64,000 bases of DNA from Arthrobacter sp. efr-133-TYG-118. Its GTDB lineage: Bacteria > Actinomycetota > Actinomycetes > Actinomycetales > Micrococcaceae. Made by a program: the position numbers and the translations under genes. Shown piece by piece: positions 1-64,000 of the stretch; within the stretch, counting starts at the first letter, position 1, and every line of letters begins with the position of its first letter. Below the pieces are notes generated by a model. That model made no database searches, was not told the DNA's origin, and saw only the letters and a program-made list of their open reading frames with translations. The stretch is taken from assembly GCF_030209755.1 (NCBI RefSeq), contig NZ_JARVRH010000012.1, positions 248,001 to 312,000 on the forward strand. The letters run 5' to 3'.

Positions 1-506
1 CCCTGGACGAATTCCAGCTCGCGCAGATCCGCAACCGGAAAATCGGCTTCGTCTTCCAGAACTTCAACCTGATACCGCGCACGCGGGCCGTGGACAACGT
101 CTCGATGCCGCTCGCCTACGCAAAAGTGCACCGCAAGGAACGGCGCGATCGGGCCTTGGAAGTGCTCGATTCAGTGGGATTGGCGGAACGGGCCGACCAC
201 AAGCCTTCACAGCTCTCCGGTGGACAGCAACAGCGTGTTGCCATCGCCCGGGCGCTCGTGACCAACCCGGTGCTGTTGTTGGCCGACGAGCCTACGGGAG
301 CCTTGGACACCAAGTCCTCGCACGAAATCCTGGATCTCTTCGAGTCCCTGCACGCCAACGGCCGGACCATCGTGATGATCACCCACGAGGCGGACGTCGC
401 GGCGCGGGCCAACCGTGTGGTGCGATTCCAGGACGGGCACATCATTGAGGACCACAGGATCCGCGCCGTTAATGCGCATCCTATGGCGACGGCGGTGCCG
501 GCATGA
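1..506 (+). CDS. ABC exporter ATP-binding protein (MacB/LolD type), 5' end outside window
   Basis: ATPase subunit of a MacB-type export system; it powers the FtsX-fold permease encoded next to it. The open frame is continuous from base 3, so the gene starts before the window and the Walker A loop is missing here. Visible parts are the Q-loop (FQNFNL, about nt 54-71), the signature LSGGQ (nt 213-227), Walker B VLLLADEP (nt 270-293) and the H-loop histidine in MITHEA (near nt 384). The stop overlaps the permease start as ATGA (503-506), which implies translational coupling. The internal ATG at 90 is not the true start, because the Q-loop lies upstream of it. Family assignment is secure; the substrate is unknown. 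Confidence 0.95.
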   Translation, partial: LDEFQLAQIRNRKIGFVFQNFNLIPRTRAVDNVSMPLAYAKVHRKERRDRALEVLDSVGLAERADHKPSQLSGGQQQRVAIARALVTNPVLLLADEPTGALDTKSSHEILDLFESLHANGRTIVMITHEADVAARANRVVRFQDGHIIEDHRIRAVNAHPMATAVPA

Positions 507-1750
507 TGATCGCCGAATCCGTTCGCTTCGCCCTGACCGGGGTGATGGCCAACAAGATGCGCTCCATCCTCACCACCCTGGGCATTTTGATCGGCATCGC
601 CTCCGTCATCGTCCTGCTGGCCGTGGGCGCCGGAACCTCCAACGCCATCAAGGCCCAGATCGGCAAGCTGGGAACCAACGTGCTGACCGTGAGCCGCCAG
701 ACGACGGCTGGCGGCCGCGCAGCAGGCGGCGGACAAGCCGTCACCGGTCCGCGGTCCCGTGGCACCAACCTCACGCTCCAGGACATGGCCGCGCTGACAG
801 ATCCCGTCATGGCCCCCGACGTCGCCGCGACGGCGCCGGTGGTCACGGCACAGAACGTCACGGGTACTTACCAGGACGCAACCCATGCGGTCGCAACGTT
901 CGTGGGGACCACGCCGTCGTACTTTTCCATTTCGAACGACACGCTCGCGGCGGGGTCCTACTTCAGCGACGGTGACGCCAGCAGCGGCACCGCAGTGGCC
1001 GTGATCGGCAATACGGTTGCGCAGGACCTGGTGGGCAGCTCGGTGACCTCGGCCGTGGGGCAGACGATCGCCCTCAACGGCCAGAACTTCGTGGTCTCCG
1101 GCGTCCTGGCCCAAAAGGGGTCCTCGGGCCTCAACGATCCAGACGACATTGTGGTGATCCCTTACAGTGCGGCCCAGGACAAGTTCACCGGATACTCGCC
1201 GTCGCTTGCCTCCATCACTGTCCAGGCGAAGTCAGCGGACGTGATGAACCAGGCCCAGAACGAGGTCCAGATGATCCTCGATGCCAGGCACAACGTCACC
1301 TCCGCCAACCGTGACTATCAAGTGCGCAACCAGGCGCAGATCCTCACGACAGCCACCACCACCACGGCCACGCTGACCATCCTCTTGGGTGCCGTGGCCG
1401 GCATTTCGCTCCTGGTGGGCGGAATCGGCGTCATGAACATCATGCTCGTCACGGTCACCGAACGTACCCGCGAAATCGGTATCCGCAAGGCAATCGGAGC
1501 CTCGCGGGGCAGCATCGTGAGCCAGTTCCTAATCGAATCGCTCATCATTTCGCTGATCGGCGGGGTGCTGGGAATTGCCGCGGGATACATCGGCAGCGCC
1601 TTCCCCCTGCTGGGAACGCAACCCGAAGTCCAGTGGTGGACCGTGTGGCTGTCGTTCCTGGTATCCGCGGCGATTGGCCTGGTTTTCGGAATCTACCCGG
1701 CCAACAAGGCGGCGAAGCTACGGCCGATCGACGCCCTGCGGTACGAATAA
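503..1750 (+). CDS. MacB/FtsX-family ABC transporter permease
   Basis: Membrane subunit of the exporter whose ATPase precedes it with a 4-nt overlap. 415 residues. One N-terminal transmembrane segment (about 21-43, LGILIGIASVIVLL) is followed by a large extracytoplasmic MacB periplasmic-core-like region (about 50-270) and three C-terminal membrane segments with the family hallmark TREIGIRKAIGAS between the first two. The layout is that of MacB-type mechanotransmission exporters (antibiotics, peptides, envelope substrates). No membrane-fusion partner is visible in the window; it could lie upstream. Substrate unknown. Confidence 0.93.
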   Translation: MMIAESVRFALTGVMANKMRSILTTLGILIGIASVIVLLAVGAGTSNAIKAQIGKLGTNVLTVSRQTTAGGRAAGGGQAVTGPRSRGTNLTLQDMAALTDPVMAPDVAATAPVVTAQNVTGTYQDATHAVATFVGTTPSYFSISNDTLAAGSYFSDGDASSGTAVAVIGNTVAQDLVGSSVTSAVGQTIALNGQNFVVSGVLAQKGSSGLNDPDDIVVIPYSAAQDKFTGYSPSLASITVQAKSADVMNQAQNEVQMILDARHNVTSANRDYQVRNQAQILTTATTTTATLTILLGAVAGISLLVGGIGVMNIMLVTVTERTREIGIRKAIGASRGSIVSQFLIESLIISLIGGVLGIAAGYIGSAFPLLGTQPEVQWWTVWLSFLVSAAIGLVFGIYPANKAAKLRPIDALRYE

Positions 1751-1808
1751 CGCCGCCCACAGTTCCACCTCCAGCAACTAAAAGAAACAGCCAACAGGAG
1801 ATCCAAAA

Positions 1809-2222
1809 ATGTCCTACTCAGCACCGGAGCCCGGTTCCGCAAACCAGCCGGAGCCCCAGCAGCCCTACACCCAACAGGCCCACGCCGGACAGCCGACCGC
1901 GGTCCTGCAGGCCACCGGCCAGGAACCCACCGGACAGGGTTGGGGCCAACCCCAGATGCCGGAGCCGTTCGTGCCCAAGAAGCGATTCAAGATGGGTCGC
2001 CTGACGCAGATCCTCCTTGCCGTGCTGCTGGTCGCCGTCGGGTTCTTTGCCGGCGTCGGCGTCACTAAGGCAATGGACGCGGGCCAGGCCCGTCCCGGCC
2101 GCGGCCAGTTCCAGAACTTCAACGGCCAGGGCGGCCAAGGCCGGAACCGGCAGAGCGGCGCTCCCACTAACGGGGCATCGCCGAGCGCTGTTCCTTCGGC
2201 ACCCGCCACCTCAGCGCCGTAA
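1809..2222 (+). CDS. Small Pro/Gln-rich single-pass membrane protein
   Basis: 137 residues, not recognised as a named family. The N-terminal 50 residues are low complexity (Pro, Gln, Ala), followed by a basic patch KKRFKMGR and one transmembrane helix (about 66-85). The outside tail contains a Gly/Arg/Gln-rich stretch (GRGQFQNFNGQGGQG) and ends in Ala/Pro/Ser. AGGAG lies 7 nt before the ATG. It sits 58 nt after the MacB-like permease and ends just before a strong hairpin, so it is probably the last gene of that operon. A cell-wall-side accessory role for the exporter is only inference. Confidence 0.75.
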   Translation: MSYSAPEPGSANQPEPQQPYTQQAHAGQPTAVLQATGQEPTGQGWGQPQMPEPFVPKKRFKMGRLTQILLAVLLVAVGFFAGVGVTKAMDAGQARPGRGQFQNFNGQGGQGRNRQSGAPTNGASPSAVPSAPATSAP

Positions 2223-2239
2223 CACACCCAACTGCTCCC

Positions 2240-2301
2240 CAACTGACTCGCAGTTGTTGTCGTTTTGACGCCTCATAACGACAACAACTGCGGGTCAGTT
2301 G
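2240..2301. terminator. 25-bp inverted repeat, bidirectional terminator between convergent genes
   Basis: Left arm 2240-2264 and right arm 2277-2301 are complementary with one mismatch, around a 12-nt loop. The innermost arm sequence is GTTGTCGTT / AACGACAAC. It lies between the end of the small membrane protein gene and the stop of the convergent MFS gene, which it overlaps by a few bases. A related element with the same inner arms and the same loop length lies at 43390-43425. Confidence 0.75.
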
Positions 2302-3488
2302 CTTTTCGCCAAAGGTTTCGCGGCGCCTGCCAGCCACAGGGCAATCAGGATCGGCGCCCCGATGGCAAGCAGGGCCATGCGGATGCCGGTGTGGTCACCC
2401 AGGTATCCCAGAAGCGGCGGCCCGGCTAGAAACGCCACATAACCAATCGTCGACACCACCGAAACGCGTGCGGCTGCGTGTCTCGGATCATCGGCAGCAG
2501 CGGACATGCCCATGGGGAAGGCCAAGGCTGCGCCGATACCCCAAAGAGCCGCACCCACCCCGGCAAGGATAAGATCGCCCGCGAAAACGAAGAGAGCCAG
2601 GCCCACTGCTGCGGCGGCCATGCTGACCCGCAGCACTGCTACGCGTCCGAACCTGTCGATCGCACGGCCACCAAGGAAACGCATCAGGGTCATCGCCGCC
2701 ACGAAGAGCGCAAACAATAGAGCGCCCGTGGATTCGGATGTATTCAGGCCGTCCACCGAGGCCTTGGCGATCCAGTCGTTCCCAGCGCCTTCCGTGAGGG
2801 TCGCTCCGAGCACCACCACGCCGATCAAGAGGGTGCGGGAGTCCCGCCAGGCCGACGGACCCTTGACAGCGGGCGCGCCGCCGTCGGGCATTGTTCCTGT
2901 GGTTTCGCGGGGCATGAAGTAACGCGGCGCCGTCAACGCGAGAAGAACCACGACGCCCGCAATGACCAGCAACTGCTCCGGAAGTCCAACGCCGATCTCG
3001 GAAAGCCACGCACCAATCAGCGCGCCCACAAAGGCGCCTCCGCTAAAAGCGGCGTGGAACTGCGGCATGATGGTGCGCCCGAGCCGGTGTTCGACGTCGG
3101 CCCCTTCGATATTCTGCGAAACATCCCACAGGCCGACCCCCACACCGAAGAAAAACAGCGCCAGCGCAGTGGCGGCCACGGATCCGGCCATCAAGGAGAA
3201 CGCGATAGCCGCTCCGGCTGAGGCGGCCAGGAGTCCGGCGGCGCGGACGGTATGGGCCGTACCGATCCTGCCCACAACCCAGCCCGCGGAAGGCAGCGCC
3301 ACAAGGGACCCGACGGCGGTACACAGCAGGAGGGTGCCCATTTGTCCGGATGTCAGGTGCAGGGTCTGGGTGACGGCGGGTATGCGGGCCGCCCAGCTGG
3401 CAAAAACCAGCCCGTTCATGCCGAAAACCAGGAAAGTGGCGATTGCCGCGGCTTTGACGTTCGGGGCAGTTCGGGTGCTGGTGGTCAT
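2295..3488 (-). CDS. MFS transporter
   Basis: 397-residue major facilitator protein with about 12 hydrophobic helices and no long soluble domain. The N-terminus (about 20-60) has a typical first helix, and the GWVVGRIGTAHTVRAAG stretch resembles the loop 2-3 motif of the family. The overall character is closest to the YbjJ-like subgroup of sugar/drug carriers, but the substrate cannot be read from sequence. The start overlaps the last bases of the DeoR-type regulator gene (4 nt), so the two are co-transcribed and the regulator probably controls this carrier. The gene ends in the shared hairpin with the convergent gene. Confidence 0.93.
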   Translation of the reverse strand: MTTSTRTAPNVKAAAIATFLVFGMNGLVFASWAARIPAVTQTLHLTSGQMGTLLLCTAVGSLVALPSAGWVVGRIGTAHTVRAAGLLAASAGAAIAFSLMAGSVAATALALFFFGVGVGLWDVSQNIEGADVEHRLGRTIMPQFHAAFSGGAFVGALIGAWLSEIGVGLPEQLLVIAGVVVLLALTAPRYFMPRETTGTMPDGGAPAVKGPSAWRDSRTLLIGVVVLGATLTEGAGNDWIAKASVDGLNTSESTGALLFALFVAAMTLMRFLGGRAIDRFGRVAVLRVSMAAAAVGLALFVFAGDLILAGVGAALWGIGAALAFPMGMSAAADDPRHAAARVSVVSTIGYVAFLAGPPLLGYLGDHTGIRMALLAIGAPILIALWLAGAAKPLAKSN

Positions 3489-4261
3489 ACGATCACAACT
3501 TCCACGGAGAGATTTTCAAGTAGGGTGCGTTCTTCAGTGCTTGGCTTCCGGTCCGTCACAATGACATCTACCGCGTCCATCGCTGCAACCAAGGCCACAG
3601 CCTGTGCATTCCATTTACTTCCAGTGCAGGCCACGATCACCCGGCCGGCCGATTCCAGGCCTGCCCGCTTAATCGCGGCGTCCTCGAGATCGTGCGCCAG
3701 AAGGCCGTCCTTGAGGTTGATGGCACACGGGGTGACGACGGCGGCGTCAAAGCGCAGGGAGCGGATATTGGCCTCTGCCATCGGTCCCCGGAATGACTGC
3801 TCGCCGGGAACGAGGCTGCCGCCGGGCAACAAGAGACCCGGACGCCGTACGGAGGGAAGGTCCACGGCCAGGAACTCCACCGCACGAAGGGACATCGGCA
3901 TGATGGTCAATTCCCTCGGCGCCAGCCGGCGCGCGATCTCAGTTGCCGTGGAACCGCTGTCCAGCCAGACGTGGTCGCGGTCGCGGAGAAGCCGTTCGAC
4001 CCCGACGGCGATTCTCTCCTTGGCGTCCTGGTCCTCGAGTTCGCGCTGCCCATAGCCGGGGTTGTCGCCGCGGTCCACCAGGCTGCGGGCCCCGCCATGC
4101 ACCCGGCGAAGGACACCGTGGGAGGCGAGGATCTCGAGGTCGCGCCGGATAGTGGCACCCGATGCTCCGCATTCGGCAACGAGTTCGTCAACGGTGATCT
4201 CTTCGCGCTTGCGCAGCAGCTCGCCAATGAGCCGGTGGCGGTCAGCAGTCCTCATGCTCAT
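3485..4261 (-). CDS. DeoR-family transcriptional regulator
   Basis: 258 residues. The N-terminal DeoR winged helix-turn-helix (about 8-60, EEITVDELVAECGASGATIRRD) is followed by a DeoRC sensor domain with the phosphosugar-binding type motif DSGSTATEIAR (about 100-112) and a later GSLVPGEQSFRGP stretch. Members usually repress sugar-phosphate-responsive operons. It is the first gene of a two-gene unit with the MFS carrier. Two ATGATCAT boxes immediately upstream are the likely binding site, implying autoregulation. Confidence 0.93.
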   Translation of the reverse strand: MSMRTADRHRLIGELLRKREEITVDELVAECGASGATIRRDLEILASHGVLRRVHGGARSLVDRGDNPGYGQRELEDQDAKERIAVGVERLLRDRDHVWLDSGSTATEIARRLAPRELTIMPMSLRAVEFLAVDLPSVRRPGLLLPGGSLVPGEQSFRGPMAEANIRSLRFDAAVVTPCAINLKDGLLAHDLEDAAIKRAGLESAGRVIVACTGSKWNAQAVALVAAMDAVDVIVTDRKPSTEERTLLENLSVEVVIV

Positions 4262-4272
4262 ATGTTATCCAG

Positions 4273-4303
4273 AAATGATCATTTCACCATCTTTGATGAT
4301 CAT
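4273..4303. promoter_or_regulatory. Candidate DeoR operator: two ATGATCAT boxes 21 bp apart
   Basis: AAATGATCATTT (4273-4284) is a perfect 12-bp palindrome, and ATGATCAT recurs at 4296-4303. The centres are 21 bp apart, two helical turns, so two dimers would sit on one face of the DNA. The site starts 12 bp upstream of the regulator start codon, which fits an autorepression operator. Confidence 0.6.
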
Positions 4304-4351
4304 ATGGGCAAGTCGAGTTCGGAAGGCACGTTGGGTGCCGATCGGCTCAGT

Positions 4352-4441
4352 CGCTCGCTCACCTTTGAGGTGTTTCAGGCAGACGCTCGCTCACTAGAGG
4401 TGAGCGAGCGTTCCGAAAAACGCACCAAAGGTGAGCGGGCG
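4352..4441. repeat. Intergenic CGCTCGCTCAC repeat cluster with hairpin
   Basis: Four copies of a GCTCGCTCAC-type unit in alternating orientation. The centre is a perfect palindrome with 12-bp arms ACGCTCGCTCAC (4383-4394) and its complement (4400-4411) around 5 nt. Flanking copies lie at 4352-4370 (followed by CTTTGAGG) and, inverted, at 4424-4441. The same unit recurs at 8198-8251 and 15955-16078. It separates the DeoR gene from the ABC-F gene and may act as a terminator. Confidence 0.7.
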
Positions 4442-4491
4442 CCCTCAGGCCTGGGGCGGCGTCGTGCGCGGCCGGGGGAGTCGGCCGGAAG

Positions 4492-6174
4492 CTAGCGCGC
4501 CCGCTCTACCCGGGACTCGTCCCAGACTGGCTCGGCGGATTCGTAGACTTTGCCGTCCGATCCGAAGACGAGGAAACGGTCGAAGGACTTCGCGAACCAG
4601 CGATCGTGCGTGACGGCCAGGACGGTGCCCTCGAACGCGTCGATGGCACGCTCCAAGGCCTCGCCCGAGTGCAGGTCCAGGTTGTCCGTGGGTTCGTCCA
4701 GGAGAAGGAGCGTGGCGCCGGACAGCTGGAGGAGCAGGATCTGGAAGCGCGCCTGCTGCCCGCCGGAAAGCGACTCGTACTTCTGCTCGGCCGAGCCCAC
4801 CAGTCCGTAGGAGTCGAGCGCCCCGGAAGCAGCCTCGCGGCCCAGCCCGGAACGGTGTTCGTCACCCCGGTGCAGGATGTCCAGGAGCGTCCGGCCCAGG
4901 AGGTCCGGACGGGAATGGGTCTGGGCGAAGAATCCGGGACGGATCCTGGCACCCAGCTTGACGGTGCCTTCGTGTGGAACTTCGGCGATCTCGACGTCGG
5001 AAACGGGCAAATGCTCCCGCTCCGGGTCAGTGCCGCCAGCAGCCAGGAGCCGCAGGAAGTGGCTCTTCCCCGAGCCATTGGAACCCAGCACGCCCACGCG
5101 GTCCCCGAACCATATCTCTGTGGAGAACGGCTTCATGAGGCCCGTGAGTTCAAGCTTTTCAGCCACCACGGCGCGTTTGGCCGTCCGGCCCCCCTTGAGG
5201 CGCATGTGCACGTTCTGCTCCAGCGGCAGGGCTTCGGGCGGTCCGGCCTCCAGGAACTTGGCGAGCCGCGTTTGGGCGGCTTGGTACTTGTTGGCCATGT
5301 CCGAGCGGAATGCGGCCTTGGTCTTGTACATGATGACGAGTTCCTTGAGCTTCAGGTGCTCCTCGTCCCAGCGCTTGCGGAGTTCCTCGAAGCGCGCGTT
5401 GCGGTCGATACGCGCGTCCACATAGGTGCCGAAACCGCCGCCGTGCACCCAGGCGCCGGCGCCGTTGATGCCGGGTTCAAGCGTCACAATGCGGCCCGCG
5501 GCGTTGTTGAGCAGCTCGCGGTCGTGGCTGATGAAGAAGACCGTCTTCTTGGATTCGTTGAGCTTGCTTTCGAGCCAACGCTTGCCCGGAACATCGAGGT
5601 AGTTGTCCGGTTCGTCGAGGAGCAGCAGCTGATCCGGTCCCGAAAACAGTGCCTCAAGCACCAGCCGCTTCTGCTCGCCGCCCGAAAGGCTCGACGCCGG
5701 GCGGTGCTGTGCGCGGTCAAAGGGGATGCCGAGTGCGGCCATGCAGACCTCATCCCAGACCGTCTCGACGTCGTATCCTCCGGCGTCTCCCCAGTCCACG
5801 ATCGCTTGGGCGTACCGCATCTGGGTGGGCTCGTCGTCGTGCTCCATCATGGCGAGCTCGGCGTCCTCGACTGCCTTCGCGGCCGCGGCGAGGGCCGGCG
5901 GCGCGGCTGAAACGAGCAGGTCACGCACGGTGGATTCATCGCGTACCTGCCCGACGAACTGTCGCATGATGCCCATGGTGCCGGAACGTCCCACCACTCC
6001 TTCGTCAGGCGTGAGATCGCCGGAGATGATCTTGAACAGGGTGGTCTTTCCCGTTCCGTTGGGCCCGATCAAGGCTGTTTTGCTACCGTCCGGGACCTTG
6101 AAGGTCACACCGTTGAGCAGCTGGGTGCCGTCGGAGAGGAAGTAGTCGATGCCTGAAACGTCAATATGGGCCAC
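4492..6174 (-). CDS. ABC-F family ATP-binding protein
   Basis: 560-residue soluble protein with two fused ABC ATPase domains and no membrane segment, the layout of ribosome-acting ABC-F proteins. First domain: Walker A GPNGTGKT (37-44), signature LSGGE (163-167), Walker B LLLLDEP (183-189). A charged linker (about 250-335, the interdomain arm that enters the ribosomal E site in this family) leads to a second domain with Walker A GSNGSGKS (364-371), LSGGQQAR and LLLLDEPTDNLD. The family rescues stalled ribosomes or gives antibiotic resistance; which applies here is not visible. It stands alone between a repeat cluster and the TetR gene. Confidence 0.92.
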   Translation of the reverse strand: MAHIDVSGIDYFLSDGTQLLNGVTFKVPDGSKTALIGPNGTGKTTLFKIISGDLTPDEGVVGRSGTMGIMRQFVGQVRDESTVRDLLVSAAPPALAAAAKAVEDAELAMMEHDDEPTQMRYAQAIVDWGDAGGYDVETVWDEVCMAALGIPFDRAQHRPASSLSGGEQKRLVLEALFSGPDQLLLLDEPDNYLDVPGKRWLESKLNESKKTVFFISHDRELLNNAAGRIVTLEPGINGAGAWVHGGGFGTYVDARIDRNARFEELRKRWDEEHLKLKELVIMYKTKAAFRSDMANKYQAAQTRLAKFLEAGPPEALPLEQNVHMRLKGGRTAKRAVVAEKLELTGLMKPFSTEIWFGDRVGVLGSNGSGKSHFLRLLAAGGTDPEREHLPVSDVEIAEVPHEGTVKLGARIRPGFFAQTHSRPDLLGRTLLDILHRGDEHRSGLGREAASGALDSYGLVGSAEQKYESLSGGQQARFQILLLQLSGATLLLLDEPTDNLDLHSGEALERAIDAFEGTVLAVTHDRWFAKSFDRFLVFGSDGKVYESAEPVWDESRVERAR

Positions 6175-6207
6175 TGCCCAATCTTCCCACGGACCACGTG
6201 GGACTCC

Positions 6208-6831
6208 TTAGTCGCCGGCTTCGCTCACCAATACCGGCCGTTCGCCGGCAACGTTGCCAGTGAGATAGCGCTGGATCGTCGGCCCCAGCGCTCGGACGAC
6301 GACGGCGTGGGGCGCCGAAGCGATCGGCTCGAGTTTGATCAGGTAACGGGTCAGGATGAGTCCGGAAAGCTGCGATGCCACCAGGTTTCCGCGCCACGAT
6401 GCCTCTTCCGCGGGCACCCCAAGGCCGGCCAGAAGCGGATTGATGGCCCGGTTGAGGATGAACTCGCGGACCAGCGCGGCACTCCATTCGTGTTGCATCG
6501 CCGTCCGCAGGACCGCGACGCCGGCTGCCCCAGCGGGCGAGTCCCACACGGTCAGGAAGCGCGTCACCAGCCTCTCGCCGACGTCCGCCCGCGGCCCGCT
6601 CAGGACAGCCGATACGTGGTCCTTGGGGTCCACGGGTGATTCGAGCGCAGCCATGAACAGCTGCTCCTTGGTGCCGAAATGATGGTTGATCATGGATGGA
6701 TCCACGCCGGCCTCGGCCGCGATGGCCCGGACTGTTGCGGCGTCATATCCTTTGCGGCTGAACTGTTCGCGGGCGGCACGGAGAACCGCGTCCCGGCTGC
6801 TCACTTGTCCCGGGCGGCGGCCCCTGTTCAC
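6208..6831 (-). CDS. TetR-family transcriptional regulator
   Basis: 207 residues from a GTG at 6831. This start gives a GTGA overlap with the stop of the upstream FAD-monooxygenase gene and places the helix-turn-helix (about 37-56, AIAAEAGVDPSMINHHFGTK) where TetR proteins carry it. The frame stays open far upstream, but that extension is only the shadow of the oxidoreductase gene. The C-terminal ligand domain is specific to each member and does not reveal the effector. A 22-bp perfect palindrome upstream of the shared operon is the probable operator, so it most likely represses the monooxygenase and itself. Confidence 0.92.
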   Translation of the reverse strand: MNRGRRPGQVSSRDAVLRAAREQFSRKGYDAATVRAIAAEAGVDPSMINHHFGTKEQLFMAALESPVDPKDHVSAVLSGPRADVGERLVTRFLTVWDSPAGAAGVAVLRTAMQHEWSAALVREFILNRAINPLLAGLGVPAEEASWRGNLVASQLSGLILTRYLIKLEPIASAPHAVVVRALGPTIQRYLTGNVAGERPVLVSEAGD

Positions 6832-8108
6832 ACCGGTTTCCGGTTCACGGCGGGCTTCCGGCGCGCAAAGTCCGGGGCGTGTTCCGGCCGCGGCCCGAAG
6901 GCGATCATGAGGGCTGGAAGTTTCCCGAACCAGGGAGCGTGGCGGACGACAAAGACCACGGGAGCCGGCGGGCCCACCAACTGCCCTTTCACTGCGGGGC
7001 CGAAGACGGCCTTCTGGATGAGGATCTGCATATTCTGGATCACCACGGTGGGAAACCAGCGCCGCTTCTGCACCGAAGCGAGATCCGCCTCGCCAAGGGT
7101 GCCCTGAAGCAATGGACGGGCGATGCGCTGGGCCGCGGCGACGGCGTCCTGAATGGCCAGGTTGATTCCGACGCCGCCTGCCGGAGACATGGCGTGGGCG
7201 GCGTCTCCGATCAGGAGGAGGCCTGGTTTGTGCCATGGCTTGATCCGGTTGAGCTTCACGTCGAGCAAATGCAGATCGTCCATGGACCTGATTTCATCCA
7301 CGCGGTCCGCCAGGTCCGGGCGGATGCGAGCCACACGGGCACGGAAGCTCTCCACCCCGTCGGCACGCATTTGCGGGTCCTTGCCCTTCTCCGCGATGTA
7401 GCCGATCTGGTAGAAGTCCTTGCGGGTCAGGCTGAGGAGCACATCAGTGCCGGAGAAGCGGGGCATGATCGAGGCCAAACGTCCCTGTTCGTCCGCGCGC
7501 CGGGAGAGCCTGAACCACCACGCGTCGAACGGCACGGGGAACTCGCGGGGGACCAGTCCTGCCTTCTGCCGGAGCACCGAACTGCGGCCGTCGCATGCCA
7601 CCGTCAACATCGCGCGAAGCTCACCCGTCCCGGTTTCCTTCCCCGACGCCGCGTCCCGGGTGCGGTACGCTACTCCGGCGACCTTCCCGCCGTCGTCGTA
7701 CAACAAATCCGTGGCCTCAGTGTTCATCCGGAGCGTGAACTGCGGCTCTTGCTGTGCGGCGTCCACCAGGAAATTCAAGAGGTCCCACTGCGGAACCATG
7801 GCTACGTAATCGTAGGGTGGCTTGAGGCGATCGAAGTCGACGACGGTCACTTCCTTGCCGCCCGTGGGGAGTTTGAAATTGCCGAGCTTGCTTTGCGGCA
7901 AAGCCCGGAATCCCTCGCCCAGCCCAAGCTCATCCAGGAGTCGGATGGTGGAGGCATGGACGGTGTCGCCGCGGAAATCGCGCAGGAAGTCGGCATGTTT
8001 TTCGAGGACGGTGACCTCGACGCCGGCCCGGGCCAACAGGAGTCCGAGCATCACGCCAGCGGGGCCCCCGCCGGCGATGACACACGTGGTGCTTTCAGGC
8101 TGCTTCAT
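6828..8108 (-). CDS. FAD-dependent monooxygenase (PHBH/UbiH type)
   Basis: 426 residues from the ATG at 8108, chosen because GGAGAGG lies just upstream; an in-frame ATG seven codons earlier has no ribosome site. Rossmann dinucleotide motif GGGPAGVMLGLLLARAG near the N-terminus (about 13-29), and the second FAD motif GDAAHAMSPAGGVGIN in the C-terminal third, as in class A aromatic hydroxylases and TetX-like enzymes. The substrate is probably an aromatic or polyketide-like compound, which is inference from the family. Co-transcribed and translationally coupled with the TetR regulator, suggesting substrate-induced degradation or detoxification. Confidence 0.9.
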   Translation of the reverse strand: MKQPESTTCVIAGGGPAGVMLGLLLARAGVEVTVLEKHADFLRDFRGDTVHASTIRLLDELGLGEGFRALPQSKLGNFKLPTGGKEVTVVDFDRLKPPYDYVAMVPQWDLLNFLVDAAQQEPQFTLRMNTEATDLLYDDGGKVAGVAYRTRDAASGKETGTGELRAMLTVACDGRSSVLRQKAGLVPREFPVPFDAWWFRLSRRADEQGRLASIMPRFSGTDVLLSLTRKDFYQIGYIAEKGKDPQMRADGVESFRARVARIRPDLADRVDEIRSMDDLHLLDVKLNRIKPWHKPGLLLIGDAAHAMSPAGGVGINLAIQDAVAAAQRIARPLLQGTLGEADLASVQKRRWFPTVVIQNMQILIQKAVFGPAVKGQLVGPPAPVVFVVRHAPWFGKLPALMIAFGPRPEHAPDFARRKPAVNRKPV

Positions 8109-8130
8109 GGCCTCTCCCGCGAGATGCAAC

Positions 8131-8152
8131 TAATTCAACAAGCGTTGAATTA
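8131..8152. promoter_or_regulatory. Perfect 22-bp palindrome, candidate TetR operator
   Basis: Arms TAATTCAAC (8131-8139) and GTTGAATTA (8144-8152) around the 4-nt spacer AAGC. It sits about 22 bp upstream of the monooxygenase start codon, where a TetR dimer would block transcription of the monooxygenase-regulator operon. Confidence 0.7.
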
Positions 8153-8197
8153 AGTGTGCGCCGGTCGGGAAGCGGTGTCCAGAGGGCGCCCATCCCC

Positions 8198-8251
8198 CCG
8201 GCGACGCTCGCTCACATATATCCCCCTTTCCGGCGACGCTCGCTCACATAT
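8198..8251. repeat. Two direct copies of the CGCTCGCTCAC repeat, 32-bp period
   Basis: A 22-bp unit beginning CCGGCGACGCTCG and ending CTCACATAT occurs identically at 8198-8219 and 8230-8251, 32 bp apart. It lies between two minus-strand genes (the monooxygenase operon and the DUF4190-like gene). It is the same family as at 4352-4441 and 15955-16078. Confidence 0.7.
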
Positions 8252-8300
8252 CGAGCCGAAATTCTGCGCAGCTCAGCCTGCCGCCGTCAGGAATATTCCG

Positions 8301-8657
8301 TTACGGGCCGGTGCGGCCCGGGTACGGGGTGTGTGGCAAGTTCGCGATGATCGCTGCGAACAGGACAATGTAGGCAACGAAAAACAGGACCCACAAGATG
8401 AACAGGCCGATCCCCACCCAACCGAGGATCTTTCCTTCCTGAGCCGCTACCCCGAATCCCTCGGCTTTCTTCGCCTGCATGATGGCCAAGGGTCCGAAAA
8501 CAACGCCCAATGAGAAGATTCCGATCACGCCGAACACGGCCGCCAGGCGCGCGTGCCTCATGCCCTCCATGTACCACTGAAACTGACCCATGCTCACAGG
8601 GCGTTGATCGGACGGTGGTGGATAAGCGGACTGAAATCCTTGCTGCGGCGTCGACAT
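8301..8657 (-). CDS. DUF4190-like small membrane protein
   Basis: 118 residues. A Pro/Ser/Gln-rich N-terminus (about 1-35) precedes two transmembrane segments (about 38-60, LAAVFGVIGIFSLGVVFGPLAI, and 78-103). The GPLAIMQAKKAE motif between helices is characteristic of the DUF4190 family, common in actinobacteria and of unknown function. Stands alone; no operon partner within 100 bp. Confidence 0.8.
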   Translation of the reverse strand: MSTPQQGFQSAYPPPSDQRPVSMGQFQWYMEGMRHARLAAVFGVIGIFSLGVVFGPLAIMQAKKAEGFGVAAQEGKILGWVGIGLFILWVLFFVAYIVLFAAIIANLPHTPYPGRTGP

Positions 8658-8765
8658 GGGTTCCCTCGTTGCTGTTGCTCTTTGCGTTACCTTCCAGCAG
8701 AAGGCGCGGCGTGACAGCCTGAGAATACGTCCATCCAGAGAACAAACACCAGCGGTCTGCGGGCC

Positions 8766-10799
8766 TCAGCCGGCCGCGGTCAGGAACGACTTGAGCAGGG
8801 GGCCGCTGGTTGTCGCGCCGAGCCCGCCGTCTTCCACGAACACTGCCACCGCCAGGTCTCCGTGCACTGCAACGATCCAGGCGTGCGTCTTGGGCGGGTT
8901 GTCGTTTCCGAATTCGGCCGTCCCGGTCTTGGCGCCCACCGGCGCCCCCGGCACCGACGCGAGAAAACCGGCGTGGCCGGACGTCACCACGGCCCTCATC
9001 ATGTCGCCCAGAGCGGCTGCCTCCGCCGGGGTAACCGGCTTGTCGGACGCCGGCTCGTCGGACGCCGGCGCGGCGGGAGACGCTGGCGCGGCGGGAGACG
9101 CTGGCGCGGCGGGAGACGGCGACGACGACGACGCGCCGGACGCCGTCGGGGTGGCACCCGCGGACGGTGAGACTGCGCCGGGGTTCAGGACGAGTTGCGG
9201 CGACACGGGCGCGCCGTGGGACACCGAGGCGGCCATAATGGCCGCGGCGAGCGGGGAAAGCAACACTTTGCCCTGGCCGATCATCGAAGCTGCGTGCTCG
9301 GTGCCGTCAGCGTTTCCCGGCACCGAGCCCAGGAAGGCGTCGGCCCCCAACTTCGGGGCTTGGACGGCCAATCCCAATGAAGTTGCCGCAGATTCGAGCT
9401 GGGCTTGGCTGACCTTGTCCCGGGAACTGATGAAGGCCGTGTTGCACGAATGCGCAAATGCGTCCCGCAAAGCAACAGAGCCAAGCGACGACTCCGGATA
9501 ACCTTCGGCGTTCTTGAAGGTCCGGCCGTCCACCGTAATTGTCGGCGTGCATTCCACCTTGGAATCCGGCGTCATTCCATTGCGGATCAAAGCGAGGGAA
9601 TCAACGATCTTGAACGTGGAACCCGGCGCGTACTGGCCCAGCATTGCCGTGTTGTAGCCGTTGCTTCCGGGGCCTGAGGCCGCTGCGAGGACGGCGCCGG
9701 TGGAGGGGCGAAGCGCCACGATTGCCGAGGCCGGCCCAACGCCCGCCAAAGTGTCTTCAGCGAGCTGCTGCAAGCGCGGATCCAGGGTGGTCTTCAACGG
9801 ATCGCCGGGCTTCGTATCGACCGAAAAAAGGACCCGTCGCGGATCCGGCTTTGCTGCCTTGATCTGGTCGTCGGTCATGCCTTGCGGCCGGGCTTTGATG
9901 GAGACTCCATCCTGGCCACGCAGCAGGCTGTCGTATTGTTCCTCCAGGCCGCCGGTCCCGACGACGTCTCCAGCCTTAAGGGCGCCCCCGGCCTTTTGGA
10001 TCTGTTCGGCGCTTGCCTCGGCGACAGTACCCAACACAGCGCGGGCGAAGGTACGTGTCGGAGCCAAAGGCAGGGAATCAGGAATGCCTCGGGCACCCGG
10101 AATCGCAGCAATCTGCTGGTCCGTGATCGTCCGGCCGTCCTGACGCAGGGTGATGGCACTGACGAAAGCCTGCGGGCCGGACGCCTGGACCTGTTTCACA
10201 TACGCGGCTTCGTCCACGCCGAGCAATTGCGCGAGCTTCGCCGCCGAAGCTGCAGGATCCGCGGATCCGATCGTGGTCTTGTCGATGCCGACGTAAACCA
10301 CGGGACGGTAGCTGATCAATTTAGCGTCCCCGGCACCAAGGATTTCTGCTCTGGCCGGAGGAGTGACCGTTTTGTCCAGGACTTCGCCGTCCTTCAGGTC
10401 CGGCTCCAGGAGCGCCGGATTCCATTGGACGGCCCATTTGTCGCCAGATTTCTTCAGCGCAGCCTGGGAGGTGTACCTCCACTCCGTGGTTCCGACCTTC
10501 CACGTGAAGTTGAGCGGGACCGACGCTTTGTCGCCGTCGAGCTTCACCGCGCCGCTTTCAACGGAAGGCTTGACAGGATCCAGGGCCGCAAATACCGACT
10601 TGAGCTGCTCATTTGCCGCCGCGGCATCCTTGCCGTCAAGGGCGAGCGATCCGACGTCGAGCGCTGCGAGGGACGAGGCGAGCCGCTTGGCCGCGCCCTC
10701 CGCCCCGGAGCGGCCGTCATCACAAGCGGACAGCGAGCCGACAATCATCAGGGCGGCAAGCCCCAGGACAAGATTCTTGGTTTTCCCCATTTGCGCCAT
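8766..10799 (-). CDS. Penicillin-binding protein, lipoprotein with MecA_N-like domain
   Basis: 677-residue class B transpeptidase that cross-links peptidoglycan outside the membrane. A signal peptide ends in the lipobox LSAC (Cys26), so it is lipid-anchored instead of carrying the usual signal-anchor helix. Then come an NTF2-like MecA_N-type domain (about 33-150), a dimerisation domain (about 155-310) and the transpeptidase domain with the three active-site motifs STFK (394-397), SCN (451-453) and KTGT (624-627). Between the last two there is an Ala/Pro/Ser-rich insertion (541-592) built partly from in-frame 18-bp repeats. AAGAAGG precedes the ATG. The MecA-like layout suggests a PBP with altered beta-lactam affinity, but that cannot be read from sequence. 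Confidence 0.92.
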   Translation of the reverse strand: MAQMGKTKNLVLGLAALMIVGSLSACDDGRSGAEGAAKRLASSLAALDVGSLALDGKDAAAANEQLKSVFAALDPVKPSVESGAVKLDGDKASVPLNFTWKVGTTEWRYTSQAALKKSGDKWAVQWNPALLEPDLKDGEVLDKTVTPPARAEILGAGDAKLISYRPVVYVGIDKTTIGSADPAASAAKLAQLLGVDEAAYVKQVQASGPQAFVSAITLRQDGRTITDQQIAAIPGARGIPDSLPLAPTRTFARAVLGTVAEASAEQIQKAGGALKAGDVVGTGGLEEQYDSLLRGQDGVSIKARPQGMTDDQIKAAKPDPRRVLFSVDTKPGDPLKTTLDPRLQQLAEDTLAGVGPASAIVALRPSTGAVLAAASGPGSNGYNTAMLGQYAPGSTFKIVDSLALIRNGMTPDSKVECTPTITVDGRTFKNAEGYPESSLGSVALRDAFAHSCNTAFISSRDKVSQAQLESAATSLGLAVQAPKLGADAFLGSVPGNADGTEHAASMIGQGKVLLSPLAAAIMAASVSHGAPVSPQLVLNPGAVSPSAGATPTASGASSSSPSPAAPASPAAPASPAAPASDEPASDKPVTPAEAAALGDMMRAVVTSGHAGFLASVPGAPVGAKTGTAEFGNDNPPKTHAWIVAVHGDLAVAVFVEDGGLGATTSGPLLKSFLTAAG
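9067..9120. repeat. 18-bp tandem repeat inside the PBP gene
   Basis: Roughly three head-to-tail copies of an 18-bp GC-rich unit containing GGCGGGAGACGCTGGC. Being a multiple of three it keeps the frame and encodes the repeated hexapeptide SPAAPA in the disordered insertion of the transpeptidase domain. Likely variable in length between strains. Confidence 0.75.
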
Positions 10800-10885
10800 T
10801 ATGCCTTCTTGGGCCGACAGGAATGATACAAGTCACAGCACGTTGCGCTTTTGTGGTGGTTCCGGCGCTCGGTTAGACGCGAATG

Positions 10886-11545
10886 CTATTGGTTCCGGAT
10901 AATCCTGCGCTGGGTTGCCACCGCGATGGCCGCCGTCCGGTTGTCGACGCCTAGCTTGCCGTAAATGTGCACCAAATGGGTCTTGACTGTGGCCTCGGAA
11001 ATGAAGAGTTGCTTCGCCATCGCACGGTTGCTCATCCCGGTGGCGAGGAGCTCCACGAGTTGGACTTCACGCGCACTCAGGGCGTGCACCGGATTCCGGA
11101 TCCGTCCCATGAGCCGCGCGGCAACCTCGGGCGCAAGGGCCGTCTGACCCGCTGCGGCGGACACCACGGCCTGCCGGATTTGCTCGGGTGGCGCGTCTTT
11201 GAGCATGTATCCGCTGGCACCGGCTTCTACTGCGGCGAGGATGTCGGCGTCGTTGTCGTACGTGGTCAGGATCCGGACCGGCGGTGGGGGAGTTCCGGCT
11301 TCACCGGCTTTGATCTTGCCGGTGGCGGTGACGCCGTCCATCCCAGGACCCATTTGCAAGTCCATGAGGACCACGTCCACGGGTTCGCCAAGGGTGTGGA
11401 GCTTCGACAGTTCCGCCAATGCGGCGCCGCCGTCGGCCGCTTCCGCCACCACTTGGACGCCTTCGAAGTCGGCAAGCATGGCGCGGAGTCCCGCCCGGAC
11501 CACGGGATGATCATCAACGAGCAAGACCCTGATGTTGTTGTTCAT
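10886..11545 (-). CDS. NarL/FixJ-family response regulator
   Basis: 219 residues. The receiver domain (1-125) has the acidic pair DD at 11-12, phosphoacceptor Asp62 in VVLMDLQMG and the conserved lysine in MLKDAPP. The C-terminal LuxR-type helix-turn-helix (about 155-210) contains SNRAMAKQLFISEATVKTH. The start overlaps the end of the histidine kinase gene by 4 nt, so the pair is one transcript. Divergent to an FtsX-type ABC exporter operon, which is the natural candidate target, as with LiaRS- or BceRS-like envelope stress systems. Confidence 0.93.
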   Translation of the reverse strand: MNNNIRVLLVDDHPVVRAGLRAMLADFEGVQVVAEAADGGAALAELSKLHTLGEPVDVVLMDLQMGPGMDGVTATGKIKAGEAGTPPPPVRILTTYDNDADILAAVEAGASGYMLKDAPPEQIRQAVVSAAAGQTALAPEVAARLMGRIRNPVHALSAREVQLVELLATGMSNRAMAKQLFISEATVKTHLVHIYGKLGVDNRTAAIAVATQRRIIRNQ

Positions 11546-12849
11546 GGGGACGCCTCCGAAGCCGGGTTGCCAGTACCCAACGGCAGCCGGATTGCCACCA
11601 CGGTCCCTTCACCGGGAGCCGACTCGACCTCGAGCGTTCCTTTCAGGGCAGCGAGCCGCTCGCGCAGGCTTTTGAGCCCGACGCCGGTTCCGTCACCGCG
11701 GGTTGCCGCGGCAGCGGCCGCTGCGGGATTGAAGCCCGCGCCGTCGTCGAACACGTCCATGGTCACCTCGGCGTCCAGGAAGGACAGGGTGACGACGGCT
11801 GTGCTCGCCTGGGCATGCGCCCACACGTTCGCCAGTGAAGACTGAGCCGCGCGCAACAAGGTGGTCTGGTAAGGGTTGGGAAGCGCCACCGGCGTGCCCT
11901 GGAGCTCGAAGCGGCAACGCAACGTGGCTCCACGTGCGGCGGCCTCGGCCTCGGTCTTGGTGCACAGGCGCCGCAGGGTGTCTGCCAGGGTGGATTCGGC
12001 CAGCTCCGGGGACCCGAGTCCGCGGACAAAATTGCGGGCCTCCGCCAGGTTGCCGGCTGCTGTCTCCCGGACTGTCCTGAGGCGGTCCCGGGCCGCAGCG
12101 TTGTCACCGGCGTTGAGGGCCTTCTCCGCCGAACGCCCCATCAGGACGATGCTTGAGAATCCCTGCGCCAGGGTGTCGTGGATTTCGCGGGCGAGTCTTT
12201 CGCGCTCAGCCAGCACGCCGGCGTCGTGCTGGCTGCGTGACAGCTCGGCCCGGGTGCGGCGCAATTCCTCAGCGGCGAGTCGTTGGTTCTCCGCCTCGAC
12301 GTACAGCGCCCGATACGCCAGGCCGGTGACAACCGCGAAGGCGGCCCCGAAAACAGGCCCGAGGACCATGGCAAGTTGCAAGGCATCCGCCCCCGCACCA
12401 CGGTTATGGAACCACATGGCCGCGATCAGGAGTACGGTGCTGGCAGCTATGGCGGGCAGGGCGAAGCGCCGGGGCAAGACATGCAGTTGCAGGAAGAACA
12501 ACGGGAAAGCTATCCAAGCGAAGTCCGGACTGATGAGCATGAGCAACAGCCACAGGAAACCAACGACGGCGAGCCACCAGCGAGCGTAAGGCTGCGGGTC
12601 GAAGCGCTCTGGATTGCCGGCGTGCCTTTTTTCGAGAACCGTCCCCGCAAGGTAGACAACGGCCAGTAGCAGCGCAAGACCGAGGCCTGCCCCGGTGGCG
12701 AAAGGGGAAAGTCCCGCGACCGCAAGCCTGATGACTGCCACCAAGAGAAGCACAGCGAAACCGACGTGCAGGCTGACGCGCAAGACGCGCAAAATCACGG
12801 CGGAGCCGCTGGGCTGCGTGGTGGCTTGCGGCGAATCGTCTCCCTGCAT
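11542..12849 (-). CDS. Sensor histidine kinase (HisKA_3 type)
   Basis: 435 residues from the ATG at 12849, preferred because CTGGAGG precedes it and because earlier in-frame starts (12900, 12942) lack ribosome sites. Five or six membrane helices (about 24-180) with almost no extracytoplasmic loop, as in kinases that sense the membrane or a partner transporter. A short coiled coil leads to the HisKA_3 motif ERERLAREIHDTLAQG with phosphoacceptor His224, and a C-terminal HATPase_c domain has DGAGFNP and GVGLKSLRERL. Transcribed with the NarL-type regulator and divergent from the ABC exporter at 13043. Confidence 0.9.
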   Translation of the reverse strand: MQGDDSPQATTQPSGSAVILRVLRVSLHVGFAVLLLVAVIRLAVAGLSPFATGAGLGLALLLAVVYLAGTVLEKRHAGNPERFDPQPYARWWLAVVGFLWLLLMLISPDFAWIAFPLFFLQLHVLPRRFALPAIAASTVLLIAAMWFHNRGAGADALQLAMVLGPVFGAAFAVVTGLAYRALYVEAENQRLAAEELRRTRAELSRSQHDAGVLAERERLAREIHDTLAQGFSSIVLMGRSAEKALNAGDNAAARDRLRTVRETAAGNLAEARNFVRGLGSPELAESTLADTLRRLCTKTEAEAAARGATLRCRFELQGTPVALPNPYQTTLLRAAQSSLANVWAHAQASTAVVTLSFLDAEVTMDVFDDGAGFNPAAAAAAATRGDGTGVGLKSLRERLAALKGTLEVESAPGEGTVVAIRLPLGTGNPASEASP

Positions 12850-13042
12850 GCCCTCCAGCGTAGCCTCGCCCGCCGACACTTTGCCCCGATTGCGTGGCAT
12901 TCGGGCCCAATCAGCCAAACGGTTGATCCGCGGGTCAACCAAGACGATCGGATCAGTCCATCCACTTCCCGATGCTTCACGCGCCGACTACCCGGAGAGT
13001 TGAAACAAGACTAGAAGATCGCCTCCGAACCAAAGGAATTCC

Positions 13043-14134
13043 ATGTTTCTCGCCTTGCGCGACATCCGCTTCGCCAAGGGCCGCTTCGCCCTCATGGGAA
13101 GCGTCGTCGCCCTCATCACACTCCTCCTCGTCATGCTCTCCGGGCTTACGGCTGGCCTCGGCAACCAGTCGACGTCGGCCATTGCAGGCCTTCCGGCGCA
13201 GCAAATCGCATTCGGCGCGCCCGCTGGGGGCCAGGCCAAGGCGTCTTATACGGAATCGGAAGTCTCCAAGCAACAGCTCGAGGCTTGGCGGAACCGGCCG
13301 GGTGTTGCTTCTGCCGAAGCCGTCGGTATCAGCCAGACGCGGTTCCAGTCCCTCGATTCCTCCAATAATGCTTCGGGCACTGCCAACGTCGCGGTCTTCG
13401 GGGCCGACGGCGGCATCTCGTCGGTGGCGGTCAAGGAAGGCGAGGTGGTGGTCGGGGAGTCCTTGGCAAAGGAACTCTCGCTGCGTACCGGGAGTCGGGT
13501 GACCGTGGGCGGTACCGCCCTGACGGTTTCCGCCGTTACCCAGGACGAGTGGTACTCCCACACAGGAGTCGTCTGGACCTCCCTGGCTACATGGCAGAAG
13601 CTCGCACATATTCCTGCCGGGGCATCCATCGGAACGGTTCTCGCGGTGAGGTACGACGCCGGAGCCTCCGTGGACCTCGACGCCGCCAATGCGGCGGCCG
13701 GCACTGTCAGTGCCACCCCGAGTGGCTCGTTCCAGGCCCTCGGCTCCTACAAGAGCGAAAACGGCTCCCTCATGCTGATGCAGGCTTTCCTCTACGGCAT
13801 CTCGGCCCTTGTCATCGTGGCCTTCCTGACCGTCTGGACTGTTCAGCGCACACGCGACATCGCGGTGCTGAAGGCCATGGGTGCCTCATCCGGTTACGTG
13901 GTGCGGGACGCGCTGGTCCAAGCGGGAATAGTCTTGCTCGCCGGGGCGGGACTGGGTGGCGGCCTTGGCGTGTTGGGCGGCTTCTTCGCTGCCAAGGCGG
14001 CCCCGTTCCTAGTAACTCCGCTGACTACGCTCGTCCCGATTGCCGGGATCGTGATCCTCGGCCTTGGCGGTGCAGCGGTTGCCGTACGCAGCATCACCCG
14101 AGTGGATCCGCTGATCGCCCTCGGCGGCAACTAG
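13043..14134 (+). CDS. FtsX-family ABC transporter permease
   Basis: 363 residues. An N-terminal membrane helix (about 17-37) precedes a large outside domain (about 40-235) and three C-terminal helices with the family loop TRDIAVLKAMGASSGYV. It pairs with the ATPase gene 40 nt downstream to form a heterotypic exporter or regulator complex of the MacB/DevC/LolCDE fold. The start ATG follows AAAGGAATTCC. Divergent from the HK/RR pair, from which it is separated by about 190 bp, so it may be the output of that signalling system (inference). Confidence 0.92.
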   Translation: MFLALRDIRFAKGRFALMGSVVALITLLLVMLSGLTAGLGNQSTSAIAGLPAQQIAFGAPAGGQAKASYTESEVSKQQLEAWRNRPGVASAEAVGISQTRFQSLDSSNNASGTANVAVFGADGGISSVAVKEGEVVVGESLAKELSLRTGSRVTVGGTALTVSAVTQDEWYSHTGVVWTSLATWQKLAHIPAGASIGTVLAVRYDAGASVDLDAANAAAGTVSATPSGSFQALGSYKSENGSLMLMQAFLYGISALVIVAFLTVWTVQRTRDIAVLKAMGASSGYVVRDALVQAGIVLLAGAGLGGGLGVLGGFFAAKAAPFLVTPLTTLVPIAGIVILGLGGAAVAVRSITRVDPLIALGGN

Positions 14135-14174
14135 GTCATCTCCGAACACTTAATATTCCACGAAAGGCATATCA

Positions 14175-14909
14175 ATGAATCCCATGCTCAACCTCGTCAA
14201 CGTCACCCTGGAGTACCCGGACGGAGACTCCACCCTCAAGGCCCTAGACACCGTGGATCTCCGGGTGGACGCCGGCGAATTCTTTTCCCTGGTGGGCCCG
14301 TCCGGCTCAGGGAAGTCGTCGCTTCTGGCCGTGGCGGCAACACTCGTCCGGCCGAGTTCCGGGCTCGTCCTCATCGACGGCATGGATGCCACAGGACTCA
14401 AGGACCCCGAGCTTACTTCCTTGCGTCGGCAGAAGGTGGGCATCATCTTCCAGCAAGCTAATCTGCTGCCTTCCCTGGCCGCCGTCGAGCAGCTGATCAT
14501 CGGCGACCTTTTCCGGGGGAAGCCAGCCGCCACGGCACGCAAACGCGCCACGGAACTGCTCGACGTCGTCGGGCTCGGGCCTTCGCTCAACAAGCGACCG
14601 CACCAGCTCTCCGGAGGCCAGCGGCAGCGCGTGAACATCGCGAGGGCGCTCATGGGACAGCCCCGGGTACTGCTCGTCGACGAGCCAACGGCAGCTTTGG
14701 ATCACGAGCGCAGCGAATCGATCGTGCGGTTGCTGCGACGGGTCACGGACGAATTCGCGACGGCGACCGTCATGGTCACGCACGACACCGAGTTCCTGCC
14801 GCTCACCGACTCCGTCGCAACCATGCGGGACGGGCGCCTCGGTTTGGGCGTACCCGTCGGCGGGAAGGGTCATCCCCCAATGAAGGCCTCGTCCTGGGCA
14901 TCGTCATAG
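14175..14909 (+). CDS. ABC transporter ATP-binding protein (LolD/MacB type)
   Basis: 244 residues with Walker A GPSGSGKS (41-48), Q-loop FQQANLLPS, signature LSGGQRQR (about 140-147), Walker B VLLVDEPTAALD and H-loop VTHDTEF. AAAGG precedes the start. Catalytic partner of the FtsX-type permease 40 nt upstream. The last 20 residues (after RDGRLGLG) look unlike the family, and the final 40 bp overlap the 3' end of the convergent HxlR regulator gene, so the tail is probably read-through of formerly intergenic sequence. Confidence 0.93.
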   Translation: MNPMLNLVNVTLEYPDGDSTLKALDTVDLRVDAGEFFSLVGPSGSGKSSLLAVAATLVRPSSGLVLIDGMDATGLKDPELTSLRRQKVGIIFQQANLLPSLAAVEQLIIGDLFRGKPAATARKRATELLDVVGLGPSLNKRPHQLSGGQRQRVNIARALMGQPRVLLVDEPTAALDHERSESIVRLLRRVTDEFATATVMVTHDTEFLPLTDSVATMRDGRLGLGVPVGGKGHPPMKASSWASS

Positions 14910-15262
14910 GCGTCGCGGGCCTTGAGAATGCTGGGCACGTGGTCCTCCGCCCAGAGACGCAAAAGGGTCAGCGGCTCCAGCAAGGAAGCTCCAAGCTCGG
15001 TCAGTTCATAGTCGACGCGCGGGGGCACCTGCGCGTGGACAGTCCGGGTGATGAGACCATCGCGCTCCAGGGTGCGAAGGGTCTGGGTCAGCACCTTGGG
15101 CGTCACCACGTGGACCATCTTGCGAAGCTCGGAGAAGCGGATAGGGCCGTCCGCGAGGACCTGGACCACCAACGAGGCCCATTTGTCGCCGATGCGCTGA
15201 AAGATCACGCGCGACGGGCAATCAGGGTCGAGGACGTTTGCTGGCAGATCCTTGGTATCCAT
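14870..15262 (-). CDS. HxlR-family transcriptional regulator
   Basis: 130 residues from the ATG at 15262. An in-frame TTG at 15298 would give 12 more residues but starts inside a palindrome that looks like the operator. Typical HxlR winged-helix architecture: CPSRVIFQRIGDKWASLVV with the conserved cysteine, then the recognition region LRKMVHVVTPKVLTQTLRTLERDGLI and the wing VPPRVDYELTELG. Family members sense thiol-reactive or quinone-like compounds and control adjacent reductases. Divergent from the NAD(P)-binding reductase at 15345, its likely target, and convergent with an ABC ATPase gene it overlaps by 40 bp. Confidence 0.92.
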   Translation of the reverse strand: MDTKDLPANVLDPDCPSRVIFQRIGDKWASLVVQVLADGPIRFSELRKMVHVVTPKVLTQTLRTLERDGLITRTVHAQVPPRVDYELTELGASLLEPLTLLRLWAEDHVPSILKARDAYDDAQDEAFIGG

Positions 15263-15290
15263 GAGGTAACTGAGTTCCTTTGAAGCTATC

Positions 15291-15307
15291 AGTATCAATT
15301 AGATACT
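15291..15307. promoter_or_regulatory. Candidate HxlR operator palindrome
   Basis: Arms AGTATC (15291-15296) and GATACT (15302-15307) around a 5-nt AT spacer, midway between the divergent HxlR gene and the reductase gene. Position and symmetry fit a dimeric HxlR regulator controlling both promoters. Confidence 0.55.
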
Positions 15308-15344
15308 GTTTTCATATCGCAAGGATAGCAACCCAAGGAGAGTC

Positions 15345-15950
15345 ATGAAAATCGCAGTTTACGGCGCAACGGGCATGGTCGGAAGCCAGATCGTCAACGA
15401 ATCCCTCACCCGCGGCCACGAAGTCACCGCCATCTCCCGCAAGGGCTCAGAGGTTGCTGGAGCGAAGGCCCTCGCCGCCGATCTCGCTGATGGCCAGCGC
15501 TTCGCGCAGGTCGCCAAAGAGCACGACGCCGTCATCCTCGCCACCGGCCCGAGCCGCACCGGCGGTGACCACGGAGAGTGGCTTGCGGCCATGGATTCCG
15601 CCTACAGCAACGCAGAAGGCACGCGCCTCATGATCGTCGGCGGCGCAGGCACGCTGGAGATCGACGGCGTCCGCCTCCTCGATTCGCCCGACTTCCCGGA
15701 GGCCTACTTGGCCGAGGCAACCACCGCGGCCACGGCTTTCGCCGCCGTCAAGGAAGCTCCCGAGAACCTGGACTGGACCGTACTCGCACCCGCGCCTGTC
15801 ATCCAGCCGGGTGAGCGCACGGGAATCTACTCCACTGCCAAGGATTCTCCAGCCGGCAACACCATCTCCACCCAGGACTACGCCGTCGCCATGCTGGACG
15901 AGATCGAAACTCCGGCCCACCGCCGCGCCCGCTTCACGGCAGCCAACTAA
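15345..15950 (+). CDS. NAD(P)-binding reductase (YwnB/epimerase-like)
   Basis: 201 residues of the atypical SDR type. N-terminal nucleotide motif GATGMVGSQIV (8-18) with a Rossmann fold; no catalytic YxxxK motif is evident, as in NmrA/YwnB-like and flavin-reductase-like members. AAGGAGAG lies directly before the ATG. Divergent from an HxlR regulator with a palindrome between them, the usual layout for an inducible quinone or electrophile reductase, which is an inference from context. The exact substrate is unknown. Confidence 0.88.
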   Translation: MKIAVYGATGMVGSQIVNESLTRGHEVTAISRKGSEVAGAKALAADLADGQRFAQVAKEHDAVILATGPSRTGGDHGEWLAAMDSAYSNAEGTRLMIVGGAGTLEIDGVRLLDSPDFPEAYLAEATTAATAFAAVKEAPENLDWTVLAPAPVIQPGERTGIYSTAKDSPAGNTISTQDYAVAMLDEIETPAHRRARFTAAN

Positions 15951-15954
15951 TCCA

Positions 15955-16078
15955 ACGCCCGCTCACATCTGAGGGCCCATTTCCGGACGCCCGCTCACAT
16001 CTGAGGGAAAACAACGGATCGCTCGTGCAGATCATTTGCAGGAGCGATCCGTCGGTTGGGCACAAAGGTGAGCGAGCG
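15955..16078. repeat. CGCTCGCTCAC repeat cluster with hairpin
   Basis: Two identical units beginning ACGCCCGCTCACATCTG (15955-15975 and 15987-16007, 32-bp period), then a hairpin with arms GGATCGCTC (16016-16024) and GAGCGATCC (16042-16050), and an inverted copy AAAGGTGAGCGAGCG near 16063-16077. It lies between two convergent genes and may serve as bidirectional terminator. Third member of the family seen at 4352-4441 and 8198-8251. Confidence 0.7.
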
Positions 16079-16085
16079 TCGGGGG

Positions 16086-17531
16086 TTATGTGTCCAGGCC
16101 AAGCCCGGGTAGCCGCAGTCCGAACATGTCCTTCAAGGCATATTTAGCAGCGTGGTACCCGGGCATTCCCGTCACTCCGGGCCCCGGGGGCGTGGACGAT
16201 GAGCACAGGTACACGCCCGGAAGCGGGGTCCGCCACGGTACCGGGGAGAGCACGGGGCGCTGCACCAGCCCTCGAATGTCCATGATCCCCGCGCTGAAAT
16301 CGCCGCCCTGATAGTTGGCGTTGTAGTCGGCCAAGCCTGCCGCCGTCGTCGTTTTCCAGCCCACCACCACATCGCGGAATCCCGGCGCGAATTCCTCGAT
16401 CCTGGAGATGACCGCTCCGGCCATGTCCACCGTCGATCCTTTGGGAACGTGGCAATAGGACCAGAGAATGTGCCGCCCAGCGGGAGCGCGCCCGGGATCC
16501 ACAATGGATGGCTGGGCCACCAGGACGTACGGCTTCGCGGGATGCCGGCCCGCAGCTACCAGGTTTTCGGCCTCGGCCATGACGGCACGCGTGCCGCCCA
16601 CGTGCACGGTCCCGGCGCCGGCCAGCCCCGGAGCTGCCCAAGGCACCGGCCCGGACAGGATGAAATCCACCTTGCACGCTGCATTCCCGAAACGGAATGT
16701 TTCCAGCGACCGCCTATAGCGATCAGGAAGCGCCGTACCCGACATACGCAGCAGTCCAGGCGGCGCAACGTCCAGCAAGATCGCCTTCGCGGGCCGGAGC
16801 TCTTCCAGGGAATCGATCTGCGCGCCGGTCTCAATCACTCCACCGTGGGCTTCGATATCCCGAACCATGGCCTCCGCCATTGCCACAGAGCCACCAACGG
16901 GAATAGGCCACCCTCCAGCATGGGCCAACGCACCCAGAAGGAGTCCAGCCCCCGCCGCGGTGAGCGAAGGCAGGGGAGCCACAGCGTGTGCCGCGACCCC
17001 CGTCAAGAGAGCGGGAGCCGCATCCCCGGTGAAGCGCCGGTTCCACCACGGCGAACCCTGCTCCAGGGTCGCCAAGCCCAGTCGTAACGCCGCCACCGGA
17101 TCCGCCGGCATCCGCATCAGTTGGTTCTGCGTGACGTCCAGCACTCCGCCGATCCGCTCCACCAGCGGTCCTATCAAGCGGACAAACGCAGCTCCGTCGG
17201 CCCCGAGTTCAGAAGCGGTCCGCTCCAGTGAGCGGTACGCAAGGGCTGCCCTGCCGCCGTCGAGCGGAGTTCCGTATTGGACTTCCGGCAAACGCAGCTC
17301 CACGCGCCGCTCAAGTTCAAAATCCCGGAAGAAACGCGAAGCCAAGGCCATCGGATGGACCGCGGAACACACGTCGTAGGCGTGCCCCGGTTCCAGCAGT
17401 TCAGCTGTCCGTGTTCCGCCACCGACCGTCTCGGCGGCCTCGTACACCCGCACAGCCAGGCCCGCGCGGGCCATGACTACTGCGGCGGCCAAGCCGTTCG
17501 GTCCGGAGCCGACGACGGCGACCTCAGCCAT
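16086..17531 (-). CDS. FAD-dependent oxidoreductase, phytoene desaturase-like
   Basis: 481 residues from the ATG at 17531, chosen because the FAD motif GSGPNGLAAAVVMARAG then begins at residue 8; the frame extends 37 codons upstream without signs of coding. The start overlaps the stop of the glycosyltransferase gene by 8 nt. The C-terminal motif LCSSSTPPGPGVTGMPGYHAA matches the carotenoid-desaturase/amine-oxidase superfamily (CrtI/PYROXD2-like). Human and bacterial PYROXD2-type proteins have no firm reaction. There is no carotenoid gene nearby, so a role in pigment synthesis is not supported. Confidence 0.88.
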   Translation of the reverse strand: MAEVAVVGSGPNGLAAAVVMARAGLAVRVYEAAETVGGGTRTAELLEPGHAYDVCSAVHPMALASRFFRDFELERRVELRLPEVQYGTPLDGGRAALAYRSLERTASELGADGAAFVRLIGPLVERIGGVLDVTQNQLMRMPADPVAALRLGLATLEQGSPWWNRRFTGDAAPALLTGVAAHAVAPLPSLTAAGAGLLLGALAHAGGWPIPVGGSVAMAEAMVRDIEAHGGVIETGAQIDSLEELRPAKAILLDVAPPGLLRMSGTALPDRYRRSLETFRFGNAACKVDFILSGPVPWAAPGLAGAGTVHVGGTRAVMAEAENLVAAGRHPAKPYVLVAQPSIVDPGRAPAGRHILWSYCHVPKGSTVDMAGAVISRIEEFAPGFRDVVVGWKTTTAAGLADYNANYQGGDFSAGIMDIRGLVQRPVLSPVPWRTPLPGVYLCSSSTPPGPGVTGMPGYHAAKYALKDMFGLRLPGLGLDT

Positions 17532-19095
17532 CGCGTTCGGCCTCGCCGTGCCTAGAGGGCACTGAGTCGTGGGAAGGTTTGGATGTGTCGAGCCTGGATT
17601 GAGCATCGAGGCCGGACCGCTCCTCCACGGAGTTCGAGGCAACGCGCCGCCAGGGCAGCACCGATGCCGCCGGACTCTTGAGGTCTATCCGGAACCAATC
17701 CTTGGCCCCGTTGAACACACCACCGTGAGGGTCGTCCGCACCCTGGACCCGGAGGGGATCCAGATGGGGTTCCCAGATATCCCACGCGACCCTCAACATC
17801 AAATATGCCGTTGCGGCCATATGTAGCGTTACTGCCATGACGTAGTACGGCATATCGATGTTGTTCTGTGCGGCCCCGCCGCTGCTCGCCTGGCCCAGAT
17901 ACATCCACGTGGCGGTCCAATGCAACGCCTCGGCGGCCTGCCAGAGCAGGAAGTCGCGCCAGCGGGGTCTGGCCAAAGCGAGCAACGGGACTAGCCAGAG
18001 CACATATTGGGGCGAATAGACCTTATTGCTCAGGATGAAGGCCGCCACAATCAGAAACGTCAACTGGGCCAGTCGCGGGCGCCGTGGCGCTGTCAACGCC
18101 AATCCAGCAATCAAAACGCAGGCAACGAGGAACATGTCCATGGCCAGGGCATTGATGGCTTCGGGGCCAAGCTGGACGAGTTGAAGCCGTTCTGCAACGA
18201 GGTTGTAGGCGAACCACGGCGAGCTATATCCAGCAGGGCGATCACGGGTGTAGTCGAAAAAGTAGCGCCAACCGGCCGGGTTGACGGCTGCGATCGGGAC
18301 ATTGACCGCCAGCCAGGCTACCGTGGCGGACGGGGTGGTCACAAAGAGGACCCGCAGCCGGCCGCTGCGTAGCGCGAGTAGAAAAACTGCGCCCAGTACG
18401 AGCAGCGGGTAGAGCTTGGTGGCCGTCCCCAAACCGATGAACAGACCGGCCAGGACGGGACGTTCCTTTGCGAAGAAGTACATCCCCACCGCGAGCAGGG
18501 CCACGGCCCACATGTCCCAATTGATGACTCCCGCCAGCACAATTCCGGGCGCCAGGGCCACCATGGCCGCGTCCCAAGGCCGGCGCCGATTGATGCGCGC
18601 GGTGGCCAAAACCACCACGATCCACACGGCCGCAATCAGGGTGGCATTCACATCGAAATAGCCAAGGATCCGTTCGGGGCTGTCGCCGTGCCCTGGTACA
18701 AGCCATGCAGTGACACCCGCTATGAGCCCCGTGATCACGGGATATTCGAAGAGGGCTTTCTGGTCGAAGAGCGGAAACACTCCATCCGCAAGGCCGCGGC
18801 TGCTGAAAAGTTCAGGGAAATCCGAGTAGCAGGTGGCGTAGAACTGCTGGGGAGTGTGCCAGCCGTTGACGCGGCAATAGCCCTTGATCATGATCGACAG
18901 GAGTGCCGCAACGATCGTGAGGATGATCAGGACCCGTTCAACGGTGAAGAATCCAGGAGAAATGGCCCCCGGAGAGGACCGCCGCCCGAGGGGTCCTCCG
19001 ATCAACTCGGTGAGGTTCGAGAGCAAGGAATCACTACGGCTGGGAACCACAAAGCGAGCACGCTTTTCCTGGCTGTGCGGCTTCGTCTCCTGCAT
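17524..19095 (-). CDS. GT87-like (DUF2029) polyprenol-phosphate mannosyltransferase
   Basis: 523-residue integral membrane protein with about ten hydrophobic segments. Early acidic residue in the first outside loop and blocks such as FVGLGTATKLYPLLVLGAVF and NKVYSPQYVLWLVPL are typical of the actinobacterial GT87/DUF2029 family of lipid-linked mannosyltransferases that build cell-envelope glycans. The N-terminal 40 and C-terminal 60 residues are hydrophilic. It precedes the desaturase-like oxidoreductase with an 8-nt overlap. Family membership is fairly clear, acceptor unknown. Confidence 0.85.
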   Translation of the reverse strand: MQETKPHSQEKRARFVVPSRSDSLLSNLTELIGGPLGRRSSPGAISPGFFTVERVLIILTIVAALLSIMIKGYCRVNGWHTPQQFYATCYSDFPELFSSRGLADGVFPLFDQKALFEYPVITGLIAGVTAWLVPGHGDSPERILGYFDVNATLIAAVWIVVVLATARINRRRPWDAAMVALAPGIVLAGVINWDMWAVALLAVGMYFFAKERPVLAGLFIGLGTATKLYPLLVLGAVFLLALRSGRLRVLFVTTPSATVAWLAVNVPIAAVNPAGWRYFFDYTRDRPAGYSSPWFAYNLVAERLQLVQLGPEAINALAMDMFLVACVLIAGLALTAPRRPRLAQLTFLIVAAFILSNKVYSPQYVLWLVPLLALARPRWRDFLLWQAAEALHWTATWMYLGQASSGGAAQNNIDMPYYVMAVTLHMAATAYLMLRVAWDIWEPHLDPLRVQGADDPHGGVFNGAKDWFRIDLKSPAASVLPWRRVASNSVEERSGLDAQSRLDTSKPSHDSVPSRHGEAERDG

Positions 19096-19227
19096 GGAAT
19101 CGAGCTTACCTTCCCCTTAAGGCCCCGCATTAAAAGGCGGAAGCCCACGCATTGCCGCGTGGGCTTCCGAGGCGAATGGTCCGATGTGTGCCATCAGTCC
19201 CTCCTGAAGTGCAGTGGTGGGGGACAC

Positions 19228-19368
19228 TCAGCGGATGATGCCCATTTGGTGCAGGACGACGTAGACGTCTTCCCGGCGTTGGTCCAGCAGTTGTCCGTTG
19301 AAGAGGGTCTTGTCTTTGACGACGGGCTTGCCGTTGAAGACCATCAGGTCCTTGAGGCGTTTGGCCAA
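19228..19368 (-). CDS. 46-residue small protein with perfect Shine-Dalgarno
   Basis: Start TTG at 19368, preceded by AAAGGAGGTGA, which is fully complementary to the 16S anti-SD, 4 nt from the start codon. The product begins MAKRLKDLMV and ends VLHQMGIIR. It is basic, has no membrane helix and no cysteine, and holds a degenerate internal duplication: VFNGKPVVKD followed by LFNGQLLDQR. Not recognised. The frame continues upstream to 19572, but the SD marks the internal TTG as the true start. A regulatory or RiPP-type peptide is possible, but no processing enzyme is adjacent. Confidence 0.6.
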   Translation of the reverse strand: MAKRLKDLMVFNGKPVVKDKTLFNGQLLDQRREDVYVVLHQMGIIR

Positions 19369-19708
19369 GGGTTCACCTCCTTTCGTATCGAAGAGAATTG
19401 CCTGAATTCGGGCATGACAATTAAGCCCCCTGAATTCGAAGAAAACAGGGGCGGAATTAGGCGTGTGAATGCCGGGCAATGATGGGTGGATTAAGCGGAT
19501 TTCCCGAACACCTCGTGAGTACCGGAGCATGGAGTTCCGGTACGTGGTATCCAGGGCAGACGTCCCCAACAAGAAGCTGGTTCCGAACTATGAGGAAACT
19601 GCGCACCACGTCAATCGCGTGATACCGCTCAATGGCAGGCCCAACTCGGAGCCTGACTGCACCGTGAACCGCCCCAAATAATCAGGGGAGGGAGTACATC
19701 AGGGGGAG

Positions 19709-19789
19709 TTAGGCCGCAAAACGGCGTCGAGCAGCGAAGGCCGGGGTGCCAGCAACGGTCATCTTCCATCCGCTAGTCAAAGTAATCAT
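19709..19789 (-). CDS. 26-residue peptide with strong Shine-Dalgarno
   Basis: ATG at 19789 preceded by AAAAGGAGGTT with an 8-nt spacer to the start. The peptide begins MITLTSGWKM, continues through TVAGTPAF and ends in an arginine triplet and FAA. Amphipathic, strongly basic at the C-terminus, one Trp, no Cys. It lies about 340 bp upstream of the 46-residue ORF on the same strand. Not recognised; could be a leader peptide, a small toxin or bacteriocin-like peptide, or a precursor. Support is the SD and short clean frame only. Confidence 0.45.
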   Translation of the reverse strand: MITLTSGWKMTVAGTPAFAARRRFAA

Positions 19790-19947
19790 TTTCCCAACCT
19801 CCTTTTCTGCTTTGGCACTACCGCAGCTGACTGACTGGGTACTGCACGCCTCAATCCCGGCGGATCGCTCTGGGATCAAAAATAAAGTTACACCATGAAT
19901 CGCGCTATTGACCAGCCAATTACAAAGAATTTATAAATTGATTCTTC

Positions 19948-20532
19948 CTACAGTCCCCAGCGAAGAATGGCAGGCGTCCGCTTGTCCCATCCCAAGGTAC
20001 AAACTTTGGCTGTTCCCAGGACAAAGTGGCGTCCTTCCCTGGCATCCAATTCAAGCCAGCGGGCCGTGAGGATGCGGGAGAAATGGCCATGGGCGACAAT
20101 CAGGACGTTGTCCATTCCAGACTCGAGGACGCGGGCAATGATCTTGTCGGCACGGGCTGCCACAGAGTCGAGCGTCTCGCCGTTGGGAACGCCGTCAGTC
20201 CAGATGAGGTAGTCCGGGTTGTCTTTGCGGATGAGGTCCGAACTGATGCCTTCGTAGTCGCCGTAGTTCCACTCCACAGCGAGCGGTTCATGAACGGCGT
20301 CGGGGAAGCCCGCCAACTCCGCGGTACGCCGGGCTCGGCGCAGCGGCGATGTCAGGACCAGGTCGAAGTCGATGCCTTCCAAGATCTTGCGGGCTTCCAC
20401 GGCCTGCTGCTCGCCTTCCACCGTCAAGGGAAGGTCAGTCAAGCCGGTGTATTGGCCACTCTTGGACCATTCCGTCTCGCCGTGACGCATGATCCAGAGC
20501 TGTGGCCGGGAGGGCCTGGCTGCAGGGTTCAC
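19948..20532 (-). CDS. Histidine phosphatase family protein (phosphoglycerate mutase-like)
   Basis: 194 residues, GTG start. Catalytic RHGETEW motif near the N-terminus (nucleophile His17), the second active-site histidine in VAHGHFSR (about 150) and the paired arginine in TSPLRRARRTAEL. Members hydrolyse or transfer phosphate on small substrates; acid phosphatase or sugar phosphatase activity is as likely as mutase activity. The start directly abuts the stop of the cca gene (zero spacing), so the two are expected to be translated from one mRNA. Confidence 0.92.
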   Translation of the reverse strand: MNPAARPSRPQLWIMRHGETEWSKSGQYTGLTDLPLTVEGEQQAVEARKILEGIDFDLVLTSPLRRARRTAELAGFPDAVHEPLAVEWNYGDYEGISSDLIRKDNPDYLIWTDGVPNGETLDSVAARADKIIARVLESGMDNVLIVAHGHFSRILTARWLELDAREGRHFVLGTAKVCTLGWDKRTPAILRWGL

Positions 20533-22029
20533 TTAGGACTCCTCTGGTTCGGCGGTGCCTGCTTTGGCATCGACGGCTGGTTCCGATGAAAGTTCGACGG
20601 CGGACTCGGGTTGCATGGTCCACCACGCCAGGAGCTTGGACTCGGCCTCCTCCTGGGACAGCGGACCGTTTTCCATGCGCTCCTCCAGGAGGAACTTGTA
20701 GGCGCGGCCGACGACAGGTCCGGGCTTGAGTCCCAACAAGGCCATGATGCGTGCTCCGTCCAGGTCGGGCCGGATGGCATTGAGCGATTCTTGTTCGGCC
20801 AGGACCCCAATCCGTTGTTCAAGGTCATCGTAGGCAAAGGAGAGCCGCTCCGCCTTGCGCTGGTTACGTGTGGTGACGTCGGACCGGGTCAGTCGGTGCA
20901 GGCGCTCCAACAAGGGGCCCGCGTCTGCCACATAGCGGCGGACGGCGGAATCGGTCCAGCCCGCGTCTCCGTAGCCGTAGAAACGCATGTGGAGCTCCAC
21001 AAGCCGAGCCACGGCTTTGATGGTGTCATTGTCGAAGCGCAGGGCCTTCATGCGTTTTGCAGTCAGTTTGGAGCCCACCATGTCGTGGTGGCGGAAGCTC
21101 ACCGCGCCGCCCGGTTCGAAACGGCGCGTCGCCGGCTTCCCGACGTCGTGCATTAGCGCGGCGAAGCGCAACACAAAATCCGGACCCGGCACGGGGCCGT
21201 CCGGGCCCGTCTCGAGCGACGCGGCCTGCTCCAGAACCTGCAGGGAGTGCTGGTAGACGTCCTTGTGCCGGTGGTGCTCATCGGCTTCAAGGCGCAACGC
21301 AGACACCTCGGGCAGGACGAATTCGGCCAGTCCGGTATCCACGAGGAGGTCGATGCCCGCGCGCGGGTGCGCACCATTAATGAGCTTGACAAGCTCCTCG
21401 CGCACGCGCTCGGCGGAAATGATCTTGATCCGCTCCGCCATCCCGGACATGGCGAGGCGCACGTCGTCGTGCACTGCAACGCCAAGCTGCGCCGCGAAGC
21501 GGGCAGCGCGCATCATGCGGAGGGGATCGTCGGAAAATGACGATTCGGGTGCTCCCGGGGTGGCGAGGACCGAGGCATGCAGGTCGCGGACCCCGCCGAA
21601 CGGATCCACGAGTTCCAAGGTGGGCAGCCGGAGCGCCATGGCGTTGATCGTGAAGTCGCGGCGTAGGAGGTCGTCCAGCAATGACGAGCCGAAGGCCACC
21701 ACGGGCTTGCGGGAATCGGCGTCGTAGGCCTCGGCGCGGTACGTCGTAATCTCAATCTGGAAGCCGGATTTCTTCATCCCGATCGTTCCAAAGGCGCGGC
21801 CGATCTCCCAGAAATTGTCTGCCCACCTCTTGATGATGGAAAGGGTCTGGTCCGGAGTGGCGTCAGTGGTGAAATCCAGGTCCGGCGAGACACGACCCAG
21901 GAAGAGGTCCCGCACCGGCCCGCCAACCAGCGACAGTTCGAATCCAGCGTCCACAAACCGCTGTCCGAGGTCCAGGACCACTGGATCCATCTGGAAATTA
22001 ACTGAGGAACTGTCCAATACTTGCGCCAT
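20533..22029 (-). CDS. cca: CCA tRNA nucleotidyltransferase
   Basis: 498 residues; adds or repairs the 3'-CCA end of tRNAs in the cytoplasm. Class II nucleotidyltransferase head: GGPVRDLFLG (36-45) and the metal-binding DLDF (Asp50, Asp52), then the RRDFTINAMALR and ERVREEL nucleotide-selection motifs, and an HD phosphohydrolase domain with LMHDVGKP. The head plus HD layout is the usual actinobacterial form. The C-terminal 40 residues are acidic and variable. Head-to-head with the Nudix gene, a pairing common at this chromosomal position in actinobacteria. Confidence 0.96.
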   Translation of the reverse strand: MAQVLDSSSVNFQMDPVVLDLGQRFVDAGFELSLVGGPVRDLFLGRVSPDLDFTTDATPDQTLSIIKRWADNFWEIGRAFGTIGMKKSGFQIEITTYRAEAYDADSRKPVVAFGSSLLDDLLRRDFTINAMALRLPTLELVDPFGGVRDLHASVLATPGAPESSFSDDPLRMMRAARFAAQLGVAVHDDVRLAMSGMAERIKIISAERVREELVKLINGAHPRAGIDLLVDTGLAEFVLPEVSALRLEADEHHRHKDVYQHSLQVLEQAASLETGPDGPVPGPDFVLRFAALMHDVGKPATRRFEPGGAVSFRHHDMVGSKLTAKRMKALRFDNDTIKAVARLVELHMRFYGYGDAGWTDSAVRRYVADAGPLLERLHRLTRSDVTTRNQRKAERLSFAYDDLEQRIGVLAEQESLNAIRPDLDGARIMALLGLKPGPVVGRAYKFLLEERMENGPLSQEEAESKLLAWWTMQPESAVELSSEPAVDAKAGTAEPEES

Positions 22030-22197
22030 AGTTCCTTAAGCTTGTCAGATTTCGCAGCGCCATCCCACCGGATCCTTGTCATTGCGCTGCGATTGCATGG
22101 CGACGGCACCGGGATCACCGCCGGACGCCATCCGCACGTCACCGCGAGTCCATGTCCCGGTCATCACCAACGGGCAAGAGTCGTTAGAGTGGACTTC

Positions 22198-22746
22198 ATG
22201 GCCAACCCGATCCCGAGTGCTCCTGGCAGGAGGACGAACGCACCATTGCCGTCGGCAATTGGTGCCCACGTCGCGCCCGCTCCGCACCCGGCACAGGCTG
22301 CCCTTCCGACGGTGGAAGAAGTCTCCGCCGGCGGCGTCGTCGTAGACACGTCCGACGGCGAACTGAGGGTTGCGATCATCGCCCGCCTTAATAGGGGTGG
22401 CCGGCTCGAGTGGTGCCTCCCGAAGGGGCATCCGGAGGGCAAGGAAAACAACGAGGAAGCAGCCGTCCGCGAGATTGCTGAAGAGACCGGAATCGAAGGC
22501 AACGTCCTCGCTCCTCTCGGCAGCATCGACTACTGGTTCACCGTGAGCGGGCACCGCGTCCACAAAACCGTGCACCATTTCCTCCTGCGCGCCACGGGCG
22601 GAGAGCTGACCATCGAGAACGATCCCGACCAAGAGGCGATTGATGCCGCTTGGGTTCCCCTCCAGGAATTGGCGCGCAAGTTGTCCTTTCCCAATGAGCG
22701 GCGCATCGCCGATCTTGCCCGGGAAGTCCTCCCCGAGCACCTCTAA
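22198..22746 (+). CDS. Nudix hydrolase
   Basis: 182 residues from the ATG at 22198. A complete Nudix box lies at 77-99: Gly77, Glu83, then REIAEETGI (91-99), matching GX5EX7REUXEEXGU without exception. Hydrolyses a nucleoside diphosphate linked to another group; the substrate is not evident. The frame is open 177 bp further upstream, but that part is non-coding in character. TAGAGT at 22185-22190 sits 7 nt before the ATG and there is no SD, so the mRNA is probably leaderless. Divergent from cca and followed by murJ, an order conserved around actinobacterial origins. Confidence 0.93.
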   Translation: MANPIPSAPGRRTNAPLPSAIGAHVAPAPHPAQAALPTVEEVSAGGVVVDTSDGELRVAIIARLNRGGRLEWCLPKGHPEGKENNEEAAVREIAEETGIEGNVLAPLGSIDYWFTVSGHRVHKTVHHFLLRATGGELTIENDPDQEAIDAAWVPLQELARKLSFPNERRIADLAREVLPEHL

Positions 22747-22800
22747 CGCGGCCGTTTATACAGTCTTGACGCAACAGGCAGCCCGGCTCATGGGACGATA

Positions 22801-24888
22801 ATGACAATGTCTGCCGCCAAACCAACCCAGTCAGTCCAGTCCGGAGAAACACGTTCCAGCGCCGTCATGGCCGCCGGGACGCTCGTTTCACGGTTCCTCG
22901 GCTTCGCCAAAACCTGGATGCTTGGCGCCGCACTGGGGCTGGGATCGACGGTCAATGACACATTCATCAACGCCAACAACCTGCCCAACCTGATCTTCCT
23001 CCTGGTGGCAGGCGGTGTCTTCAACGCCGTCCTTGTCCCGCAAATCATCAAGGCCAGCAAGGGCCCGGACCGCGGCGCCGACTACATCAGCCGGCTCCTG
23101 ACCTTGGCCGTGCTGGTTCTCTTGACGCTGACGGCGCTGGTCACGCTGGCCGCGCCCATGGTCATCGACCTCACTACCCAGGGCTATTCACCCCAGCAGA
23201 AATCCCTGGCCGTAACGTTCGCGTTCTATTGCCTGCCGCAGATCTTCTTCTACGGTTTGTACGCTCTGCTGACCCAGATCCTCAACGCCAACGGCGCCTT
23301 CGGCCCCGCCATGTGGGCGCCGATCCTGAACAATGTGGTGGCCATCGCCGGACTGGGCATGTTCATCTGGATCCTTGGTGCCAACAACACCAACCCCCAC
23401 ACCTTGGATAATTGGGGACCCTTCCAGACCTTCCTGATCGCAGGCTTCTCCACCGTCGGCGTGCTCGCGCAGACGGCCATACTCCTCGTCCCGGTGATCC
23501 GCCTGCGTCTCGGGCTCCGGCCCCGCTTCGGCTGGCGGGGCGTGGGACTGGGCCAAGCGGCAAAACTGAGCGTCTGGACGCTCCTGACCGCCGCCGTCGG
23601 GCAGCTCGCTTTCCTTTACGTCATGAGGATCGCCACGATTCCCGGCTCCGAGCGGCTTCGCTTGGAGCACGCGCAGGACCCGGCGGCCGCCACCCTCCCC
23701 GGTAACGCGGTCCTGGAAGTAGCCAGCCAGCTGTACCTGCTGCCGCACTCGATCATTGCGTTATCGCTCGCCACGGTTCTCTTCAACCGTATGGCCCACG
23801 CGTCCCAGGCCGGCAACAAAGCCGAGCTGCGCGAAGCACTTTCGCACGGCCTGCGGACGATGGCCGTCGCCACTGTCTTCGGCGCACTGGCCCTGTTCGC
23901 CCTCGCCGGACCGCTGGGCATGTTCTTCTCCGGCGGGAAGCCCCAGGACGGCGTCATGCTCGCCCAGACGCTGACGATCCTCGCACTAAGCACGCCGTTC
24001 ATGAGCGCCAACTTCATGATGTCCCGCGTCTTCTACGCCAACGAAGACGCCCGGACCCCTTTCTACATCCAGCTCATGCTGGCCCTGCTCAACGTTGTGG
24101 GCGCGTTCATCATCCAGTTCCTGCCGGTGGGCCAGATCATCTTCGCGATCGCCGTCCTGTACACGCTCGGCAACATCCTGTCCGTGGTCATCAGCGTCTG
24201 GTTCCTGCGACGCCTCCTGGGCCATGTGGACGGCCCCCGGATCGCAAACTCGTACATCCGCATGGGCTACGCCGCCTTGGGCTCGGCGATCGCCGGCGCC
24301 TTGGCTCTGTGGCTCCTCGGCAGTTACCACGCTGACGGTTTCGCCTGGAGCAGCAGGCCTGCCGCTTTGGTGACGGTGGTCGTCGTCGGGCCTGTCATGC
24401 TGCTTGCGTATCTGTTCCTGTTGCGCGTCTTCCACGTCAGCGAGCTGCGCGATCTGCTCCGGCCCGTGCTCGGCCGGCTCGGCCGTGGCGTTCCGGTTGC
24501 TAAGACACCGTCGGCGAGCGGAAAGCAGACCCCGACGGCGGTCCGCGCCACACTGTCCGACGACACCGGGCTCATTCCGCGCATCTCGGGCGAGTTCGAC
24601 GCAGCATCCTTCCGCGCCGGTCCCGCCTTGCAAACAATCCCTTCCAAGGACGGGTGGGATGGCGGCCACGATCCTGACCACCTTGCCCACGGGGGCATTG
24701 CGGAAGGGAAGGATAAAGTGGACGCTTGGTCCGACGTCGAGAAGTCATATCTGCCGGATGAAGACCTCCCCAGCACCGCGCAAGGGGCCGCAGGCCGCCC
24801 GGGCATCCCGTTGCCTGGTCGCCGCACTTATCAGGGGACGCTGGGAAACAACCCATATTTCCGCGGTGGACCCCGCCGCAAAAGGTGA
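22801..24888 (+). CDS. murJ: Lipid II flippase MurJ
   Basis: 695 residues. Flips the peptidoglycan precursor lipid II across the membrane. The MOP-family core of about 14 helices spans roughly 20-545, with the early motif AAGTLVSRFLGFAKTWMLGAALG. About 150 hydrophilic C-terminal residues follow. In mycobacteria MviN continues into a pseudokinase and an outside sugar-binding-like domain; here that part is absent and appears as the separate gene at 25032. GATAAT at 22797-22802 suggests a leaderless start, possibly at the second ATG (22807). Confidence 0.94.
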   Translation: MTMSAAKPTQSVQSGETRSSAVMAAGTLVSRFLGFAKTWMLGAALGLGSTVNDTFINANNLPNLIFLLVAGGVFNAVLVPQIIKASKGPDRGADYISRLLTLAVLVLLTLTALVTLAAPMVIDLTTQGYSPQQKSLAVTFAFYCLPQIFFYGLYALLTQILNANGAFGPAMWAPILNNVVAIAGLGMFIWILGANNTNPHTLDNWGPFQTFLIAGFSTVGVLAQTAILLVPVIRLRLGLRPRFGWRGVGLGQAAKLSVWTLLTAAVGQLAFLYVMRIATIPGSERLRLEHAQDPAAATLPGNAVLEVASQLYLLPHSIIALSLATVLFNRMAHASQAGNKAELREALSHGLRTMAVATVFGALALFALAGPLGMFFSGGKPQDGVMLAQTLTILALSTPFMSANFMMSRVFYANEDARTPFYIQLMLALLNVVGAFIIQFLPVGQIIFAIAVLYTLGNILSVVISVWFLRRLLGHVDGPRIANSYIRMGYAALGSAIAGALALWLLGSYHADGFAWSSRPAALVTVVVVGPVMLLAYLFLLRVFHVSELRDLLRPVLGRLGRGVPVAKTPSASGKQTPTAVRATLSDDTGLIPRISGEFDAASFRAGPALQTIPSKDGWDGGHDPDHLAHGGIAEGKDKVDAWSDVEKSYLPDEDLPSTAQGAAGRPGIPLPGRRTYQGTLGNNPYFRGGPRRKR

Positions 24889-25031
24889 CGCATCCTCGCA
24901 AACCGGGAGCCGGAACGGCCCAATCAGCTAGGATCAGAAACTAATACAGGTAGTTGCAGACCACGGGTCACCCGGCTGGCCGGATCCCGTATTCAGGACC
25001 CGCAGCTTCCGGACAGTCATAGGAGGAACCC

Positions 25032-26687
25032 GTGTCCCACCCGATCGATGTCGGATCAGTGCTTGGCGGCCGCTACAAAGTCACAGCCACCGTGTTGACT
25101 TCGCACGACCAAGATCTGGTGCTCGACGGCGTGGACCAGGTCCTCAACAGGCCTGTCAGCATCCTCGTAGCTGGCCCCGGAAACGCCGAGCAGGTTGCCA
25201 AGAGCGCCCGCGAGGTAGCCACTGGGGAACGGCCCGGGCATGTCCAGATCCTCGATCTCGGCGTCAGCGACAGCACCACGTACCTCATCACCAACCACAG
25301 CAGCGCTCCTGACCTGCTGGATCTCGTGGTGGCCACCAACCCGCCCTACGTCGAACCGTTCTTTACGGACACCCTGGGCAGCGAGATCTTCGGCCAGGCC
25401 CGGTCCCACGAGCCCGAGACCTACGACGGACTGTACGACGACGAAGAGCACGACGCCGAGTACATCAGTTACGACGAGGTCGAGCCCACTCCCGCCGGCG
25501 AATCACTGCCAGATGCCGCGGCACCTGCGGACCCGCGCCGCCCGGTGGTTCCTCCCATGCCCGCCAGCCGGCCAGCGTCGGCCCCTGGGGGTATCGGTTC
25601 CCGCATCGCTGCTGCGGCAGCGGGAGCAGGGGCGGCCGCAGCGGCCGCCGTAAAGGGTACCGGCAGGCCAAACAGCGACGACGGCGAAGCCGCACCTTCC
25701 GGGAGGACTGGATCCGCTTCGGCCGCCGAGTCCACCCGGGCCGCTGAGTCGAGCAGGACCGCTCCGCAGCAAATCCAAGAGGCGCCCGCCACGCAGGCTG
25801 TTCCGGCGTCCACCCCTCAGGCGCCTACCTCCGCGAACCCCGCCCAGGAATCCAAAGTCTCTCTCTGGTCCGAAGACGACTACGGCTTCGTTAATGAGGA
25901 CGCCGGCTCCCGCGGTGCGGGCGCTTCGCGCGGTGCGGGCGCCGCTACCGGCGGATACAGCCGAGGAGCATCGAGCTTCCCGGCGACTGCGCGTGAGCAG
26001 GCAGAGCCCCTTGACGAAGACGAATACTACGACGAGGAACCAGTCCGCGAGCCCCGTTCCTTCCGTTGGCTCGTGGGTGGGGTCCTTGCCGCCGTCTTGA
26101 TCGTGGGTTTGATTCTGGCTGTCACCAACCTCGGTAACCTGATCCCCGGAGGGTCGCCCGCGGCCAAGCAGTCCTCCACAGCGTCCCAATCAGTATCTGG
26201 ACAGCCGAGTAGCAGTGCATCTGCACCTCCGGTCGCAGGGCCTCCGGCCATTGATGGAGTCACTCGCATGGGCGATTTCGAGTTCGCCGCGACCTACGAC
26301 AAGGACCTGGTCAAGGCCTACGACGGCAATGCCGCGAGTTACTGGTCGGACATGGAGTTCGCCACTGCGGACTGGGGTGGACTCGCTCCTGATGGGGTTT
26401 CGCTGCTCGTCAAGCTCAAGGCCCCCTCGCAAGTGACGTCCGTCACATTGAGCCAGTTGGGCGCGTCCGGTGGAAACATCAACGTTTACACCAACGACCG
26501 TCCGGCCATGGACGGCGCCAAATTGGTGGGCACCAACAGCTTCACGTCACCGGAGCTCACCATGCCGCTCAGTTCCCCTGTAACGGCACAGTACGTAATC
26601 ATCTCCATCAAATCCCTGCCCAAGCTGACCGCGCCCAAGACACGCTACGGGTTCGGCCTCCGCCTTGCGGAGATCAAGGTCCAGTAG
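25032..26687 (+). CDS. Pseudokinase-like membrane protein with discoidin-like outer domain (MviN C-terminal half homologue)
   Basis: 551 residues, GTG start after AGGAGGAACCC. The N-terminus (about 8-110) resembles the small lobe of Ser/Thr kinases (LGGRYKVTATVLTSHDQDLVLDG) but lacks glycine-loop, lysine and HRD/DFG motifs. A long Ala/Ser/Pro-rich acidic linker (about 130-340) leads to one transmembrane helix (about 345-368) and an outside beta-rich domain (about 400-551) resembling the C-terminal domain of mycobacterial MviN. Next to murJ, it plausibly forms the regulatory partner of the flippase, encoded as a separate chain. Function is inferred from that comparison. Confidence 0.75.
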   Translation: MSHPIDVGSVLGGRYKVTATVLTSHDQDLVLDGVDQVLNRPVSILVAGPGNAEQVAKSAREVATGERPGHVQILDLGVSDSTTYLITNHSSAPDLLDLVVATNPPYVEPFFTDTLGSEIFGQARSHEPETYDGLYDDEEHDAEYISYDEVEPTPAGESLPDAAAPADPRRPVVPPMPASRPASAPGGIGSRIAAAAAGAGAAAAAAVKGTGRPNSDDGEAAPSGRTGSASAAESTRAAESSRTAPQQIQEAPATQAVPASTPQAPTSANPAQESKVSLWSEDDYGFVNEDAGSRGAGASRGAGAATGGYSRGASSFPATAREQAEPLDEDEYYDEEPVREPRSFRWLVGGVLAAVLIVGLILAVTNLGNLIPGGSPAAKQSSTASQSVSGQPSSSASAPPVAGPPAIDGVTRMGDFEFAATYDKDLVKAYDGNAASYWSDMEFATADWGGLAPDGVSLLVKLKAPSQVTSVTLSQLGASGGNINVYTNDRPAMDGAKLVGTNSFTSPELTMPLSSPVTAQYVIISIKSLPKLTAPKTRYGFGLRLAEIKVQ

Positions 26688-26711
26688 TCGACGGCGGGAG
26701 GCCCCTTCGGG

Positions 26712-26738
26712 CGCAGGTGACCGTTTCGGTCACTTGCG
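26712..26738 (+). terminator. Hairpin after the pseudokinase gene
   Basis: Arms CGCAGGTGACCG (26712-26723) and CGGTCACTTGCG (26727-26738) with one mismatch and a 3-nt loop, 25 bp after the stop codon. No clear T run follows, as is usual for GC-rich actinobacterial terminators. Confidence 0.5.
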
Positions 26739-26862
26739 TCTGTTCCCGGTGATTACGTCAAGGGGAGCGTCAACTCCGGTAACGGAGCCTTCGTCCTTCC
26801 ATGCCCTGCGCTGCCGGAAGGTACCCTGAATGGTGGCGGATATTAGGGTCCCCGGGAACATC

Positions 26863-26888
26863 GGAATATTCCGCGCCGACAGAGGGTT
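26863..26888 (+). promoter_or_regulatory. SigR/SigH-type promoter for trxB-trxA
   Basis: GGAAT at 26863-26867 and GTT at 26886-26888 are separated by exactly 18 bp, matching the GGAAT-N18-GTT consensus of the thiol-oxidative-stress sigma factor SigR (Streptomyces) / SigH (mycobacteria). It lies 60 bp upstream of trxB. Thioredoxin operons are classic members of this regulon. Confidence 0.7.
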
Positions 26889-26948
26889 GTGCCATGTGGC
26901 CGGCCGCAAGGATCCGGTGCATCGACTAAGGAAGAGGTTCACCCACCA

Positions 26949-27905
26949 GTGAGCAACGCAGAAAACACCGCGTCCAACGTACGTGATGTCATCATCGTAG
27001 GCTCAGGGCCTGCCGGTTATACGGCTGCCGTCTACACGGCACGCGCGAACATGAACCCGCTGCTCATCGCCGGTTCCGTGACTGCCGGTGGCGAACTGAT
27101 GAACACAACGGACGTCGAGAACTACCCCGGTTTTCCCGAAGGCGTCATGGGACCTGATCTCATGGAAAACTTCGAAAAGCAGGCGGCACGCTTCGGGACT
27201 GAAATTCAGTTTGAGGATGTCACCGAACTGGACCTCGACGGTGACATCAAGTCAGTGACCATCGCCACGGGGGAGACCTTCAAGGCACGCGCCATCATTC
27301 TGTCGACGGGTTCCGCATACCGTGAACTCGGCCTGGAGAATGAAAAGCGCCTTTCCGGCCACGGCGTGAGCTGGTGTGCAACCTGTGACGGTTTCTTCTT
27401 CAAGGACCAGGACATCGCGGTGATCGGCGGCGGCGACTCTGCCATGGAGGAAGCACTCTTCCTCACCAAATTCGCCAAGTCCGTCACCGTGGTACACCGC
27501 CGCGACAGCCTCAAGGCTTCCAAAATCATGGGTGACCGTGCCCAGGCCCACGAGAAGATTAACTTCGTGTGGAACACCGCCGTCGAAGACGTCATCGGTG
27601 GGGCCAAGGTGAGCGGCCTGAAGCTGAAGAACCTCGTTGACGGCACCGAGTCCGAACTCGCCGTCACCGGCGTTTTCGTGGCCATCGGCAACGATCCCCG
27701 CACGGAACTCGTAAAGGGAAAGCTGGAGCTAGCCCCTGAAGGCACCATCGCCGTCGACGGCCGCAGCTCCAAGACCAGCATCAAGGGCGTCTTCGCCGCC
27801 GGCGACGTCGTGGACCCCACCTACCGTCAGGCCATCACGGCTGCCGGTTCCGGTTGTGTCGCGGCCTTGGACGTCGAACACTATCTTGCAGACCTGCACG
27901 CCTAA
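26949..27905 (+). CDS. trxB: Thioredoxin reductase
   Basis: 318 residues from the GTG at 26949; upstream in-frame codons run through the promoter. NADPH-dependent flavoenzyme that keeps thioredoxin reduced. FAD motif GSGPAGYTAAVYTARA (18-33), redox-active WCATCDG with Cys143 and Cys146, NADPH motif GGGDSAMEE, and the C-terminal FAD motif GVFAAGDVVDPTYRQ. Length and motifs are standard for the low-Mr bacterial enzyme. Followed 36 nt downstream by trxA in one operon under a SigR-type promoter. Confidence 0.97.
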   Translation: MSNAENTASNVRDVIIVGSGPAGYTAAVYTARANMNPLLIAGSVTAGGELMNTTDVENYPGFPEGVMGPDLMENFEKQAARFGTEIQFEDVTELDLDGDIKSVTIATGETFKARAIILSTGSAYRELGLENEKRLSGHGVSWCATCDGFFFKDQDIAVIGGGDSAMEEALFLTKFAKSVTVVHRRDSLKASKIMGDRAQAHEKINFVWNTAVEDVIGGAKVSGLKLKNLVDGTESELAVTGVFVAIGNDPRTELVKGKLELAPEGTIAVDGRSSKTSIKGVFAAGDVVDPTYRQAITAAGSGCVAALDVEHYLADLHA

Positions 27906-27941
27906 TCGGCACAGCAGCCATCCATTCGAAGGGAAAGAATT

Positions 27942-28268
27942 ATGAGCAACGCTAAAAACGTTACCGACGCCAGTTTCAGCACCGACGTCCTGGCCGCCGA
28001 AAAGCCGGTCATCGTGGACTTCTGGGCAGAGTGGTGCGGCCCGTGCCGTAAGTTGGGTCCCATCCTCGACGAGATCTCGGTTGAATACGGAGACAAAGTT
28101 GACGTCGTCAAGCTGAATGTCGACGACAACCCGGCCATTGCCGCTGAATACGGCATCACGTCGATTCCGGCGGTTTACCTCTTCAGTGGGGGAGAAGTGA
28201 AGAGCACGGTTATCGGTGCCAAGCCGAAGCAGTTCTTCGAAAAGGAATTTGAATCCGTACTGTCCTAG
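27942..28268 (+). CDS. trxA: Thioredoxin
   Basis: 108 residues with the thioredoxin active site WCGPC (31-35), preceded by VIVDFWAE and followed by the cis-proline segment GITSIPAVYLF. Cytoplasmic disulfide reductase; substrate of TrxB encoded upstream. GAAAGGGAAAG precedes the ATG. Last gene of the operon, closed by the hairpin terminator at 28305. Confidence 0.97.
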   Translation: MSNAKNVTDASFSTDVLAAEKPVIVDFWAEWCGPCRKLGPILDEISVEYGDKVDVVKLNVDDNPAIAAEYGITSIPAVYLFSGGEVKSTVIGAKPKQFFEKEFESVLS

Positions 28269-28304
28269 GACGTCGGGCGCCCGTTTAGAGGTCGCTTCTG
28301 ATTC

Positions 28305-28347
28305 AGCCGGTGGTTTTCGCTCTTGAGCGAGGACCACCGGCTTTTTC
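28305..28347 (+). terminator. Rho-independent terminator of trxBA
   Basis: Outer arms AGCCGGTGG (28305-28313) and CCACCGGCT (28334-28342), inner arms TCGCTC and GAGCGA, followed by a T run. A textbook intrinsic terminator. Confidence 0.9.
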
Positions 28348-28607
28348 GTGCCTTGGGATACGCAGTCCTGGGTTCGTCGCCACGCAGCTCGGTGATGGTG
28401 GTGATTGCCGGAGGTATTGGTAGGCACAGCGAAGGGCTGCCGCTGGTTTCGCTTGGACCTTTTGTTTGTGAACTTTTTTCATATTCAAAATGACTAATTC
28501 TTCTTGATAACGGGCCTAGACAGGCGTGAGATATGTGGGCAACCGGAACCGGGCTGGGATCAGTGCAATTGCAGGCGGGCATGACTTGGAACACGGGTAG
28601 ATTCGAC

Positions 28608-28623
28608 TGTTTCACGTGAAACA
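28608..28623. promoter_or_regulatory. parS site 1
   Basis: Perfect 16-bp palindrome TGTTTCACGTGAAACA, identical to the canonical ParB-binding site of chromosomal partition systems; the symmetry extends one base further on each side. Confidence 0.93.
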
Positions 28624-28706
28624 GCGCTGGCCGGTAGTGGAATTCCCAGCAGATCGCGTCTTCGAAATCGGTGCCAGATGAGTTCTTGCGCGCTCAGCAA
28701 GTGCAC

Positions 28707-28722
28707 CGTTTCACGTGAAACA
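28707..28722. promoter_or_regulatory. parS site 2
   Basis: Core GTTTCACGTGAAAC intact; the first outer base is C instead of T. About 100 bp from site 1. Confidence 0.88.
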
Positions 28723-28806
28723 TGGCTACCCGCTCACCCGGTATCGAACTACACACTCGTGTTCGCATCAAATAGACCCGAACAGCGTGGAAACTGGCTG
28801 CTGCAC

Positions 28807-28822
28807 GGTTTCACGTGAAACC
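28807..28822. promoter_or_regulatory. parS site 3
   Basis: Core GTTTCACGTGAAAC with symmetric G/C outer bases. Sites 1-3 are spaced by 99 and 100 bp, close to regular. Confidence 0.88.
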
Positions 28823-29041
28823 TAAGTGGACACACGCCGGCGCACGGTTCGCGGGCACATGCGAAACTCCCGGTCGGTACTGATGCCGTACTGAACTCCG
28901 TACGGATTTCCGATCCACTGACTCCTGCGGGCGACGCCTCTTGCCGACGGCTTAGGGCGCCCTGGGTAGCGTAGGTGGCCGGCCTCAGGACATTCTTCGT
29001 TGTTAGTTAAGGGTGTCCCGCGCAAACTCATCAGTGCTCCA

Positions 29042-29057
29042 TGTTTCACGTGAAACA
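29042..29057. promoter_or_regulatory. parS site 4
   Basis: Perfect canonical 16-bp site TGTTTCACGTGAAACA. Confidence 0.93.
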
Positions 29058-30930
29058 CCGTGTCAGCCTGAAGATCATAATCATGTGCTCATGGGCCAAG
29101 ACTCGACTCGACCGGGCAACCAGCGTCCTTCACCACCGAGCACGGGCGGGCCATCGTGCGGAGGGTTCTGCACAGAATAGAACACGTCCCAGCTCTCGGG
29201 ATTCGGATTGTCGTGCAACGTTCCTAGAGATTGCTGCTGGATGACCTATTCACCGAGGCCCTCGCCTCCGCAAATAGATCGTTCAAAGACTGTCCAGGCC
29301 GCGACGACGGTGAGGCACAGCTGCGTCGTCGCGGCATGCGTTCACCTGGTCTGTTGAATAAGCATGTCTTGCAATTAATTTCAGTTGTTTCAAAATTAAC
29401 GGTCGAGATTCCGCGCTATGAAATCCAGTCAGTCATCCGTACAGGCACATCGGTAGTTTTCGGAGGTGGTTCGACACTTCGTGGCGGGACGGATCTGTAA
29501 GAGCCCACAGGCTGGATACTGATCGGGATGAGCCGCCGTTGCACTGCGGTTCGATACGGGCTCCGGGATCTGGCCCGGGCATCTTGACTCTTGCGGGCCG
29601 ACGCTGCGTCGATACATCTGTCCCAGTAGCCAGAGGAGAGCAACGATTGGCCTTCCCGCCGTCCACACCGGGTAGATTGCGATGTGGTCATGTCGGCTTC
29701 CTCACGCACGTTCGCAGGCCAACTCGGGTTGCCGGTCAGCAAAAGCGCCACTCAAGGAGCTCAAGTAGGCGCCTTCAGGTCGGCCCTTGGCATCAGAACG
29801 AACAACCATCGGTGACGCGGCGCGACGGCGCCAGTACTGCATCACCTCTGCACAGCAACGCCGGGAGGGTGGCCGGACATCATCACCTTCCAATTCCCTC
29901 AGGGCGGCCATTCGGAGACTGAATCGCAATTGAGGGTGGGGACAAGCTCCGGTCGGAGCGGTCAAGTTCTCAAATGCCGCGCGCGATAGCCAGGTCATGT
30001 TCGCAAACCGACAGGCGGCGCGGGTCCAAATTGACCCAGTTCACGCCTCATTGAACCCATCCACGCAGCCTTAGGCCGCAGTTCCCACGTGAGAATCTAG
30101 TCGGAGCCGGGTTCAAGACGGCGCTGGAGCAAGCCTGCACCGATGAGCGTGGCCCCAATCTCCAATCCTGGATCACGGCGCTGCGGCCGGCGCCGAGTTC
30201 GCTCCGATCGAGCTACTGCCCCGGACTTCGGCAGACCCGGTTCGTACCTCACACCTACTGACCTGGCGTCACGAAGCCAGTCACCTAGCAACGTTGGCCT
30301 CCCAGAACGATCATCCAGATGCGAATGAACCACGAGGGCCGAATCCAACACGAACATGCAGCCTCCAACAATCTTCCCGAGCTGCACCCTCCGTCACGGA
30401 CAATTGCTGGTACTGGAGGATTCGAACGCGGGAAAGGGGGGCGCGTGGGCGGTGTGAGGGCTTCGCGGTTTGCTCGGGAACTCAAGCGTACCCAAACGCA
30501 CCGGGAGACGAATTCGTATCCCCGAGGCGTGAGAACCCGATCATTCGCACGGCTGAACGTCGGACGGCGATTCCCATTGCAGAGTGTTCGCCCGGCCCGT
30601 GGGTCCCCGGCCCGCCCACGGTTCCCTACGGCTCGATGTACAAGTTCGGCGGGGCGCAGGCGGTCGCTGCTTCAATATCGATTGAAAGTGCAAGCCATTA
30701 CCACTGGCTTTGCGGACGGCACCCTGATCGCCGGCATACCCACGTTGTGAATGCACCATGCCGAAACAGACTAGCGTGCGGTCCCTTCGACAGAAGCACT
30801 GGAGCCATGTCGTCTCAACGGCTGATTCCCCCACAAGCGCGTATTGGTGTGCGTCGGCCAATCAGCAGCCTGCGACGCGCCCTTCCCTTCAGGCCCGAGA
30901 GAGTCCCGCGGGCAGCCTCGGGGCGGTCAC

Positions 30931-30946
30931 AGTTTCACGTGAAACA
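30931..30946. promoter_or_regulatory. parS site 5
   Basis: Core intact, A in place of T at the first outer position. Confidence 0.88.
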
Positions 30947-31083
30947 TGCCACGACCATGGGCCCAAACTCGTTCACTCTAGCCTCAGGAAGCATTAGGAG
31001 CCGCGACCTGCTGATTAGGATTCGGACACTAGTGCACAACATGGGACGGCCCTTCGACAGCAGTTGGATCGAGCCTGCGAAGG

Positions 31084-31139
31084 ATATCCACCGACCGGTC
31101 CAAAGTTATGCACATAGTTATCCACAGAGATATCCACCG
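31084..31139. other. DnaA-box module inside the parS region
   Basis: Four box-like 9-mers in 56 bp, all in the same orientation: ATATCCACC (31084-31092), TTATGCACA (31106-31114), the consensus TTATCCACA (31118-31126) and ATATCCACC (31130-31138). The last pair is spaced 12 bp, the same arrangement as at 31450-31470. Confidence 0.6.
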
Positions 31140-31323
31140 GGAAAACGAACCGGTCCTAGCACCTCCCCGCGCGTGGTAGGGACCGCCATCAGTGCGAACC
31201 AAAGTGCCGCTCAGCCTGTCACGCGAAATCAGGCTTACCTTGGGTAGGAAATCACCGCAAGAGGGCAGAAGCGGGCCAGAATCAGGCGAAAATTGGGTGA
31301 AAACGACCAGTTTGAAGACGACA

Positions 31324-31347
31324 GCTCTGTTTCACGTGAAACAGAGC
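31324..31347. promoter_or_regulatory. parS site 6, extended palindrome
   Basis: Canonical 16-bp site at 31328-31343 whose perfect symmetry continues four bases on each side (GCTC before, GAGC after), the longest parS palindrome in the window. It lies between the two DnaA-box modules. Confidence 0.93.
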
Positions 31348-31449
31348 CGTTGAAGGGCACAAACACCGCACGAGTACCGGCGCCGGCCGGATAGAGACTC
31401 GCAGAGTTCAGACCTCCAACGCCCCAGCCCGGAAGACTTATCAACAAAG

Positions 31450-31470
31450 TTATCCACAACGATATCCACC
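31450..31470. other. Second DnaA-box module in the parS region
   Basis: TTATCCACA (31450-31458), three bases, then ATATCCACC (31462-31470). Same box pair, order, orientation and 12-bp phasing as at 31118-31138, 332 bp away. Confidence 0.55.
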
Positions 31471-33250
31471 GACGCTCTCAGACTTTTCAACAGCGGTTCG
31501 TACCCGTCAAGCGGGTGGGAGCAGCGCCCTAGCAGAGCAAACTTGTTCTTCCGGCTACCGAAGTAACTCCCGTATCGAGCCTCGCTTTTGTACGTCCGCT
31601 CGCGTCCCGGACCGTCGATACTTCCAACAGGCGTTCTTGAAGTAGCGGCCGCGTAGTCCCAATGTTCCGCGGCTGACCAGCCTAGAGCCCGATCCGGGTG
31701 TACACCCACCTCCAAAATTCAGACACCGAAGTGAACTAACAGAACCTCGCCCAGCGAGCATGCGTGCAGCATGCCGTGGGTCCACCCCCGAGATTCGCCG
31801 GGGCACAGCATCCCGAGTCCATACGAAATCCACACACGCCACGGAGTGCCGCGCTCATTTCGCGCTTCCAACGAGTGGCTCGCCACTCAGCTTGTCCTGG
31901 AGCAATCAGATCGCACAGGCACGCGCGAACCAAAGAGCACTCGTACCAAGAACGCGGCCATACCGGAGAGGGTAGGACCGGTCTAAGCGCCAAGGATGAA
32001 CCTGGCATGATGACTGCGGGAGAGACTACTCTGCTTACAGCTTCATCCCAAACGATCACCGCGGCCGCTGCCACGTCTACAAATCATCCGTGCGACTATC
32101 GGGCTGGGCACGGGTAACGGCGCCAGAACCGACACCCCCACACCCACACCCCGAGCCGCTTCGGACTGCTGGGGGACTGCGATCACGTTGTGGCTGGAGC
32201 CGTTGGCACTACTGACCATTGATTCCCGAAGCCCAGCTGGGCTCTAGCCGAAACGATTAGCACCCCACGGGTTGGGGACGTTCACGAGCGATCTTTGGCG
32301 AGTCCCTGCATCTCGGATGTAACAACGCCGTCAGTCGATCGAACCTGCCCCAGGCTCACCAGTTCCGACGGAGATCCAAGGTGATCACGGAACGCTTTGG
32401 ACTGTGCCAATCTCATATTCAAGCCAACAGGGGAGCAGCATCCGAACGTCTGCCCCGACCTCACGCCGCAGATGTCAGCAGCCAAAGAGGCCTCAGCATC
32501 GCTCAGGTCCAAGCTCTGCAGTGGCAATCAATCGCAGTCCCAGGCACGCGCCAGCAACCAGGGCGAGCGATCAGCAACCACTCCACCTAACGCTTCATAG
32601 TCGCGGGTAGCTCCCGCCCCTACCTGTTCCCATCGGGCCGGCACCAGCTCCTGGCTATTCCGTGTGCCAGACGTCCAGAACACCACCCAACGCACGCTGC
32701 ACCAAGTCGTTCGGACCCGCTACCCCAGTGATCCTGAGCATCGGCCAGCACGGGACACAGGTAGACGACGGTTCGACCCGTCCCCACGCAGGACCCAATT
32801 CGTCAATAAGAAGACCCCGCGCACACCCTATCCCCAGCGTCCTGGCAGTCCGAGCAGGGATGCCTCCTGTCCTGTGCTGCATTCAGCGAGTTGGTCCTAA
32901 CGCCAAGGGTGCTCGGCCGGCCTGCCACGAGGGATCATGGTGGAAAATGGTGAGTTCGATGCACGGGAGGGAAAGGTGGCAAGGCATGGCCGAGCCCATC
33001 GCTACTACCTGGAACTCTCTTTCAGTATCTCCAACCGTAAATGCCGCATTTCTTGAGCGGCTTGATGGGCGGGGCCGAATGCCTGAGATCCCCCTCTAAG
33101 AACTAAGTGGACAGAAGCAGTCCGAGGAAGTGGCGGCTTCTGAGGCGTGTCGCTGAGCCGCGTCGCCAATCATTTACCACGTACTGCGAGTCAACTACCA
33201 AATATCGAAGCGCATGCTCTGAATCGATCCCGGCCCAGCCTGCAATCCTC

Positions 33251-33266
33251 GGTTTCACGTGAAACG
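33251..33266. promoter_or_regulatory. parS site 7
   Basis: Core GTTTCACGTGAAAC intact; both outer bases are G. Confidence 0.87.
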
Positions 33267-33373
33267 GCCCGAGCCGACTGTCTATCTCAACGTGACTGCC
33301 AGACCACCTGACAGACTGACTTGTTCAGGCGAAATCGAGATCAAGCCCGACGGGCACGCGCGGCCGCGCCGGC

Positions 33374-33389
33374 TGTTTCACGTGAAACA
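33374..33389. promoter_or_regulatory. parS site 8
   Basis: Perfect canonical 16-bp site TGTTTCACGTGAAACA. Confidence 0.93.
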
Positions 33390-33938
33390 TCTGCATCTCA
33401 ACGACGCGTAGGAGGCCCCGGCTCGCTTGGCCCAGCATGCTCGCACTGTTGCGCCGTCACCGGCTGAAGTTGAGTCCAAGCTATGGAACTGTGTGGGCGC
33501 AGAATGTAGGTTGAACGTTCTACAGAAGTTGCCCTAGCCCCGCCTGAGTCGGCACACACAAAAGAAGGGGATCGGAACTGATCCGGGCGCCCAAAAGCCG
33601 GATCGACCAAGGCCAGCAGATGCCTGTGTCGACAACGAAGAATCCGGCGGGACTCCCAGGTTCGACCGTAGGAGATCCAGCCGAACGTCAATTGAAGCCG
33701 AACGAACCCTGTTACTCACGTGAATCGCGAAGACATGTGCTCGCAAAGGAAGCTGGCAGCCGCAACCTAAGCTTAGGGGAACTCGACGTTGCCTGTCACT
33801 GAGGCATATTCCAGCCAGCTCGAACGGAAGCATTCGAGAGCACTCGAGTGATCTTTTGCGGAAGAGGGACCCAAATCGGCCCCCGCATCGGGCCAATGAG
33901 AAGCCAGCCTCCTATCTTCTTGCGCGCCAGTCCCTGTG

Positions 33939-33954
33939 CGTTTCACGTGAAACA
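33939..33954. promoter_or_regulatory. parS site 9
   Basis: Core intact, C at the first outer position. About 300 bp from the 3' end of parB. Confidence 0.88.
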
Positions 33955-34250
33955 CATAAGTGACAACACGTAGTGGAGCGGCTCGCCGCGACGGACACCT
34001 TAGGGGCAAGTGTCCAGGACTGCTGCACCCACAGCGGAAGGGCCTCAAACCGGCCGCGCCTTCAGCACAAACAAGTTACTCAAATAGCTACACTCAGCCA
34101 TCCACAGCCCGAGCGCACCCTAGTGGTGCTCACTCCACGATGAACATGGCAACAGCACCAACTGACTTCCGTACGCCCCTCGAGCAACCGTTAAATGAAA
34201 ATGGGGCCTGCCTCCTCAGAAGCAAACCCCAATTCCGTGAAATCGAGCGA

Positions 34251-35435
34251 CTAGCCTTCATCCCCGGGCGACAAAACATCCATGATGCGGTTCAGATCCT
34301 CAACGCTCGCAAACTCAATGCTGACTCGACCCTTTCGGGCACCCAGTGTGATCTTGACATTGGTGTCCAGCCGATCAGAAAGAGAAGACGCAAGGTAGTC
34401 TAGGCGCTCATGGCGCGCATTCGGGCGCGGGATGCTGTTCTTAGGCGGCACAGTAGGATCCTGGTACAACGCCACTGCTTCCTCAGTGGCCCGTACGGAC
34501 ATTCCTTCAGAGACAATCTTCTGCGCGAGACGCTCCATAGCGGCTGCGTCGGGAAGAGCGAGCAATGCACGAGCATGGCCGGCCGAGAGCACGCTGGCGG
34601 CAACGCGTCGTTGCACGAGGGGAGGGAGTTTGAGGAGGCGGAGGGTGTTGGACACCTGCGGCCGCGACCGTCCGATCCGATCGGCCAGCTGCTCGTGGGT
34701 AGTACCGAAGTCCTCCAGGAGCTGCTGGTAGGCAGCTGCTTCTTCCAGAGGGTTCAGTTGGCTGCGGTGGAGGTTCTCCAGCAAAGCATCGCGCAGGAGG
34801 TCGTCATCATTGGTGTCGCGAACAATCGCGGGAATGGTTTCGAGTCCGGCGGCCTGTACAGCCCTCCATCGTCGTTCACCCATCACCAGCTCGTACGGTT
34901 CTCCACCCTTTTCGGTTGAAGTACGTACAACAATCGGCTGGAGGACGCCTATTTCTTTGACGGAGTGAACCAGCTCCGCCATGTCGTCCTCGTCGAAGAC
35001 GCTGCGCGGTTGCTTGCGGTTGGGATGGATGTCCCCGACCGGGATTTCGGCGAAGCGCGCCCCGGGAACCTCGACCAGTTGGACCTCGGGCGATTCCGCG
35101 GGAAGCGACTCAGAAGAAGCGTCATCGGCAGCCTCGGCAGGCTCAGACGCGGCCTGCTTTTCATCGGCGGTGACCTTCGCAGCGGGCGACTTCGCAGCAG
35201 GAGCCTTTGCCGCCGTCGTACTCTTGGACGAAGAGCCTCGCGATGGCGAGCTCTTCGCTACCTCGGTCTCAGGCACTTCAAGAGCATCCACCGTCTCCGG
35301 GGTCTTGCGTGCCTCAGGGAAGAAGAGGTCCACAGGGCGGGACGTCGGAACGCCATTGCCCGATGCACCAGCCGAAGCGGAGCTGGGAATGAGAGCCCCA
35401 AGACCCCTACCCAGGCCTCGTCGCTTTTCGCTCAT
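34251..35435 (-). CDS. parB: Chromosome partition protein ParB
   Basis: 394 residues from the ATG at 35435, which has GGAGG 9 nt upstream; an in-frame start nine codons earlier lacks one. Begins with the ParB signature [16 protein letters not shown]. After an Ala/Ser/Glu-rich linker (about 30-120) comes the CTP-binding N-domain with the ENLHRS-type motif and GERRWRA, then the helix-turn-helix that reads parS ([19 protein letters not shown]), and a C-terminal dimerisation segment. Binds the ten parS sites in and beside this locus and partners with ParA encoded upstream. Confidence 0.96.
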
Positions 35436-35502
35436 TAGTATGTCCCTCCGGTGGAATGGCAAGAATAGGGCCCGCCAAGGATATTGCAGTGATTAAGGAA
35501 GT

Positions 35503-36564
35503 CTAGCGTTCGGCGATTTCCGCGGCGGCTTCCATGTAGGACAACGCGCCGCTGGATGACGGATCGTAGGTCATCACCGTCTGTTGGTAGCTCGGAGCTT
35601 CCGAGATGCGCACGGAGCGGGGAACCACGGCGCCGAGAACTTGCTCCGGGAAATGCTGCCGGACTTCGGAAGCCACCTGTGCGGCCAGGTTGGTGCGGCC
35701 GTCGTACATGGTGAGGAGTATGGTGGAAACGACCAGATCAGCATTGAGGTGCTTCTGGATCATTTCGATGTTCTTCAGGAGCTGGCTCAGGCCTTCCAAT
35801 GCGTAGTACTCACACTGGATCGGGATGAGTACCTCGCTGGCCGCGCAGAAGGCGTTGACCGTCAGCAGGCCCAGGCTGGGCGGGCAGTCGATGAAGATGA
35901 AGTCCAGGCGACCTTCACCGTTCTTTGCGCGTTCCTTCGAATACACATCGATGGCGCGGCGCAGGCGCTGCTCGCGTGCCACGAGGGAAACCAGTTCAAT
36001 TTCAGCGCCCGCCAGGTGAATGGTTGCCGGCGCGCAGATGAGATTGGGAATATCAGGGCAAGGAGCCACTACGTCACGCAGCGGGAGATCATTGATCAGC
36101 ACATCGTAGATACTGTCGACGTCGGCGTGGTGCTCAATGCCGAGAGCGGTGGATGCATTTCCCTGGGGATCGATGTCGATCACCAGGACATTGAGTCCAG
36201 CGGAAGCCAAAGCGGCCGCAATATTGACGGTCGTGGTGGTCTTTCCTACGCCGCCCTTTTGATTGGACACGGTAAATATCCGGGTCTTCTCGGGCTTGGG
36301 AAGCTCGCGTCCCAGCAGCCGTTCGCGACGTCGGGTCTCGTTGGCGAGCTGGCGCGCAATAGGGCTGGAGTCGTCGATGGAGTCCATGACGTTGTCGTGT
36401 CCGGCAATCAGGGTTTCACGTGAAACAGCGGCGTTCGCAACCGAATTCGTGCGCATCAGCGCAGATTCAAAGGACGCCGAGGGTGCAGCCATGGCCCGAG
36501 CCGACCCCAAGGAAATAAATGGCGGGATCCGCTGGGTGGAGGTTTCGCTACTGCCCACTGTCAC
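35503..36564 (-). CDS. parA: Chromosome partition ATPase ParA/Soj
   Basis: 353 residues from GTG at 36564. Deviant Walker A KGGVGKTT (103-110), DIDPQGNAST (Walker A') and the downstream FIDCPPSLGLL motif define a Walker-type partition ATPase that binds DNA and moves ParB-parS complexes. The 95-residue N-terminal extension is longer than in Soj; part of it (AVSRET, about 46-51) is encoded by a parS site. The start is uncertain: in-frame ATGs also lie at residues 25, 37 and 60, and no start has a strong SD. Confidence 0.94.
   Translation of the reverse strand: MTVGSSETSTQRIPPFISLGSARAMAAPSASFESALMRTNSVANAAVSRETLIAGHDNVMDSIDDSSPIARQLANETRRRERLLGRELPKPEKTRIFTVSNQKGGVGKTTTTVNIAAALASAGLNVLVIDIDPQGNASTALGIEHHADVDSIYDVLINDLPLRDVVAPCPDIPNLICAPATIHLAGAEIELVSLVAREQRLRRAIDVYSKERAKNGEGRLDFIFIDCPPSLGLLTVNAFCAASEVLIPIQCEYYALEGLSQLLKNIEMIQKHLNADLVVSTILLTMYDGRTNLAAQVASEVRQHFPEQVLGAVVPRSVRISEAPSYQQTVMTYDPSSSGALSYMEAAAEIAER
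36412..36427. promoter_or_regulatory. parS site 10, inside the parA coding sequence
   Basis: Core GTTTCACGTGAAAC in the 5' part of parA, read on the coding strand as codons for V-S-R-E-T. The only parS in the window located inside a gene. Confidence 0.9.
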
Positions 36565-36644
36565 ACTCTCACTCTCATTCGGCTCTAGCTGCCGTTCTCT
36601 AGCTTAACCGCTCAGTTGCGGACACGCGGGACACAGCGCCGAAG

Positions 36645-37295
36645 CTAAGCGATCTTCCGCTGTTTGTTAACGACGATCCGCACCACTGTGGTGGGTTCTT
36701 CCAGGAGCTCCTGCCCACAAACTACGACGGACGTTTCCACGCCGCCGAGCCTGCGGATGACTTTCGCTGCTTGCTCAATCTCCTCCGCAGCACTGCGGCC
36801 CTTGATTGCAACCACTTCACCCTTGCCGTTAAGCAAGGGAATGGTCAAGCCAGCGAGCTTGGACAGGGCAGAGACAGCCCGCGCCGTGACAACGTCCGCG
36901 TCGACCATTCCGACCGCGAGCTCTGCCCGGGTGCGCATGACGGTAACATTGCCCAGCCCGAGGTCGTCCACTACTTCCTGAAGCCAGATGACGCGTCTCT
37001 CCAGGGGTTCGATCAGCGTGAGTTCAAGATCGGGGCGTGCAATCGCCAGGCACAAGCCCGGAAGCCCCGCGCCGGACCCAACGTCTGCAACGTGGCTTCC
37101 ATGGGCAATCGCCGACTCGATGACCGCGCAATTGAGAACGTGCCGGCTCCACAGGCGCGGAACCTCGCGCGGGCCAATCAGCCCGCGCTCGGTTCCCGAC
37201 GTCGCCAGATGCTCTACGTACCGCTGGGCGAGACCCAGCCGATCACCGAAAATCTTCTCTGCCGCCTGCAGTTCGGCTGCCGTAATTTCAACCAT
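36645..37295 (-). CDS. rsmG: 16S rRNA (guanine527-N7)-methyltransferase
   Basis: 216 residues. Class I SAM-dependent fold with the GidB signature HVADVGSGAGLPGLCLAIARP, followed by the acidic residue in LIEPLERR and the RAVSALSKL motif. Methylates G527 of 16S rRNA; loss gives low-level streptomycin resistance in many bacteria. Sits 6 nt after jag in the rpmH-to-parB gene series, as in most actinobacteria. Confidence 0.96.
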   Translation of the reverse strand: MVEITAAELQAAEKIFGDRLGLAQRYVEHLATSGTERGLIGPREVPRLWSRHVLNCAVIESAIAHGSHVADVGSGAGLPGLCLAIARPDLELTLIEPLERRVIWLQEVVDDLGLGNVTVMRTRAELAVGMVDADVVTARAVSALSKLAGLTIPLLNGKGEVVAIKGRSAAEEIEQAAKVIRRLGGVETSVVVCGQELLEEPTTVVRIVVNKQRKIA

Positions 37296-37301
37296 GATCC
37301 G

Positions 37302-37877
37302 TTAGTCGGCCGAAACCACGATGTGGCGGCCGGCGCCTTCGCCCTCGGACTCGGATACAAAGCCGAGGTCCGCGACAGCGTCGTGCACAATCTTGCGTTC
37401 GTAGGCACTCATTGGTTCAAGTGCCACAGAGGCGCCGGTCTCCTTGACCTTCGCGACGGCGTCTTCGGCAATCTGCTGCAGATCGCCGGCACGTTCCTTG
37501 CGGTAGCCGTTGATGTCAAGCACCAGGCGGGACCGGTTCTCAGTCGCCGACAGCACGGACAGGCGAGCGAGTTCCTGAAGGGCTTCGAGCACTTCACCGT
37601 CGCGACCTACCAGGCTCTCAAGCCCCTCGGAGTCGTCTTCAGCCGCGATCGAGATGTAGGTGCGGCCGTTGCGGATCTCAATGTCGATGTCGCCATCAAT
37701 GTCGGCAATGTCGAGGAGTTCCTCAAGGTAGTCCGCGGCGACGTCCCCCTCTTCCTCGAGGCGGCTCACGGAAGTGCCCTTGCCGGCAACAGCGCCATCT
37801 TCGGAAGTTTCTTCTGTGGCTTCTGCCAGTTCCTCGGCGGCAGCGGCCGTTGCCTCTTCGGTGCTTTCAACAGACAT
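37302..37877 (-). CDS. jag: Jag/KhpB family RNA-binding protein
   Basis: 191 residues. Acidic Ala/Glu-rich N-terminus (1-45), a KH-like domain (about 48-120, with SLVGRDGEVLEALQELARL) and a C-terminal R3H-type domain (about 125-191, MSAYERKIVHDAV). Binds RNA together with KhpA in other bacteria. The start overlaps the yidC stop by one base (TAATG), so it is coupled to yidC. Confidence 0.95.
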   Translation of the reverse strand: MSVESTEEATAAAAEELAEATEETSEDGAVAGKGTSVSRLEEEGDVAADYLEELLDIADIDGDIDIEIRNGRTYISIAAEDDSEGLESLVGRDGEVLEALQELARLSVLSATENRSRLVLDINGYRKERAGDLQQIAEDAVAKVKETGASVALEPMSAYERKIVHDAVADLGFVSESEGEGAGRHIVVSAD

Positions 37878-38848
37878 TACTTCTTCTTCCTGTTCTTACG
37901 TTGTGGCTGGATGCGCTGCTGTGCCTTGACCTCTACGGCGGCCACTTCGGCAGCGACGTCTGCGTCCTTCTTACCGCCCAGGAGGGGGTGGGAAGGCAAG
38001 CCCTTGGCTGCGCGACGTTCAGCAAGCGCCTTCGCCGCGGGGGAACCCGGAGTCGGCATGCGGCGGATGACAAAGAACTGTTGGCCCATGGTCCACAAGT
38101 TGGTGGTGGTCCAGTAGATGAGCACACCAATCGGGAAGTTGATGCCACCCACACCGAAAACGAGCGGCAGAATGTAGAGCATCATCTTCTGCTGGCGCAT
38201 GAACGGGCTGGCCATTGCCTCTTCGGACATGTTCTTGGCCATGATCTGCTTCTGCGTGATGAACTGCGACGCCGTCATGGCGAGGATCATCACGATGGAG
38301 AGGACCCACACGACCGTCTGGTCACCGCCACCGCCGCCATGGAGCAGCGAAGCCGAGAGCGGGGCACCGAAGATGCTGGACGCGTCGAACTGCACAACCT
38401 GCTCATGGCTCAAAGCACCGATGCCGTTGCCGCTTTCCTTCGCGGCACTGATACCGGAAAGCACCTGGAACAGGGCGAAGAAGAACGGCATCTGGATCAG
38501 CATGGGCAAACAAGCGGAGAACGGGTTGGTGCCGTGCTTCTTGTACAGCGCCATCTGTTCCTGCGCCATCGCCTGGCGGGAGAGCTGGTCGGTCTTGCCC
38601 TTGTACTTCGCCTGCATCTTCTTCAGATCAGGCTGAAGCAGCTGCATGCCTCGCTGTGCCTTGATTTGCTTGACGAAGACAGGGATCAGGGCGGCACGGA
38701 TCACCAGCACCAAGCCGATGATGGACAGCGTCCAGGTCCAGCCGTTCTCCGGCGGCAGGCCGATGAAACTCAGCCCGTCGTGGAACCCCAGCATGATCGC
38801 GGACACTAGCCACTTGAACGGGGCCAGAATTGTTCCAAAGATGTCCAT
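37877..38848 (-). CDS. yidC: Membrane protein insertase YidC
   Basis: 323 residues, Oxa1/YidC family with about five transmembrane helices: first near residues 5-35, a cytoplasmic loop rich in charges (RGMQLLQPDLKKMQAKYKGKTDQLSRQ), then the conserved MPFFFALFQVL helix and two or three C-terminal helices. Inserts proteins into the membrane with or without SecYEG. No large E. coli-type outside domain, as expected for Gram-positives. The C-terminal tail is basic and could bind ribosomes. Confidence 0.96.
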   Translation of the reverse strand: MDIFGTILAPFKWLVSAIMLGFHDGLSFIGLPPENGWTWTLSIIGLVLVIRAALIPVFVKQIKAQRGMQLLQPDLKKMQAKYKGKTDQLSRQAMAQEQMALYKKHGTNPFSACLPMLIQMPFFFALFQVLSGISAAKESGNGIGALSHEQVVQFDASSIFGAPLSASLLHGGGGGDQTVVWVLSIVMILAMTASQFITQKQIMAKNMSEEAMASPFMRQQKMMLYILPLVFGVGGINFPIGVLIYWTTTNLWTMGQQFFVIRRMPTPGSPAAKALAERRAAKGLPSHPLLGGKKDADVAAEVAAVEVKAQQRIQPQRKNRKKK

Positions 38849-38865
38849 ACGTTTTCCCTATTTCC

Positions 38866-39264
38866 TCAGGCCGCTGTGCGGCGACCGTCTTCATCAGACC
38901 ACACAGCCAGGAACTGGTCCGGGTTGTTCAGTACAACAATTGTGGGCGTCTGGCCTTCGGGCCAGTGACGATGTCCAGCGGGGACGTGGTCCACACCGCC
39001 GGCGTTCCAGGGGTGGCAACGCGCAAGGCGCCGCACTGCGAGCCAGCTTCCCTTGACGGCACCATGTACCGTCACTGCTTCGAGGGCATACGCCGAGCAG
39101 GAAGGGAAGAATCGGCACACCTGGCCGTACAAGGGAGAGATGATCCTGCGATACGTCTTCAGCAAGATGATGAGGACGTTGCGCGGCAGCTCCCACAAAA
39201 ATGTTCCGAGGATCCTCGGAGCGACTCTAAAGAAGCGGACGACGGCGGAGCTCAGCTCATGCAC
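38866..39264 (-). CDS. yidD: Membrane protein insertion efficiency factor YidD
   Basis: 132 residues from the GTG at 39264. This start overlaps the rnpA stop by 8 nt and follows GGAAGGGACACC; longer reading from 39357 would overlap rnpA heavily. Contains an amphipathic N-terminal helix and the family core LKTYRRIISPLYGQVCRFFPSCSAYA followed by the conserved CHPWNAGGVDHVP. Assists YidC-mediated insertion; encoded between rnpA and yidC as in most bacteria. Confidence 0.94.
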   Translation of the reverse strand: MHELSSAVVRFFRVAPRILGTFLWELPRNVLIILLKTYRRIISPLYGQVCRFFPSCSAYALEAVTVHGAVKGSWLAVRRLARCHPWNAGGVDHVPAGHRHWPEGQTPTIVVLNNPDQFLAVWSDEDGRRTAA

Positions 39265-39664
39265 GCGGTGTCCCTTCCGTTGTGGTGCCCTGGGTGGGCG
39301 AAACAACTCGCGGAGAGGATCCGCCGAGCCGTTTCGTAGTTGCCGCCAAGGCGGCATTGTAATCCGTCAGCAGCTGGTCCCAGCTCGCCGTCGCAGCCGC
39401 GGGCAACGCCCGGACCACAACAGCAAGACCCGTGCCATGCCTATTCAAAGACAAAGCACCTGCTTCTCTCAGTCTCCTCTTAACGAGGTTCCTGGTCACA
39501 GCGTTCCCGACAGCTTTGGAAACGATGAAGCCGATGCGGCTCGGTTCTCCAGCACCGATAGGTGCCGTATATAACACTAAGTTCCGGCGTCCATTGCGGA
39601 CGCCGGAACGTACAGTTGTTGAAAAGTCGGTAGAAGTCCGCAGACGGTTACGGGTGGCTAGCAC
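39257..39664 (-). CDS. rnpA: Ribonuclease P protein component
   Basis: 135 residues. Basic protein that pairs with the RNase P RNA to trim tRNA 5' leaders. Family features: ATRNRLRTSTDF near the N-terminus, the central RNR motif region KAVGNAVTRNLVKRRLREA, and RALPAAATASWDQL. Directly downstream of rpmH. The C-terminal 25 residues are Ser/Thr-rich and overlap the yidD start. Confidence 0.96.
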   Translation of the reverse strand: MLATRNRLRTSTDFSTTVRSGVRNGRRNLVLYTAPIGAGEPSRIGFIVSKAVGNAVTRNLVKRRLREAGALSLNRHGTGLAVVVRALPAAATASWDQLLTDYNAALAATTKRLGGSSPRVVSPTQGTTTEGTPRA

Positions 39665-39704
39665 CTATTGGCTCGCTTGGAAGGCTGACCGACGAGTCAG
39701 TTAT

Positions 39705-39842
39705 TTAGGCCGACAGTTCGACGCGGCCCTTGCCACGACGGGCGGCCAAGATGGCACGGCCGGCACGGGTGCGCATACGAAGGCGGAAGCCATGCTTCTT
39801 GGCCCGACGGCGGTTATTCGGCTGAAAAGTCCGCTTGCTCAC
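39705..39842 (-). CDS. rpmH: 50S ribosomal protein L34
   Basis: 45 residues from GTG at 39842. Sequence starts [19 protein letters not shown] and carries [19 protein letters not shown], the near-invariant L34 pattern. Very basic, no insertions. GGAGTAACTAAC precedes the start. First gene of the minus-strand rpmH-rnpA-yidD-yidC-jag-rsmG-parA-parB series, divergent from dnaA across the origin region. Confidence 0.98.
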
Positions 39843-40298
39843 GTTAGTTACTCCAGTGGATCAAAGGTGCGCCCACCCGATCAAAAGGGGAAGAACTGGC
39901 CGACGCTAAGTTTATTGAGTATCCGCCGCCGCCCAACGCCGGATTTACCGGAGGTGCGGGTGGTCAAAAAGCGGACACATAGGACTTCACAACGTTAGGG
40001 CAAAAAGACCCCCCAGGTCAAACCGGGAGCCGCAGAGCCCGCTATCCCCAGCTGTGGCTAAGTACCCCGTCAGCCTGTGGATGAAGTGGCTCACAGACCC
40101 CGTTTCAGAACCACAACCGTGTAATTATCCACAAGCTTCTTCCCAGCTATCTTCTGGAGTTTCCATCCCCTAGAGTGTCTCAGTAGCCGATTATCCACGG
40201 ACTGTGCATAACCCTGTGGATTCGGTTCGGAATCCACTCATGGTTTGGACCTTCGGCTGCCGCAATCCAGGCAAGCAAGCACTCGAGGGAACCAATTG
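39843..40298. other. rpmH-dnaA intergenic region with DnaA boxes
   Basis: 456 bp. DnaA-box-like 9-mers: TTATCCACA (40125-40133), TTATCCACG (40191-40199) and inverted TGTGCATAA (40203-40211), plus TGTGGATGA and TGTGGATTC variants. It holds the divergent promoters of rpmH and dnaA; boxes this close to dnaA suggest autoregulation. No ORF is seen. Confidence 0.75.
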
Positions 40299-41720
40299 AT
40301 GACGGTAGACGAAGCCAACCACGCCAACACGGTCGGAAGTTCCTGGCGGCGGGTGCTGAGCCTGCTGGAACAAGACGATCGCGTCACACCCCGGCAGCGC
40401 GGTTTCGTTATCCTTGCCCAGGCGCAGGGCCTGATCGGCTCCACGCTACTGGTGGCCGTACCCAACGAACTGACCCGCGAGGTTCTCCAGACGCAGGTCA
40501 AGGACGCCCTCGATGACGCCCTGCGCAGCGTCTTTTCCGACGACATCCGGTGCGCGATCGACGTCGACACGGATCTGGTGCCCATCCACGAAGAGCCGGC
40601 CCCCGCCGTCGAACTCGCTTCCGCGAACGACCTGGCCGTGGAACTGAAGCCACAGCCCACCCCGCCGAGTACTTCGCACGAATTCGGCCGGCTCAACCCG
40701 AAGTACGTCTTTGACACCTTCGTGATCGGTTCTTCCAACCGATTCGCCCATGCTGCCGCCGTCGCTGTCGCGGAAGCACCGGCCAAGGCCTATAACCCGC
40801 TGTTCATCTACGGTGATTCCGGGCTCGGCAAGACGCACTTGTTGCACGCGATCGGCCACTATGCCCGCCGGCTCTACAGCGGCATCCGGGTGCGCTACGT
40901 GAATTCCGAAGAGTTCACCAACGACTTCATCAACTCCATCCGCGACGACGAAGGCGCCAGCTTCAAGACCACGTACCGCAACGTCGACGTGCTCCTGATT
41001 GACGACATCCAGTTCCTGGCGGGCAAGGACCGGACGCTCGAAGAGTTCTTCCACACCTTCAACGCCCTGCACAACAACAACAAGCAGGTGGTCATCACCT
41101 CGGACCTCCCGCCGAAGCAGCTGGCCGGGTTCGAAGACCGCATGAAGTCCCGTTTCGAATGGGGCCTGCTGACCGATATCCAGCCGCCGGAACTCGAAAC
41201 CCGCATTGCGATCCTCCGCAAGAAGGCCCAGAGCGAGGGATTGTCCGCCCCCGACGACGCCTTGGAGTACATCGCTTCCAAGATCTCCAGTAACATCCGC
41301 GAGCTCGAAGGCGCCCTGATCCGCGTCACTGCGTTCGCCAGCCTCAACCGCCAGCCCGTCGATGTGGCCCTCGCCGAAATGGTGCTGAAGGACCTGATCA
41401 CCGACGACGGCGCCCAGGAGATCACGGCCGACCAAATCCTGAAGCAGACGGCCGAGTACTTCAAGCTCAGCATGGAAGAGCTTTGCAGCAAGTCCCGGAC
41501 GCGCACCTTGGTGACTGCGCGGCAGATCGCCATGTACCTGTGTCGCGAGCTCACCGACATGTCCCTGCCGAAGATCGGCCAGGAGCTTGGCGGCCGCGAC
41601 CACACCACAGTGATCCACGCAGACCGCAAGATTCGCGAACTGATGGCCGAGCGCCGTGTGATCTACAACCAGGTGACTGAGCTGACCAACCGCATCAAGC
41701 AACAACAACGCGATTCCTGA
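40299..41720 (+). CDS. dnaA: Chromosomal replication initiator DnaA
   Basis: 473 residues from the ATG at 40299, with GAGGGAA upstream. Domain I (about 10-95) interacts with the helicase system; domain II (95-130) is a short linker. Domain III is the AAA+ ATPase with Walker A GDSGLGKT (172-179) and Walker [11 protein letters not shown]. Domain IV binds DNA through [15 protein letters not shown]. Standard length and order for actinobacteria. Flanked on both sides by DnaA boxes. Confidence 0.99.
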
Positions 41721-42255
41721 CTCACTCCCTCGAGGTACTACATACCTTATTAACAGGCACATGTGGATAAGCCTGTGGATACTTAAGGGGACAAGCGCGG
41801 TTAATGGGCTTAAAACCCTTAAGCCGTCTGTGGATCGTTAAAAACGGCCCTGGGGGTTATCCACGTCCACACCCTGTTTAAAACCCCTGTCGCCCACATA
41901 TCGTGAACAGGGCTTAACCGCGGAACTGCGGGTCCAGGAGCGGTTATCCACAGTTTCCACAGGGGTTATTAACACTACTAATCCCAAAAAAATGAATTCC
42001 CTCAAATAACAATCTCCTTCCGCCCACCCAGCGACGCAGCCCGTAGCTGCTTCGAACCACAAGCCAGCAGGCCGGGGATGGGTTAATGCCCGAAGTTCCG
42101 GCTAAGCTGTCTGCATCGCGTCCATCCTTGGCGCTGCTTTGTAGTTCGCTCACTGCGGATCTTGCAGCTTTCGGGTTCCGGGCGCTGGATTTCGGGGCTC
42201 CTGGGGGAGTTTCCGGTGAAACACTGGCAGCAGTAATGAAAGGCGGCACCCTTCC
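41721..42255. other. oriC: dnaA-dnaN intergenic region
   Basis: 535 bp without ORF. DnaA boxes in both orientations: TGTGGATAA (41762-41770), TGTGGATAC (41774-41782), TGTGGATCG (41829-41837), TTATCCACG (41857-41865), TTATCCACA (41944-41952), and weaker ones. A distinctly AT-rich stretch (about 41963-42015) directly after the last perfect box is the likely unwinding element. Position and composition match actinobacterial oriC. Confidence 0.88.
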
Positions 42256-43380
42256 GTGAAGTTCAGAGTCGAGCGGGATGTCCTGGCAGAAGCCGTCACA
42301 TGGACAGCCCGGTCCTTGTCTCCGCGGCCGCCCGTCCCGGTACTCTCAGGTCTCCTGCTCAAGGCAGAGGCCGGAACAGTGAGTCTCTCGAGCTTTGACT
42401 ACGAGACCTCCGCCCGTCTCGAGATTCCAGCTGACATCACCACGGAGGGAACCATCCTGGTTTCCGGGCGTCTTTTGGCCGATATCTGCCGCAGCCTCCC
42501 CTCGGCTCCTGTCGAAATCGAGACCGATGGCAGCAAGGTCACCCTTACGTGCCGTCGAAGCAGCTTCCATCTCGCCACAATGCCGGAATCCGAATACCCG
42601 CCGCTTCCTGCGCTTCCCGCCATCAGCGGAACCTTGCCCGGCGATGCCTTCGCCCAGGCCGTTTCACAGGTCATCATCGCGGCCAGCAGGGATGACACCT
42701 TGCCGATCCTCACCGGTGTCCGGATGGAGATCGAGGATGACATGATCACCCTCCTCGCCACGGACCGATACCGCCTCGCCATGCGCGAAGTACCGTGGAA
42801 GCCCGTCACCCCGGGAATTTCCACGAGTGCCCTGGTGAAATCCAAGACCCTCAACGAGGTAGCCAAGACCCTCGGTGGCAGCGGCGACATCCATCTCGCC
42901 CTCGCCGACGACGACAGCCGCCTGATTGGCTTCGAAAGCGGCGGGCGTACCACCACTTCCTTGCTCGTCGACGGCGACTACCCCAAGATCCGGTCCTTGT
43001 TCCCGGATTCCACGCCGATCCACGCAACGGTCCAAACGCAGGAACTCGTTGAAGCCGTTCGACGCGTGTCCTTGGTCGCCGAACGAAACACCCCGGTTCG
43101 CCTGGCGTTCACCCAGGGCCAGCTGAACCTCGACGCCGGTACCGGCGAAGATGCTCAGGCATCCGAGGAACTGGAAGCCCAGCTCAGCGGTGAAGACATC
43201 ACGGTGGCGTTCAACCCGCACTACCTCGTGGAAGGCCTGAGCGTGATCGAGACCAAGTTCGTGCGCTTCTCCTTCACCACCGCGCCCAAACCGGCCATGA
43301 TCACCGCCCAGGTTGACGCCGACGGCGATGACAAGGGCGACTACCGCTACCTCGTGATGCCCGTCCGCCTCCCCAACTAG
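42256..43380 (+). CDS. dnaN: DNA polymerase III beta sliding clamp
   Basis: 374 residues, three tandem clamp folds, ending in the conserved PVRLPN. N-terminal FRVERDVLAEAVTWTARSL and the central LLATDRYRLAMREVPW are family hallmarks. Forms the dimeric ring that tethers the replicase to DNA. Directly downstream of oriC; gnd and recF follow. Confidence 0.98.
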   Translation: MKFRVERDVLAEAVTWTARSLSPRPPVPVLSGLLLKAEAGTVSLSSFDYETSARLEIPADITTEGTILVSGRLLADICRSLPSAPVEIETDGSKVTLTCRRSSFHLATMPESEYPPLPALPAISGTLPGDAFAQAVSQVIIAASRDDTLPILTGVRMEIEDDMITLLATDRYRLAMREVPWKPVTPGISTSALVKSKTLNEVAKTLGGSGDIHLALADDDSRLIGFESGGRTTTSLLVDGDYPKIRSLFPDSTPIHATVQTQELVEAVRRVSLVAERNTPVRLAFTQGQLNLDAGTGEDAQASEELEAQLSGEDITVAFNPHYLVEGLSVIETKFVRFSFTTAPKPAMITAQVDADGDDKGDYRYLVMPVRLPN

Positions 43381-43389
43381 CTAGCAGTA

Positions 43390-43425
43390 GTTGTCGTTCT
43401 GGGCCCCAAAAACGACAACAAGTGC
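43390..43425. repeat. Second copy of the GTTGTCGTT/AACGACAAC element
   Basis: Arms GTTGTCGTT (43390-43398) and AACGACAAC (43411-43419) around a 12-nt loop, followed by AAGTGCGAGTCAG, which closely matches the right arm of the element at 2240-2301. It lies just after dnaN, 10 bp past the stop, and may be its terminator. Confidence 0.65.
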
Positions 43426-43476
43426 GAGTCAGTCGGGTCAATACCAAAACCACCAACGCAGAAAAGAGTTCACACC

Positions 43477-44361
43477 GTGCACATCGGACTGATCGGCCTT
43501 GGAAAAATGGGTTTCAACATGCGCGAACGCATGCGCAAGGGCGGAATCGAAGTCACTGGTTTCGACCGCAATCAGGACATCGCCGACGTCGCATCCGTTG
43601 ACGAACTGATTGCCGCCCTTCCGACGCCGCGCCTGGTCTGGGTCATGGTTCCCTCCGGCGACATCACCAATGCCGTGATCAGCGAACTCGGCGAAAAGCT
43701 TTCCGCCGGTGACATGGTGATCGACGGCGGCAACTCACGCTTCACCGAAGACCAGAAACACGCCGCTTTTCTGGCGTCCAAGGACATCCGCTTCGCCGAT
43801 TGCGGTGTTTCCGGCGGCGTCTGGGGCCTGCAGAACGGCTACGGACTCATGGCAGGCGGCGCGGATGAGGACATCGAACTCGCCATGCCGGTCTTCGACG
43901 CGCTCCGTCCCGAAGGCGACCGTGCCGACAGCTTCGTCCACGTGGGCGGCGTGGGAGCGGGCCACTACGCCAAGATGGTCCACAACGGCATCGAATACGG
44001 TCTGATGCAGGCCTACGCCGAAGGCTACGAGCTGCTCGCGGCCAAGGACATCATCAAGGACCTGCCCGGCACCTTCCGTGCCTGGCAAAAAGGCACGGTG
44101 GTCCGTTCCTGGCTCCTGGACCTCATGGTCAAAGCCTTGGACGAAGATCCGGGCCTGGCCTCCATCGGGGACTACGTCGAGGACTCCGGCGAAGGCCGAT
44201 GGACCGTGGAGGAAGCGATTGCCAACGCGATCCCGGCCCCGGCAATCACCGCTGCGCTCTTCGCCCGCTTCTCCTCCCGCGAAGACAACTCACCGGCCAT
44301 GAAGATGGTGTCCGCGCTGCGCAACCAGTTCGGCGGACACGCCACCCGTCCGGCCAACTAG
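43477..44361 (+). CDS. gnd: 6-phosphogluconate dehydrogenase, decarboxylating (short type)
   Basis: 294 residues, GTG start. The short YqeC/GndA-type enzyme (E. coli Gnd has about 470). Rossmann motif GLIGLGKMGFNM (4-15), substrate motif VDCGVSGGVWGLQNGYGLMAGG and catalytic lysine in HYAKMVHNGIEYG. Converts 6-phosphogluconate to ribulose-5-phosphate and CO2; Asp at the end of the second strand (FDRN) suggests NAD rather than NADP. Insertion of gnd between dnaN and recF is typical of actinobacteria. Confidence 0.95.
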   Translation: MHIGLIGLGKMGFNMRERMRKGGIEVTGFDRNQDIADVASVDELIAALPTPRLVWVMVPSGDITNAVISELGEKLSAGDMVIDGGNSRFTEDQKHAAFLASKDIRFADCGVSGGVWGLQNGYGLMAGGADEDIELAMPVFDALRPEGDRADSFVHVGGVGAGHYAKMVHNGIEYGLMQAYAEGYELLAAKDIIKDLPGTFRAWQKGTVVRSWLLDLMVKALDEDPGLASIGDYVEDSGEGRWTVEEAIANAIPAPAITAALFARFSSREDNSPAMKMVSALRNQFGGHATRPAN

Positions 44362-44384
44362 GCCCCGGTCGACCAGCAGTACGC

Positions 44385-45578
44385 GTGTACCTCGAACATC
44401 TTTCGCTCACTGATTTCCGCAGCTACGCGCAGGTTGACCTCAAGCTCGGCCCCGGTGTCACGGTCCTTGTGGGGTCCAACGGCATCGGCAAGACGAACCT
44501 CATGGAAGCCATCGGATACCTGGCCACCCTGAGTTCACACCGCGTGAGCACGGATGCGCCGCTCCTCCGCTTCGGCACGGATCGCGCGCTGATCCGGGCG
44601 AAGCTCGTCCGGGGGGAACAAACGACGGTGGTCGAGCTCGAAATCAATGCCGGCCGTGCCAACCGTGGCCGGATTAACCGCGGAAATCCTGTACGCGCCC
44701 GAGACATCCTGGGCATTTGCCAGACGGTGCTTTTCGCCCCTGAGGACCTTGCCTTGGTCAAAGGTGATCCGTCCAATCGCCGTCGATTCCTCGACGAACT
44801 GCTGGTCAGCCTCATGCCGGTGCACGCGGCGACCCGCAGCGACTACGACCGCGTGCTCAAACAGCGCAACGCCCTCTTGAAATCGGCCCGCACCGGAAAA
44901 TTCACCACGGGCCACGAGGCGACGCTCGATGTTTGGGACCAGCACATGGCGCGGGCCGGTGCGGAACTCCTGCATGCACGGCTGGAACTCGTGGAACGGC
45001 TCCGACCTCATCTCAAGAGCGCTTACGCGCAACTGACGGATGGATCCAAAGAGGCCGGCGCGGTCTACCGCTCCACCCTTCAAGGCGTATCGGACGACGA
45101 CGGCGGTCCCGCCGAGCGGCCCGCTGAAGGTTCGGAGGGGGTCGAGGACCTCCGCTTGCTCTCCGTGGAGCAACTCACTGAGCGCTACGTCCAGGCCTTC
45201 GCTGCATCGCGCCGCAAGGAGTTGGAACGCGGGATTTCCCTGGTCGGACCCCACCGCGACGAACTGGAACTGGTTCTGGGCCAAGCTCCGGCCAAGGGCT
45301 ATGCCTCCCATGGTGAGACATGGTCCATGTGCCTCTCCCTGCGCTTGGCCTCGTACTACGTCATGCTTGATGACACCCGCACCGGCGGTTCTGCTCCGAT
45401 CCTCATCCTCGACGATGTGTTCGCCGAACTGGATGTGCAGCGCAGGCGTAAACTGGCTGCAATAGTGGCCGGCGCCGAGCAGGTGTTGGTGACGGCCGCC
45501 GTCGACGCCGACATTCCCGAGGAACTGGCGGGGCGACGCGTAAAGGTTGTGCCCGGAGGCATTGATGGAGAAGGATAG
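44385..45578 (+). CDS. recF: DNA replication/repair protein RecF
   Basis: 397 residues from the GTG at 44385 (VYLEHLSLTDFRSY); the frame extends upstream only through gnd sequence. SMC-like ATPase: Walker A GSNGIGKTN (about 30-38), signature and Walker B regions (LILDDVFAELD) near the C-terminus. Loads RecA at gaps with RecO/RecR. Ends 14 nt inside the following dciA gene. Confidence 0.96.
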   Translation: MYLEHLSLTDFRSYAQVDLKLGPGVTVLVGSNGIGKTNLMEAIGYLATLSSHRVSTDAPLLRFGTDRALIRAKLVRGEQTTVVELEINAGRANRGRINRGNPVRARDILGICQTVLFAPEDLALVKGDPSNRRRFLDELLVSLMPVHAATRSDYDRVLKQRNALLKSARTGKFTTGHEATLDVWDQHMARAGAELLHARLELVERLRPHLKSAYAQLTDGSKEAGAVYRSTLQGVSDDDGGPAERPAEGSEGVEDLRLLSVEQLTERYVQAFAASRRKELERGISLVGPHRDELELVLGQAPAKGYASHGETWSMCLSLRLASYYVMLDDTRTGGSAPILILDDVFAELDVQRRRKLAAIVAGAEQVLVTAAVDADIPEELAGRRVKVVPGGIDGEG

Positions 45579-46119
45579 CCCCGGCGGACGCCAGCCGGGC
45601 AGGGACCCTGACGAGATTGACGCTGCCCAATCAGCTTTGAACCGGATGCGCGAAGCGGCCGCCGCGCGGGGCGAAATCCGCCGCGCCGCCCCGCGGACGG
45701 GCGCCGCCCCTAAACGCAAGGGCGTCCGCGACACCCGCGGATTCAGCCAATTCCACGGCACTGGCCGGGATCCGCTTGGTTTGGGGAAAGTCGTCGGGAG
45801 GCTCGTGGCCGAACGCGGCTGGACGTCTCCCGTGGCCGTCGGCTCCGTGATGGCCGAATGGGATGCCTTGGTGGGACCGGAGATTTCCGCGCATTGCACT
45901 CCGGAGAGCTTCACCGACACCACGCTCCATGTCCGCTGCGATTCCACTGCGTGGGCAACGCAGCTCAGGCTCTTGAGCACCAGCCTCCTGGACATGTTCC
46001 GAAGGGAACTCGGAGACGGAGTGGTGACGTCCATTCAAGTGCTCGCGCCCACCGCACCGAGCTGGCGCAAAGGCGGCCGAAGCGTCAATGGGAGGGGCCC
46101 CAGGGATACCTACGGGTAA
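45565..46119 (+). CDS. dciA: DUF721/DciA-type helicase operator protein
   Basis: 184 residues from the ATG at 45565, preceded by GGAGG with 5-nt spacing and overlapping recF by 14 nt. N-terminal half is basic and flexible (RAAPRTGAAPKRKGVRDTRG); the DUF721 domain (about 80-165) includes LHVRCDSTAWATQLRLL. DciA loads or activates the replicative helicase DnaB in bacteria that lack DnaC. The recF-dciA-gyrB order is classic for actinobacteria. Confidence 0.92.
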   Translation: MEKDSPGGRQPGRDPDEIDAAQSALNRMREAAAARGEIRRAAPRTGAAPKRKGVRDTRGFSQFHGTGRDPLGLGKVVGRLVAERGWTSPVAVGSVMAEWDALVGPEISAHCTPESFTDTTLHVRCDSTAWATQLRLLSTSLLDMFRRELGDGVVTSIQVLAPTAPSWRKGGRSVNGRGPRDTYG

Positions 46120-46277
46120 CTTCCTTGGCACCCGCGTCGGCGGATTTGCTTGAACGGCGCACAGGGGCGAGAAACCTCCCCGGACCGTACAGCTCCCTAG
46201 AGGGTGCCGTTTTGGCGGCTTGCAGATGGGGCCAGCGGCCTCCCAGAGCTAGTTTCCTGAGCATAAGGGCCGGGTTT

Positions 46278-46309
46278 TTGCAAGGAACTGCGCTCACTCA
46301 CGATAGAAT
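46278..46309 (+). promoter_or_regulatory. Possible gyrB promoter
   Basis: TTGCAA (46278-46283) and the -10-like GATAGAAT (46302-46309), 18 bp apart when GATAGA is taken as the -10 hexamer. It would give a 5' leader of roughly 200 nt before gyrB. The rest of the 398-bp interval 46120-46517 holds no ORF or clear structure. Confidence 0.35.
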
Positions 46310-46394
46310 CGGCATAGACAACTGGGCGCCGGTGAACGTTGATTGGTTCCGCTGAACAGCACTTGTAGAAGCGGATCCGCCATTGACGAAGTAG

Positions 46395-48593
<2,199 letters not shown>

Positions 48594-48655
48594 AGACTTC
48601 AAAACCCTAGGAATATTCCAGAACTGACATATACCTGAAACGGAAATCATAGACT

Positions 48656-51393
<2,738 letters not shown>

Positions 51394-51397
<4 letters not shown>

Positions 51398-52089
51398 GCA
51401 ATTCGGACTCATATCCCAAGCCGAGCACGGGTGTCCCTGGAGGATTGCGGCAGCCGTCGGCTACTCCGCGGGTAGACGGACCGGCCCGTCCCCAGCAGCG
51501 CCCTGTGGCATCCGCTTCGGGTGCGGCAGGAACTGGCGCGGAGAGGGTCCCCGGTCAGCGACCGGCCGTTCCCGGTCAGCGTCCGGCGGTTCCTGGCCAG
51601 CGTCCCGCAGGAACACAGCGCCCGGCGGGTCAGCGTCCCGCGGCGCCCGGCCAGAGGCCTGTGCAGGGCCAGCAGCGGCCCGCCCCCGGGGCTCCAGGGC
51701 TTGTGAAGCCGGCACCTAAGGCGAAGGTTCGCCGCGCCCGCCTGCTCGTCAGCAAGGTTGATCCGTGGTCTGTCCTGAAGATGGCGTTCCTTTTGTCCGT
51801 TGCCTTGGGCATCGTGACTGTGATTGCCGCAATCGTGCTTTGGACCGTTCTGGACCTCACCGGCATTTTCAACCAAGTGGACAGCCTTCTGGGCACCTTG
51901 GCAGGTTCGGAAAGCGGTGGCTTCGAACTCAAGAAGGTCGCATCGCTCGGACAGGTGGCCTCCTTCGCCACCATCATTGCCGTGGTGAACGTTGTGCTGC
52001 TGACTGCCCTGTCCATGCTGAGCGCAGTGCTTTATAACATTGCTGCAACACTCGTGGGCGGCATTGGCGTGACCCTCACCGACGACTAA
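51394..52089 (+). CDS. DUF3566 transmembrane protein
   Basis: 231 residues from GTG at 51394, overlapping gyrA by 4 nt. The N-terminal half is low complexity with repeated PGQRPAV units. The C-terminal DUF3566 domain (about 110-231) starts with [28 protein letters not shown] and has two transmembrane helices (about 125-150 and 188-215). Found next to gyrA throughout actinobacteria; in mycobacteria the equivalent is CwsA/Rv0007-like. Function unknown. Confidence 0.9.
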
Positions 52090-52147
52090 CCCAAACGGTC
52101 GGAATTTGAGGGAAACTGCTGGAAAACAGCGGTGAAAATACCTCGAT

Positions 52148-52177
52148 TTGAGATCGGGCCGGGATGTGCTGTAAAGT
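52148..52177 (+). promoter_or_regulatory. Promoter for tRNA-Ile
   Basis: TTGAGA (52148-52153) and TAAAGT (52172-52177) with an 18-bp spacer, about 25 bp upstream of the tRNA. Confidence 0.5.
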
Positions 52178-52202
52178 CATGTCTCGGCCCGAAGAGGTAT
52201 CG

Positions 52203-52276
52203 GGGCGTATAGCTCAGGCGGTTAGAGCGCTTCGCTGATAACGAAGAGGTCCCAGGTTCAAGTCCTGGTACGCCCA
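52203..52276 (+). tRNA. tRNA-Ile (GAT)
   Basis: 74 nt. Acceptor arms GGGCGTA / TACGCCC, D-stem GCTC/GAGC, anticodon stem CTTCG/CGAAG with loop CTGATAA (anticodon GAT), T-arm CCAGG TTCAAGT CCTGG. Discriminator A; the CCA end is not encoded, so it depends on the Cca enzyme encoded in this window. Confidence 0.97.
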
Positions 52277-52333
52277 CGGAACCTGCACAGGTTTCGCTAA
52301 AGGTTCGGGAAACTGAACCGGAACGGGGTGCAT

Positions 52334-52450
52334 GTGAAGAAGTTGCTCGTAGTTGCAGCTGCGATCGCAGGCGTCCTGCTCTACAGGAAAGTGCAGGAAT
52401 CCGAAGCCCGGAAAACAGTCTGGAGCAAGGCAACCGACACGGTTGATTAG
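52334..52450 (+). CDS. DLW-39 family small protein
   Basis: 38 residues from GTG at 52334: MKKLLVVAAAIAGVLLYRK, one N-terminal hydrophobic helix, then a charged segment with KTVWSKATDTVD. Size, position between tRNA-Ile and tRNA-Ala next to gyrA, and the VW..ATD C-terminus match the actinobacterial DLW-39 family. Role unknown. Confidence 0.85.
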   Translation: MKKLLVVAAAIAGVLLYRKVQESEARKTVWSKATDTVD

Positions 52451-52522
52451 CAAAGGCGCCCGGTCTGGAGATGGTGCAAACCATCGAAGGAACTAGGGTA
52501 GTATGGATGGGTTGCTTCTTAT

Positions 52523-52598
52523 GGGGGCATGGCGCAATTGGTAGCGCACCTGCTTTGCAAGCAGGGGGTTCGGGGTTCGAGTCCCCGTGCCTCCACCA
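52523..52598 (+). tRNA. tRNA-Ala (TGC)
   Basis: 76 nt including an encoded CCA. Acceptor GGGGGCA / TGCCTCC with one G-T pair, D-stem GCGC/GCGC, anticodon stem CCTGC/GCAGG with anticodon TGC, T-arm CGGGG TTCGAGT CCCCG. Single gene, not in an rRNA spacer. Confidence 0.97.
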
Positions 52599-52602
52599 TA
52601 AG

Positions 52603-52636
52603 AAAGAGTCCCGGTCAGAAATGACCGGGACTCTTT
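52603..52636 (+). terminator. Terminator after tRNA-Ala
   Basis: 15-bp perfect stem (AAAGAGTCCCGGTCA and its complement) around GAAA, ending in CTCTTT, 5 nt after the tRNA. Confidence 0.85.
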
Positions 52637-52665
52637 GCGTTAAACCGCACCACTAAGGTTGAAAT

Positions 52666-53574
52666 GTGAACTTCATTGTTGCTGCTTTGGGTGTGCTCGG
52701 CGTCGCTTCTTCCGGTCCCCTCATCGCCGGAACGCTTGGAGCTACCTCCGTCACGGCACTGGCTATCGCCTTCTGGCGCAACGCAATCGCCGCCGTCGTC
52801 ATGGCCTCGCCGGTCTTGATCCGCGAGCCGCGCCAGTTCCGCAAGATCACCCGCAACGAGTTCACTTGGTCCGCTGTAGCAGCAGTGGCACTGGCCTTCC
52901 ACTTCGCTTGTTTCATCACGGCGCTCCAGCTCACGTCAGTCGCGGCTGCTACCGCCTTGGTGTGCCTGCAGTCTGCGTGGATCGCCGTTTTCCAGCTCCT
53001 CCGCGGCACCCGGCACCGCTGGCCGGTCCTGGTGGGCCTGGGCATCGCGCTGGGCGGCGTCGCGGCCATCACGGGCTTCGATATGGGAACCTCCCCGAAA
53101 GCCCTTCTTGGTGACATCCTGGCCCTGGCCGGAGGCGCCCTGGCCGGCCTGTATACCTTGGCCGGAGGCAAAGCCCGCCAGAGCATGAGCATTGGAACGT
53201 ACACGACCCTTTGCTACGGGATCTGCGCGGCCATCGTCGCCATCCTGGCCCTCACGGGCGGCCAGCCGCTCGTAGGGTTCGACGCCGGCGGCTGGCTGGG
53301 GATCGTGGCCATCACCGTATGCGCGCAACTGGTGGGCCACACCGCCTTCAACCATCTCCTGGCGACCATGAGTCCACTGCTGGTGTCCATGATCATCCTG
53401 CTGGAGATTCCGGGCGCAGCCCTTCTCGCTGCGGTCTTCCTGCACGAGACCCTGCCGGCCGGTACCTACGCCGGACTCGCCTTGATCCTGGTTGGACTCG
53501 CCGTCGTCGTCGCCGGTCAGCGGCGCGGCAAGGGCGACGCGGAAGGCAAGATTGCCGAGCTCGGTGCTGACTGA
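52666..53574 (+). CDS. EamA-family (DMT) transporter
   Basis: 302 residues with ten predicted helices in two EamA repeats (about 5-135 and 150-285). The conserved ATALVCLQSAWIAVF and, in the second half, TMSPLLVSMIILLEIPGAALLA segments are characteristic of drug/metabolite exporters. Starts GTG 68 bp after the tRNA-Ala gene. Substrate unknown. Confidence 0.92.
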   Translation: MNFIVAALGVLGVASSGPLIAGTLGATSVTALAIAFWRNAIAAVVMASPVLIREPRQFRKITRNEFTWSAVAAVALAFHFACFITALQLTSVAAATALVCLQSAWIAVFQLLRGTRHRWPVLVGLGIALGGVAAITGFDMGTSPKALLGDILALAGGALAGLYTLAGGKARQSMSIGTYTTLCYGICAAIVAILALTGGQPLVGFDAGGWLGIVAITVCAQLVGHTAFNHLLATMSPLLVSMIILLEIPGAALLAAVFLHETLPAGTYAGLALILVGLAVVVAGQRRGKGDAEGKIAELGAD

Positions 53575-53589
53575 GCTGGCTTCCCGGGG

Positions 53590-54480
53590 CTACATGCCGC
53601 CGCGGCGGACGCCCTGGCCTGCATTGGCTGTGTGGATGGCCCGGAGAAGCTTGGCCGGGAAGTAGACGGAGAAGAACACCACCATGGGGGCCTTCAGGGC
53701 CATTTTCTTGACGTTGTGGGCCTTGTACGTGCGGTCGAAGCGGGTCACGTAATAGCGGTAGTCGCGCGGTGAATCCTCAAGCCGGCGGGCAGACATGCCT
53801 GAGACCATCTGCGGCCAGTACTGCACCCTGAGATCGTGGTCGGCAAGGTGCAGGGAGAGATCGATGTCCTCATGCATCTCGTCCTTTTCATCCAGGCAGG
53901 TTTCGTCGCGGATGGTTTCCCAGGCGGAACGGCGAAGGGCCATGTTGGATCCAAAAAGGAAGTGGTACTGGTGCTTCGCAAGCCGAAGCATGAGTTGGCG
54001 CATTTTGTCGTCGGCTTTGAGTCCGAATCGACGCATGGGCATGTCGTAGTAGACCACGGGACCCGTGGCCGCCTGCACCGAGGGATCGGCGAAGGCCTTT
54101 TGGACCTGCTCAACCCAGTCTGGCTCCACAACCGAGTCGGCATCGATCCGCCCGAGGACATCCGAGGTGGCGCTATTGAGGCCAAAGTTGCGGGTGGGGA
54201 TGAGTCCTTGCGCCTTGTCCTGACTCAGCAGGATGATGGGGCTCTCCGGGTATTCCTGCTGCATTTGCTGGACGATTTGCGCAGTGCGGTCCGTGGACCT
54301 GTTGTCCACGACGATGATCTCGTCCGCAGGCACTGACTGGTAAATGGCCGCGATCAGGCATTGCCGTATGACGCTTTCCTCGTTGTACGCCGGGATAATG
54401 ATTGAAATGCTCGGCTTCACGGGTGCGACGGCTGCGTTGGTTGCTGCATCTACGAATGATCTATCGGCTGGCATCACCAT
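53590..54480 (-). CDS. Family 2 glycosyltransferase
   Basis: 296 residues. GT-A fold with SIIIPAYNEESVIRQCL (26-42), the UDP-sugar region ADEIIVVDNRSTDRTAQIV, and the DXD-type GRIDADSVVEPDWVEQ. The C-terminal part has KKMALKAPMVVFFSVYFPAKLL, a hydrophobic membrane-associating stretch. Probably transfers sugar to a cell-envelope lipid or polysaccharide; the acceptor is not evident. Confidence 0.9.
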   Translation of the reverse strand: MVMPADRSFVDAATNAAVAPVKPSISIIIPAYNEESVIRQCLIAAIYQSVPADEIIVVDNRSTDRTAQIVQQMQQEYPESPIILLSQDKAQGLIPTRNFGLNSATSDVLGRIDADSVVEPDWVEQVQKAFADPSVQAATGPVVYYDMPMRRFGLKADDKMRQLMLRLAKHQYHFLFGSNMALRRSAWETIRDETCLDEKDEMHEDIDLSLHLADHDLRVQYWPQMVSGMSARRLEDSPRDYRYYVTRFDRTYKAHNVKKMALKAPMVVFFSVYFPAKLLRAIHTANAGQGVRRGGM

Positions 54481-54538
54481 AAATCTAACATCAGGGCGGT
54501 GTTCCTAGAGGAAGCCTCCGGTGACAAGTGGCCAAACA

Positions 54539-54574
54539 GTTGAAGGGATCCCGGCGAACCGGAATCCCTTCAAC
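54539..54574 (-). terminator. Hairpin downstream of the amphipathic repeat protein gene
   Basis: 16-bp stem with one mismatch (GTTGAAGGGATCCCGG, 54539-54554, with 54559-54574) and a CGAA loop, 22 bp beyond the stop of the minus-strand gene at 54597. No strong T run. Confidence 0.6.
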
Positions 54575-54596
54575 GCGGAGCGAATATGGCCTTTGC

Positions 54597-55577
54597 CTAG
54601 GCCTCGTGTTTGCCGGCTTCGTCCGTGGCCACCTGATCCTTGGCCGCTTCGTCCTTGTGGAGGCTGGCGGCGATGTTCTTTACCGCGGTCTTGGCGTCGG
54701 TTGCCACCTTGGCTGCGGTGTCCGTTGCGTCCTCGACGGCGTGCTTTGCCTTCTCGGCCACGGTCTCGGTTTTGTCCGCTACGTTGAGCTTCAACTCGTC
54801 GACCTTGTCAGCTACCTTTGCGGCGGCTTCGTTGGCCTTGTCAGCGACTTTTTCGGCTGCCGCTGCGGCCGGCACAGGTGATGGTGTTACCGGGACCGGG
54901 GTCTTCCACGGGTCCTCCACCGGGCGGCTGGCCCTCCATGCTGCGACGCCGGCCGCGGCAGCTGCTGCGACAACCGTGAAGATCAGGAAGCCCCGCTTTT
55001 TGGGCTTCCGGGTCTTGGTGAGTTCTTTCGAGACTGTCTTGGATGCTTCCTCAGCGGCGGCTTTCAGCTGGGCCCCTGTGGCTTGTGCTTGCTCCTGCAG
55101 ATGGTGGACCACTCCGGAGTCGACCAGCTTCTGGGCGACGGCGTCCACCTGCGCGGGTGCATTCTCAAGGGCTTGGTGGACAACCACGGAGGCTTGCCCG
55201 AGCTGCTCTGAGAGCTTGGGCAAGTACTCCTCAACAACTTTGTCCCGGGCGTGGCTGAGCGCCGGAGTGGCTTTGTTGAGGGCTTCCTGGATCTTGGGTG
55301 AGGCGTCCTCGACGACGTCGTGGATCTTCGGTGCGAGGTTCGCCAGGCCTTCCTGGAGCTTCGGCGTGACCGTTGCAACGCCGTCGGCGAGGTTGTACGC
55401 AGCTGACTTCAGGCCTTCCTGAAGCTTCGGCGAAGCGGTGTCGATTCCGTGCTGGATGCGGGGAACCGCCCAGTTCACAGCTGCTTCGACGCGCGGTGTC
55501 GCCCAGTCCTTGGCATTTTCGACACCATTCGCAACGGTGTGTTCAAGTTCGCGGGCAATCCGGTCCGATTTCTTCAC
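54597..55577 (-). CDS. Amphipathic helical repeat protein with one membrane helix
   Basis: 326 residues from GTG at 55577, chosen for GGGAGG 5 nt upstream. The first 200 residues consist of about ten degenerate 20-22-residue helical units built on [A/S]xPKLQEGL, reminiscent of apolipoprotein- or LEA-like repeats. A basic stop (KTRKPKKRG) and a transmembrane helix (about 222-243) follow, then a second Ala/Lys/Glu/Asp-rich helical tail (about 260-320) resembling LEA proteins. Not recognised as a named protein; a surface or membrane-peripheral role under osmotic stress is speculation. Confidence 0.8.
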   Translation of the reverse strand: MKKSDRIARELEHTVANGVENAKDWATPRVEAAVNWAVPRIQHGIDTASPKLQEGLKSAAYNLADGVATVTPKLQEGLANLAPKIHDVVEDASPKIQEALNKATPALSHARDKVVEEYLPKLSEQLGQASVVVHQALENAPAQVDAVAQKLVDSGVVHHLQEQAQATGAQLKAAAEEASKTVSKELTKTRKPKKRGFLIFTVVAAAAAAGVAAWRASRPVEDPWKTPVPVTPSPVPAAAAAEKVADKANEAAAKVADKVDELKLNVADKTETVAEKAKHAVEDATDTAAKVATDAKTAVKNIAASLHKDEAAKDQVATDEAGKHEA

Positions 55578-55730
55578 AACTACCTCCCGATCAACATGCT
55601 CGTTTGTTGTTAGCCTACGTCGCTTGTTCGGCACCGGCTATTCATCCAGCGGATTCATGGAAGATTTCACCGAGCGCGGAACCGCCTTCCTGGCCGCCTC
55701 CGCGTTGACCCTGCGTGAAACAATGGCGAT

Positions 55731-56273
55731 ATGACCATCGCAACCGCAAAAGCAACTTTCCACACGAGCCTCGGTGACATCGTGGTTGACCTCTTCGGCA
55801 ACCACGCGCCCAAGACGGTCGCCAACTTCGTTGGCCTGGCCACAGGCGAAAAGTCCTGGACGCACCCGGAGACCGGTGAAGACAAGACCGGTACCCCGCT
55901 GTACAACGGCACGATTTTCCACCGCATCATCAAAGACTTCATGATCCAGGGCGGCGATCCCCTTGGTCGCGGCATCGGCGGACCGGGCTACAAGTTCGAC
56001 GACGAGATCCACCCGGAACTCAACTTCAACGCCCCTTACAAGCTGGCCATGGCCAACGCCGGAGTCCAGATGGGCAAGGGCACCAACGGTTCCCAGTTCT
56101 TCATCACCACGGTCAACACCGATTGGCTTTTCGGCAAGCACTCCATCTTCGGTGAGGTTGCTGACGAAGAGTCCAAGAAGGTTGTAGACGCCATCGAGGC
56201 TGTCCGCACCGGCATGGGCGACCGCCCTGTTGAAGACGTCGTCATCAACAGCATTGAAATCGTCCAGCTCTGA
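55731..56273 (+). CDS. Peptidyl-prolyl cis-trans isomerase, cyclophilin type
   Basis: 180 residues. Cyclophilin fold with FHRIIKDFMIQGGDPLGRG (catalytic Arg in FHRI), the QFFITT motif and the W of TDWLFGKH. No signal peptide, so cytoplasmic. Origin-proximal PpiA homologue of actinobacteria. Confidence 0.95.
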   Translation: MTIATAKATFHTSLGDIVVDLFGNHAPKTVANFVGLATGEKSWTHPETGEDKTGTPLYNGTIFHRIIKDFMIQGGDPLGRGIGGPGYKFDDEIHPELNFNAPYKLAMANAGVQMGKGTNGSQFFITTVNTDWLFGKHSIFGEVADEESKKVVDAIEAVRTGMGDRPVEDVVINSIEIVQL

Positions 56274-56294
56274 TCCCCGGAGCCTGAGCAGCTT

Positions 56295-57164
56295 ATGAGT
56301 TACGGAATCCCGGCGGCAGAGCCGTCAGCTGACATTCCGGTGTGCCCAAGGCACCCGGACAGGCCCTCCTACGTGCGGTGTCAGCGTTGCGGGCGTCCTG
56401 CATGCCCCGAATGCCAGCGGGCGGCCGCCGTCGGGTTCCAATGCATAGACTGCGTCAATGAAATGAAGCGTTCGACGCCGGCAGTGCGTTCCGCCTATGG
56501 CGGCGCTGTTGCGACCGGACGTCCTGTGGCGACGTACCTGCTTATCGGGCTGTGCGCCCTGGTGTACGTGCTGCAATGGCTGATTCCCGGCGATGTCGTG
56601 GAAGGTCAGCTGGCCTTCGCGTCCGCCTATGCTTCCCCCCAATACGGGGCCTTCGAGCCATGGCGGATGCTGACGAGCGCTTTTGTCCACTCACAGGGCT
56701 TTGTCCTGCACATCGTGCTCAACATGTACATGCTCTGGATCTTCGGCCAGGTGCTGGAGCCCGTTCTCGGACGCATCCGCTTCCTCGCCGTTTACCTCCT
56801 GTCCGCCATTGGCGGCTCTGTCGGTTTCCTGCTGCTGACGCCTGTCTTCCCTGTAACCGCAGTTGAAGGCGCGTCAGGTGCGATCTTCGGTCTCTTTGGC
56901 GCACTGTTGGTGATCCAAAGCCGGCGCGGCGGAGACACTCGGCAATTGTGGATCCTTATCGTCATCAACGGCGTGATTGGCTTTGTTGTCCCGGGAATCG
57001 CCTGGCAGGCCCACTTGGGCGGCCTCATCACGGGTGGCTTGTGTGCCGCCGTGATTGCTTTTGTTCCGCGTGGACCGCGCCAGGCGCTGTTGCAGACTGC
57101 CGGCATGGCCCTGGTGGCCGGAGTCCTGGTCCTGGCCACCGTCCTTCGGGCCACGGCGGGCTAA
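56295..57164 (+). CDS. Rhomboid intramembrane serine protease with zinc-finger N-terminus
   Basis: 289 residues. The first 60 carry a B-box-like cysteine cluster: CPRHPDRPSYVRCQRCGRP and CPECQ, CIDC. Six membrane helices follow with the catalytic serine in GASGAIFG and the partner histidine in HLGG. The HIVLNMYMLWIFG region supplies the family's asparagine. Cleaves membrane proteins within the bilayer; targets unknown. Starts 21 bp after the cyclophilin gene, a common actinobacterial pair. Confidence 0.94.
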   Translation: MSYGIPAAEPSADIPVCPRHPDRPSYVRCQRCGRPACPECQRAAAVGFQCIDCVNEMKRSTPAVRSAYGGAVATGRPVATYLLIGLCALVYVLQWLIPGDVVEGQLAFASAYASPQYGAFEPWRMLTSAFVHSQGFVLHIVLNMYMLWIFGQVLEPVLGRIRFLAVYLLSAIGGSVGFLLLTPVFPVTAVEGASGAIFGLFGALLVIQSRRGGDTRQLWILIVINGVIGFVVPGIAWQAHLGGLITGGLCAAVIAFVPRGPRQALLQTAGMALVAGVLVLATVLRATAG

Positions 57165-57179
57165 CAGCTCCCTAGCTTT

Positions 57180-57650
57180 TTACCGTAGGAGTTCCTCCAA
57201 GCGGTCCATCGACTCTTTGATGCCCGCATCCATGCCGCTGGCTACTGCCATGTCACGGGCCCCCACCGAGGGAAACACGGAGTGCTGCACCACACGTGTG
57301 CGGCCTCCGAGGTCCTCAAACCTGGTGGTATCCAAGGTGACTTGCCCCGGGGCGCCGTCGAATTCGAAGGTCTGGATGATCCGCAATGGCTCCTGGACCT
57401 CGTGGAAGACACCCCGGAAACCGAACTCGTTGCCCTGGCCGTCCAGATGTGTGTAGCGGTAGCTGCCCCCCGTGCGCGCGTCGTAGGACTCGAGGCGCAT
57501 TTCCAGTCGACGCGGACCCAACCATTTGACGACGAGTTCGGGATCCGTGAAAGCCTGGAACACGCGCTCCGGCGCCGCATCGAAGTCGCGGCTCGTGTCG
57601 ATGAACGGCGTGCCCGCCGCGACGTCAATGGTTGTTGTGTTGGTGCTCAT
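57180..57650 (-). CDS. SRPBCC (AHSA1-like) protein
   Basis: 156 residues of the START/SRPBCC helix-grip fold with FDAAPERVFQAFTDPELVVKWLGPRR, typical of the AHSA1 subfamily. Binds a hydrophobic ligand; no catalytic role is established. Overlaps the ArsR-type regulator gene by 26 nt and is transcribed with it. This regulator/SRPBCC pairing is widespread. Confidence 0.92.
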   Translation of the reverse strand: MSTNTTTIDVAAGTPFIDTSRDFDAAPERVFQAFTDPELVVKWLGPRRLEMRLESYDARTGGSYRYTHLDGQGNEFGFRGVFHEVQEPLRIIQTFEFDGAPGQVTLDTTRFEDLGGRTRVVQHSVFPSVGARDMAVASGMDAGIKESMDRLEELLR

Positions 57651-58029
57651 TGTTCTTCTCCTTTTCCGGATTGTCCTTGTGGGTTGTGCTGGCCAATAGT
57701 TCGTCCAGACGGGCGAAACGTTCCTCGGCCTGAAGCCGGTAGTTCTCGATCCACTCGGCCAAGGGACCCAGCGCTGTGGTGTTCAAGTGGCAGGGACGGC
57801 GCTGCGCTTCCCGGCTCCTCGTGATGAGCCCTGCACCCTCGAGCACTTGAAGGTGCTTGGAGATGGCTTGGAGGGTGACGGTGAAGGGCTGGGCGATCTC
57901 ATTGACGGTGGCATCGCCCAAGGCCAACCGCGCCAGTATCTTGCGGCGGACAGGATCAGCGAGGGCCATGAACGCCCTGTTGAGCTGGTCTTCCGGATCC
58001 AGCACCGTTATATCAATCGTGTCCGGCAT
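57625..58029 (-). CDS. ArsR-family transcriptional regulator
   Basis: 134 residues. Winged helix with LADPVRRKILARLALGDATVNEIAQPFTVTLQAISKHLQVLEGAGLI (about 25-72). Lacks the metal-binding ELCVCDL motif, so it is of the non-metal SdpR-like subgroup that pairs with SRPBCC genes. An imperfect palindrome upstream (58103-58125) is the likely operator. Confidence 0.92.
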   Translation of the reverse strand: MPDTIDITVLDPEDQLNRAFMALADPVRRKILARLALGDATVNEIAQPFTVTLQAISKHLQVLEGAGLITRSREAQRRPCHLNTTALGPLAEWIENYRLQAEERFARLDELLASTTHKDNPEKEKNNEHQHNNH

Positions 58030-58102
58030 GCGTCTCCCCTGCCCGGCTCCAGACTCAAGGGTTGCGGCCTTCCGGGTCCTCCGCAGTACTCAAGCAAATG
58101 GT

Positions 58103-58125
58103 TTATCAACTAATTCATTGAATAA
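58103..58125. promoter_or_regulatory. Candidate ArsR operator
   Basis: TTATCAA (58103-58109) and TTGAATAA (58118-58125) form an imperfect inverted repeat about 75 bp upstream of the ArsR gene start. Confidence 0.35.
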
Positions 58126-58186
58126 GCCCAGCCTAGAACTACGCGCTGAGTCCGTCAACACCCCGCAGATATGTTTTCCACAGGTG

Positions 58187-58523
58187 TTATCCACAATGTG
58201 CGTAACTTACAAGGGTGTAGTTCGATGTCGAATGGACTCTCAGGGGCGGGATGGCAGGGGCTGCGCTTTACTCTGGGGATTAACGTCCACATCTGTGGAT
58301 AACTTTTGCCCACACGCCTGTGGGTATGTGGATAAGAAGTGGATTATTCCGGGTCGTGTGGACAACCTCAAGGGTGGCAGCCGCGAGAGCGCGGTATCAA
58401 CAGAGTTATCAACATTGTTAATAACTCACATTGCTGTAGTTCGGTGTCCTTCCCTCCCTTTGAGGCCCGCCGTTCTGGGAGTTTTCCACTTTGTGGGCAC
58501 AGTTTTTCCCCAACTGTGGATAA
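58187..58523. other. DnaA-box cluster distal to oriC
   Basis: Within 337 bp: TTATCCACA (58187-58195), TGTGGATAA at 58294-58302, 58327-58335 and 58515-58523, plus TGTGGACAA (58357-58365) and TTATCAACA (58406-58414). Four perfect consensus boxes in both orientations, as many as in oriC itself. The whole interval 58030-58585 has no ORF with coding character; it separates the ArsR and xylulokinase genes, which point away from and toward it respectively. Confidence 0.75.
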
Positions 58524-58585
58524 CTTGTGGGTAGCTGCCTGTTGTTAAGTGTGTAACTACTGCGTCGACGGCCAGGAGGGCCTCG

Positions 58586-59989
58586 CTACGTAAGTTCAGC
58601 GCCATAGAGCACTGCAGCCGTGTTTCGGTGCCGCTCGCGTACTTCCATAGTCCATTCCGGGCGTTCGGCGGGATCGACAGCTTGCCGATTGGGAGGCGGC
58701 CAATCCGGCAGTTCGCCGGTCAAGGCCCATGCTGCTTGGCGGGCGGCTCCCAGTGCGGCATATTCCCGGGATTCCGGCCATGCTACGGTGCGTCCCGTGA
58801 GGTCGGCTACGGCTTGGCGAAGAGCCGCAGACCGCGATCCGCCGCCCACCAGAGTGACCCTTTCAATCTCAAGGCCGGCCCGGGATAAATCATCGATGGC
58901 ATCAGCGATCGCGCAGGCCAAGCCGAGTATGGCGGCGCGGGCGAGGTTTTGGGGCGTCATCGAGAACCTCGTGAGACCGATCAGTGCTCCTTGGGACGCT
59001 GGCAATAGCGGGGTACGTTCCCCGTCCAGGTATGGGAGGAAGCAGAGCCCTTGGGCATCAGGCGGCCCTAGGGACGCAAGTTCGTCGAGTTCGTCGAGGC
59101 TGAGGCCCAGCATGTGGGCCGCTGAGTTGAGAATTCTGGCGCCGTTGAGAGTGGCAACTATAGGTAGCTGGGCCCCTGCCGCGTCCGCCATGTCCGCAAC
59201 ATGGCCCGTCGCGTCAACCACGTGCAATGTATCGACCATGGACACCGTCATGCTAGTCCCGATTGACACGACGGCTTCACCGTGGGCGGTGCCAAGGCCA
59301 AGGGCAGCAGCGGCGTTGTCCCCGCACCCAGCCCCTACCACCACACCCCCGGAGGTAACGCCCGCACGTTCGCCCGGTCCCAAGACCCGGGGCACCAATA
59401 GCTGACGGCCGAAGGCAGCTTCCAAGATATCCGTCCTATATCCAGCTCCTGTCGAAGCCCAATACCCCGTTCCGGATGCGTCGGAGCGGTCTGTGGTTGG
59501 ATCTCCCTGCGCGCCAAGAAGCCGCCAGGTCAACCAATCGTGCGGGATAACCACGCGCTGTACTCGCTCCGCGATCTCCGGGGCAGTCCGAGCGAGCCAA
59601 CGGAGTTTCGATACGGGATGCGCAGCTGTAGGGATCATCCCCAGTTCCCTGGCCCACCAGTCCGGGCCGAACTCGTGGCGGAGCTCAAGGGCTGACGGGG
59701 TTGCACGCTGGTCGTTCCACAGGATTGCTTCTCTGACAGGCTCTTCGTTCGCTCCAAGGAAGATGGTGGAATGTTGCTGTGCGCTGATCGAAACGGCTTT
59801 GACTCCACTTAGCGCGGTGGCCCCGACGCCGGTGAAGGCATCCCACCAATGTCGGGGATCGACGGCGGTGCCGTCGGGGTGTGGGAGCGCGGTGGAAGTC
59901 CGGATCTCGCCCGTTGCCGCATCCACTGTGATGTATTTGCAGCTTTGCGTCGACGAGTCAACGCCGGCGACGAGGACTGGGCGCGGCAT
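58586..59989 (-). CDS. xylB: FGGY-family carbohydrate kinase, xylulokinase-like
   Basis: 467 residues. FGGY N-lobe with VAGVDSSTQSCK (phosphate loop, about 7-18), AILWNDQRATP, and the C-lobe with VSIGTSMTVS and VTLVGGGSRSAALRQAVADLTG. Phosphorylates a pentulose, most likely D-xylulose; ribulose or an alditol product is possible. Encoded beside a SorC regulator and a sugar ABC importer, one nucleotide after the regulator gene's end in the transcription direction. The regulator gene lies upstream and shares the transcript. Confidence 0.88.
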   Translation of the reverse strand: MPRPVLVAGVDSSTQSCKYITVDAATGEIRTSTALPHPDGTAVDPRHWWDAFTGVGATALSGVKAVSISAQQHSTIFLGANEEPVREAILWNDQRATPSALELRHEFGPDWWARELGMIPTAAHPVSKLRWLARTAPEIAERVQRVVIPHDWLTWRLLGAQGDPTTDRSDASGTGYWASTGAGYRTDILEAAFGRQLLVPRVLGPGERAGVTSGGVVVGAGCGDNAAAALGLGTAHGEAVVSIGTSMTVSMVDTLHVVDATGHVADMADAAGAQLPIVATLNGARILNSAAHMLGLSLDELDELASLGPPDAQGLCFLPYLDGERTPLLPASQGALIGLTRFSMTPQNLARAAILGLACAIADAIDDLSRAGLEIERVTLVGGGSRSAALRQAVADLTGRTVAWPESREYAALGAARQAAWALTGELPDWPPPNRQAVDPAERPEWTMEVRERHRNTAAVLYGAELT

Positions 59990-59990
59990 C

Positions 59991-60932
59991 CTAGCCTCCG
60001 AGTAGTCTTTCGGCCGTTGCTGCGTCGGTGACGAGGCCTTTGAGAATCCCTGAAGCCAACACCGCCCGGATCGCCCGGGTTTTTGTGGGGCCCCCAGCCA
60101 CCGCTATGACGGTGGGAATGGCCCGCCATTGTGCTTCGGAGATCGCGATGCAGCGGTCGTCGATGTCGTGGATGACCGAACCCGTGTCCGTGACAAGGGT
60201 CGCTCCGAACTCGGCCACAACCCCCCGTTCAAGGAGTTTCTCGCGGTCGGCCGGGTCCAATGCACGGTTCTTGACCATCTGCGAGTTTTCCGGCTTCCAC
60301 GAGCCGACTGACCCCACAGCAACCGTGACCTTGCTGAACTGCTCAAATGTTTGCCGGGTATCGGGCTGCCGCCGGATGCCGACGGCAGCCTGTGCATCGC
60401 TCACGACAAGAGGCGAGTAAATAGTCCAGGGCCGGACGCCCGCAATGGCACTCACGCGCCGCATGATCTCAAGACCGGTCTCCTGGATGGGACCGGCGAC
60501 TCCTGCCAACTGGACGACGCCGCACTTCGGAAGCTCGTTCAGGGACCGCGCCATGGCATTGAGCGTGCGGCCGGATGTCAGTCCAAGTACGTCCTCGTCT
60601 GTCAGGAGTTCGCGCAAGAGATCCCCGGCCGTGGACCCCAGCTTGGCTTGGATGACCTCATCGGCGTCTGACGGGACATCCACCACCACGGCGTGTTCGA
60701 GACCAAAGCGTTCCCGGAGCTGGACGGAAAGATCGAGCCTCACACCCGAGGGGCTCGCGATGTGGATCTTGACGATACCTGAACTTACGGCCTCGTCGAG
60801 CAGGCGGCCTACTTTGAAACGGCTGAGGCCGGTCTCGTTGGCAATCTCGATCCTGGTCTTGTTCTGCAGGTAGTGCTGGGTCGCGATGTGGGCGATCTGA
60901 ACTTGCTTGCCCGGTCCTGGCGCCTGTGCCAT
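59991..60932 (-). CDS. SorC-family sugar-binding transcriptional regulator
   Basis: 313 residues. N-terminal helix-turn-helix (about 18-50, KTRIEIANETGLSRFKVGRLLDEA) and a SorC/LsrR effector domain with VAVGSVG and GVVAEFGATLVTDTG. The effector is usually a phosphorylated sugar made by the adjacent kinase. Divergent from the ABC importer with TGCTC/GAGCA palindromes between; it probably regulates both directions. Confidence 0.93.
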   Translation of the reverse strand: MAQAPGPGKQVQIAHIATQHYLQNKTRIEIANETGLSRFKVGRLLDEAVSSGIVKIHIASPSGVRLDLSVQLRERFGLEHAVVVDVPSDADEVIQAKLGSTAGDLLRELLTDEDVLGLTSGRTLNAMARSLNELPKCGVVQLAGVAGPIQETGLEIMRRVSAIAGVRPWTIYSPLVVSDAQAAVGIRRQPDTRQTFEQFSKVTVAVGSVGSWKPENSQMVKNRALDPADREKLLERGVVAEFGATLVTDTGSVIHDIDDRCIAISEAQWRAIPTVIAVAGGPTKTRAIRAVLASGILKGLVTDAATAERLLGG

Positions 60933-60953
60933 GAAACACCTCCGCTAGTCATT

Positions 60954-61054
60954 TGAGCACACTTTCAAGGCGATGGTCAGGTGCTCTCATGAGCAAAATT
61001 CTAGCACTTATGCATGCTTTGCTCATATGAGCACTACTAATTTACATCTGAGCA
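60954..61054. promoter_or_regulatory. Candidate SorC operators
   Basis: TGCTC-TCAT-GAGCA (60982-60995) and the perfect palindrome TGCTCATATGAGCA (61020-61033), 38 bp apart, plus single half-sites TGAGCA at 60954-60959 and 61049-61054. The array fills the divergent promoter region and fits the tetrameric mode of SorC proteins. Confidence 0.7.
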
Positions 61055-61127
61055 ACAGACTCGTATAGTCGATATCGGCCACCCTCCACGTGGCAAATGA
61101 GACGACAAGCAAAGGAGCTCGATAAAG

Positions 61128-62687
61128 GTGTCGACCGTCCGCTCCGACGACAGCAACCCAGTCGTCCCGATGCTCGAGTGTTCGGGCATCACCATGTCCT
61201 TCGGGGGTGTCCCCGTGCTCAGGGGAATCACATTCACCCTTGAACCCGGGACCGTCACAGCCCTTGCGGGCGAGAATGGTGCCGGCAAGTCCACGCTTAT
61301 GAAGATCGCCTCGGGTCAATGCCGGCCCGACGGCGGAGAGGTGAAGGTCCGCGGGCAGCACCTGCCCAGTGGGAACACGCAGGCGGCCTACTCCTTGGGG
61401 GTGGCCATTGTCCCCCAAGAGCTCGCTTCCATCCCGGAGCTGATGGTCTACGAAAACCTCTTCGTCGGCCGCGAGCTGAGGAGCAGCTTCGGCATGCTCG
61501 ACCGCCGGGCGATGATCAAGGCCGCTGGCGGATACCTGGCGGACTTCGGCCTTGATACCGACCCGAGGACCCGCATGGGAGCCCTGCCCGTAGGAGTACG
61601 TCAGATCATTGAGATCATCAAGGCTACGAACCGCGGAGCCCGGGTCCTCCTGCTTGATGAACCGACGAGTGCAATCGCCGAACGCGAAGTCGCTCGATTA
61701 GCCCGGATCGTACGCACCTTGCGGGACCAAGGCGTTGCGGTCCTCTTTACCACCCACAAAATGGAAGAGATCCGGGCCATGGCGGACCGGGTAGTAGTGC
61801 TGCGCGACGGAAAGCTCGTGAGCGATACGCCTCTGTCCGACATCACCGACGACGGCATAGTCACCGCCATGATCGGCCGGGAACTTGATCAGCTCTTTCC
61901 TGAGCGCACCGAGTCAGGCTCCGATATCACCCTGGAGGTTGACAACGTCGTTATCGCCCACGGTTCCGAACCGATCAGCTTCTCCGTGAAGCGGGGTGAG
62001 ATCCTGGGCCTCGCCGGCTTGGTGGGGGCGGGACGCACCGAGCTGATCGAGTGCATCTACGGCATCCGCAAGCCCGTCTCCGGAACGGTGCGGGTCTCCG
62101 GTGCGCCGTTGAGGCCTGGTTCGCCGCTCAACTCGATAGCTCGCAAGCTCGCGATCGTCCCGGAAGACCGCAAGGGTGCGGGGGCGGTGTTGTCCTTGAG
62201 CGTCTTGGACAATGCGACCCTGCCGCGGATCGCCGCCTTTTCGAGATTCGGGATCCTCCGCAGCCGCAAGCGTCGCGAGGCCGTTGGGGCCATCATGAAG
62301 TCGATGCGCTTGAAGAGCAACGGGCTTGACCAGAAGCTGGAGAACCTCTCAGGCGGAAACCAGCAGAAGGTCGTTTTCGGGCGTTGGCTCACCGGACAAG
62401 TAGACGCTTTGCTGCTCGACGAGCCTACCCGCGGGGTCGATGTCGGCGCGCGCAGCGAAATCTACCGCATCATCACCGGGCTCTCCTCCGCCGGCATGGC
62501 CGTCGTCATGGCATCCAGCGATATGCCCGAGATTCTCAGTCTCTCCCATCGCGTGTTTGTCATGCGCGATCTCGGTGTCGTCGGCGAACTCGATCGCGCC
62601 CAGCTTGACTGCCCGAACGTGCAGGACACCATTTTCCGACTCGCCTCCGGCCAGAGCGCCGCTCCTGTGAAAGACACCACCCCATGA
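61128..62687 (+). CDS. Sugar ABC importer ATP-binding protein (RbsA/XylG type)
   Basis: 519 residues with two fused ABC domains, as in the CUT2 family. First Walker A GENGAGKS (about 45-52) with VPQELASIPELMVYENLFVG and Walker B LLLDEPTSAIAE; the second half has degenerate Walker A GLVGAGRTE, the usual CUT2 feature, and LSGGNQQKVVFGRWL with LLLDEPTRGVDVGA. Starts GTG with AAAGGAG upstream; overlaps the permease gene by 4 nt. Likely pentose or related polyol substrate, from the kinase context. Confidence 0.94.
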   Translation: MSTVRSDDSNPVVPMLECSGITMSFGGVPVLRGITFTLEPGTVTALAGENGAGKSTLMKIASGQCRPDGGEVKVRGQHLPSGNTQAAYSLGVAIVPQELASIPELMVYENLFVGRELRSSFGMLDRRAMIKAAGGYLADFGLDTDPRTRMGALPVGVRQIIEIIKATNRGARVLLLDEPTSAIAEREVARLARIVRTLRDQGVAVLFTTHKMEEIRAMADRVVVLRDGKLVSDTPLSDITDDGIVTAMIGRELDQLFPERTESGSDITLEVDNVVIAHGSEPISFSVKRGEILGLAGLVGAGRTELIECIYGIRKPVSGTVRVSGAPLRPGSPLNSIARKLAIVPEDRKGAGAVLSLSVLDNATLPRIAAFSRFGILRSRKRREAVGAIMKSMRLKSNGLDQKLENLSGGNQQKVVFGRWLTGQVDALLLDEPTRGVDVGARSEIYRIITGLSSAGMAVVMASSDMPEILSLSHRVFVMRDLGVVGELDRAQLDCPNVQDTIFRLASGQSAAPVKDTTP

Positions 62688-63676
62688 ACACCACCATCGA
62701 TGCCCTCCCCGCACAGCAACGCCGAGACTGGAAGGAACTCGCCAGCGGATTCCTCGTCCGCCACATCATGGTGGTGGTGATGCTGCTCATTGTCGCGTTC
62801 TTCGCGTACCGCAGCGCACGGTTCGCCACCCCCGACAACCTCACCAACATCCTCATCGCGGCAGCACCGTTTGCGCTCATTGCGCTTGGACAAACGCTCG
62901 TGATCCTCACCGGCGGAATCGACCTTTCCGTCGGCAGCGTCATGGCGGCCAGTGCCATGGCCGCCGCCTGGACGGCGAAGAACGCGGGCGACAATCTGAT
63001 GCTTCCCCTTCTGGCGGCATTGGTCACAGGCTTACTCGCGGGCGCCATCAACGGTTTGATCGTCAGCAAGTTCGAGGTCCCACCCTTCATCACCACCCTG
63101 GGAATGCTGACGCTGGCCTCCGGAATCGCCTATGTCATTGGCAACGGTGCACCGATCAACGGACTGCCCACCAGCTTCGGCTCTTTCGCCAACACCCAGA
63201 TTCTGGGGCTGACCCTTCCGGTGGTCCTCATGATCATCGCCATCCTGGTCTTGGCTTTCGTCATGAAGCGAACAAACTACGGCCTGCGCGTCTACGCGAT
63301 TGGCGGCAACAGGCTTGCTGCGGAGATCGCGGGCGTCCGTTCGCGCGGCATCCTGTTCAGCGTCTACGCCATCAGCGGTGTGCTTGCCGGCCTTTCCGGC
63401 CTCATGCTCGCCTCCCGTGTCATTACCGGTGCCCCCAACCTCGGCCAAGGCTACGAACTCGACGCCATCGCAGCGGTGGTCATCGGAGGCGCGAGCCTCA
63501 TGGGCGGCAGGGGCACGGTGTGGGGCACCGCCGTCGGCCTCCTGCTGATCCAGACCATCAACAACGGACTCGACCTCCTCCTCGTCCCCGCCTACTGGCA
63601 GAACGTCATCAAGGGCGTGATCATCGTCGCCGCCGTCGGTGTCGATGTCTGGGCTGCCCGCCGCGGCCGCCGCTGA
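62684..63676 (+). CDS. Sugar ABC importer permease (RbsC type)
   Basis: 330 residues with eight to ten helices of the BPD_transp_2 family. [26 protein letters not shown] and the EAA-like [19 protein letters not shown] are CUT2 permease hallmarks. Coupled to the ATPase gene by ATGA. Confidence 0.94.
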
Positions 63677-63722
63677 TCGTCCATCCTCAACAAATCCCAC
63701 CCCAACCAATCAAAGGAAGACC

Positions 63723-64000
63723 ATGAACCAGGCGTCCTCAACGACGAAGAAGCTGCTCACTGGCACGGCGATTGCCGCCGTCGCCGCGCTTGGCCTGACC
63801 GCCTGCGGCGCGGGCGACCCGAGCGCCGGCAACGACAACATCACTATCGGAGTGACGGTCTATGACATGTCCTCGTTCATCACCCAAGGCAAGGAAGGCA
63901 TGGAGGCCTATGCCAAGGCGAACCACATCAACCTGCAGTGGAACTCGGCAGGCGGAGATGTCTCCACCCAGGCCAACCAGATGCAGCAGTACGTCAACAG
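63723..64000 (+). CDS. Sugar-binding lipoprotein of the importer, 3' end outside window
   Basis: ATG at 63723 after AAAGGAAGACC; open to the window end (92 codons seen). Signal peptide with lipobox LTAC (Cys at residue 26), then a short linker and the start of a periplasmic-binding-protein fold, [14 protein letters not shown] and [10 protein letters not shown], as in RbsB/XylF proteins. Completes the CUT2 importer begun at 61128. Confidence 0.93.

Follow-up and report, generated by a model that had tools for sequence, protein, structure and literature searches.

A gene-free, parS-rich interval beside parAB in Arthrobacter: a probable extended centromere with conserved DnaA-box arrays

The trxA-parB interval of Arthrobacter sp. 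efr-133-TYG-118 holds nearly all of the chromosomal parS sites, and the corresponding interval is gene-free in most of the genus. Comparison with relatives showed a spacer that is close to unconstrained, and selection that preserves the parS sites and a central pair of DnaA-box arrays. The interval probably serves the chromosomal ParABS system, at about two chances in three (0.65), as an extended gene-free centromere, a zone of ParB loading and sliding with a DnaA-responsive core. The conserved DnaA sites in mid-zone suggest an enlarged bacterial centromere that is wired to replication control. The usual view of a bacterial centromere is of several short parS sites interspersed with genes; a zone kept gene-free genus-wide, in which the spacer evolves freely around frozen sites, would suggest that the DNA context itself belongs to the centromere. 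Literature searches found no published description of such a zone.

The trxA-parB interval and its parS sites

The window (the whole 64,000-nucleotide stretch that was analysed) contains the following features.

27942..28268, + strand: trxA (thioredoxin), left flank
28269..34250, no strand: trxA-parB gene-free interval, 5,982 bp, tail-to-tail flanks; proposed extended centromere and ParB loading and sliding zone
28305..28342, + strand: terminator-like hairpin downstream of trxA (17 pairs, followed by a T tail)
28608..28623, no strand: parS 1, exact 16-mer TGTTTCACGTGAAACA; 14-mer exact at the aligned place in 6/6 close relatives
28707..28722, no strand: parS 2, exact; aligned 14-mer kept in 6/6 close relatives
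28807..28822, no strand: parS 3, exact; kept in 4/6
29042..29057, no strand: parS 4, exact; kept in 6/6
30931..30946, no strand: parS 5, exact; kept in 6/6
31084..31138, + strand: putative DnaA-box array A, ATATCCACC; then TTATGCACA, TTATCCACA and ATATCCACC at 12-bp pitch
31328..31343, no strand: parS 6, core element lying between arrays A and B, exact; kept in 6/6
31438..31470, + strand: putative DnaA-box array B, TTATCAACA, TTATCCACA and ATATCCACC at 12-bp pitch
33251..33266, no strand: parS 7, exact; kept in 6/6
33374..33389, no strand: parS 8, exact; kept in 2/6
33939..33954, no strand: parS 9, exact; kept in 5/6
34202..34231, - strand: terminator-like hairpin downstream of parB (13 pairs, followed by a T tail)
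34251..35462, - strand: parB, right flank
35503..36564, - strand: parA (ParA-type ATPase), assigned from its place beside parB and from NCBIfam partition matches that were all below cut-off
36412..36427, no strand: parS 10, within the parA coding sequence, exact
41721..42255, no strand: dnaA-dnaN intergenic region, probable oriC, DnaA boxes in both orientations; dnaA and dnaN confirmed

The parS count and the coding tests described below confirmed the original prediction of about 6 kb of gene-free DNA with nine parS sites beside parAB, although its start was moved from 28348 to 28269, directly after the trxA stop codon. The dnaA-dnaN region lies about 7.5 kb from the near edge of the interval and 13.5 kb from the far edge, and the predicted distance of less than 12 kb to oriC holds for the near edge only. 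Intergenic DNA of this length was expected to be rare. In 464 kb of the same genome, sampled as contiguous stretches rather than by random draw, the trxA-parB gap was indeed the largest gene-free gap (5,823 bp by the gene finder), followed by gaps of 1,396 and 746 bp; the 56 other tail-to-tail gaps in this sample reached 554 bp at most.

Within the interval, exact GTTTCACGTGAAAC cores start at 28609, 28708, 28808, 29043, 30932, 31329, 33252, 33375 and 33940, with spacings of 99, 100, 235, 1889, 397, 1923, 123 and 565 bp, and a tenth starts at 36413, inside parA. This agrees with the predicted nine of ten window cores, and with the predicted spacings of 99 and 100 bp for sites 1-3 and of up to 2 kb for others. 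Genome-wide, exact parS sites number ten, every one of them in the window, with a single 1-mismatch match elsewhere; the GTTTCACGTGAAAC pattern read backwards, used as a control, had no match in the whole genome. When up to three mismatches to the parS 16-mer were allowed, 11 matches were found in the window (nine in the interval) vs. 0.20 expected. Across 40 genus genomes, 311 of 353 exact parS sites (88%) were located inside the trxA-parB interval, with exactly one site outside it in 38 genomes and two in the other 2. In 111 genus intervals the sites spanned a median of 0.88 of the interval, and even spacing was rejected, as the largest gap was just mildly smaller than under uniform placement (mean quantile 0.33 vs. 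0.5 expected). These consensus palindromes, near oriC and adjoining parAB, are as expected of a ParABS centromere.

Coding content was measured with a codon-bias model trained on 41 ORFs chosen by length, a few of which may be spurious; the 15 training ORFs listed scored 28-436 bits. The best segment of the interval reached 9.4 bits, whereas 100 shuffles had a median of 11.1 bits. ORFs of at least 100 aa numbered 10 vs. 12.5 in shuffles, and the longest, at 317 aa, was above 95% of shuffles (285 aa) and below the shuffle maximum (378 aa). Pfam and PHROGs searches of 10 long stop-to-stop frames, including the 317-aa ORF, returned no match, and neither Rfam families nor tRNAs were found in positions 20000-44000. 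On these negative scans, hidden genes or pseudogenes were rejected. The codon-bias, Pfam and PHROGs results bear out the predicted lack of a recognisable gene remnant and leave the decayed region, offered originally as an alternative, without support from remnants. No coding or element similarity pointed to a pseudogene remnant or mobile-element relic. A mobile origin was rejected, as the interval had no plasmid or phage similarity and no second copy in its own genome, where the sole second match, 30 bp on the other strand, falls on the central parS, which is palindromic. Repeat-driven expansion was likewise rejected: parS and DnaA boxes were the only repeat families with at least four copies, and the few families with two or three copies appear to be due to chance.

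Spacer divergence and persistence of the zone

Non-motif identity to six relatives was 0.46-0.745, vs. 0.66-0.81 at four-fold sites of trxA and parB. The spacer thus changes about as fast as, or faster than, the four-fold sites of its flanking genes, while parS is nearly frozen. Identity was 0.88-0.99 for parS 14-mers, which places parS under selection, and 0.76-0.91 for the DnaA arrays. Only 2 of 5,577 non-parS 14-mers were kept in at least five of the six relatives, one where array B begins and the other 11 bp past its end. The most conserved 100-bp bin wholly inside the interval, 31401-31500, had 0.50 of its columns identical in all seven sequences, and the bin at the trxA-side edge 0.47. 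In the 1.9-kb gap between parS 4 and 5, no 14-mer was kept in five or more of the six. Stabilising selection on interval length was not found among 22 disjoint close pairs, in which net indel change exceeded the random-sign prediction (mean z2 3.04, a figure that low-identity alignment may inflate).

From 121 genus genomes, six (G014, G061, G072, G080, G117 and G118) were dropped because trxA and parB lay on different contigs or parB had no match, leaving 115; k-mer, spacing and promoter statistics used 111 intervals, four intervals above 7.8 kb with inserts being excluded. All 115 measurable intervals were long, about 3.7-16.4 kb (111 within 3.6-7.7 kb), and carried 5-11 parS sites each. Coding signal was absent from 106 of them; 0 of 345 shuffles were positive, and 113 of 115 parB controls were recovered. 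The nine intervals with a coding-like segment comprise four with transposase or integrase genes (L117, L118, L129 and L143), one with a larger gene insert (L183) and four with a single weak segment of 25-35 bits. The original prediction had proposed this comparison, looking for conserved length around a diverged sequence. Its outcome largely favoured a centromere: the zone and its parS sites do persist while the spacer diverges, but length is not tightly conserved. Genes in the interval of relatives, named in advance as evidence against the proposal, were confined to a minority (9/115).

Both the unconstrained spacer and the drifting length would also be expected of a passive remnant, in which ancestral genes were lost, leftover DNA was kept because scattered parS sites and DnaA boxes make large deletions harmful, and the spacer has no role. 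Genes do occupy the interval in other lineages, as this account would have it: in A. koreensis (L058) a peptidoglycan-binding/amidase gene lies next to trxA, the A. gandavensis genome (L057) has a relative with 95% identity, and the Cellulomonas interval (L080) contains two coding segments. (Nine of 80 named loci were skipped, one of the genes being missing; L031-L110 partly duplicate genus genomes and were not added to the 115.) Relatives of the L058 amidase gene were found in 0 of 31 genus genomes at E 1e-10, with 2 of 2 control genomes positive, a result that also fits this account. We nevertheless consider a passive remnant unlikely. The codon-bias, Pfam and PHROGs scans detected no coding remnant. 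Since no 14-mer is kept in the gap between parS 4 and 5, deletions there should cost no site, yet no genus interval (n = 115) is below 3.7 kb. Finally, in A. koreensis and A. gandavensis the amidase gene is intact and has a gene-free parS zone (2.8 and 3.6 kb, respectively, by a locus-trained model) beside it; the zone is thus more than the leftover of that gene.

DnaA-box arrays around the central parS

By sequence, the DnaA-box arrays are the other conserved element of the zone besides parS; they were absent from the original prediction. From the exact box of array A to that of array B the distance is 332 bp. The box TTATCCACA was present in 110 of 111 genus intervals, and exact boxes were co-oriented in 248 of 248 cases. 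Two clusters 299-388 bp apart were counted in 112 of 115 intervals (a raw count). By the rule applied here, parS lay between the arrays in 90 of 115 intervals; 17 of the remaining 25 had a parS within 100 bp after the second array. Conserved DnaA boxes are found within the proposed centromere, as expected of a Caulobacter-like, DnaA-controlled one. One exact parS-to-box spacing pattern occurred in 2 of 296 genomes at the phylum level (own genus 2/2, others 0/294) and in 5 of 120 at the family level (own genus 4/6, others 1/114), counts that are lower bounds because an exact pattern misses other spacings.

DnaA boxes cluster elsewhere near oriC in this genome too. A second oriC at the arrays was rejected, as the array core, unlike an origin, has no higher AT content than the remainder of the interval. 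Among 40-mers lying no more than 150 bp from the arrays, the most AT-rich had a median AT content of 0.60 and a maximum of 0.70 (108 intervals), and it beat 95% of random stretches of equal size from its own interval (below 0.05) in only 1 of 108. A top-six AT-rich 40-mer lay between the arrays in 2 of 6 listed loci (L140, 0.68; L122, 0.62).

Could the arrays themselves be the main function, a titration or regulatory site similar to datA, with parS sites as mere neighbours and both needing proximity to oriC? The nearly universal boxes (110/111) and paired clusters (112/115), the further clusters near oriC and, according to the part of PMC12371093 drawn on here, the enrichment of E. coli boxes near oriC, which favours titration, would all suit such a site. 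This is nonetheless improbable: the partnership with parS is close (between the arrays or within 100 bp after them, in 90 and 17 intervals), all 248 boxes share a single orientation, and a small array would need no 5 kb of gene-free DNA. In addition, gene-free parS zones without DnaA arrays occur in Glutamicibacter (L073) and at L060 and L070 (locus-trained model).

Transcription signals, proposed mechanism and known systems

Promoter-like pairs in the zone numbered 172, vs. 293 expected under a second-order model and 316 under a first-order model. The second-order ratio (0.59) was under all 30 permuted motif pairs (lowest 0.64), and the first-order ratio (0.54) was close to the lowest permuted pair (0.55). 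Observed/expected TANNAT was 0.50 in the zone and 0.41 in the rest of the genome. As promoter motifs are equally depleted outside, their depletion is not evidence of special silence in the zone, and it was discounted as specific support for selection against transcription. That the interval encodes a long non-coding RNA or very fast-evolving small proteins is highly improbable, given the lack of an Rfam match, a coding score below shuffles, almost no conservation beyond parS, DnaA arrays and gene edges, and 0 sigma-70-like promoters in the window vs. 1.4 expected.

If the interval is an extended centromere, ParB, acting as a CTP clamp, would load at parS and then slide across several kb that no gene transcribes, with the terminators of both convergent flanking genes insulating the zone. 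The tail-to-tail flanks and their terminator-like hairpins speak for this reading. A compact partition complex would form, recruiting ParA and SMC next to oriC. Less surely, DnaA would bind both co-oriented arrays beside the central parS and signal replication state to the centromere, a role modelled on DnaA at Caulobacter parS; alternatively, DnaA may be titrated at the arrays immediately after oriC replication. In vitro, roadblocks halt ParB clamps as they slide, according to the part of PMC9242446 used here, a precedent for this mechanism. Two reports, as far as they are used here, count against the reading: genes have little influence on ParB profiles measured in vivo elsewhere (PMC9242446), and ParA control of DnaA in B. 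subtilis is independent of parS location (PMC7614844). Length drift, zone-less Psychromicrobium and genome-wide promoter-motif depletion stand against its strict version, and an extended centromere is also disfavoured by the few relatives that tolerate transposases, an integrase or larger gene inserts, and by the 25 intervals in which no parS lies between the arrays. In Psychromicrobium (two loci) the trxA-parB intervals are merely 57 and 93 bp, and the zone is therefore dispensable; these loci fall inside a supported 27-row set with array-bearing loci and are weakly placed within it.

A bolder version is put forward tentatively, and we would bet against it: a regional centromere with free sequence, a selected gene-free state and a DnaA-gated core, two directional arrays beside the central parS, that would license partitioning by replication state. 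Such a centromere would have been invented specifically in the lineage of Arthrobacter s.l. and Sinomonas, and would converge on the action of DnaA at Caulobacter parS. Natural variants (long, short, insert-interrupted, and nearly absent in Psychromicrobium) offer a ready comparative test. With DnaA arrays beside the central parS, the long-standing question of how replication initiation is coupled to origin segregation becomes directly testable, in bacteria known mainly from soil.

Chromosomal ParABS systems (Spo0J-type ParB, 16-bp parS) share with this locus ParA, ParB and consensus parS near oriC, clustered beside parAB. Here, unlike ParABS in general, 88% of exact parS (311/353) lie in one mostly gene-free interval of several kb; a multi-kb gene-free parS zone is not known as a defining feature of chromosomal ParABS. 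Corynebacterium glutamicum, also an actinobacterium, has a single cluster of ten parS with nine intergenic sites, where ParB and SMC loading has been shown (PMC7083940). Its sites, however, are scattered along 35 kb at a distance of 73 kb from oriC and occupy one gene and several intergenic regions, and the part of that source used here describes neither a gene-free zone nor DnaA arrays. Myxococcus xanthus likewise has a dense cluster near parA, 22 parS in 3 kb about 4 kb upstream (PMC3899335, PMC3778016), but these are tightly packed repeats of another consensus, and the portions cited describe neither DnaA boxes nor a long conserved spacer. In Caulobacter, parS is bound by DnaA, which enables partitioning apart from replication (Mera 2014, as described in PMC6399470), a parallel for DnaA boxes at a centromere. 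That lineage is unrelated, and the present arrangement differs in having two tandem co-oriented arrays, where DnaA would bind, beside one parS in a gene-free zone. E. coli datA and other DnaA-box titration regions are similar in that boxes accumulate near oriC (PMC12371093, in the part cited) but have no parS link; E. coli is itself a named exception without parS (PMC7083940).

The gene-free interval between trxA and parB

The window is the oriC region of an Arthrobacter-like actinobacterium whose nearest named locus belongs to Arthrobacter sp. MA-N2 (91% ParB identity). In searches with family models, trxB, trxA, parB, rsmG, yidC, dnaA and dnaN passed curated family cut-offs; jag and parA gave matches below cut-off and were recognised from these together with position. 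trxA and parB are convergent, and therefore neither requires a promoter inside the interval between them. Its main features are as follows.

28269-34250, interval from the trxA stop to the parB stop (5,982 bp)
28305-28342, terminator-like hairpin at the trxA end (hairpin scan)
31084-31138, DnaA-box array A
31328-31343, central parS between the arrays
31438-31470, DnaA-box array B
34231-34202, terminator-like hairpin at the parB end (hairpin scan)

The same scan found 9 terminator-like sites in the stretch vs. 5.5 in shuffles.

Coding potential was assessed with a codon-bias model for which 41 ORFs of the window served as the training set; the 15 of these with printed scores reach 28-436 bits. 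The maximum in the interval was 9.4 bits, as compared with a median of 11.1 and a maximum of 16.4 in 100 shuffles, and ten long open frames had no match in Pfam or PHROGs. These negatives bear out the original prediction that the gap is gene-free and holds no recognisable remnant. ORF number is at the shuffle level, and the longest ORF (317 aa) lies over the 95% point of shuffles and under their maximum. The gap is also as exceptional in length as proposed: in 464 kb of the same genome, surveyed as contiguous stretches rather than a random sample, it ranks first among 194 gaps (5,823 bp by gene finder), ahead of gaps of 1,396 and 746 bp. Counting exact parS cores over the whole genome likewise confirmed that nine of ten lie in this gap beside parAB, the tenth being in parA. 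The genome's single 1-mismatch core (G000:C10:38823-38836) is away from the oriC contig, and a palindrome resembling parS, with 3 mismatches (AGTTTCCGGTGAAACA), occupies 42208-42223 in the dnaA-dnaN intergenic region.

Conserved sites in a divergent spacer

In alignments with six close relatives, identity outside the motifs of the interval is 0.46-0.745, the lower values approaching alignment noise; this is at or below the 0.66-0.81 of four-fold degenerate sites in trxA and parB. In the same relatives, identity is 0.88-0.99 for parS 14-mers and 0.76-0.91 for the DnaA arrays. Six of the nine exact parS sites are kept in all six relatives and the remaining three in 5, 4 and 2. Only 2 of 5,577 other 14-mers are kept in at least five, one where array B begins, the other 11 bp past its end. 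Imperfect parS-like sites (92 vs. 18.5) and half-sites (117 vs. 60) are in excess, which is what birth and decay of sites would produce.

ParB and TrxA were searched for in 121 genomes drawn from the genus, and in 115, the window among them, the two share a contig. Interval length has a minimum of 3,695, a median of 5,467 and a maximum of 16,392 bp, with 111 of 115 at 3.6-7.7 kb; exact parS sites number 5 (3 genomes), 6 (7), 7 (24), 8 (44), 9 (28), 10 (8) or 11 (1). Of 41 genomes, 40 have a measured interval, and these intervals contain 311 of the 353 parS sites in the 40 genomes; one site lies outside in 38 genomes and two in 2. The zone and its parS content thus persist among relatives while the spacer diverges, as a centromere-like loading zone would predict, but length drifts, which counts against that reading.

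Relatives with genes in the interval, the refuting result named beforehand, are few. Coding-like segments of at least 22 bits occur in only 9 of 115 intervals (shuffles, 0/345; parB control recovered in 113/115), and four encode transposition or integrase proteins: IS110-type plus IS3-like (L117), IS3-like, between the two array places (L118), IS21-like (L129) and a phage-type integrase (L143). L183 has several genes, and L133, L153, L167 and L213 have weak segments. The inserts in L117, L118, L129, L143 and L183 offer natural material for testing how an insert affects ParB spreading. Among the genomes drawn, parB of G107 (L029) carries one in-frame stop, and in G053 (L224; 79% complete) parB is split into two matches and trxA has a stop; these are perhaps sequence errors.

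Paired DnaA-box arrays

k-mer counts singled out TTATCCACA, present in 110 of 111 intervals (241 copies vs. 2 in one shuffle set). The 248 exact boxes of the 115 intervals are all on one strand, the one read from trxA towards parB. In 112 of 115 intervals, boxes and near-boxes form two clusters with an inner distance of 299-388 bp (median 341.5); L113, L127 and L118, where the insert splits the pattern, depart from this. The pitch within a cluster is commonly 12 bp. By our own rule, 90 of 115 intervals have a parS between boxes (median relative position 0.53, range 0.10-0.65), and 17 of the remaining 25 have a parS no more than 100 bp past the second cluster. Special AT-richness of the array core was looked for and not found. 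The exact parS-to-box spacing pattern recurred in 2 of 296 genomes at phylum level, both of the same genus, and in 5 of 120 at family level, 4 of them of the genus. Sinomonas L046 has two similar box clusters.

Elsewhere, 58160-58530, ~16 kb from oriC, contains TTATCCACA four times as an exact box, with both orientations represented, along with near-boxes, and adjoins, upstream or downstream, a sugar-kinase-like ORF (58586-59989, minus strand; named by eye); it is a candidate datA-like site. A 474-bp gap between predicted genes, ~15 kb to the left of the window, contains three exact boxes within 450 bp (G000:C33:232669-233114). Including the window clusters, 14 of the genome's 31 exact boxes fall between 232 and 319 kb of the oriC contig.

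Evolutionary distribution and possible function

A quick ParB tree of the window and 71 named loci (72 in total), with SH-aLRT as its only support measure, left 26 of its 69 inner branches open. Long parS-bearing intervals occur throughout its Micrococcaceae-like half, including Glutamicibacter, A. koreensis and Tersicoccus. parS is absent from the intervals of the 24 outgroup rows (such as Cellulomonas), and all 15 outgroup intervals over 1.5 kb carry strong coding segments. At least two DnaA-box matches were found only within a supported 27-row set, Arthrobacter s.l. plus Sinomonas (24 of 27). Inside this set, L052 has a 3,150-bp interval without boxes, and two Psychromicrobium loci (L061, L059) have intervals of 57 and 93 bp that each hold a single parS, with 3 and 2 further parS elsewhere in their 21-kb loci. 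Psychromicrobium, though weakly placed inside the set, has likely lost the zone naturally; that it does almost without a zone also argues against the centromere reading. In A. koreensis (L058) a peptidoglycan-binding/amidase-type gene adjoins trxA (interval 10-1197), followed by a gene-free parS zone; this gene had no match at E 1e-10 in 31 genus genomes (control genomes, 2/2 positive).

The zone consists of conserved sites in a gene-free spacer that is free to diverge. ParB clamps may load at parS and then slide through it, and DnaA would act at the two arrays. According to excerpts of PMC9242446, roadblocks stop ParB sliding in vitro, yet recruitment in trans can bypass them and genes have little effect on ParB profiles in vivo; a gene-free zone is therefore plausible, not required. 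Promoter depletion peculiar to the interval was looked for and not found. Caulobacter DnaA binds parS and allows partitioning at levels insufficient for initiation (Mera 2014, as related in part of PMC6399470). ParA control of DnaA in B. subtilis is reported to be independent of parS location (PMC7614844), and we count this against the mechanism.

Among the hits listed for openly licensed literature on Arthrobacter/Micrococcales parS, gene-free parS zones and Arthrobacter oriC boxes, no title or abstract described such a zone, which we classify as an apparently new ParABS centromere variant. It differs from the arrangements given in extracts for C. glutamicum, with ten parS over 35 kb (PMC7083940), and M. 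xanthus, with 22 parS in 3 kb near parA (PMC3899335).
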